From a virus: a stretch of 29,117 nt of DNA. Below are positions 1-29,117 of the stretch, one piece after another. The position numbers were made by a program, and so were the translations under genes. The stretch spans positions 1 to 29,117 of IMG/VR virus record IMGVR_UViG_3300025889_000680, one strand, 5' to 3'. Positions within the stretch are counted from its first letter, which is position 1. Each line of letters begins with the position of its first letter. The notes beneath the pieces are model-generated. The model ran no database searches. It saw only the letters and a list, made by a program, of their open reading frames with translations, and was not told the DNA's origin.

Positions 1-657
1 GAAGAGCTTCGAATCATAGAACTTGCAGAATTAAAAAAGAAACTCGCAGACGAACAACAAAAAATCGAAGAAAAGCTTCAAAAAGAGAAAGAGCAAAAAG
101 ATAAAGAAGCATTAAATCAGTATATAGCACTTCAAAAAGTACGAATCCAAGCGGTAACGGATATATTCGCGTATGGGCTACAACTAGCGACCGAATCCGG
201 AAACAAAAACAAAGAGTTGATAAATGTTCTCTTTCGAGCGAATCAGGCGGCGAGCCTTGCAAACATCGCAATGTCAACCGCCGAAGCCATAGCTGGCGCG
301 CCCGCTCAATATGGACCGCTCGCCCCACTCGCAATCCCCGCAATCGTCGCGAGCGGAGCGGTGCAGGCGGGAGTCGTATTGGCACAAAAACCCCCGCTCC
401 ATATGGGCGGTATGGTTCAACCGCTCGCACCAGACGAACAACAACGAACACTCCTCACCGGGGAATCAGTTTTAGACCGAGCCACCACACGTCGTCTCGG
501 CGAGAATGGGATTCGCGATCTTCAAAATGGAAAATCGATGTCGAATGTTATTGTGATGAATCCCTTTAAACATTTAGACCGATATAATCGCTCGGCGTTA
601 CGAAATCAAAATTCAGCATTCGCACAATTGCAACCAACGAAGAGAAGTCGTTATTAG
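1..657 (+). CDS. Tail tape measure protein, C-terminal part (truncated by window start)
   Basis: The reading frame is open from the first base and ends at TAG 655-657, giving 218 residues. It matches the C-terminus of the complete tape measure gene at 26176-28179, with about three substitutions (Y/F, E/D and G/A). It starts in a charged coiled coil (EELRIIELAELKKK), then has an Ala-rich hydrophobic stretch, and ends with the GGMVQPLAPDEQQRTLLTGE and LDRATTRRLGENG segments that are common at the ends of phage tape measure proteins. Any internal ATG, such as 217, is not the true start. This is the second copy of the locus, so it belongs to a neighbouring genome unit or a variant strain joined in the assembly. 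Confidence 0.9.
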   Translation, partial: EELRIIELAELKKKLADEQQKIEEKLQKEKEQKDKEALNQYIALQKVRIQAVTDIFAYGLQLATESGNKNKELINVLFRANQAASLANIAMSTAEAIAGAPAQYGPLAPLAIPAIVASGAVQAGVVLAQKPPLHMGGMVQPLAPDEQQRTLLTGESVLDRATTRRLGENGIRDLQNGKSMSNVIVMNPFKHLDRYNRSALRNQNSAFAQLQPTKRSRY

Positions 658-663
658 AAAATA

Positions 664-691
664 ATCGCTATCCTTATCACTATCCTATCAC
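664..691 (+). repeat. Intergenic CTATCACTATC-type repeat, short form
   Basis: This G-poor tract (ATCGCTATCC...CTATCAC) lies between the tape measure stop and the fibre start at 706. It belongs to the dispersed family found in most late-gene junctions. The equivalent junction at 28180-28249 is exactly 22 bp longer, which is two 11-bp units. The gene after it has only a weak ribosome site (CGAGAA). Confidence 0.85.
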
Positions 692-705
692 ATTCGAGAA
701 AAAAC

Positions 706-3700
706 ATGGGAACAAACAAAACACCCAACACGATTCGCGGATTCCTTATTCCACACGATTTCGATTCCTCTTATTTATGGAATGCACAATCGACTTTTAC
801 GAATGCAGATACACAACCCGCTCAACCGATACCCGCCGGAGATTACGACCTCGGATTAACGGCGACCGGTACACACGACACAAACTCGCCTTATATCATC
901 CAGACACAAAGAGCCGGACATGTCGAACGAGCTTCTTTCGTGTGGAAAGAGGAAGGAGAGACTTCGTTTTATGGTTACGATGCTTCGAACGTCTTATCGC
1001 GATGGAATTCGATAATCGATGGAACGACGCTCGTTTTAAACGATAACGTTCTTTTGGACTCCATAGGGAACGACGATGGAACATCTTGTCTTTTGTATCA
1101 ATACAAAGAAAACACAGTCGGAAACACGCGAACGATAAAAGTCGCAAAACGAGACAAAAACGGAACAGTAACAACGACCGATTTATTTCAACAGACTTCG
1201 ACAAGCACCCCGACGTTATACGGTGGGTTATGTCGTCTTTCCGATGGTTCGATTCTAGCAGTATACATGAAAGCCACCGCGACAAATGCGAACCTCCAGA
1301 GCGCGCGGAGCTACGACAACGGCGGGACGTGGTATGTCGTTTCGAAAACGTGTCTTCCTACGGACATCGATATAGATGGAACGTTCGGACCAGGGAACAC
1401 CGGTGTCGAAATCAATCGAATACGAGTCGCAGAAAGTCGCGGCGAGATTCTTTTGATTATCGGAGCATATTCGCACAATACAAGCTTATCTTCGACCGAT
1501 ATAATCATTCAGAAAGTATCGACCGATAACGGATGTTCTTTCGTACATGTCGCGACGACCGATGGTTCGCTCCACTATTTTCGACCAGACCTTATAGTCA
1601 AAAATAATTCTTTTTGGTTAGGATATATCGCGGCGACGGGACGCGCAGAAATTATCGAAATGGAATCAGCGACAATCGAAATAGACACCGCTCTTCTCTT
1701 CGCACCCCCAGAGATAACCGACGAAATCGTCGCGGCCGGTCTTACAAGTGGACATTTCACAATCGGAGAGTTTTCGATGTGGACGAACGAGACCGGGAGA
1801 ATCTTCGCAGTCTTCTTCGACGCAAGCTCGCAAGAGTTATTTTTTATGCTACAAAGCGACGACGCGAAGACATGGTATTACACCGGCGGAAATCCCTTAT
1901 CGAATCGAAAGGAAGCTTCGCAAATCTACAACATCGATGACACAAATAGTCGCCCTTCGATTATCGCCGGCTGTAATGCGCGAGGAATAAATCAGCTTTT
2001 CCACAACTACGAAGCGGTAGGAACGCGCGACAATGGGATTCACGTCTTCGAATTGGGAGGATGGACGACCGTATCTATGCCACCGGTCGTCGCGTATCCA
2101 GATTCGTTCGATTTCGGAGCATGGGATAGAACGTGGGTAGCATACGACAAACCAGATTCGACCGCCGAATATACCGCTTTCGGAACGGGAACAATCGCGG
2201 GTTTCGCACAATACGCGCAATTTACGACGACAATCGGTAATTATCGCTATGTTCGATCAGCGGCGATAACCACGACAAGCGATGAAGGAATCATCGTTCG
2301 AACGAGATTACAAGCGGTATTACAGGGACATTCGTTAAGCGGTCGCGGCGTAAAAATCACCACGACAAACAACGAGGTCGCCGCTTGGATTTCGTTAACC
2401 GGTGTCGTGATATACGACGAAGAAGGGAGTGCAACGATAGGAAGCTACAACTTCGACACGACAGATACGTTCGAACTTCTCATGTCTCTACATTCCAACA
2501 AAGTAAAAGCTTGGATTCTTACGAATGCAGATCAACCAGATAATAAGCGGTGGATAGAAGTCGCGAACGGTAATGTCGCGTCAACCGCGAGCAATCCGTC
2601 ACAGTATATTTATTTCGGACATATAACCCCCACGACCGGCGCGTTCGGAAATACGATAACAAGATGGTACGAAACACACTTCTCTTTTGGAAGTCGAACC
2701 GGAATACAGATAACCGACCAAAGCAATCCCGAAGACCTCAACGCGAGACAATACGCACCAAAGGGACAATACTTGTATCTTTCCGGTGGTGTCAAGATTT
2801 CCACCTTCGACGGGCCGGGATACGAAGGAGAGCAGTACACAATCAATCCAGATTCGACATATCCGATTCGACGCATATTCCACACGTCTTCGCCAACCCC
2901 CCGCCAAACATGGCGATCTTCGAACGAGACACAACAAACAATCGCGTTCTATTGGGATAAAACACTTCAATCGAACGCAAATTCCGATTTAGGAAGCGAT
3001 TCTATCGGTGTGTATCTTGGAAATATAAACTTTCGAACGTTCGATGTCGAGATATACGACACGACCTCGACATCGTGGGTTAACGTTGCGAGCGTAAACA
3101 ATAAAATCGCCGGTTCGACGTGGGAACGGAACGGTAATACAATCAGATCAACGAACGCCGCCGCGACCGGCGTATATGTCTCACCGGATGAATGTAAAGG
3201 CTATTCGTTCGACATGGGCGGCGGTATTGTTCGCAAAATAAAGGGAAACACCGCCGGTTATCTCAACAACACCACGACATCGAAAAGAGCGGTTATTTTC
3301 TTGGAAGATTTCGCGAATAGCGACCCAACGACAATCGCCACCGGTTATCTCATTCCCGATCAGATATGTACACTCATTCATCGCGAAGGAGCGACTGCCG
3401 GAGCTGCGATTCGAATCGTTATCGATGCACAAGACACCGCCGCCGGCTATTTCCAGATTGGTTCGTTTCTTGCCGGTGCATTCGTTGCGCCTCAACAGTA
3501 TTCGAACGGTCGAACGATAACATACACGCCCGGAATCGACACAAGCGAATCGACCGACGGCGTACTTCGTACCGTAAAGAATCACGATGGATACAGACAG
3601 ATTCGAATCGCATGGACGACCGGAATCGACATGTCAGAGATATACGATAATGTTACCAGTGCAGACTATTACAAGGCAACGACGAACGCCGGTTCCCTTC

Positions 3701-3951
3701 CTATTTCGGTCCCCGCAGACACACCGCTTTTCTTATTGGGAACGTTGAGACGACTAGACGGAAGCATGAAACCACTTGTATATCTTCCGAACATCGATGT
3801 CACATTCAAGACAACAACTTTTATCAATCGACGAGACGAGCTTCTTTATTCAGTAATCGAAGGGGACATTTCAATCGAACATGTAGTCGGAGACGAAAAC
3901 GAATCCGAAGTTTTTCGCGTTTCGACCATAAATCTTCGCGAAATTATATAA
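706..3951 (+). CDS. Large tail fibre / receptor-binding protein with Asp-box (sialidase-like) repeats
   Basis: The product is 1081 aa. Two Asp-box (BNR) motifs of the S-x-D-x-G-x-[ST]-[WF] type are visible: SYDNGGTW near residue 205 and STDNGCSF near residue 270. A degenerate one (SDDAKTW) lies near residue 388. These suggest an N-terminal beta-propeller of the sialidase-like fold. The middle part (about 460-690) is beta-rich, with a pattern suggestive of a lectin/laminin-G-like sandwich (inference). It sits directly after the tape measure gene and before the hub gene, the tail-tip position. In siphophages such proteins bind, and sometimes cleave, surface glycans. I cannot identify catalytic residues, so enzyme activity is open. 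A second copy of its first 289 codons at 28250-29117 differs at 11 residues. Confidence 0.7.
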   Translation: MGTNKTPNTIRGFLIPHDFDSSYLWNAQSTFTNADTQPAQPIPAGDYDLGLTATGTHDTNSPYIIQTQRAGHVERASFVWKEEGETSFYGYDASNVLSRWNSIIDGTTLVLNDNVLLDSIGNDDGTSCLLYQYKENTVGNTRTIKVAKRDKNGTVTTTDLFQQTSTSTPTLYGGLCRLSDGSILAVYMKATATNANLQSARSYDNGGTWYVVSKTCLPTDIDIDGTFGPGNTGVEINRIRVAESRGEILLIIGAYSHNTSLSSTDIIIQKVSTDNGCSFVHVATTDGSLHYFRPDLIVKNNSFWLGYIAATGRAEIIEMESATIEIDTALLFAPPEITDEIVAAGLTSGHFTIGEFSMWTNETGRIFAVFFDASSQELFFMLQSDDAKTWYYTGGNPLSNRKEASQIYNIDDTNSRPSIIAGCNARGINQLFHNYEAVGTRDNGIHVFELGGWTTVSMPPVVAYPDSFDFGAWDRTWVAYDKPDSTAEYTAFGTGTIAGFAQYAQFTTTIGNYRYVRSAAITTTSDEGIIVRTRLQAVLQGHSLSGRGVKITTTNNEVAAWISLTGVVIYDEEGSATIGSYNFDTTDTFELLMSLHSNKVKAWILTNADQPDNKRWIEVANGNVASTASNPSQYIYFGHITPTTGAFGNTITRWYETHFSFGSRTGIQITDQSNPEDLNARQYAPKGQYLYLSGGVKISTFDGPGYEGEQYTINPDSTYPIRRIFHTSSPTPRQTWRSSNETQQTIAFYWDKTLQSNANSDLGSDSIGVYLGNINFRTFDVEIYDTTSTSWVNVASVNNKIAGSTWERNGNTIRSTNAAATGVYVSPDECKGYSFDMGGGIVRKIKGNTAGYLNNTTTSKRAVIFLEDFANSDPTTIATGYLIPDQICTLIHREGATAGAAIRIVIDAQDTAAGYFQIGSFLAGAFVAPQQYSNGRTITYTPGIDTSESTDGVLRTVKNHDGYRQIRIAWTTGIDMSEIYDNVTSADYYKATTNAGSLPISVPADTPLFLLGTLRRLDGSMKPLVYLPNIDVTFKTTTFINRRDELLYSVIEGDISIEHVVGDENESEVFRVSTINLREII

Positions 3952-3964
3952 GCTCCATTCGAAA

Positions 3965-3997
3965 ATCGCTATCCTATCACTATCCTATCACCGTCAC
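3965..3997 (+). repeat. Intergenic CTATCACTATC-type repeat
   Basis: The form is ATCGCTATCC then CTATCAC units, ending CACCGTCAC. It occupies most of the gap between the fibre stop (3951) and the hub start (4008). No Shine-Dalgarno sequence is evident; the start is preceded by GATATAAAAT. Confidence 0.85.
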
Positions 3998-4007
3998 GAT
4001 ATAAAAT

Positions 4008-5648
4008 ATGCAGTACTCACAAACAGATTACGAAAACGCCGAGCTTGTCTTCTTATTGGAAATCGATTGGTTCGGATACATACATCGATTCTCTACAAAG
4101 CCTATCGTCTTCGATGGAAACGAATACGGAGGAAGCATGTCCGAGATTACGTTCGAAGAATCGACCGACGACATAGGAATAAACCCAGAGTCGAACATCG
4201 CGTCTATCGCCCTACATTTCGACGGATACAACATGGTCGAAGAGTATCGCAAGGGACGAACATTGGAAGGTCAAAAAGCGACGTTATCTTATGTTCTCAC
4301 AAAAGAAGATCAGCTCTACTCAACACACGCGATTATCGTTCTTTCCGGTCTCATACAAGAGCCGATAATCGCAGACCCCGAAGAACCAGTGTCTTTCGTT
4401 GCTTTCTCAATCGAACAAAAAGAGTACGACATCGAAACACCGGTAATCCCACCGCGAGCAATCATAACCGATTCGAAATTTCCTTATTCAGACGAAAATG
4501 CAATCGGGAAACGATACCCGCTTGTAATCGGTGAACCCGGAAAGACGAGAAAAGGCGGTGCGATAACCCAACTCTATTCGACACCGGCCTATAACTACAA
4601 AAAAGACAACGTGGGAAGCCCAACACACGAAGTTAGATACGTTATCGCGTATCATTCATGTTTTGGTGAAAACGTGACGATTTCCGATAATGTAACCGCA
4701 CCTTTAACGCGTACAATCGAAGCGGCGGTCGATGCAGAGGGACAAAGATATTCGTACATCGATTTAAGCTTTTCTTCTCTTTTGTATCCCGGCGCGACGA
4801 GCTTATCGAACAACGCCGCACACCCCGACGAATTTTGGATAACATGGTCGGACGGCGGCGGGATGAAATCACCGTATCGCGACGAAGTGCTTTCGGGAGG
4901 CGGAGACGTGGTTCGATGGCTATTGAGTCGAACAAATGCAGAAATCGACGACGGAGCGTTCGCGAACATTTCGCCGATTCTCAACGATTATCGATTCGCG
5001 GGATTCGTAAACGACGACACGACCGCCGCTTCGATGCTTTCCGACCATATTCTTCCTTTTTTGCCGATCCAGATAAAATCCGGTCCGAAGGGACTTCGAC
5101 CCATATTGCACCAATACATCGCGATTCAACATGTACAACCGATTACACATGTAATCGCCGATAAAGGAGATTGGATTCGAATCTCACCGCTAGAGACCAA
5201 AACGAACACGTCAGAGATATACAACGCGGTTCGAATAAACTTCGCTTGGAATGGGCAGACCGATTCGTTCTTTCATGCCTTATACATGGGACCGAACGCG
5301 GAAGACAACGACCTTTCGAAAAACAATCTTTATTCTTCGACAAGTGCGAATCGATATGGAATCAGCGAGGAATCATTCGACGCGATGTTTATTTATGAAA
5401 TCGGAACGGCCGCAAGAGTCGCGGGAGATTTCATTCGAAGAAAGTCTTTTCCACAAAGATTCCTTCGATTCGCCGCTTCGAAAGAATATGGATTTTTGCA
5501 GCTTGGAGATATAATCGAATTGACAAGTGATTCTTTATTCATGGATAGACAAAAATGTTCGGTCGTTTCGAAAATATGGGACGTTTCGGAATGGATTTTT
5601 GTACTTATGTTCGAAGATTCCCCGCTCCACACAGACCGCACGTTCTAA
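4008..5648 (+). CDS. Tail hub / tail tip (baseplate-like) structural protein
   Basis: The product is 546 aa, with no signal peptide or membrane segment. The motif GKRYPLVIGEPGK near residue 167-179 resembles the G-K/T-x-Y-P-x-V-x-G segment of phage tail hub proteins. The N-terminal part (VFLLEIDWFGYIHRFST) is beta-rich, as in tail tip proteins that begin with a strand-rich ring domain. Its place after the tape measure and fibre genes and before the lysis genes supports a tail-tip role. I cannot assign a precise family. The gene lies between two copies of the intergenic repeat and lacks a clear Shine-Dalgarno sequence. Confidence 0.6.
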   Translation: MQYSQTDYENAELVFLLEIDWFGYIHRFSTKPIVFDGNEYGGSMSEITFEESTDDIGINPESNIASIALHFDGYNMVEEYRKGRTLEGQKATLSYVLTKEDQLYSTHAIIVLSGLIQEPIIADPEEPVSFVAFSIEQKEYDIETPVIPPRAIITDSKFPYSDENAIGKRYPLVIGEPGKTRKGGAITQLYSTPAYNYKKDNVGSPTHEVRYVIAYHSCFGENVTISDNVTAPLTRTIEAAVDAEGQRYSYIDLSFSSLLYPGATSLSNNAAHPDEFWITWSDGGGMKSPYRDEVLSGGGDVVRWLLSRTNAEIDDGAFANISPILNDYRFAGFVNDDTTAASMLSDHILPFLPIQIKSGPKGLRPILHQYIAIQHVQPITHVIADKGDWIRISPLETKTNTSEIYNAVRINFAWNGQTDSFFHALYMGPNAEDNDLSKNNLYSSTSANRYGISEESFDAMFIYEIGTAARVAGDFIRRKSFPQRFLRFAASKEYGFLQLGDIIELTSDSLFMDRQKCSVVSKIWDVSEWIFVLMFEDSPLHTDRTF

Positions 5649-5692
5649 ATCGCTATCCTATCACTATCCTATCACCATCACTATCCTATCAC
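5649..5692 (+). repeat. Intergenic CTATCACTATC-type repeat
   Basis: It begins right after the hub gene stop codon and runs as ATCGCTATCC-TATCACTATCC-TATCACCATCAC-TATCCTATCAC, about four units. It is followed by TCGAGAAAAGACC and the ATG at 5707. Confidence 0.88.
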
Positions 5693-5706
5693 GTCGAGAA
5701 AAGACC

Positions 5707-6309
5707 ATGCAGATCAACGTCACAGAATACGAACCGCACTTGTTAGATTATGTTCGTAAACATGGATATAAAGTATTCACAAAGGGAGAATACAACCTAA
5801 ACATTATCGGCGTTCGAAATCTATCGTCCAAAAGAAGCGACCTATTCGACGACAAGATTTATATTATTTTCAAGAAAAACCAAGCATGGCACGAATATAT
5901 CGCACCCATAACCACCGACCCGGGCCGATACTACCTAACCGCCACCGATTATCGACAAGATGGCGTCGCGATAATGGTACACCCTCAACAATGTCTTGGT
6001 GCTTATAAAATCGGGCCACATGGGCGAACCAGATACACCGCATTACGACAAGAAAAACCGATAATGATATGGAGAGACAATAACCACGACGAACATTTAG
6101 ATTATGATTCGAAGATATACGAAGGGATTTTTCATGTCAATATACATCGCAGCTCCACACATCCAAACGGGACGAAAATCGTCCATAAGTGGAGCGCGGG
6201 ATGTCAAGTATTTCAACACATAGACGATTTCGACATTTTTATGTCTTTATGCTATAAAGCCAAAGAAATCTACGGCGACACCTTCACATATACACTTCTC
6301 GCACAATAA
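5707..6309 (+). CDS. L,D-transpeptidase-like (YkuD-type) protein, probable endolysin or cell-wall enzyme
   Basis: The product is 200 aa. The catalytic signature is visible: a His in VNIHRSS near residue 147 and the Cys motif WSAGCQVF near residue 162-169. This matches the H...S-x-G-C arrangement of YkuD-type L,D-transpeptidase folds, which act on meso-diaminopimelate peptides of peptidoglycan. There is no signal peptide, so if it is lytic it would need the holin encoded 14 bp downstream. I chose the ATG at 5707 because it follows the intergenic repeat. An upstream in-frame start at 5527 would overlap the hub gene by 122 bp and extend the protein through the repeat. Whether it cuts or only remodels peptidoglycan cannot be told from sequence. 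Confidence 0.72.
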   Translation: MQINVTEYEPHLLDYVRKHGYKVFTKGEYNLNIIGVRNLSSKRSDLFDDKIYIIFKKNQAWHEYIAPITTDPGRYYLTATDYRQDGVAIMVHPQQCLGAYKIGPHGRTRYTALRQEKPIMIWRDNNHDEHLDYDSKIYEGIFHVNIHRSSTHPNGTKIVHKWSAGCQVFQHIDDFDIFMSLCYKAKEIYGDTFTYTLLAQ

Positions 6310-6323
6310 CAGGAGTCGCAACA

Positions 6324-6683
6324 ATGGACGCAAGCACCTACCACGATTTATTAGTCAACCTAGCCACAAACAGTCCCTTTTTGGCATGGATGATTTATTC
6401 ATACACACAGACACAAAAAGACCTTAAAGAGACCCGCGAACAATCCAGAGCAGATAACGAGCGACTTCGACACGAAGCAAGAGCAGAAGAGACCGAAATC
6501 AGAGCCAGATTCGAAAAAGTTATCGCAGACCTCACACAAGACCGAAAACAAATCGTCGACGGATTCGCAACACGAATCGACGGTGTCGAACGAGGACAAA
6601 AAAAGCTCTTCGCAATTTTGGAACCGATGAAAGAGCAGATTATCGAATTGCGAGTGAAAGACAAGCTCGCCGGGAATGGTTGA
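6324..6683 (+). CDS. BhlA/UviB-like holin
   Basis: The product is 119 aa. One hydrophobic segment (SPFLAWMIYSYTQ, residues about 14-27) is followed by a long, highly charged helical region rich in Glu, Arg and Lys. That is the plan of the BhlA/UviB holin-like family: a single N-terminal membrane span and a cytoplasmic coiled coil. A good ribosome site (AGGAG) lies 8-9 nt upstream. It directly follows the cell-wall enzyme gene, which makes a lysis cassette. The membrane segment is short and only moderately hydrophobic, so pore formation is inferred. Confidence 0.65.
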   Translation: MDASTYHDLLVNLATNSPFLAWMIYSYTQTQKDLKETREQSRADNERLRHEARAEETEIRARFEKVIADLTQDRKQIVDGFATRIDGVERGQKKLFAILEPMKEQIIELRVKDKLAGNG

Positions 6684-6737
6684 GATAAAAATTTCGATTC
6701 TTTTGTGTTTTATTCTTCTTCTTTCGATTTATAGCAA

Positions 6738-6763
6738 ATAGCCCGCGTTTTTTCGTGGGCTAT
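6738..6763. terminator. Hairpin between convergent operons, possible terminator
   Basis: The arms ATAGCCCGC (6738-6746) and GTGGGCTAT (6755-6763) pair over 9 bp with one G-U, around a GTTTTTTC loop. It lies between the rightward lysis genes and the leftward exonuclease gene, where a two-way terminator is expected. The T run is in the loop rather than after the stem, so it is not a textbook intrinsic terminator. Confidence 0.5.
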
Positions 6764-6789
6764 CACTATCGTATCATTATCACCGTCAC
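6763..6789 (+). repeat. Intergenic CTATCACTATC-type repeat, overlaps the end of the exonuclease gene
   Basis: The tract TCACTATCGTATCATTATCACCGTCAC follows the hairpin and runs over the stop codon of the leftward gene at 6786. This is the only copy that lies at a convergent junction, and it reads in the same direction as all the others. Confidence 0.75.
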
Positions 6790-7349
6790 GACCGACCCAA
6801 CCACGACGCGAGCTTGTATCGAAAAAAGAAATATTGTCTTTTCCACCAGGTACAACGCCACAACAAAAAGAAGAGTCGTTCGGTATCTTCGCAATCGACA
6901 AGAGCAGAATGCGAGCCGATCTTCGACCAACCTAAATACAGACGAATCGAATCCAGAGAATAAGACCGGCAAAAAGGCAAATGTTCGCGAGCGAGAACAA
7001 CGGTGTCGATATATCGGCGGTCGATATAGGGATTGCAATTGTACAAATCCCATAACTCGCGAAGAAAACCCATATCGAAGGACGGGTTATGGCCTATTAT
7101 CGTGCAACCTTCGAGTATTCGAGCAGTCTTCATTGCAACGTCACACCCACGAATCGCGCCCGACCAGTCTTTCGGATTGTATCCGTTTATTTCCAGAGCT
7201 TTCGAATCAGCATATTCTAAACGCTCCGGTCGCACTTTTACATGGTATCGCTCGGATTCGGTGACGATTGCGATTTCGATTATTTCGTGTTTGTAGCAGT
7301 CAAGACCGGTCGTTTCGATGTCGACGACCGCATATTTTATATTTTTCAT
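6786..7349 (-). CDS. DnaQ-like 3'-5' exonuclease (DEDDh family)
   Basis: The product is 187 aa. The three exonuclease motifs are in order: Exo I VVDIETTGL (residues about 8-16), Exo II GHNPSFD (about 86-92) and Exo III HSALVDCEDT (about 148-157), which supplies the His and last Asp of the DEDDh set. Proteins of this family remove nucleotides from DNA or RNA 3' ends using two metal ions. The start ATG overlaps the stop of the upstream HTH gene (7346-7349, ATGA), so the two are translationally coupled on the minus strand. The C-terminus is Trp/Phe-rich (CTWWKRQYFFFRYK) and unlike the core family. Its placement with a regulator, away from the replication genes, is unusual. Confidence 0.85.
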   Translation of the reverse strand: MKNIKYAVVDIETTGLDCYKHEIIEIAIVTESERYHVKVRPERLEYADSKALEINGYNPKDWSGAIRGCDVAMKTARILEGCTIIGHNPSFDMGFLRELWDLYNCNPYIDRRYIDTVVLAREHLPFCRSYSLDSIRLYLGWSKIGSHSALVDCEDTERLFFLLWRCTWWKRQYFFFRYKLASWLGRS

Positions 7350-7729
7350 TGTTCGAAATCCTCACTTCCATATAATTCGACAAAATCGTTCAATTCAGAG
7401 AAAACTTTTTCGATGGGTTTATTCGTTGTGTCAGATACCCACCCCAGAAAATCAAAAAGGAGACGGAACGTGGGAGAGCCGCCGCCCTTATCCCATCGCG
7501 AAATGGTGTATTCGTGAATCCCAACTTCTTTCGCGAAATCCCGAATCGACATGTCTTTCGGTCGATGCTTCTTGTAAAACATTCCCCACCCGCGATTTTT
7601 TAATATGCGAACGTTATTCGCTTCTTCTTTCCTCTTATCGCGATGTTTTTTGGATTCTTCTTCGAACTTCTTTTGTCTTTCCTCATTCCAATCAGAAACC
7701 AACAAGTCGCGCCGGATTTCACGTCTCAT
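7346..7729 (-). CDS. HTH (Cro/CI-type) transcriptional regulator, candidate repressor
   Basis: The product is 127 aa from the ATG at 7729, which is preceded by AGAGGA about 10 nt upstream on the minus strand. A longer reading frame up to 7825 would start with a Cys/Trp-rich stretch and is less likely. Residues about 60-90 hold a helix-turn-helix (MSIRDFAKEVGIHEYTISRW). The N-terminal half is a strongly charged helix (EERQKKFEEESKKHRDKRK). There is no S24 peptidase tail, so SOS-type self-cleavage is not expected. It is divergent from the early operon that contains a second small HTH gene, an arrangement like a CI/Cro switch. Confidence 0.72.
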   Translation of the reverse strand: MRREIRRDLLVSDWNEERQKKFEEESKKHRDKRKEEANNVRILKNRGWGMFYKKHRPKDMSIRDFAKEVGIHEYTISRWDKGGGSPTFRLLFDFLGWVSDTTNKPIEKVFSELNDFVELYGSEDFEQ

Positions 7730-7834
7730 TCTTTTTTTTCCTCTTTTTGTTGTGTATTGCTTTACAAAATAAATCTTTTGATATACAAAAGGAAGACAAC
7801 ACCACCACAACAAACAACAACACAAGGAGTCGAC
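7730..7834. promoter_or_regulatory. Divergent control region between the leftward and rightward operons
   Basis: These 105 bp separate the two HTH-bearing operons. At 7775-7791 lies a perfect palindrome CTTTTG-ATATA-CAAAAG, a good candidate operator. A weak rightward promoter could be TTGCTT (7757-7762) with GATATA 17 bp on. The right part (7795-7823) is CAA-rich and G-poor, probably an unstructured leader ending in AAGGAG for the first rightward gene. Confidence 0.55.
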
Positions 7835-7957
7835 ATGGAAGAAATTATCTTCGTTTCAAATTATATCGTAAAACCAACACTTTTCGCCATTATGATTCTC
7901 TCTATTTTTGGAGCGGCTATCGTAATGTACACAACAACAACAACAAAAGGAGAATAG
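7835..7957 (+). CDS. Small single-span membrane protein (40 aa), first gene of the early operon
   Basis: The ATG at 7835 follows a strong AAGGAG with good spacing. The product has a hydrophobic segment (PTLFAIMILSIFGAAIVMY, residues about 14-32) and a Thr-rich tail ending in KGE. The last codons (AAA GGA GAA TAG) are also the ribosome site of the next gene, 3 bp downstream. I do not recognise a family. As the first gene after the switch region it would be made early. Confidence 0.6.
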   Translation: MEEIIFVSNYIVKPTLFAIMILSIFGAAIVMYTTTTTKGE

Positions 7958-7960
7958 ACC

Positions 7961-8377
7961 ATGAAAACAACAACATTCGCGAATCTATACGACGAATACG
8001 AATCCCAAAGACAAGACGAGCTTCGATTCCTAGCAGAAGAGCAAGAGATTCGAACACCATACAAACCACCACAAAAGGAGAATAAGACAATGAATAAATA
8101 CATCATTATCCACTACAAAACCGGATACACGACCGTATACAAGCGAAATGTTTTGGTCGTACATGAAATACTAGACCAAAAAGACACAATCGAAGAGATA
8201 TGGGAAGCAGAAAGCGACAAGAGCTTCGAACACGAAGAAGAAATCGCGGTTCTCTTTTTGGCGAGCGGTTCGATTCGACTTTTTGCAACGAAAGAAGCCG
8301 CTCTTATCGATTATCTTATCGTCGATTTCGATATAGTCGAAGATTGCTATTTCGCACAATACTACAAAGGAGAATAA
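7961..8377 (+). CDS. Unknown early protein, 138 aa, with an internal start at 8090 (95 aa)
   Basis: The full frame encodes 138 aa of unrecognised family. At 8073-8092 the gene contains the same leader found before its neighbours (ACAAAAGGAGAATAAGACAATG), so a second product of 95 aa starting MNKYIIIHYKTGY at 8090 is likely. The flanking genes end in KGE followed by a stop, encoded by this very leader. Here the leader is read one base out of phase, as QKENKT, with no stop. The first 43 codons therefore look like a former separate small gene fused by a one-base indel. The C-terminal part is acidic, with alternating hydrophobic strands. Confidence 0.65.
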   Translation: MKTTTFANLYDEYESQRQDELRFLAEEQEIRTPYKPPQKENKTMNKYIIIHYKTGYTTVYKRNVLVVHEILDQKDTIEEIWEAESDKSFEHEEEIAVLFLASGSIRLFATKEAALIDYLIVDFDIVEDCYFAQYYKGE

Positions 8378-8381
8378 GAGC

Positions 8382-8639
8382 ATGAAAACGAACTTTAGAA
8401 CATACATGGAACACGTTATCGAAACGTCTTCTTTCCGTAGTCAAAAGCAAGTCGCTGACGCTATTGGCGTACCGACTTCGACGTTCTCTAATTGGCTAAA
8501 CGGACGACACCAACCACCATATAACGCGATAATCGCGTTATCGGTTCTCTTCTATACGAAAGTCGAACTTCGTTCTCTTTGCGTATACAACATGATTAAC
8601 GCCTTATCGATTGACGAAGAGCAAAAGGAGAAAAAATAA
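8382..8639 (+). CDS. Small HTH protein, Cro-like
   Basis: The product is 85 aa. Residues about 20-48 form a helix-turn-helix of the Cro/CI or YdaS type (SQKQVADAIGVPTSTFSNWL, then NGRHQPP). It has a strong AAAGGAG ribosome site and sits in the early operon opposite the leftward regulator. By position it is the Cro counterpart of the regulator at 7346-7729, likely to act at the 7730-7834 region. Its stop overlaps the next start (TAATG). Confidence 0.72.
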   Translation: MKTNFRTYMEHVIETSSFRSQKQVADAIGVPTSTFSNWLNGRHQPPYNAIIALSVLFYTKVELRSLCVYNMINALSIDEEQKEKK

Positions 8640-8998
8640 TGGTTATCGTATTGCCCATAGAACCCAAAGCCACACCACGTCCCAGAGTCGCCGGAAAACG
8701 AGCGTATTATCCGAAGTCCTATGTCGATTGGAAAAGACGCGCGAAAGCTCTTCTTCCATCGCTCAACGTCCCGAAATCGGTACACGTTACATTCATCTTC
8801 CCACGTCCCAAAAGGATGAAAAAAGGCGAACGCATCGAACACGATAAACGGCCGGATTTAGATAATCTTATAAAGAGCGTCTTCGACCTCTTCGATTTCG
8901 ACGATGGAAAGATAACGAACTTCGGAGCGGCGAAGTATTACGCGGCTAGTCACGAAGACGCGAAAATAATCATCGTGTGGAGAGAAGATGTCGTTTAG
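8639..8998 (+). CDS. rusA: RusA-type Holliday junction resolvase
   Basis: The product is 119 aa, the usual length for RusA. It starts with the typical strand and PRPR segment (PIEPKATPRPRV) and carries the acidic catalytic signature KRPDLDNLIKSVFD (residues about 69-82) and DDGKI (about 88-92), followed by the conserved lysine region. RusA cuts four-way DNA junctions as a dimer; in phages it resolves recombination or replication intermediates before packaging. It is coupled to the HTH gene by a TAATG overlap and overlaps the next gene by 11 bp. Confidence 0.88.
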   Translation: MVIVLPIEPKATPRPRVAGKRAYYPKSYVDWKRRAKALLPSLNVPKSVHVTFIFPRPKRMKKGERIEHDKRPDLDNLIKSVFDLFDFDDGKITNFGAAKYYAASHEDAKIIIVWREDVV

Positions 8999-9287
8999 CG
9001 ATTTTCGAACGCAATACACCGACGACAAGGTTCGCCAAATGGTCGAACCTCATGTCGTAGCACATCGAACCGAATCGCATGTCGTAGCCGGCAGAACGCT
9101 TCGATATGATGCTTTCGATATATCTTCGTATCGTGTCGTTATTACTCAATCCGAAGACCAGAGTATTTCGTTCGGTACATGTAATTGTGAAGGTTTCATG
9201 TATCGAACGAAGTGCAAACACATACACTACGCACTAAATAAAATAGGCGAGGTCACCACAACCCCGCCTAACAACACAAAACAGTAA
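8988..9287 (+). CDS. Small SWIM zinc-finger protein
   Basis: The product is 99 aa. The motif C-N-C-E-G-F-M-Y-R-T-K-C-K-H (residues about 65-78) fits the SWIM zinc-finger signature CxCxnCxH. SWIM fingers bind DNA or proteins, including recombination factors in the Shu complex and some SNF2 proteins. No other domain is visible; the N-terminal 60 residues are polar with a repeated HVVA segment. Its place between RusA and the primase suggests a role in DNA metabolism, but that is inference. Confidence 0.7.
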   Translation: MSFSDFRTQYTDDKVRQMVEPHVVAHRTESHVVAGRTLRYDAFDISSYRVVITQSEDQSISFGTCNCEGFMYRTKCKHIHYALNKIGEVTTTPPNNTKQ

Positions 9288-9308
9288 CAAACATTACAAG
9301 GAAACGAA

Positions 9309-10289
9309 ATGAAAATATCAGTATTTCCACACGTCAAAGAACCGACAAATATTCACGAATACGAAGTGACATTCGAACGACTCTTCTTCTTTTTATCAAA
9401 AGAACGAAACAAAGTCAAGAAAGATAATATGGTCGCATGGTCGCCAACCATATTCGAACCGAAACATAGACTCGCAGAAAATTCAACGCTTATGTATTGT
9501 CTCGTATTGGATATAGACCAAAAAGACCGAATCCAAAAGGATTCCAGATTCGCGAACGAGACGAAGACGTCAGGTTACATCGATGGAACGTACGACATGA
9601 TCTTCGCGGAGCTTCGACGACTCGGGATTCGCGCGATTATGCATACATCATTCTCGCACACATCACGACTCAATAAATTTCGATTGATTCTTCCCTTAGA
9701 AACACCGATAGAAGCGAAGAAGGAGACATGGCGACCGATATATAAAGCAGCGTGTCATTGGTTACATTCGAACTTTTGCGATGGACTGACAGACGTTTCG
9801 ACATGCGACACTTCGCGAGCATATTACACAAGCCCGAAAACAGAAGACTTCCGAGCCGACTTTTCGACCGGAATATATATCGATTTCGCGGCTATGGGAG
9901 AAGAGGAAAAGCAACGCGAACAAGCGGAAATCGAACGAAGAAGAGCCGAAATCGAAAACCGACTCGCGATTCGAAGAAGCCACACAGAGAACATCGATGG
10001 AAAGAGACAAGTCACGTTCTCAGACCATAGACGATACATGTATGATTTATTGAAATGGGACAGAGACGCACGACATGCGCTCGCTTCGAAGCTCGGTGCG
10101 AGAATAGTCGGCAATCGTGCGGAGCGGTGGACTTGCCCAGCTTGTCTTCGAAACGATGCGACATATTTTTTCATCGAACCGACAAGCGCGACGAGCTTAT
10201 TTTGTGGACATGTAAATTCGTGTGGAGACAAGTCGAAACCTCGCTACTTTTCGCCGGGTTATATTGCTGAATTCTACGGCTTATTATAG
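9309..10289 (+). CDS. AEP-like primase with C-terminal zinc-binding domain
   Basis: The product is 326 aa. The LVLDIDQ segment (residues about 66-72) supplies a D-x-D metal site, and HTSFSHTSRLNKFRLILPL (about 118-136) matches the conserved His/Arg-Lys-Arg region of phage archaeo-eukaryotic-type primases. A Glu/Arg-rich helix (about 198-225) links to a C-terminal region with CPAC (about 276) and CGHVNSC (about 300-306), likely a zinc ribbon. It is transcribed with the VapE/D5-type helicase gene, the usual partner. A strong ACAAGGAAACG leader precedes the ATG. Confidence 0.72.
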   Translation: MKISVFPHVKEPTNIHEYEVTFERLFFFLSKERNKVKKDNMVAWSPTIFEPKHRLAENSTLMYCLVLDIDQKDRIQKDSRFANETKTSGYIDGTYDMIFAELRRLGIRAIMHTSFSHTSRLNKFRLILPLETPIEAKKETWRPIYKAACHWLHSNFCDGLTDVSTCDTSRAYYTSPKTEDFRADFSTGIYIDFAAMGEEEKQREQAEIERRRAEIENRLAIRRSHTENIDGKRQVTFSDHRRYMYDLLKWDRDARHALASKLGARIVGNRAERWTCPACLRNDATYFFIEPTSATSLFCGHVNSCGDKSKPRYFSPGYIAEFYGLL

Positions 10290-10297
10290 GAGTAAAC

Positions 10298-10981
10298 ATG
10301 AGACTAAGACCGTTCTTTTCATATTATGGTTCTAAATACCGGATTATCGAAAACTACCCCGCCCCGGTTCACGACACAATAATCGAACCGTTCGCCGGGT
10401 CCGCACAATACGCCACAAGGTATCCACATAAAAACGTTCATTTATACGACCTAGACGAAAACATCGTACAAGTTTGGGATTATCTTATACATGTAAAGGA
10501 AACCGAAATAAAGTCGATTTCGTTGGATTTCGAACACGTCGACGATACCGGGTACACATACGAACAAAAAATATTATGTGGTTTTCTTATTTCTTCGGGT
10601 TCAGTACATCCAAGAAAAATACAATCTCCATATTTTCAACAATTCTGGATACAAAGAATCGCGAGTCAAATACAATATATTCGACATTGGAAAATAATAC
10701 ACAGCTCGTACGAAAATATATCCAATCATCTTGGAACGTGGTTTATCGACCCACCATATCAGAACAAAGGATTATACTACCGCAAATCATCAAAAAATAT
10801 CGACTATTCACACCTTGCGATATGGTCTAAGTCAAGAAACGGTTCGATTATCGTATGTGAAAACGACGACGCATCCTGGCTCCCATTTAACAAACTTTGT
10901 ACGGCCAAGGGAATCAAGAACACAAAATATACCGAAGCAATATACACAAACATTCCCGATAGACAGTTAAAACTTTTTTAG
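10298..10981 (+). CDS. DNA adenine N6-methyltransferase, Dam/D12 class
   Basis: The product is 227 aa. It starts with FSYYGSKYRI (residues about 8-17), the class signature that precedes the SAM site, then has EPFAGSA (about 30-36, motif I) and DPPY (about 151-154, motif IV catalytic). The order is that of the D12 (Dam/MboIIA) alpha class. No cognate restriction enzyme is adjacent, so this is an orphan methyltransferase that may protect the phage or mark its DNA. GATC occurs in the window but I cannot tell which site is methylated. Codon use is more AT-rich (more ATA, fewer CGA) than in its neighbours, hinting at separate acquisition. Confidence 0.86.
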   Translation: MRLRPFFSYYGSKYRIIENYPAPVHDTIIEPFAGSAQYATRYPHKNVHLYDLDENIVQVWDYLIHVKETEIKSISLDFEHVDDTGYTYEQKILCGFLISSGSVHPRKIQSPYFQQFWIQRIASQIQYIRHWKIIHSSYENISNHLGTWFIDPPYQNKGLYYRKSSKNIDYSHLAIWSKSRNGSIIVCENDDASWLPFNKLCTAKGIKNTKYTEAIYTNIPDRQLKLF

Positions 10982-10989
10982 GACACACA

Positions 10990-11199
10990 ATGTTAATCGA
11001 ACGAATCACCATAACACGTCCAGACGGAACGATAATCGAACTTCGCAGCGGAGATAACGAAACATTTATGTCGTTATCTTCGCAAGAACGAGAATGGGTA
11101 CATTATCTAGTCAATAGCGACGTAACATGTAAAGACAGAACACTAAACGTCAACGGAACACACTACAAACCACACTACAAAAAGGCAAAACGAAAATGA
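10990..11199 (+). CDS. Unknown small protein, 69 aa
   Basis: Beta-rich N-terminus (RITITRPDGTIIEL) and a basic C-terminus (HYKPHYKKAKRK). No family recognised. It lies 8 bp after the methyltransferase, and its stop overlaps the helicase start (ATGA), so it is part of the operon. Confidence 0.6.
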   Translation: MLIERITITRPDGTIIELRSGDNETFMSLSSQEREWVHYLVNSDVTCKDRTLNVNGTHYKPHYKKAKRK

Positions 11200-12488
11200 G
11201 TAACATTTCACCCTTTCCAAATACCCCACCACACATCGCGAACCTACAAAGATTAGGTATCGATCTTCGACTCAAAAGAACGAACGGCGGCGATGTCGTG
11301 ATTATTCCGAGCTTATACAACATTGTTAAACTTCTTGGTAGTCACCCAGAATACGCGAATCGTCTTGTATATGATGATTTCGCCGAAATGGTCTTCTTTC
11401 GCACAGATAACGGAACGACCGAAGACATCCAAGACCACCACATCGAAGAGATTCGCTTCGACTTCGAAGATCGACTCTTTACGACATTCAAAAGAGAAGA
11501 CATCTTCGCGGCCGCCGAAATCGTAGCCAAGAACAATCGAAGGAATCCTATCGCGGATTATGTCAAGTCGCTAGAATGGGACCGAATCCCACGACTAGAC
11601 AGAATGCTAATCGATTATTTCGGTGTCGAAGATACTCTTTTACACCAGGCATATTCGCGCCGCTTTATGATTTCCATAGTCGCGAGATTATTCGCAACGT
11701 TACGAAATCCGGTAAAAGTCGACACCGTACTTGTCTTGTATGGAAAACAAGGACGACTTAAATCGACCGCGTTATCGGTGATTGCCTTAGAACACGTCTT
11801 CGGAAAACAATACTTCCAGGACACACCGTTCGACATGGCAAATAAAGACGCGCACCTTGTCACACAAGGAAAGCTTCTTGTCGAACTACAAGAACTTGCA
11901 AAACGTTCGAAAGATAAGGAAATAGAGAAGTCTTTTATCTCGTTACAGATTGCTGAATTTAGACCGCCGTATAAACGATGTCGTGTTCGCGTCGCGAGAA
12001 AGTGCGTATTCGCAGCGACGACGAACAAGAATCTTATTCTCACCGACGCAACCGGTTCTCGCCGCTTTTGGCCCGTTATCGTAGGAAAACAACACGAACA
12101 CGACAAAACGTGGAAAATCGACATAGAAGGTCTTCGAAAAAACATCGAACAAATATGGGCAGAAACATACGCCGCCTATAAAGCCGGGGAACAATGGTGG
12201 CTTAGAGACATCGAAGAAGACAAAAGAATCGAAGCGGCCGGCGATTTCACCGATCAACACCCGTTACACCACACAATCGCAGAAGAAGCGAAGAGAATCG
12301 TATCGTCGAAGGGATATGTACAAGTATCGGAGATTATACAAGCACTCTATCGAAATCCGTTGAACTCTTTCGATACAAAGCACCTTGAAAAGAGTACACG
12401 TCAAAACAAAGCGATTATAAGCGATGTCTTAGAAGAAGAAGGCTACAAGTATAATCGAATCGACGGTGTCAGAGGATGGCGAAAATAA
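11196..12488 (+). CDS. VapE/D5-like SF3-type replicative helicase (P-loop ATPase)
   Basis: The product is 430 aa. The Walker A motif GKQGRLKST lies near residues 182-190. A Walker B-like strand (KLLVELQEL) follows near 225. The region ATTNKNLILTDATGSRRFWPV near 272-292 is the hallmark motif of virulence-associated E family ATPases. The N-terminal NPIADYVKSLEWDRIPRLD segment is also typical. These proteins unwind DNA together with an AEP or TOPRIM primase, here encoded at 9309-10289. It is the last gene of the early operon, followed by a strong terminator and an origin-like region, as in replicon modules of satellites and phages. Confidence 0.88.
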   Translation: MSNISPFPNTPPHIANLQRLGIDLRLKRTNGGDVVIIPSLYNIVKLLGSHPEYANRLVYDDFAEMVFFRTDNGTTEDIQDHHIEEIRFDFEDRLFTTFKREDIFAAAEIVAKNNRRNPIADYVKSLEWDRIPRLDRMLIDYFGVEDTLLHQAYSRRFMISIVARLFATLRNPVKVDTVLVLYGKQGRLKSTALSVIALEHVFGKQYFQDTPFDMANKDAHLVTQGKLLVELQELAKRSKDKEIEKSFISLQIAEFRPPYKRCRVRVARKCVFAATTNKNLILTDATGSRRFWPVIVGKQHEHDKTWKIDIEGLRKNIEQIWAETYAAYKAGEQWWLRDIEEDKRIEAAGDFTDQHPLHHTIAEEAKRIVSSKGYVQVSEIIQALYRNPLNSFDTKHLEKSTRQNKAIISDVLEEEGYKYNRIDGVRGWRK

Positions 12489-12510
12489 TCTTCTCTTCGA
12501 TGCGATAGAC

Positions 12511-12543
12511 AAGACCGGCTTCTTTTGGAGTCGGTTTTTTTTT
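12511..12543 (+). terminator. Intrinsic terminator of the early/replication operon
   Basis: A 9-bp stem ACCGGCTTC (12514-12522) / GGAGTCGGT (12527-12535), with two G-U pairs and a TTTT loop, is followed by nine consecutive T (12535-12543). It begins 22 bp after the helicase stop. Confidence 0.88.
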
Positions 12544-12550
12544 GTTCGAA

Positions 12551-12570
12551 CATACCTCGAATACTCGAGA
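12551..12570. repeat. CTCGA...TCGAG palindromic element, copy 1
   Basis: CATACCTCGAATACTCGAGA matches 18766-18785 at 19 of 20 bases. The core is a near-palindrome. It lies just after the early-operon terminator. Confidence 0.65.
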
Positions 12571-12587
12571 AGAATCTTCGTGGTATT

Positions 12588-12834
12588 GGTGGCAAAAATA
12601 CCAGAGAAATACCAGAGAAATACCACTAACTTTTTTTACGATAATATAGGTTCGACATAGATTATCGAAGAATCGTCTTGTATCTTGCCACTAATAATCT
12701 ATAAAAACATACATACAATATGAAATATATACTATAAGTACAAGACTTTTGGTGGCAAGGTGGCAAGACATCGAAAAACACCGGATATAACGAGATTATC
12801 GACGATTCGAAACGTGGCAAGATTGCCACTAATA
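12588..12834. other. Candidate replication origin: GTGGCAA boxes flanking an AT-rich stretch
   Basis: This 295-bp gene-free stretch holds direct GTGGCAA boxes at 12589-12595, 12752-12758, 12760-12766 and 12814-12820. Inverted copies (TTGCCAC) are at 12685-12691 and 12823-12829; the last pair forms a perfect palindrome GTGGCAA-GA-TTGCCAC. Two tandem 11-bp TACCAGAGAAA units lie at 12599-12620, and TTGCCACTAATA occurs twice. Between the boxes, 12692-12746 is almost pure A/T with TA steps, which would melt easily. Its position right after the primase-helicase operon fits an origin with iterons, or a large operator region. Function is inferred. Confidence 0.5.
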
Positions 12835-12838
12835 CCAC

Positions 12839-13201
12839 TTACTTTTTATCTTTTGCTTCTTCGCGTTCGATGTCTCGGAGAGTCGATTCGACCCAACGTT
12901 TCGCCGGATTTCCCCCCCAAAGTAACCAACTACGACTCGCCTTCGATGTCTTGTCTCTTCTCGCTTCTTTTTCGCCCGGAGATTCGCCATGTCGCGCGAA
13001 CCACGCTCGCATTAGAATCATTTGTTCGCGGTCGATACTACCAGAGACCAAACGACGAGCCGTTTTCATTCCCGTCCCGAAGACGATCTTCCCGTTCTCT
13101 TCTTTCATCGCCGCTCTTTGTGGGCCAGGGAAAGAGAGATTATATTCGATTGCGTCGCGCGCTATTGACACAATGTTCGAAGGGACTTTATACTTAGGCA
13201 T
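12839..13201 (-). CDS. Phage protein of the WLLWGG type, function unknown
   Basis: The product is 120 aa from the ATG at 13201, which has a strong AAGGAAGG ribosome site. It begins KVPSNIVSIARDAIEYN and has RRLVSGSIDREQMILMRAWFARHGES, then SRSWLLWGGNPAKRW. This order (K-V-P start, R-M/L-x-x-[YW]-F-x-R-H, W-L-L-W-G-G-[DN]) is one I recognise from small phage proteins and from domains fused to head proteins; no function is established that I know of. It is the only leftward gene in the right two-thirds of the window and is divergent from the packaging genes, 37 bp apart. The overlapping rightward frames here are not coding. Confidence 0.72.
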   Translation of the reverse strand: MPKYKVPSNIVSIARDAIEYNLSFPGPQRAAMKEENGKIVFGTGMKTARRLVSGSIDREQMILMRAWFARHGESPGEKEARRDKTSKASRSWLLWGGNPAKRWVESTLRDIEREEAKDKK

Positions 13202-13238
13202 TACAACACCTTCCTTTTTTATTTTGTACGGATACAGT

Positions 13239-13544
13239 ATGGCACGAAACAAAGCAAGACGCACCTCACAAGAGAACTACGCAATTAAGCAAAAGATAAT
13301 CGAACTAGAATCGCAAGGCATCGAACCAGACCGAGCGGTCGCGGCCGCGTTTCGCATGTACAGAGACGGCGAGCTTATAATCGATATCGCTCCGAATCTC
13401 ACCGACGAACAACAAGAACTCAGACGCGAACAAGCACGTCGAAGAAGAATCGTTTCGAAGCCGGCTTCTTTTCTTGTCGACATCGCGAAGCTCGCCGGGA
13501 TTATGAAGCTACAAAAGGAAATCAAAAAGGATATAAAAAAGTAG
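13239..13544 (+). CDS. Unknown small basic protein upstream of TerS, 101 aa
   Basis: It starts at ATG 13239 (MARNKARRTSQENY). The product is highly charged, with predicted helices (QKIIELESQGIEPDRAVAAAFRMY) and a basic tail ending KKDIKK. No family recognised. An in-frame extension upstream to 12870 would overlap the leftward gene entirely and is rejected. Its place just before terminase suggests a packaging or regulatory accessory role, unproven. Confidence 0.6.
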   Translation: MARNKARRTSQENYAIKQKIIELESQGIEPDRAVAAAFRMYRDGELIIDIAPNLTDEQQELRREQARRRRIVSKPASFLVDIAKLAGIMKLQKEIKKDIKK

Positions 13545-13644
13545 TGTGGTGACAGGATACCCCCCCGGAATGAGCGAACCGCGACTTTTTAGCAAAATTA
13601 AATATTTTTTTCAGAAAAATCAGACTAGAAACCCAAAGGAACAC

Positions 13645-14301
13645 ATGAGAAAGACAAAACTTAACGAACCAAGACGAAAAGCAATCATCGAAGCAATAAA
13701 ACTCGGTGCAACATACGAAATCGCGGCGGAGGCCGCCGGCGTTTCGCGGTCCACTCTTTGGAATTGGCTTCGCAAGGGAGAAGAGGAATCGACAGGGAAC
13801 TTCCGAACATTTTTGGACACCTTCAAAAAAGCAGAAGCGGCCGCCGCGCTCGGAGCATTGAGAACAATCGACGCGGCATGTAGGGACGGTGATTGGAAAG
13901 CAGCCGCGTATCTATTGGAACGACGGCACAATTACAAGCGCGATACACAACACCTTCGAAGCGACCAAATAACACAACCAAAAGAAGAAGAAGTCGTCGC
14001 GACAACACCATTCGAAATAATGAATCGACAAGCGAACGAGCTTCGAATCGCAATAAAGAAAGCGGAATCGGCTGAATCGTGGCAAGCTTATAGCGCATTG
14101 CAACGACAACTTCTTTCCGTTCTTATCCAGATTCGACAAATAAGCTCCGAAGACGATGCAACCTTCGACGACCTCACCGACGAACAGATTCTCGGAGAGA
14201 TTTCGAACATGGTCGCCATATTACCTCCGGTATTGAAACAAAGACTTGTCGACGATATAGCGAGCTTGGAAACATCGAACGTTAAAGTATTCAGAAAATG
14301 A
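13645..14301 (+). CDS. terS: Terminase small subunit
   Basis: The product is 218 aa from the ATG at 13645, with AAAGGA upstream; the longer frame from 13546 has no ribosome site. Residues about 8-45 form a helix-turn-helix (GATYEIAAEAAGVSRSTLWN, then WLRKGEEE), followed by FRTFLDTFKKAEAAAALGAL and GDWKAAAYLLERR. This is the standard order for HTH-type phage small terminases that recognise the packaging site and deliver DNA to TerL. The C-terminal half is helical and acidic, probably for oligomerisation. TerL is encoded two genes downstream, with one small gene between. Confidence 0.83.
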   Translation: MRKTKLNEPRRKAIIEAIKLGATYEIAAEAAGVSRSTLWNWLRKGEEESTGNFRTFLDTFKKAEAAAALGALRTIDAACRDGDWKAAAYLLERRHNYKRDTQHLRSDQITQPKEEEVVATTPFEIMNRQANELRIAIKKAESAESWQAYSALQRQLLSVLIQIRQISSEDDATFDDLTDEQILGEISNMVAILPPVLKQRLVDDIASLETSNVKVFRK

Positions 14302-14315
14302 AAGGGAGAAGAAAC

Positions 14316-14699
14316 ATGGAAATCGGCATTTCGCTTTTAGTCGGTTTAGTTATTGGTATCGGTTCGACGATTATTGGAACGAACATAACCAAACCGAAGA
14401 CACCACTAGTTATCGAAGACAAAACAAGTCAAGAACAACAGGAAATAATCAAACAGCTAACGGACCTTGACGTAATAAAGGAACTTTGCAAACCGGAAAA
14501 CACGACAAAAATCGAAGATCGTCTTCTATGTCGCGAACTGACTTGTCTTGTATATTCCAGAGGAATCGATTCGCAAACAAGCGGGAAATCTTGTGAGGAG
14601 ATTTCGAATCTTTCGAATAGTGTTGTTCTTTTGGAATACTGTAAAACGAAAATGGAGAATAGTACAGAATGTTACGATGTCTTTTGGCGGCGAAAATAA
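14316..14699 (+). CDS. Membrane-anchored Cys-rich protein, function unknown
   Basis: The product is 127 aa from ATG 14316, chosen for its GGGAG ribosome site; the ATG at 14298 overlaps the TerS stop and is the alternative. An N-terminal span (ISLLVGLVIGIGSTIIGTNI) is followed by about 100 polar residues with six Cys (in ELCKP, LLCREL, LTCLV, KSCEE, EYCKT and ECYDV). Six Cys after a signal anchor suggest an exported domain with disulfides. Candidate roles are a spanin-like lysis component or a superinfection-exclusion protein; neither is shown. It is odd to find such a gene between TerS and TerL. Confidence 0.6.
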   Translation: MEIGISLLVGLVIGIGSTIIGTNITKPKTPLVIEDKTSQEQQEIIKQLTDLDVIKELCKPENTTKIEDRLLCRELTCLVYSRGIDSQTSGKSCEEISNLSNSVVLLEYCKTKMENSTECYDVFWRRK

Positions 14700-14743
14700 T
14701 CGCCATCACTATCCCATCACTATCCCATCATTATCACCGTCAC
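14700..14743 (+). repeat. Intergenic CTATCACTATC-type repeat
   Basis: Begins one base after the stop at 14699: CGCCATCACTATCCC, then CATCACTATCCC, ending ATTATCACCGTCAC. It carries C in place of T in the unit (TATCCCATC). Confidence 0.85.
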
Positions 14744-14749
14744 TATAAA

Positions 14750-14766
14750 CATTAGAGCACTCGAGC
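14750..14766. promoter_or_regulatory. GCACTCGAGC element directly upstream of TerL
   Basis: CATTAGAGCACTCGAGC precedes the TerL start by 2 bp. The same element, CATTCGAGCACTCGAGC, precedes the gene at 23383. No normal Shine-Dalgarno sequence is present, so this element may serve in its place or be an operator. The role is unknown. Confidence 0.5.
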
Positions 14767-14768
14767 AA

Positions 14769-14936
14769 ATGAAAAACCTTCCCACACTAGCCCGAAAAAT
14801 CAAGAATCTACAAAAGCGAACGGATAACGACCCGCTTGTATACTTTCGACCGACACTTCCACAAAAGCAATTCATCGAAGATACGTCGAAGCTGAAGATA
14901 TTGCTAGGCGGGGTCGACCGCCGGTTCGATAAATGA
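14769..14936 (+). CDS. terL: Terminase large subunit, N-terminal fragment up to the P-loop
   Basis: The product is 55 aa. PLVYFRPTLPQKQFIEDTSK then LKILLGG is the standard TerL N-terminus that leads into the Walker A loop. The frame then runs into a perfect inverted repeat (14912-14950), reads VDRRFDK and stops at TGA 14934-14936. The stop overlaps the ATG of the second half (ATGA at 14933-14936). The expected continuation NQVGKTW is present 47 nt downstream in another frame. The gene is thus either recoded, truly split in two, or broken by an insertion. Confidence 0.8.
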   Translation: MKNLPTLARKIKNLQKRTDNDPLVYFRPTLPQKQFIEDTSKLKILLGGVDRRFDK

Positions 14937-14950
14937 ACCGGCGGTCGACC
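14912..14950 (+). other. Perfect inverted-repeat insertion inside the TerL Walker A motif (candidate bypass element)
   Basis: The arms GGTCGACCGCCGGTTC (14912-14927) and GAACCGGCGGTCGACC (14935-14950) pair over 16 bp without mismatch, with loop GATAAAT. The hairpin starts at the last base of a Gly codon (GGG 14910-14912) and is followed, after GAAAAC, by a Gly codon (GGA 14957-14959) in the downstream frame. Skipping the 47 nt 14913-14959 gives ILLGG-NQVGKTW, a canonical G-x4-GKT P-loop. The layout (matched take-off and landing codons, hairpin right after take-off, stop in the gap) recalls the T4 gene 60 bypass and mitochondrial byp elements. A mobile insertion is the main alternative. Confidence 0.75.
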
Positions 14951-16249
14951 GAAAACGGAAATCAAGTGGGTAAAACATGGGCGAGCGCGGCGTTATTGCT
15001 AATGCACGCGCTCGGAAGACATCCCACAATCAAAGGAATAACGCGCGAATCGTGGTTGATATGCTATTCGCACGAACAAAGCAGAATCATTCAACAAAAA
15101 TTGTATGATTTATGCCCCAAATACGCACTTGCAGACGATTGCGAATTTATTCGCGGAAAGGGATTTCGCGGTCTTGCTCCGATGGTACGCTTCAAAGAAG
15201 AGTACGGCGGCGCGATTATCCGAATCAAGACGGCGAGCCAGGGAATCGGACTTGAAAGCGGTACATGTGGACTAGTCGTAATCGATGAACCGGTGAATAG
15301 TGAGACGTTGAACGCTTGTATCGCTCGCACGACCAGAGGAGGACCGAACGGGACGCGAGGAATCGTCGCGATGTCGCTAACCCCGGTGGGGAATGTCGAC
15401 ATAACCTATCTCAAAAACCTTATCGAAGACAATAAAATTTCGGTACACAGAGCCGCGCTCAACATCGCGAACACAACGCCTATCGGATGTCGACCGCTCA
15501 TGTCAGAGGAACAAATTCATTCGATGATCGAAGCGTTCCTTCCCATAGACCGCGAACAACGTGTTAACGCGTCGCTAGACGTAGCCGCCGAAGGCGTTAT
15601 TTTCGATAATTTCGACCCTTCGATGATTTCCTCTCAACCCGTCGCGCCCGGTGGAAAGTACGAACTTTGTATCGGGATCGATCATGGAAGCTCGCCGAAT
15701 AGCCAGGTCGTAACCCTAGCATGTATCGACAAAAGAGAACCAGAACACCCACGAATATACATGCTAGACGAATATGTTTCGGGACAAGCACCGCCCGAAA
15801 CACACGCTCGAGCGATACTTGAAATGTTAAAACGTAACGACATGAAACCCGAACAAGTGCAGTATTGGACGGGAGATGGAACACACCACGCCACGCGAAG
15901 TCGCGACGGCTTCAAGATGTCTAATATTCTTTTAATGCGAGCATTCGAAACCCTTCTCGGATACCCGCCGCGTAACCTTCCCTTCACGATTCGACGGCCG
16001 GTGAAATGGAGACATAGTGTGTATTATACAAGCTCGCTAATACATGCTATTATGTCAAGGAAGCATTTTTATATACACCCCAATTGCAAACAACTCATTT
16101 TATCGATAAAAAATTGGACTATGAAACGAACTCAATCGTCACGAAGTACAGACCCGTTCGGACATGCAATCGATTCGATGCGCTATTGTGTCTCTTCTTG
16201 TATTGACCAAAGATTCGCACGTCCACACAGTATCCAAATAACAAGGTAA
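14933..16249 (+). CDS. terL: Terminase large subunit, main part (ATPase and nuclease)
   Basis: The product is 438 aa from ATG 14933, but the first nine residues (MNRRSTENG) come from the inverted repeat. Native sequence resumes at NQVGKTW (residue 10). Walker B is GLVVIDEP near residues 113-120. The nuclease domain shows CIGIDHGS (about 246), GDGTHH (about 314) and DPFGHAIDSMRY (about 406-417), the acidic residues of the RNase H-like fold. TerL powers DNA translocation into the capsid and cuts concatemers. Joined to the upstream fragment by a 47-nt skip it would be 477 aa, a normal length. Portal follows 4 bp downstream. Confidence 0.88.
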   Translation: MNRRSTENGNQVGKTWASAALLLMHALGRHPTIKGITRESWLICYSHEQSRIIQQKLYDLCPKYALADDCEFIRGKGFRGLAPMVRFKEEYGGAIIRIKTASQGIGLESGTCGLVVIDEPVNSETLNACIARTTRGGPNGTRGIVAMSLTPVGNVDITYLKNLIEDNKISVHRAALNIANTTPIGCRPLMSEEQIHSMIEAFLPIDREQRVNASLDVAAEGVIFDNFDPSMISSQPVAPGGKYELCIGIDHGSSPNSQVVTLACIDKREPEHPRIYMLDEYVSGQAPPETHARAILEMLKRNDMKPEQVQYWTGDGTHHATRSRDGFKMSNILLMRAFETLLGYPPRNLPFTIRRPVKWRHSVYYTSSLIHAIMSRKHFYIHPNCKQLILSIKNWTMKRTQSSRSTDPFGHAIDSMRYCVSSCIDQRFARPHSIQITR

Positions 16250-16253
16250 AGAC

Positions 16254-17711
16254 ATGTATAATAATCCACCACCCTTTCCAAAAATGCCAACGCCCGAAGA
16301 CCAAAGACGAGTCGAACATCAAGCTCTTCGACGTCGACTTATAATGGGAACGTACGAACAAGATTTAGAAGAGGAAATGTTACGACATTTTTCATCGGAT
16401 AGGTATATGGCATTGGGACCGGTGGACATGTCTTCGAATGTTTTGGAGCAGATTACACGACAATTATCGGTATTGTACAACGTCGCTCCGACGGTACACC
16501 ACACCGAAGACATAAGCGAGCTAACCGGTTCGAACGGATATGTAACGCTCGCCGGACTATTCCCCTTAATGCAGCAAGCTCAACAATTCATCTTAGCGAT
16601 AAACGAATGTTTCGTTCGAATCGATGTCGCACCACATAAAGTCGGACAACCCGTTTCGAAAGCCGGTCTTAATTACCGAATAGTCACGCCCGACGCGGTA
16701 TATTGCGAATCGAATCCCGATAACCCCGACGAACCCACCTATTATCGCGAGATACGTCTTCGTGTACATCCAGAGACGAAAGAACATGTATATGTCGCGG
16801 ACGTTATCGACATACGAAATCCAGACGAACCGCTCTTCGGTATGTACGAAGTTAGACCAGATGGGGAACTCGGAAAGGACGTGTCGTTATTGTACATGGG
16901 ACACGAAACGCATATCGGCAAATCGTACCCATACAGATACGAAGACGGTCGTCCCTTCCTTCCTTTAGAACTATATCATGCACAAAAAACCGGCCTTTTG
17001 TGGAATACGTGGAGGAATAGCCAAACATGTTACGGTTCGCTTGTATCGGCATGTCTAACTTCGTGGGGAATCCACCTTATTCGCGATTGTTCATGGCCAC
17101 AACGCTACGCGGCCGGATTATCGATTTCCGGTCTTGGTGTGGAGAATGGCGATCTTCTTGGAAGACGAGCTTCGATTCCGGCGGACCCTTCTTCGATTCT
17201 TATGTTTTTTCAAGATTCCGAAAGCGGCGGTCAACCTCTTATCGGACAATTTCAACCAGGCGCAGACCCGACAAAAATGTTCGAAACGATTGCGCAGTAT
17301 GAATACAAAGTCGCAATGGCGGCGGGACTTTCCACTTCGGTTCTCAAACAAACCGCAGACATTCGAAGCGGCTTTTCTCTTTCGGTATCCAGAGAAGGAC
17401 AAAGAGAAGCGTCGCGAAAATATGCACCATTACAAAGCTATTACGACGAACGACTTCTCGCGAAATCGGCGGCGTTATGTAATCGATTTTTAGATTCGAA
17501 TCTTCCCGAAAATAATTATCGAATCCAATACGCGCAACTTCCACAAAGCCCCGAAGAGATAAAAGCGATTCGAGAAGACATTCTCGAAAAATTAGCGGCC
17601 GGGCTTATTTCCCCGATACAAGCGATGCAAATTCTCAACCCCGGAATCGATGAAAACACAGCTCGCGAAATGTTATTGAAAATAAAGCGAGAACGAATCG
17701 AACTCATGTAA
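16254..17711 (+). CDS. Portal protein
   Basis: The product is 485 aa, a usual portal length, directly after TerL. It has an acidic N-terminal helix (YEQDLEEEMLRHFSSDRY), a beta-rich middle (PDAVYCESNPDNPDEPTYYR) and the helical GLSTSVLKQTADIRSGFSLS then SREGQREASRKYAPLQSYYD region that resembles the portal stem and crown helices. The portal forms the dodecameric ring at one capsid vertex through which TerL pumps DNA. The call rests mainly on order and general pattern. Confidence 0.78.
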   Translation: MYNNPPPFPKMPTPEDQRRVEHQALRRRLIMGTYEQDLEEEMLRHFSSDRYMALGPVDMSSNVLEQITRQLSVLYNVAPTVHHTEDISELTGSNGYVTLAGLFPLMQQAQQFILAINECFVRIDVAPHKVGQPVSKAGLNYRIVTPDAVYCESNPDNPDEPTYYREIRLRVHPETKEHVYVADVIDIRNPDEPLFGMYEVRPDGELGKDVSLLYMGHETHIGKSYPYRYEDGRPFLPLELYHAQKTGLLWNTWRNSQTCYGSLVSACLTSWGIHLIRDCSWPQRYAAGLSISGLGVENGDLLGRRASIPADPSSILMFFQDSESGGQPLIGQFQPGADPTKMFETIAQYEYKVAMAAGLSTSVLKQTADIRSGFSLSVSREGQREASRKYAPLQSYYDERLLAKSAALCNRFLDSNLPENNYRIQYAQLPQSPEEIKAIREDILEKLAAGLISPIQAMQILNPGIDENTAREMLLKIKRERIELM

Positions 17712-17713
17712 AA

Positions 17714-17764
17714 ATCGCTATCCTATCACTATCCCTATCACCATCACTATCCTATCATTATCAC
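17714..17764 (+). repeat. Intergenic CTATCACTATC-type repeat, long form
   Basis: Two bases after the portal stop: ATCGCTATCCTATCACTATCCC, TATCACCATCACTATCC, TATCATTATCACC. One extra C breaks the 11-bp phase. It is followed by a C-rich stretch and AAAGG before the ATG at 17796. Confidence 0.87.
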
Positions 17765-17795
17765 CCCCTCAACCATCCAACAAAGGCGACCTTTT

Positions 17796-18467
17796 ATGGA
17801 AACACAAGAAATCGACGGCGTCGAATACGTCAAGAAATCCGATGTCGAAAACATCATAAAACAGAGAATCGACAAAGTCGCGGCAAGAGCGAACGAAGCA
17901 GAAATCGCCGCGAAAGAGCTTCAACAAAAATTAGAGAAAGCTTCGAAATCCGATTCGACAATTGACCTATTACACCAACAAATCGAAACCATGAAAAACG
18001 AGCTTTCGAAATCGGAACAAAGGTTCGAACGATTCCAATCGATGTCGAAACATGGATTTCATGATCCCGAAATAATCGACGCGATAGAATGGACGTATGA
18101 AAAGAGCCAGGCGGGAAAAAAGAAGGGAGAAACGCAAAATCTCGGTGAATGGTTAGACACTATTGTTTCGAATCCAGAGCAAGCTCCGACAATACTTCGA
18201 CCGCACCTCCAAAGCCAACCGGCCGCCGCTCCACAAAGCACCCTCGAACAAAGCATCGAAGCACCCTCCACACAAGAACAATTATCGCAACTTGCACAAC
18301 ACACCGAACGTCGACAAGCTCCACAAACGAACAACGGCGTTCGACCCGCGCCAGAACCTTCGAACATCATCGAAAGAGGATTAAAAGACCCCGACTTCTA
18401 CGCACAAAACCGCGACGAAATAAAGAAGGCGTGGATGTCAAGAAGGAGAAACGATAATGGCCGTTGA
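17796..18467 (+). CDS. Head scaffold protein
   Basis: The product is 223 aa. Residues about 15-95 form a strong coiled coil (AARANEAEIAAKELQQKLEK and ETMKNELSKSEQRFERFQSM). A Gln/Pro/Ala-rich linker (SQPAAAPQSTLEQ) follows, then a basic C-terminus (KKAWMSRRRNDNGR). This architecture, and its place between portal and capsid, is that of phage scaffolds that shape the procapsid and bind the coat protein by a basic tail. The next gene starts 11 bp before its end. Confidence 0.68.
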   Translation: METQEIDGVEYVKKSDVENIIKQRIDKVAARANEAEIAAKELQQKLEKASKSDSTIDLLHQQIETMKNELSKSEQRFERFQSMSKHGFHDPEIIDAIEWTYEKSQAGKKKGETQNLGEWLDTIVSNPEQAPTILRPHLQSQPAAAPQSTLEQSIEAPSTQEQLSQLAQHTERRQAPQTNNGVRPAPEPSNIIERGLKDPDFYAQNRDEIKKAWMSRRRNDNGR

Positions 18468-18762
18468 TCTTCGTTCAGTAAATGAATTTCCATACATGAA
18501 AAGTATCAGTATCGATACAAGCACCACAATGATTCGACTTCCTAGCGAAGCGAGAACAATCAAAATCGGAAGTGAAGCTTCTATTTTGTACATCGCGCAG
18601 AACGGAGCGACCGACGGCGGCGCGATACCGACCGACCGCATGTTCGTTCCTTCGAATAACGTTATCGAAATAAAGCTAGGAATCGGAATGCAGAGAAAAA
18701 ATATTTTTGTAGCCGCGAAAACGGGAACGGGAACGGCGGTTATTATGCTAGAAGAACAATAA
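18457..18762 (+). CDS. Small structural protein, possible head decoration (101 aa)
   Basis: A beta-rich product (TIKIGSEASILYIAQNGATD, then VIEIKLGIGMQRKNIFVAAK) with no membrane segment or Cys. A good AGGAG ribosome site lies within the end of the scaffold gene. It sits between scaffold and fibre genes, so a virion component is likely. No family recognised. Confidence 0.55.
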   Translation: MAVDLRSVNEFPYMKSISIDTSTTMIRLPSEARTIKIGSEASILYIAQNGATDGGAIPTDRMFVPSNNVIEIKLGIGMQRKNIFVAAKTGTGTAVIMLEEQ

Positions 18763-18765
18763 AAT

Positions 18766-18785
18766 CATACCTCGAATATTCGAGA
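18766..18785. repeat. CTCGAATATTCGAG palindrome, copy 2
   Basis: CATACCTCGAATATTCGAGA is the second copy of the element at 12551-12570. The core 18771-18784 is a perfect 14-bp palindrome. It fills the gap before the gene at 18809. Confidence 0.65.
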
Positions 18786-18808
18786 TACAAACAGGATATG
18801 TCTTGACT

Positions 18809-19066
18809 ATGGCCACGTTCATATATACGAATACAACGAGCGGAGAAGAAATGAAAAAAGAAGACCTCACTTCGCAGATAGACGGCACAAAAACGACCTT
18901 TATTGTATCGGAAGACTACAAGACGGGGTCTTTGCGCGTATATTACAATGGCGTTCGACAAATCGAAGACGTGACGTTTTCCGAAACCACCGCTTCGACC
19001 TTTACGCTAAATTTTCAAACTGAAATAGGCGACTACCTAGCAATAGACTACACACCAAAACCATAA
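18809..19066 (+). CDS. Small beta-rich structural domain protein (85 aa)
   Basis: Sequence DGTKTTFIVSEDYKTGSLRV followed by YYNGVRQIEDVTFSETTAST, FTLNF and IGDYLAIDYTPK. It is like a repeat domain seen in phage fibre proteins, where a projecting structural element ends with a Y-x-x-x-P strand. A related pattern occurs at the C-terminus of the next gene (TTAFALSSSVPDGFDDVFVF then RNGLFLD). The start is uncertain: ATG 18809 or TTG 18803, which is better spaced from AGGA. It is probably a fibre or head decoration unit. Confidence 0.6.
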   Translation: MATFIYTNTTSGEEMKKEDLTSQIDGTKTTFIVSEDYKTGSLRVYYNGVRQIEDVTFSETTASTFTLNFQTEIGDYLAIDYTPKP

Positions 19067-19078
19067 TGGAGAACACAC

Positions 19079-20668
19079 ATGGCTATACAAATCGCCTCTA
19101 ATCAGCTGAAAAACGGAGCGGTCACCGCGTCCCAAATCGCAGACTCAACAATCGGAGCGGGAAAAATCGACCTTTCCGATAACTTTACTTTTTCCGGATA
19201 CCTCCGAGCCGCGACACCTTCGAACGCCGCAGACGTTGCGACAAAAAGCTACGTTGACGGAATCGTAGGAAGCGGCGTATATTGGAAAGAACCCGCCCAA
19301 GTCGCTTCGACCGCGAATGTAAATCTCGCGAATCCCGGAACAAGCACTTTCGATAACGTGGTGATTTCCTCCGGTGCGCGCGTATTGATTCATCAACAAT
19401 CTTCAAACGACGAAAACGGCGTTTATATTTTCAATGGCTCTTCTTCCGCGATGACTCGCGCAAGCGATTGCGACAGCGCCGCAGAGCTAAACGGAGCATC
19501 TTTGTTCGTTACAGACGGCGACACCTACGCCGATCAGGCATTCGTTCAGACCGCGACTATTTCCACACTTGAAAGCGACGCGGTAACATGGGTTCGCTTT
19601 TCCGGTCTTGGACAAGTAACCGCCGGCGATGGACTCGCGAAATCCGGCGATACTCTTTCCGTAAACGTGGACGGCGTATCTTTGGAAATCTCATCAGACG
19701 CTCTACAAGTCGCGAACGGTGGTATTTCGAACGACATGCTCGCCGGTTCGATTTCCTCCGATAAGCTCGCCGGAAACATTGGCGATTCTCTTCTTTCCAC
19801 AATCAGCACCGCCGGAAAAGTCGCGGGAAGCTCCGTTCAACTCAATGGAAGCGGTGGACTTGCAAATTCAACCGGTCTTAAAATCGCCGATTTAGGCGTA
19901 ACGAACGGAATGCTCGCCGGTTCGATTTCCGATGCAAAACTAAGCCAAATCACAACCGCCGACAAAGTCGCCGGTAGTGCGGTTCAACTCGCCGCCGGCG
20001 GTGGATTACAAGATTCCTCCGGTCTTGGAATCGCCGCGACATCAGTAACAGACGCGATGCTCGCCGGTTCGATTTCCGCTTCAAAACTCGCCGGTTCGAT
20101 TCCAGATAGCAAGCTCAACCAAATAACCTCCGCTTCAAAAGTCGCGGGAAGTGCGATTCAACTCGCCGCTTCTAGTGGACTTGCCGATAATACCGGTCTC
20201 GGAATTGCGAGCGGTGGTGTAACGAACGACATGCTCGCCGGTTCGATTGCTGATGGAAAGCTCAACCAAATCACCACCGCGTCAAAAGTCGCCGGTAGTG
20301 CGGTTCAACTCAAAAGCGGCGGAGCGTTGGAAAATAGCACCGGTCTTACAGTAAAAGACGACGGTATCGTTTCGACGATGATCGCACCAAGTGCGGTTAG
20401 CAGTGCGAAACTTAACTTCGAACCATTTCGCGAAACCCTTTCCACAAATGGAAGCACCACCGCGTTCGCGCTCTCTTCTTCCGTTCCAGATGGATTCGAT
20501 GACGTGTTCGTTTTCCGTAACGGTCTATTCTTGGACCGCGTAGCCGCGAACCCAAGTGGAGTCGATGAATTTACATCTTCCATCAACGCGGGAACATGTA
20601 CCATAACATTCGGAGCCGCGCCAAGTGGAAGCGATAAAGTCGTGGTTAAATACTTCGCGCTTAAATAG
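19079..20668 (+). CDS. Fibre protein with internal repeats, probable head fibre
   Basis: The product is 529 aa. The N-terminus (KNGAVTASQIADSTIGAGKI, AADVATKSYVDG) is a trimeric fibre pattern. Residues about 65-180 form a recognisable phage-fibre domain (VYWKEPAQVAST, ARVLIHQQSSNDENGVYIF, RASDCDSAAELNGASLFV). Residues about 215-450 carry four repeats with N/T-D/G-x-MLAGSI and KVAGSAVQL segments; the shared ATGCTCGCCGGTTCGATT word starts at 19736, 19910, 20057 and 20231, so units are 49 or 58 residues. The C-terminus is a beta-rich cap. It is encoded between scaffold and capsid, far from the tail tip genes, which favours a head fibre. Confidence 0.72.
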   Translation: MAIQIASNQLKNGAVTASQIADSTIGAGKIDLSDNFTFSGYLRAATPSNAADVATKSYVDGIVGSGVYWKEPAQVASTANVNLANPGTSTFDNVVISSGARVLIHQQSSNDENGVYIFNGSSSAMTRASDCDSAAELNGASLFVTDGDTYADQAFVQTATISTLESDAVTWVRFSGLGQVTAGDGLAKSGDTLSVNVDGVSLEISSDALQVANGGISNDMLAGSISSDKLAGNIGDSLLSTISTAGKVAGSSVQLNGSGGLANSTGLKIADLGVTNGMLAGSISDAKLSQITTADKVAGSAVQLAAGGGLQDSSGLGIAATSVTDAMLAGSISASKLAGSIPDSKLNQITSASKVAGSAIQLAASSGLADNTGLGIASGGVTNDMLAGSIADGKLNQITTASKVAGSAVQLKSGGALENSTGLTVKDDGIVSTMIAPSAVSSAKLNFEPFRETLSTNGSTTAFALSSSVPDGFDDVFVFRNGLFLDRVAANPSGVDEFTSSINAGTCTITFGAAPSGSDKVVVKYFALK

Positions 20669-20687
20669 GCAATAAGCGATAATCACT

Positions 20688-20716
20688 AAGGCCGGTCTCA
20701 TAAGGCCGGCCTTTTT
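20688..20716 (+). terminator. Intrinsic terminator after the fibre gene
   Basis: Perfect 8-bp stem AAGGCCGG (20688-20695) / CCGGCCTT (20706-20713) with a 10-nt loop, followed by TTTTTATTT. It separates the fibre operon from the HNH gene. Confidence 0.88.
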
Positions 20717-20734
20717 ATTTCATAGGGAACGAAC

Positions 20735-20974
20735 ATGGCAAGAGATTACAAAGACGAATACAAAAAATTTCATTCCTCAAAAGAAGCGAAACAACATCGA
20801 GCAATGCGAAACACCGCACGTCGAAGAATGGAAGCGGCCGGTCTTGTAAAAAAAGGCGACGGAAAACATGTGGATCACATAAAACCGTTATCGAAAGGAG
20901 GAACGAACGGAACGAAAAATCTTCGTGTGGTATCGGCAAAAACGAACCTTCAAAAAGGGAATCGTCGAAAATAA
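20735..20974 (+). CDS. HNH endonuclease-like small protein
   Basis: The product is 79 aa. The HNH signature is HVDHIKPLSKGGTNGTKNLR then VVSAKTNLQKGNR (residues about 44-77), with a basic N-terminal helix. It lacks the paired CxxC zinc sites of longer HNH proteins. Small HNH proteins near terminase genes can assist packaging, and others are homing endonucleases; here it stands alone between a terminator and the capsid promoter. If it is a homing nuclease, the TerL insertion would be an obvious thing to test as its target, but no link is shown. Confidence 0.8.
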   Translation: MARDYKDEYKKFHSSKEAKQHRAMRNTARRRMEAAGLVKKGDGKHVDHIKPLSKGGTNGTKNLRVVSAKTNLQKGNRRK

Positions 20975-21024
20975 TCGCTATCCTATCACTATCCTATCAC
21001 CATCACTATCCTATCATTATCACC
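20975..21024 (+). repeat. Intergenic CTATCACTATC-type repeat, long form
   Basis: Begins right after the HNH stop: TCGCTATCCTATCACTATCC, TATCACCATCACTATCC, TATCATTATCACC. It is nearly identical to the copies at 5649 and 17714. Confidence 0.88.
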
Positions 21025-21041
21025 GACCCACATTGTCTTTA

Positions 21042-21070
21042 TTGCGTTCAAAGATTCTTTTGTGTATAAT
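21042..21070 (+). promoter_or_regulatory. Sigma70-like promoter of the major capsid gene
   Basis: TTGCGT (21042-21047), a 17-bp spacer, then a perfect TATAAT (21065-21070). This is the best promoter I can see in the window. Transcription would start near 21077 and give a leader of about 100 nt before the capsid gene. Confidence 0.72.
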
Positions 21071-21077
21071 ACCAAAG

Positions 21078-21177
21078 AGCGATTTTTATCGCGAACGTGG
21101 GGACGGTCGCACCGGTGAACAGCAGAACACCCCAGAAAAAAAGCACTTAAAAACCCTTTTTCCCCACGAGAAAAAAC
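21078..21177 (+). promoter_or_regulatory. Structured 5' leader of the major capsid mRNA
   Basis: CGTGGGGA (21096-21103) is fully complementary to TCCCCACG (21161-21168), closing a 57-nt domain that ends 9 nt before the start codon. A small GCGAT-TTTT-ATCGC hairpin lies at 21079-21092 and a CGGT/ACCG hairpin inside. The ribosome site itself is weak (GAG). The stem may protect the mRNA or tune translation. Confidence 0.5.
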
Positions 21178-22101
21178 ATGTCAAATACATATTCTTCGAT
21201 GTCTGATCTTCGTATGACATCGATTATCTCTAGCGAGATAAACCTTCTTCTTAAAGATACCGCAAACATCCGAAACACCGGTCTTATTCAGTACGCCGGG
21301 AGTGTAAATGCACTTGGAACCGATTCGATTAAAGTACGTCTTGTAGGTCTTAACGGTAGAGATTCTTTTGTTTCAAGAACCGAAGTACAAGCGGCAACAT
21401 CAACAAACATTCAAGACGCAAGCGTAACAATGCAAGTTAGCCGTTATTCTTTGGTATATGATATATCCGACCTTTTGAACATGACCGCAACAAATGCACA
21501 ATTCGAACCAGACCCATTCGCGCTCGCCGCTTCTATGTCCGGTTCTTACGAAACATTGTTCGCGGAGCTCACCGCATCAGCGGCCGCCGGTGTCTCTTCC
21601 GGTACAAGCACAAGCGGAAGCACAATGTCGGTATCCACATTCTTCGAAGGTCTTTACGACCTAGAACAAGCCGATTCTTATCGCGGCGCGCCCGGTCCAT
21701 TCTATAGCATTTTACACCCAAAAAGCTTAACCGAGCTACAAGCATCACTTCGTGCGGAACAAAACAACATCATTTCCCAAATGGCGGGAACTGAATCGAT
21801 GATTTCCGCGAAAGGTCTGGGATATATGGGTAAATTGTTCGGTGTCGACGTGTATCGCTCTTCTCACATCGAAAGCGATGGAACAGATTACGAAAACTTT
21901 ATCGCGGACGCGGGCGCGTTAGCATACGCCGACGGAGTCCCACAGATTCTCGGCGCGCCCCAGGTTATGGAAATGGACAAGGTAATTGTCGAACTTGAAA
22001 GAACCGGAAAAGAAGCTCTTACTTCCGTTATTGGTCACTGTTACCTTGCGGTATCCGTAATCGACGCGAACCGTATTACAAGACTTCTCGCCGTAGACTA
22101 G
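21178..22101 (+). CDS. Major capsid protein
   Basis: The product is 307 aa. It follows the scaffold and fibre genes and has its own strong promoter. The pattern is that of an HK97-fold coat: an N-terminal helical arm (DLRMTSIISSEINLLLKDTA), an E-loop-like beta hairpin, a long helical region (FEGLYDLEQADSYRGAPGPF then YSILHPKSLTELQASLRAEQ), and a C-terminal A-domain with KLFGVDVYRSSHI and ADAGALAYADGVPQI. No delta-domain protease gene is seen, consistent with the separate scaffold. Confidence comes from order and pattern together. Confidence 0.8.
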   Translation: MSNTYSSMSDLRMTSIISSEINLLLKDTANIRNTGLIQYAGSVNALGTDSIKVRLVGLNGRDSFVSRTEVQAATSTNIQDASVTMQVSRYSLVYDISDLLNMTATNAQFEPDPFALAASMSGSYETLFAELTASAAAGVSSGTSTSGSTMSVSTFFEGLYDLEQADSYRGAPGPFYSILHPKSLTELQASLRAEQNNIISQMAGTESMISAKGLGYMGKLFGVDVYRSSHIESDGTDYENFIADAGALAYADGVPQILGAPQVMEMDKVIVELERTGKEALTSVIGHCYLAVSVIDANRITRLLAVD

Positions 22102-22113
22102 ACGGCTTCTTTT

Positions 22114-22191
22114 GTGGCAAGATTGGCGGTGTTTTTACCTAGTCGCCTAATATCGCCGGTCTTGTCACTCTTTACAATAGGCAACTAGGAG
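22114..22191 (+). promoter_or_regulatory. Two interlocking RNA helices (possible pseudoknot) covering the ribosome site of the next gene
   Basis: Helix 1 pairs 22114-22128 with 22154-22168 over 15 bp, including three G-U pairs. Helix 2 pairs CCTAGT-C-GCCTA (22138-22149) with TAGGC-A-ACTAGG (22178-22189), 11 bp with one mismatch. The 5' arm of helix 2 lies in the loop of helix 1, so together they form an H-type pseudoknot or two competing states. The last arm overlaps the AGGAG (22187-22191) that serves the ATG at 22200. Helix 2 would therefore hide the ribosome site. Confidence 0.62.
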
Positions 22192-22199
22192 TAACACAC

Positions 22200-22829
22200 A
22201 TGTCATACGACAATCTTGCGCAAGCGTGGACCCCGTCCAAAAATAGCACGACACAACACATCCCGAAACCCGCGAACGCGTCTTGGATGTATATACACCA
22301 CCCGACTTCGTGGTCGTTGGAATACATCGAAGGAAAGAAGGACAAAAAACCCATCTTCCTTCCCAAGCTCGCCCGAATGGTCTTGAAAGCCGGCGTTAAC
22401 GGAGTCGGAGGAACAAGCGACCGCCCACAAACCCAGCTCGCCAGAATACAAGCCACCGACCGAGGAAACATTATTATCGACCCTAACGAACATGATTACC
22501 TTCGCATATATCCCGCTATCGGTGGAAATCTCACTCTTTCCAAATTTCAGAAGGTTGAGAACCTTGGTGGAAAAATCTTTATTTCGGGAGACGACAAAGC
22601 ATTCGCAGAATTTAGAAGATTACTTGTCGCGAAGGGAACAATCGCAATCCCACACGAACAGATTATCGCGGGAATCATTCGAAAGCAGTACGACATTATC
22701 AATATGCACAATTCGAAACCACATATCCCCGCCGCCGTAAAAGAAGCGAGTCAAGCAGAACAGAAGTTCGCAGATATGAACCAGGCATTAGAAGAACTAA
22801 AAAAGAACGGGTTGAAATGTTATGAATGA
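22200..22829 (+). CDS. Unknown phage structural-region protein, 209 aa
   Basis: Soluble and mixed in structure, with Pro-rich stretches in the first third (WTPSKNSTTQHIPKPANASW), a conserved-looking WSLEYIEGKKDKKPIFLPKL segment, and a helical charged C-terminus (EASQAEQKFADMNQALEELK). It lies between capsid and connector genes, so a head completion or capsid-associated role is likely by position. I do not recognise the family. AGGAG lies 8 nt before the start, inside the structured region above. It overlaps the next small gene by 8 bp. Confidence 0.55.
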   Translation: MSYDNLAQAWTPSKNSTTQHIPKPANASWMYIHHPTSWSLEYIEGKKDKKPIFLPKLARMVLKAGVNGVGGTSDRPQTQLARIQATDRGNIIIDPNEHDYLRIYPAIGGNLTLSKFQKVENLGGKIFISGDDKAFAEFRRLLVAKGTIAIPHEQIIAGIIRKQYDIINMHNSKPHIPAAVKEASQAEQKFADMNQALEELKKNGLKCYE

Positions 22830-22971
22830 AAAACAGAGAGCCGCATTCGATAGAGTCGCGAACCGAATCAAAGAACAAAGCGAACGCGTACAAAAACCGA
22901 TTTCAATCGACGAAGCACGTCGCGAACTAGCTAAACACTTAACCGAAGCGGATAACCGCAAAAGGAGATAA
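22822..22971 (+). CDS. Small charged protein, 49 aa
   Basis: ATG at 22822 overlaps the end of the previous gene in another frame. Product: MNEKQRAAFDRVANRIKEQS, then a helical Arg/Glu-rich stretch (DEARRELAKHLTEADNRKRR). The gap would otherwise be 143 bp, and its end carries the AAAGGAG of the next gene, as elsewhere in this genome. No family recognised. Confidence 0.6.
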   Translation: MNEKQRAAFDRVANRIKEQSERVQKPISIDEARRELAKHLTEADNRKRR

Positions 22972-22972
22972 C

Positions 22973-23314
22973 ATGGCATACGCATCAAATAACGGATATG
23001 TATTCGACAATAGACCTATTTTTCGCGGTGGAATAATCGCAAAAATAATTACCGCTGATTTCGATATGGACGAAAAAAGCGAGACATACCAGATAATTAC
23101 AAATAACAAAGGAAGCAGCGCGACCATTAAGCTTCCCGCAGAAAAAGAAGGTTCGATGTATTGGTTGAAAAACAATTCTTCATCCGCACATGCTTTCGTA
23201 ATTCAAACAGACGAAGGAAGCCCCGTTATCGGCGGCGCCGGATTAGCCGCCGGAAAAGCCGCTCTTGTTGTTTGCGATGGAACAAATTGGCACGTTGTAT
23301 TTCAACAAGCATAA
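22973..23314 (+). CDS. Beta-rich structural protein, possible head decoration (113 aa)
   Basis: Sequence ends with AALVVCDGTNWHVVFQQA, a strand pattern (G-T-N-W-x-V) often found at the ends of phage decoration or fibre proteins. SATIKLPAEKEGSMYWLKNN and FVIQTDEGSPVIGGAG also fit a small beta-sandwich. The start has a strong AAAGGAG. It lies between capsid and connector genes. Decoration protein is a positional inference. Confidence 0.6.
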   Translation: MAYASNNGYVFDNRPIFRGGIIAKIITADFDMDEKSETYQIITNNKGSSATIKLPAEKEGSMYWLKNNSSSAHAFVIQTDEGSPVIGGAGLAAGKAALVVCDGTNWHVVFQQA

Positions 23315-23358
23315 TCGCCATCACTATCCTATCACTATCCTATGATTATCACTGTCAC
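23315..23358 (+). repeat. Intergenic CTATCACTATC-type repeat
   Basis: Starts right after the stop at 23314: CGCCATCACTATCC, TATCACTATCC, TATGATTATCACTGTCAC. One G replaces C in the TATCATTATC segment. Confidence 0.86.
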
Positions 23359-23366
23359 CCATAAAC

Positions 23367-23382
23367 ATTCGAGCACTCGAGC
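23367..23382. promoter_or_regulatory. GCACTCGAGC element abutting the start at 23383
   Basis: ATTCGAGCACTCGAGC contains TCGAG-CA-CTCGA, a 12-bp palindrome, immediately before the ATG. It is the twin of 14750-14766 before TerL. There is no Shine-Dalgarno sequence. Confidence 0.5.
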
Positions 23383-24156
23383 ATGGCCACAGATTCGACA
23401 CCATACGCACCACACATTCGATACATTGAACTTTTAGAAAGAAATGTATCGAACGTGACGCGTTTAGAAATATTTCGCGACGGTTCTCAGATAATCCCGA
23501 CCGCCGCGAAATATACTCTGTTTCGCCCAGACGGAGCGGGAATCGTAGAAGACGCGGTCGCGACGGTACTTGGAGACGGTACGCTTCAATATACCCACCC
23601 CGCGAATCATTTCCCCGAAAACATTCTTCTCGGTGAAGGATATGTTCAAACATGGGAAGCGACAATCGAAGGAGATACATACTTCTTTCGACGTTCGATT
23701 GCAGTCGTATTACGTCGACTATACCCAACGGTATCGGATACAGACTTAGAAACGGAATATAGCGACCTTGCGAATCTTCGCCCGGCGAGCTTGACTTCGT
23801 ATCAATCATATATCGATTCTTCGTGGTACGAGATTCTTCGAAGAGTACGTCGAACCGGTATGGGCTACGAATACCTAGTCTTAACGCCAGAATCATTTCA
23901 TGATGCGTTATTACACCTTACCTTATACAAAATCTTTCGGGATTTCCATAGCTCTTTGGGACAAAGCGGGAACGCGCGCTTTTTGGATTTAGCACAAGCC
24001 CATCTTCAACACTATAACGCCGAATACGACATGATTAACTTCGTGTACGATGATCAGCACGAAGGAAGAGCAGACGACCCCAACAAGCGAACAAGGGGAC
24101 GACCGGTGGTGTATCTCACCGCGCCCGGTCCGAATCGATGGCTAAGACGACGATGA
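23383..24156 (+). CDS. Head-tail connector / adaptor protein
   Basis: The product is 257 aa. The first half is beta-rich with an immunoglobulin-like pattern (TAAKYTLFRPDGAGIVEDAV, GYVQTWEATIEGDTYFFRRS). The second half is helical (SYQSYIDSSWYEILRRVRRT, FHDALLHLTLYKIFRDFHSS, RFLDLAQAHLQHYNAEYDMI), as in head completion adaptors that dock on the portal. It lies between the capsid cluster and tail genes. It overlaps the next gene by 19 bp. Confidence 0.6.
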   Translation: MATDSTPYAPHIRYIELLERNVSNVTRLEIFRDGSQIIPTAAKYTLFRPDGAGIVEDAVATVLGDGTLQYTHPANHFPENILLGEGYVQTWEATIEGDTYFFRRSIAVVLRRLYPTVSDTDLETEYSDLANLRPASLTSYQSYIDSSWYEILRRVRRTGMGYEYLVLTPESFHDALLHLTLYKIFRDFHSSLGQSGNARFLDLAQAHLQHYNAEYDMINFVYDDQHEGRADDPNKRTRGRPVVYLTAPGPNRWLRRR

Positions 24157-24560
24157 ATCTCTCAACCCTTCGAAATAACCTTATCGATAAGATAGAAGAA
24201 TTAGCTTATTTTCGTCTTGTACCCTTCCCATTAGAGACCTTCGACCGGTCACAAAATACGCTCGCTCATTTGGGATTCGCGGTGTCGTTGACAAGCTCGC
24301 AAGAGCAAGGGGACAGACAACGCGTATATAATCGCGTATTTATGGAAACCAGAGCTTCGATAATCTTCGCGTATCGTCTTCGACCCCATAGTATATCGAT
24401 TGACTACAACAACGCACTAGATAAAGAAGTCGAAGTTATCGAAAAGATACTCTCTTCGGTAGGTATCGAAATCAGATACAATCAATCGACAAGAAACTTC
24501 GCGGATTCGCTTGAATACGCACTCATACAAACCGAATACACCGTATTACATACACCATAG
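24138..24560 (+). CDS. Probable tail terminator / head-tail joining protein, 140 aa
   Basis: The pattern NNLIDKIEELAYFRLVPFPL, then RQRVYNRVFMETRASIIFAY and DYNNALDKEVEVIEKILSSV alternates helix, strand and helix as in tail terminator proteins. It is directly before the major tail protein, the expected position. Family assignment is by pattern and place only. Confidence 0.55.
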   Translation: MAKTTMNLSTLRNNLIDKIEELAYFRLVPFPLETFDRSQNTLAHLGFAVSLTSSQEQGDRQRVYNRVFMETRASIIFAYRLRPHSISIDYNNALDKEVEVIEKILSSVGIEIRYNQSTRNFADSLEYALIQTEYTVLHTP

Positions 24561-24570
24561 GAGAAATAAC

Positions 24571-25077
24571 ATGGCTTTTTCAGTAGTCCCCAAAATGAGA
24601 AGAGACGGAACACTCGTTCTCAAAGATGGAACAGGAACACCCGTAACACTAGAAGTCGCCTTCGAAACCGGAGATTTCAACTTCACACCCACAAAGGCGG
24701 GACAAGTGATTATTCGCGACCGACACGCGATAACCAACGTTCGACGCGGTGATGAAGAGCCAAGCGCGAGCGGTTCTTTTACGGTATACATGCGAGAATT
24801 TACCGACGGAAGCCAAGCCGGAAACGTATTGGATTTCGTAAATCAAACCGGACTCTATTCTTCGAATGTTTCGACCGGTGCAACCGGAACACCACGAATC
24901 GAAGAATACTGTATAGACATTCAATACACCGTAGCCGAAACAGACAGCGAAGGCGCGAATCATGTCGCGGTTCTTTCCAAATGTATCGCCGATGTAGTTT
25001 TTACAGAAGGAGACCCATCCACGCTCGCGATAAACTTTGTGTGTTTTGGTGGCGTATCCTATACCGGACCGGCATAA
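24571..25077 (+). CDS. Major tail protein (tail tube)
   Basis: The product is 168 aa from ATG 24571, with AGGAGA upstream; an in-frame start at 24511 overlaps the previous gene and is rejected. The protein is beta-rich (LVLKDGTGTPVTLEVAFETG, then PSASGSFTVYMREF), with IEEYCIDIQYTVAETDSEGA and STLAINFVCFGGVSY at the end, a typical tube-protein pattern. It is followed by the frameshifting chaperone genes and the tape measure gene, which fixes its identity by order. Confidence 0.75.
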   Translation: MAFSVVPKMRRDGTLVLKDGTGTPVTLEVAFETGDFNFTPTKAGQVIIRDRHAITNVRRGDEEPSASGSFTVYMREFTDGSQAGNVLDFVNQTGLYSSNVSTGATGTPRIEEYCIDIQYTVAETDSEGANHVAVLSKCIADVVFTEGDPSTLAINFVCFGGVSYTGPA

Positions 25078-25119
25078 TAATCACTATCCTATCACTATCC
25101 TATCATTATCATTATCATC
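25078..25119 (+). repeat. Intergenic CTATCACTATC-type repeat
   Basis: TAATCACTATCC, TATCACTATCC, TATCATTATCATTATCATC, directly after the major tail protein stop. Here the TATCAT part is itself repeated in 6-bp units. Confidence 0.86.
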
Positions 25120-25134
25120 TATTGGAGACTAGAC

Positions 25135-25509
25135 ATGGAAGAAATGAATCTCGGAAAATGGGGAACGGTTAAAACGTCCCCTCCAAATATGGCAACATGC
25201 TTCGAAATGGTTATTTCGTGGACTTCGTGTGGAGACGACATGGCTCAACTCGCGCGAATATGTAGCGCCGCAATCGGAGCAATCGCGAAAGATAGACTTC
25301 CGAAATACCGGCCTTCACTACATAAGCCCGCTGAATATGGTCACATTTGTCTTAATGCAATGCTAGAAAACGATGTCGATTCCGGTGTGATTCTTCGCAC
25401 CGGGACGAAAGTTTTAGAATACATGCTCGCACAACTTCCGAAAACGGAGGACGTCGAAGACGAAAGCGATTTTTTGTCGGAACAACGGCCGGAGGACTTC
25501 GACGGTTAG
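25135..25509 (+). CDS. Tail assembly chaperone, short product (gpG-like)
   Basis: The product is 124 aa, mostly helical with an acidic tail (KTEDVEDESDFLSEQRPEDF). It sits between the major tail protein and the tape measure gene, where lambda has G and G-T. A slippery T-TTT-TTG lies at 25470-25476 near its end, and the -1 frame is open beyond. Such chaperones coat the tape measure protein during tail assembly. The start has GGAG upstream. Confidence 0.78.
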   Translation: MEEMNLGKWGTVKTSPPNMATCFEMVISWTSCGDDMAQLARICSAAIGAIAKDRLPKYRPSLHKPAEYGHICLNAMLENDVDSGVILRTGTKVLEYMLAQLPKTEDVEDESDFLSEQRPEDFDG

Positions 25510-25730
25510 AGTTAGATATATGTCGTTATTGGTATCGCGATCCGGAATGGTTCGCGAATCTTCCTTTACAAACAAGAATCGAACTTATAGCACACCATCG
25601 CATATCCCACGAAGACCAGAAAGCCACAAAAGAACGTATTTCGCGATATAATAGGAAGAAGATACATAAGGCAAAAGAAAATTTCGGGAAGAAGTATGGC
25701 ACGAAAAAAAATAACGACGAAAGGCGATAA
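25135..25730 (+). CDS. Tail assembly chaperone, frameshifted long product (gpGT-like, -1 at 25470-25476)
   Basis: After a -1 slip on T-TTT-TTG (25470-25476) the frame stays open to TAA 25728-25730. It adds about 84 residues: FVGTTAGGLRRLELDICRYW then YRDPEWFANLPLQTRIELIA and a basic Lys/Arg-rich end. The LxLDICRYWYRDPxWFxxLPxxxR pattern is typical of the T part of tail chaperones. The fusion would be about 198 aa. The extension overlaps the next gene by 35 bp. The slip site and open frame are seen; usage is inferred from the conserved G/GT mechanism of siphophages. Confidence 0.78.
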
Positions 25731-26121
25731 TATCTCGCTCATGTTACAGGGAAGCGGATTTGAAGCAGTCGACAAATTGCTCGACATAGCCGCCCCAAAA
25801 ACAAAAAAGCTTATACAAGACGAATTCGAAAAGATTCTCGCAACAGCACAACAAGAATGGTTAGTCAGAGAAAAAAAGTCAAAAGGTTCCAAAAGAAAAA
25901 TTAAATTTCAAATTCGAGTCAATAAAGATTTTGAGCTTATAGCCAGTCTATCTAATAGCGCGCCTTACGCATGGGCGATAAAAGTCGGAGAAAATTCAAA
26001 AGACACAATTGTCCCTTATGGTAAAAGGCTTGCCGACGAACTTTTGTGGAAACCCGCAAAAAAAATTACTGACAAAATCGCCGAATCGATGGCGAACGAA
26101 ATTCTTCGAACCATAAAATAA
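25696..26121 (+). CDS. Probable tail completion / minor tail protein, 141 aa
   Basis: The segment SNSAPYAWAIKVGENSKDTI resembles the N-x-APYA-x-x-[VI]-E-x-G pattern of HK97 gp10-like tail completion proteins, and the C-terminal helix (KKITDKIAESMANEILRTIK) also fits. Its place between chaperones and tape measure is unusual for gp10-like proteins, which normally precede the major tail protein. It is Lys-rich and uses fewer CGA codons than its neighbours, so it may have a separate origin. Confidence 0.5.
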   Translation: MARKKITTKGDNISLMLQGSGFEAVDKLLDIAAPKTKKLIQDEFEKILATAQQEWLVREKKSKGSKRKIKFQIRVNKDFELIASLSNSAPYAWAIKVGENSKDTIVPYGKRLADELLWKPAKKITDKIAESMANEILRTIK

Positions 26122-26123
26122 TG

Positions 26124-26160
26124 GCTATCATTATCACCGTCACTATCCCATCATAATCAC
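26124..26160 (+). repeat. Intergenic CTATCACTATC-type repeat, degenerate
   Basis: GGCTATCATTATCACCGTCAC then TATCCCATCATAATCAC, between the minor tail gene and tape measure gene. The order of segments is reversed relative to other copies: the TTATCACCGTCAC end comes first. Confidence 0.78.
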
Positions 26161-26175
26161 CCGAGGAAAAACAGC

Positions 26176-28179
26176 ATGCCCGCAGACGTGAATAAGACAA
26201 TCGAAATCAGCATGACCGCCGATTTAAAGTCACTCCAAAAGCAATTGTCGAAAATCCCCGGTATGACAAAAGAAGAAGCCCAGGCAATGACAAAAGCATT
26301 GCAAAGGGAACTTCGACAAGCCCAAGCAGCCGCAAAGAAGACAGCCCAAGTTAATAAAACCGCTATGAAACAGGTAAAACAATCAACCGACGCGGCCGCG
26401 AGATCAGCAAAGAATCTTAGAATACAAGCTCGCCAAATGTCCAGCGCATTCGGAGCAATGGAAGAGGTCGTCGGAGAAGTGTCGCCAGAACTCGCTAGTT
26501 TAGCTATGACAATTGGGACCGTCGGGTCTGCTTTTAGAATATTAGCGCGGTCACTTGCCACCGGGAATCCTTACGTTCTTGCTTTAGTCGCCGCAGTCAC
26601 AGCCGCGGCCGCGATATATAGTGTTTTAACGTCAGGTATGAAAGCAGCCGAAGAGCAACAAAAACGACTAATAAAAGCGACAGAACAACTAACCGAGAAG
26701 ATGAAAAATCAACGAGACCTTGCGAAAGCAGTCATAACGGACAATCGCAACGCTTCGACTGAACTTGCAGTCTTCACAGGACAAATGACACAATTAGAAG
26801 CCGACATTAGGAGCATCAGAGACGACGCAGAAGAAAAACTTTTAAAACAACTCTCAACCCAAGACAATTATATAAAACAACAAAAACAAAGTATAGCCCT
26901 AGTCGAAAAAGCGAAAAAAGCCTACGGAGATTTAACAGACGAAGAACACGAACAATTATTGTTAGTTATGGCAGGTTCTAAGCATAGATTTATCAACCAG
27001 GGAATGTTATCGACGAGCGCAGGATTTAGCTTGCAAATCCGAAAACTAGCTGCTGAACTTAATATGCAACTTGAAAAAGAAACAAATTTTAGACATAAGA
27101 TTCGCGAAACGAACGAAGAAACGACAGAAAAGCAAATCGAACTCCTCAAATTACAAGACGAAATGAAAAAGGAACAAGAGGAAGAAGAGAAACGACAAGA
27201 GCGTATCGCCTTAGCCAGAGAAGCGGCCGCCGAACGTCAAAGGCAACTTTCCGACGCATATAATCAGACCTTAAGCGCAAGAGAACAATCAGAAAAAAGA
27301 ATCGTAGACTTTGTTATTTCAAGACTCAACGAAGAAGATCAGCTCAACGCGAACGCACAAAAGCGAAAAGACGAAATCGAAGCAGAAAAAAAAGCATTAT
27401 TCGCACAATACGAAGCAATGTCCCAACTTGCGAAAACAGAAAAAGACCGAGCAAAGCTTAAAGAATTAGAAGCCGAAACCATAGAAGCGACCGCCGCTCT
27501 TACACAAGAACAATACAATGTCGAAGAGCTTCGAATCATAGAACTTGCAGAATTAAAAAAGAAACTCGCAGACGAACAACAAAAAATCGAAGAAAAGCTT
27601 CAAAAAGAGAAAGAGCAAAAAGATAAAGAAGCACTAAATCAATATATAGCACTTCAAAAAGTACGAATCCAAGCAGTTACGGATATATTCGCGTTCGGAT
27701 TACAACTTGCGACCGAATCCGGAAACAAAAACAAAGACTTAATAAATGTTCTCTTTCGTGCGAATCAAGCGGCGAGCCTTGCGAACATCGCGATGTCAAC
27801 CGCCGAAGCCATAGCCGCCGCCCCCGCTCAATATGGACCGCTTGCACCACTCGCAATCCCCGCAATCGTCGCGAGCGGAGCGGTACAAGCCGGTGTCGTA
27901 TTGGCACAAAAACCCCCGCTCCATATGGGCGGTATGGTTCAACCGCTCGCACCCGATGAACAACAAAGAACACTTCTCACCGGAGAATCAGTTTTAGACC
28001 GAGCCACCACGCGTCGTCTTGGCGAGAATGGGATTCGCGATCTTCAAAATGGAAAATCGATGTCGAATGTTATTGTTATGAATCCCTTCAAACATTTAGA
28101 CCGATATAATCGTTCGGCGTTACGCAATCAAAATTCAGCATTCGCACAATTGCAACCAACGAAGAGAAGTCGTTATTAG
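26176..28179 (+). CDS. Tail tape measure protein
   Basis: The product is 667 aa. N-terminal helical region (DLKSLQKQLSKIPGMTKEEA), a hydrophobic span near residues 134-156 (NPYVLALVAAVTAAAAIYSV), then a long coiled coil rich in Lys, Glu and Gln (about 160-510), an Ala-rich segment (ANIAMSTAEAIAAAPAQYGP) and a conserved-looking tail. Such proteins set tail length; at about 0.15 nm per residue this suggests a tail near 100 nm. GAGGA precedes the start. The C-terminal third is repeated, with variation, at 1-657. Confidence 0.88.
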   Translation: MPADVNKTIEISMTADLKSLQKQLSKIPGMTKEEAQAMTKALQRELRQAQAAAKKTAQVNKTAMKQVKQSTDAAARSAKNLRIQARQMSSAFGAMEEVVGEVSPELASLAMTIGTVGSAFRILARSLATGNPYVLALVAAVTAAAAIYSVLTSGMKAAEEQQKRLIKATEQLTEKMKNQRDLAKAVITDNRNASTELAVFTGQMTQLEADIRSIRDDAEEKLLKQLSTQDNYIKQQKQSIALVEKAKKAYGDLTDEEHEQLLLVMAGSKHRFINQGMLSTSAGFSLQIRKLAAELNMQLEKETNFRHKIRETNEETTEKQIELLKLQDEMKKEQEEEEKRQERIALAREAAAERQRQLSDAYNQTLSAREQSEKRIVDFVISRLNEEDQLNANAQKRKDEIEAEKKALFAQYEAMSQLAKTEKDRAKLKELEAETIEATAALTQEQYNVEELRIIELAELKKKLADEQQKIEEKLQKEKEQKDKEALNQYIALQKVRIQAVTDIFAFGLQLATESGNKNKDLINVLFRANQAASLANIAMSTAEAIAAAPAQYGPLAPLAIPAIVASGAVQAGVVLAQKPPLHMGGMVQPLAPDEQQRTLLTGESVLDRATTRRLGENGIRDLQNGKSMSNVIVMNPFKHLDRYNRSALRNQNSAFAQLQPTKRSRY

Positions 28180-28185
28180 AAAATA

Positions 28186-28234
28186 ATCGCTATCACTATC
28201 CTATCACTATCCTATCACTATCCTATCACCATCA
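28186..28234 (+). repeat. Intergenic CTATCACTATC-type repeat, expanded copy
   Basis: The clearest tandem array: ATCG, then CTATCACTATC three times in perfect register, then CTATCACCATCAC. It is the expanded counterpart of 664-691, with two extra units. Confidence 0.9.
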
Positions 28235-28249
28235 CATTCGAGAAGAACA

Positions 28250-29117
28250 ATGGGAACAAACAAAACACCCAACACGATTCGCGGTTTCCTCATTCCACAC
28301 GATTTCGATTCCTCTTATTTATGGAATGCAGAATCGACTTTTACGAATGCAGATACACAACCCGCTCAACCGATACCCGCCGGAGATTACGACCTCGCAT
28401 TAACGGCGACCGGTACACACGACACAAACTCGCCTTATATCATCCAGACACAAAGAGCCGGACATGTCGAACGAGCTTCTTTCGTGTGGAAGGAAGAAGG
28501 AGAGACCGATTTTTATGGTTACGATGCTTCGAACGTCTTATCGCGATGGGATTCGATAATCGATGGGACGACGCTCGTTTTAGACGATAACGTTCTTTTG
28601 GACTCCATAGGGAACGACGATGGAACGTCTTGTATTTTGTATCAATACAAAGAGAACACAGTCGGAAACACGCGAACGATAAAAGTCGCAAAACGAGACA
28701 AAAACGGAACAATAACAACGACCAATTTATTCCAACAGACTTCGACAAGCACCCCGACGTTATACGGTGGATTATGTCGTCTTTCCGATGGTTCGATTCT
28801 TGCTATATACATGAAGGCCACCGCGACAAATGCGAACCTCCAGAGCGCGCGGAGCTACGACAACGGCGCGACGTGGTATGTCGTTTCGAAAACATGTCTT
28901 CCTACCGACATCGATATAGATGGAACGTTCGGAGCAGGGAACACCGGTGTCGAAATCAATCGAATCAGAGTCGCAGAGAGTCGCGGCGAAATTCTTTTGA
29001 TTATCGGAGCATATTCGCACAATACAAGCTTATCTTCGACCGATATAATCATTCAGAAAGTATCGACCGATAACGGATGTTCTTTCGTACATGTCGCGAC
29101 GACCGATGGTTCGCTCC
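28250..29117 (+). CDS. Tail fibre protein, N-terminal part (second copy, truncated by window end)
   Basis: This has 289 codons matching the start of the 1081-aa fibre gene at 706. Substitutions are mostly conservative or charge-changing (Q/E, N/D, S/D, G/A, V/I), one of them in an Asp-box (NGGTW to NGATW). The frame is open to the last base. It shows that the locus after the tape measure gene is this fibre gene, closing the genome circle. Confidence 0.9.
   Translation, partial: MGTNKTPNTIRGFLIPHDFDSSYLWNAESTFTNADTQPAQPIPAGDYDLALTATGTHDTNSPYIIQTQRAGHVERASFVWKEEGETDFYGYDASNVLSRWDSIIDGTTLVLDDNVLLDSIGNDDGTSCILYQYKENTVGNTRTIKVAKRDKNGTITTTNLFQQTSTSTPTLYGGLCRLSDGSILAIYMKATATNANLQSARSYDNGATWYVVSKTCLPTDIDIDGTFGAGNTGVEINRIRVAESRGEILLIIGAYSHNTSLSSTDIIIQKVSTDNGCSFVHVATTDGSL

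Follow-up and report, generated by a model that had tools for sequence, protein, structure and literature searches.

A 47-nt hairpin insert in the P-loop of a phage terminase gene as a likely translational bypass element

Results

Organisation of the terL locus

The DNA analysed in this work (hereafter the window) is a stretch of 29,117 nt, IMG/VR record IMGVR_UViG_3300025889_000680. The gene for the terminase large subunit (TerL) lies there downstream of the terminase small subunit gene and upstream of the portal gene, and no second terL was seen in this contig. The TerL frame opened by the ATG at 14769 reads MKNLPTLARKIKNLQKRTDNDPLVYFRPTLPQKQFIEDTSKLKILLGG, followed by VDRRFDK and the TGA at 14934–14936; it is intact up to ...KLKILLGG, beyond which it runs into a perfect 16-bp hairpin and then terminates. 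The motif NQVGKTW begins at 14960 in a frame different from the upstream one, the frame before the hairpin coding for TerL residues 1–48 and the frame after it for the remainder of the protein, which matches Pfam Terminase_6N and the PHROG terminase large subunit. The distance from the GGG at 14910–14912 to the GGA at 14957–14959 is exactly 47 nt, and an ATGA overlap is found at 14933–14936. The hairpin, the frames and the coordinates had been described in an initial annotation of the window, and on reading the sequence all of them held as stated. The features of the locus are as follows:

14769–14936, plus strand: TerL N-terminal reading frame (48 TerL codons, then VDRRFDK and TGA), 96% identical to the N-terminus of the intact TerL of L004
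14898–14912, plus strand: approach to take-off, ATA TTG CTA GGC GGG, from codon comparison with relatives
14910–14912, plus strand: inferred take-off codon GGG (Gly48), from the absence of any other in-register glycine pair at 47 nt
14912–14950, plus strand: hairpin with arms 14912–14927 and 14935–14950 and loop 14928–14934, with three both-sided pair changes in L005/L007
14913–14959, plus strand: 47-nt surplus (44 nt and the landing codon), missing in insert-free relatives
14930–14932, plus strand: TAA of the downstream (NQVGKT) frame, from frame reading
14934–14936, plus strand: TGA of the take-off frame, found in three of three insert variants
14951–14956, plus strand: spacer GAAAAC before the landing codon (TAAATC in L005, GAAAAT in L006), from variant comparison
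14957–14959, plus strand: inferred landing codon GGA, the first GGA of the gap in the window, in L005 and in the visible part of the L006 gap
14960–16249, plus strand: remaining part of TerL, beginning with NQVGKT and comprising the end of Walker A and the ATPase and nuclease domains, from Pfam and PHROG matches and relatives
14983–15013, plus strand: stem-loop 3' of the landing codon, from folding; it may correspond to the 3' stem-loop of T4, but insert-free L004 has it too

The insert among TerL relatives

Searching the viral contigs with the C-terminal part of the protein yielded 23 loci, and the TerL alignment 36. The majority of these 36 viral TerL relatives read LGGNQ[VI]GK[TS] without any intervening sequence. 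In the insert-free relatives (L004, L008, L009 and more distant groups) LGG is joined directly to NQVGKT without gain or loss of a residue, and the 47 nt of the window are therefore an exact surplus. The claim of the initial annotation that a 47-nt skip from GGG to GGA rebuilds the P-loop exactly was thus upheld.

The initial annotation had also proposed looking for P-loop inserts in TerL homologues and for the hairpin repeat in related phages. Inserts were found in L003, L005, L007 and L006, and the repeat search returned only the known contigs among the viral contigs and nothing from the phage collection. Three sequence variants are represented, namely the window and L003 (which are identical), L005/L007, and L006, and the insert-bearing contigs derive from at least four metagenomes. 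The sample of L003, 3300006637, comes from Delaware Bay (PMC6775973), and the insert-bearing group consists of estuarine bacterial viruses. L005 and L007 originate from two metagenomes, differ at 2 of 4494 nt, agree through the insert and are about 75–78% identical to the window. L003, L005 and L007 align to TerL across the additional 47 nt, while the L006 contig starts inside the hairpin and its full insert length is unseen. The insertion nucleotide is identical in every insert variant, the insert is 47 nt long in every complete case, the apex-to-landing part of L006 is of the same length, and insert and frame are otherwise unchanged over about 24% nucleotide divergence. Pattern scans and an upstream-context scan of the viral contigs, intended to detect the element in further genes or phages, gave only the known contigs, the phage collection contained no match to the insert, and no second element of the terL type was detected in the contigs of the close relatives examined or by pattern in the viral contigs.

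The distribution of the insert on the terL tree is patchy: the window carries it and its sister L004, at about 94% nucleotide identity, does not; L005 and L006 carry it without being sisters, and L008 and L009 lack it. Gain or loss of the element by allele replacement between relatives is therefore likely. Near the insert the window and L004 differ at 8 positions in 30 nt versus 2.1 expected; since 9 differences are reached elsewhere, this signal is only suggestive, and co-conversion around the insert remains no more than a possibility.

Two contigs, L006 and L010, break off at the insertion site or no more than about 20 nt away from it, the former within the hairpin and the latter directly behind NQVG, perhaps due to mixed reads with and without the insert in those samples. 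A TerL relative is carried by a Rhodospirillaceae MAG; because the identity is only 51% it is not decisive for the host, the assignment of which remains open.

Structure and conservation of the hairpin

In the window the hairpin has arms GGTCGACCGCCGGTTC and GAACCGGCGGTCGACC, 16 bp with 100% complementarity, and a 7-nt loop. Such a stem is far above chance, since the expected count of 16-bp stems of this kind is about 6 × 10−5 per 29 kb and the longest stem in each of 25 Markov genomes measured 8–12 bp; nowhere else in the whole window does a perfect stem reach 10 bp. RNA folding of positions 14905–14959 gave −35.6 kcal/mol (z −6.6), and the two complete variants reach −35.6 and −36.1 kcal/mol with z of about −6.5.

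The arms of L005 are GGGCGGTCGCCGGTTC and GAACCGGCGACCGTCC. The 3' arm of L006 is GAACCGGGGGGCAACC; its 5' arm lies outside the contig and was looked for in the viral contigs without success. Between the window and L005, 3 of the 16 pairs are altered on both sides (U-A/G-U, A-U/G-C and C-G/U-A) and none on one side only. All three remain standard RNA pairs, one of them being G-U, and the inner nine pairs as well as the loop length of 7 nt are common to both. The cells are 100% paired in the true register versus 15–50% in slid controls, and the chance that three changes per arm would land on partner positions is about 1/560 by simple counting that does not yet require pairing. This covariation rests on three pairs in two complete stem variants, the third being half visible, and the shuffle control, in which 57 of 500 shuffles matched the covariation score, is weak and was not relied on. 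The pairing of the hairpin is thus kept while its letters change between the window and L005/L007. The retained G-U pair, a mismatch in DNA, points to RNA as the probable level at which the structure is maintained. The 'fresh' mobile hairpin offered as an alternative by the initial annotation does not fit, because the insert is old enough for compensatory changes, though the patchy distribution leaves gain and loss possible.

Codons, stops and selection

The take-off-frame TGA is present in all three variants; in the window and L005 it is the eighth codon after the putative take-off site. A TAA of the downstream frame precedes this TGA in the window (at 14930) and follows it in L005/L007, and the downstream frame of L006 is open in its visible part. 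In both complete variants skipping from GGG to GGA restores ILLGGNQVGKT, and no pair of glycine codons other than GGG/GGA lies in register at a distance of 47 nt. Among the glycine codons met earlier in the gap there is no GGA; GGT and GGC occur there, and GGG too in L005 and L006. The take-off GGG and landing GGA are preserved in the window and L005, and the landing GGA also in L006. Counted from the start, 48 codons precede the skip in the window and 47 in L005. GGG is rare in this genome (23 of 273 glycine codons in ten genes), and TTG, CTA and GGC are of low usage as well. The run TTG CTA GGC GGG is identical in the window and L005, and the insert-free relatives use different codons; it may slow the approach to the take-off site or may merely be DNA inherited with the element, either being possible.

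Comparison of the window with L005 gave dN/dS values of 0.17/1.24 for the N-terminal part and 0.09/1.92 for the C-terminal part; with L004, dN was 0.006 and dS 0.36. Strong purifying selection acts on TerL both before and after the insert. In comparisons that involve insert-bearing genomes dN/dS stays far below 1 upstream and downstream of the gap, and full-length TerL is therefore most probably made and used, although no protein data are available.

Discussion

We consider programmed translational bypassing, with 47 nt skipped between GGG and GGA, to be the likely explanation of the terL insert, an inference drawn from sequence alone without RNA, proteomic or reporter data. The same interpretation was put forward in the initial annotation; it is supported, and it survives best among the alternatives listed there. 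In this scheme the ribosome would decode 48 codons (47 in L005) and arrive at the glycine codon GGG, at the third base of which the 16-bp hairpin starts; the P-site pairing would be lost there, and the ribosome with its peptidyl-tRNA-Gly would slide beyond the hairpin. Re-pairing at the GGA 47 nt downstream would let decoding resume at AAT CAA GTG GGT AAA, the predicted product being an unbroken ILLGGNQVGKT P-loop. A single tRNA-Gly(UCC) is inferred to read both codons, the hairpin may trigger take-off or drive the sliding, and the rare codons ahead of it may slow the ribosome. The exact surplus, its position, the both-sided conservation of the hairpin, the matched glycines, the blocking stops and the two-sided purifying selection are established by the sequences; that the ribosome is the agent of the skipping is inferred. 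Against bypassing stand the lack of several gene 60 elements, the small number of variants and the absence of RNA, protein or reporter data.

The main rival is removal of the 47 nt at the RNA level by an unknown small-intron or endonuclease–ligase mechanism. It predicts the exact surplus and the conserved RNA hairpin equally well and would leave the same comparative signature as bypassing, so that it cannot be excluded by sequence; the known routes, however, fail. The insert is far below group I or group II intron size, an Rfam search gave no family at threshold and only three weak chance matches, and the archaeal bulge-helix-bulge (two 3-nt bulges, 4 bp apart) is unmet in 13 of 13 registers in both the window and L005. 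No bacterial or phage machinery for such 47-nt splicing is known to us, and we regard this explanation as unlikely. Weaker still is the split gene, also suggested in the initial annotation, in which TerL would be made as an N-terminal peptide and a C-terminal part with its own start, the two being coupled via the ATGA at the hairpin apex. In the window and L003 a frame of 438 aa begins at the ATG at 14933, which shares bases with the TGA, and ATGA is present in L005 too; but in L005/L007 the frame from this ATG reads MNRRPS and meets TAA before NQVGKT, which refutes the apex restart for these two; after it, a common start codon is found only past the Walker A lysine. L006 carries ATT instead of ATG, and the break would in any case fall within the P-loop. 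Very unlikely too is a single programmed frameshift, −1 or equivalent, joining the two frames inside the insert and adding about 16 residues to the P-loop. The open downstream frame in the visible part of L006 would permit it. In L005/L007, however, it is excluded because the take-off-frame TGA and the downstream-frame TAA come in the wrong order, and in the window the TAA at 14930 and the TGA at 14934 almost touch, which leaves hardly any room; extra Walker A residues would probably be destructive, and no relative has them.

It might also be supposed that the insert-bearing genomes are broken or helper-dependent, their inactive terL being compensated by packaging by co-infecting relatives with an intact gene such as L004, and that the hairpin is a DNA-level element. 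The existence of an insert-free sister at 94% identity and the patchy distribution speak for this, but in the insert-bearing lineages both flanks of the insert have very low dN, insert and frame have otherwise stayed stable across about 24% nucleotide divergence, and one pair retained in the stem is G-U, which in DNA would be mismatched; we consider this very unlikely. An assembly or sequencing artefact at the hairpin, another alternative of the initial annotation, could be argued from the break of L006 within the hairpin and from the 94% identity of the overlapping window ends, which implies mixed strains. It is practically ruled out by the insert lying at the same nucleotide with differing sequences (three variants) in separate assemblies of several metagenomes, and by L005 and L007, two nearly identical contigs that agree through it. 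An intein was rejected as well, all variants having take-off-frame stops and the insert being just 47 nt long with no open in-frame insert.

The proposed terL bypass resembles that of T4 gene 60 in several respects. In gene 60, 46 codons are followed by a gap of 50 nt passed from GGA to GGA (PMC11194080; PMC3014915), and both systems share a frame-breaking gap of about 50 nt located some 46–48 codons from the start, glycine take-off and landing codons that one tRNA can read, a take-off hairpin and the absence of the gap from relatives. E. coli ribosomes on gene 60 show constant sliding processivity up to 56 nt (PMC11194080), and the 47-nt gap, lying within this range, counts in favour of bypassing. 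The T4 parallels drawn by the initial annotation were borne out in the size of the gap, the match of the glycine codons and the hairpin at take-off. The stop codon lies 21 nt after take-off instead of adjacent to it (the next codon is GUC in the window and GGC in L005), no excess structure indicative of a 5' stem-loop before take-off was found relative to synonymous recodings or shuffles, and the GAG six nt before landing is replaced by GAAAAC, TAAATC or GAAAAT in the window, L005 and L006, respectively. The gene is a different one, with no homology expected, the codons are GGG and GGA rather than two GGA, the hairpin of 16 bp and about −36 kcal/mol contrasts with the much smaller take-off loop of T4, no homing endonuclease is adjacent, and the element occurs in several divergent relatives with its stem changed on both sides. 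The nascent-peptide signal of gp60 is KKYK at 14–17; basic residues are found here at 16–17 (window) and 14–16 (L005), about 30 residues before take-off, and may correspond to it, but they are not specific because insert-free relatives have them too. The 3' stem-loop (P 0.0015 in the window, 0.03 in L006, 0.10 in L005) may be the counterpart of that of T4 but is not a bypass-specific signal, being equally strong in insert-free L004. The terL element is thus probably similar to gene 60 in its working, by analogy and with bypassing not demonstrated, and is not homologous to it.

The mitochondrial byp elements of Magnusiomyces capitatus are likewise short frame-breaking inserts that are absent from relatives and need skipping. 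Byp elements carry hairpins and are of similar length. They are, however, present there in 81 copies in 12 genes and act apparently independently of mRNA context (PMC5009743), whereas we find one per genome in one gene. Bypassing has also been proposed for terL of Streptomyces phage Hau3, so the idea of a bypass in a terminase is not wholly new; that case is tied to a rare UUA codon in Streptomyces, is possibly regulatory, and no conserved hairpin is mentioned in the relevant text (PMC5009743). What is new here is the element itself, together with its hairpin and the evidence from relatives; a literature search that covered open-licence papers, and neither subscription journals nor preprints, returned no earlier description of it. 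Mycobacteriophage TerL inteins (PMC5050341) are comparable as mobile insertions in the ATPase domain near functional motifs, but they are in-frame proteins, whereas here stops prevent translation through the insert.

The element apparently spreads between relatives by allele replacement, and its persistence may be due to protection from a homing endonuclease that would attack the P-loop codons, as has been proposed for the T4 gene 60 gap, or to regulation of TerL, both being possible. A bolder reading, towards which we lean only slightly, is that an uncultured phage lineage makes its terminase by bypassing that arose independently of T4 gene 60, with an RNA structure conserved over divergent genomes and exchanged between relatives, without an adjacent stop and with the hairpin at the take-off codon as the main signal. 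Its further component, retention of the element as resistance to such an endonuclease, is conjectural.

For decades the case for efficient bypassing has rested on one phage gene and the mitochondria of one yeast lineage, other reports being spurious or untested (PMC5009743). If our interpretation is true, another natural example backed by comparative evidence would reveal the features that are required: the adjacent stop, the 5' stem-loop and the GAG seem absent here, and the matched glycine codons and the take-off hairpin remain. Bypass elements may spread among phages, and gene-calling programs would conceal them by reporting split or broken genes.

Other features of the genome

The ends of the window (1–1573 and 27523–29117) overlap by about 1.6 kb and are 94% identical but not the same; from this overlap the contig probably spans the whole circularly permuted genome of about 27.5 kb, running into a different strain. 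A small free-standing HNH protein is encoded at 20735–20974 and conserved in relatives whether or not they carry the insert; its gene was rejected as a mobA-like marker, being present in either case. A 24-bp near-perfect hairpin, the second strongest in the window, lies at 9163–9215 inside the gene of a small SWIM-like zinc-finger protein (8988–9287).

Short intergenic repeats of CACTATCCTATCAC-like units are found between many genes (657–691, 3962–3997, 5647–5691, 14692–14767, 17709–17765, 20967–21025, 23311–23383, 25075–25122 and 28179–28244), and similar units precede terL in L004 and L005. A long imperfect hairpin at 22098–22190 is placed just after the gene 21178–22101, which by position we take to be that of the major capsid protein, and before the next gene. 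It has no Rfam match. Its counterparts are L055:8345–8441, L058:6815–6911 and L059:6386–6482, and across the four genomes 7 of 28 predicted pairs show both-sided changes; it could be a conserved terminator or processing element.
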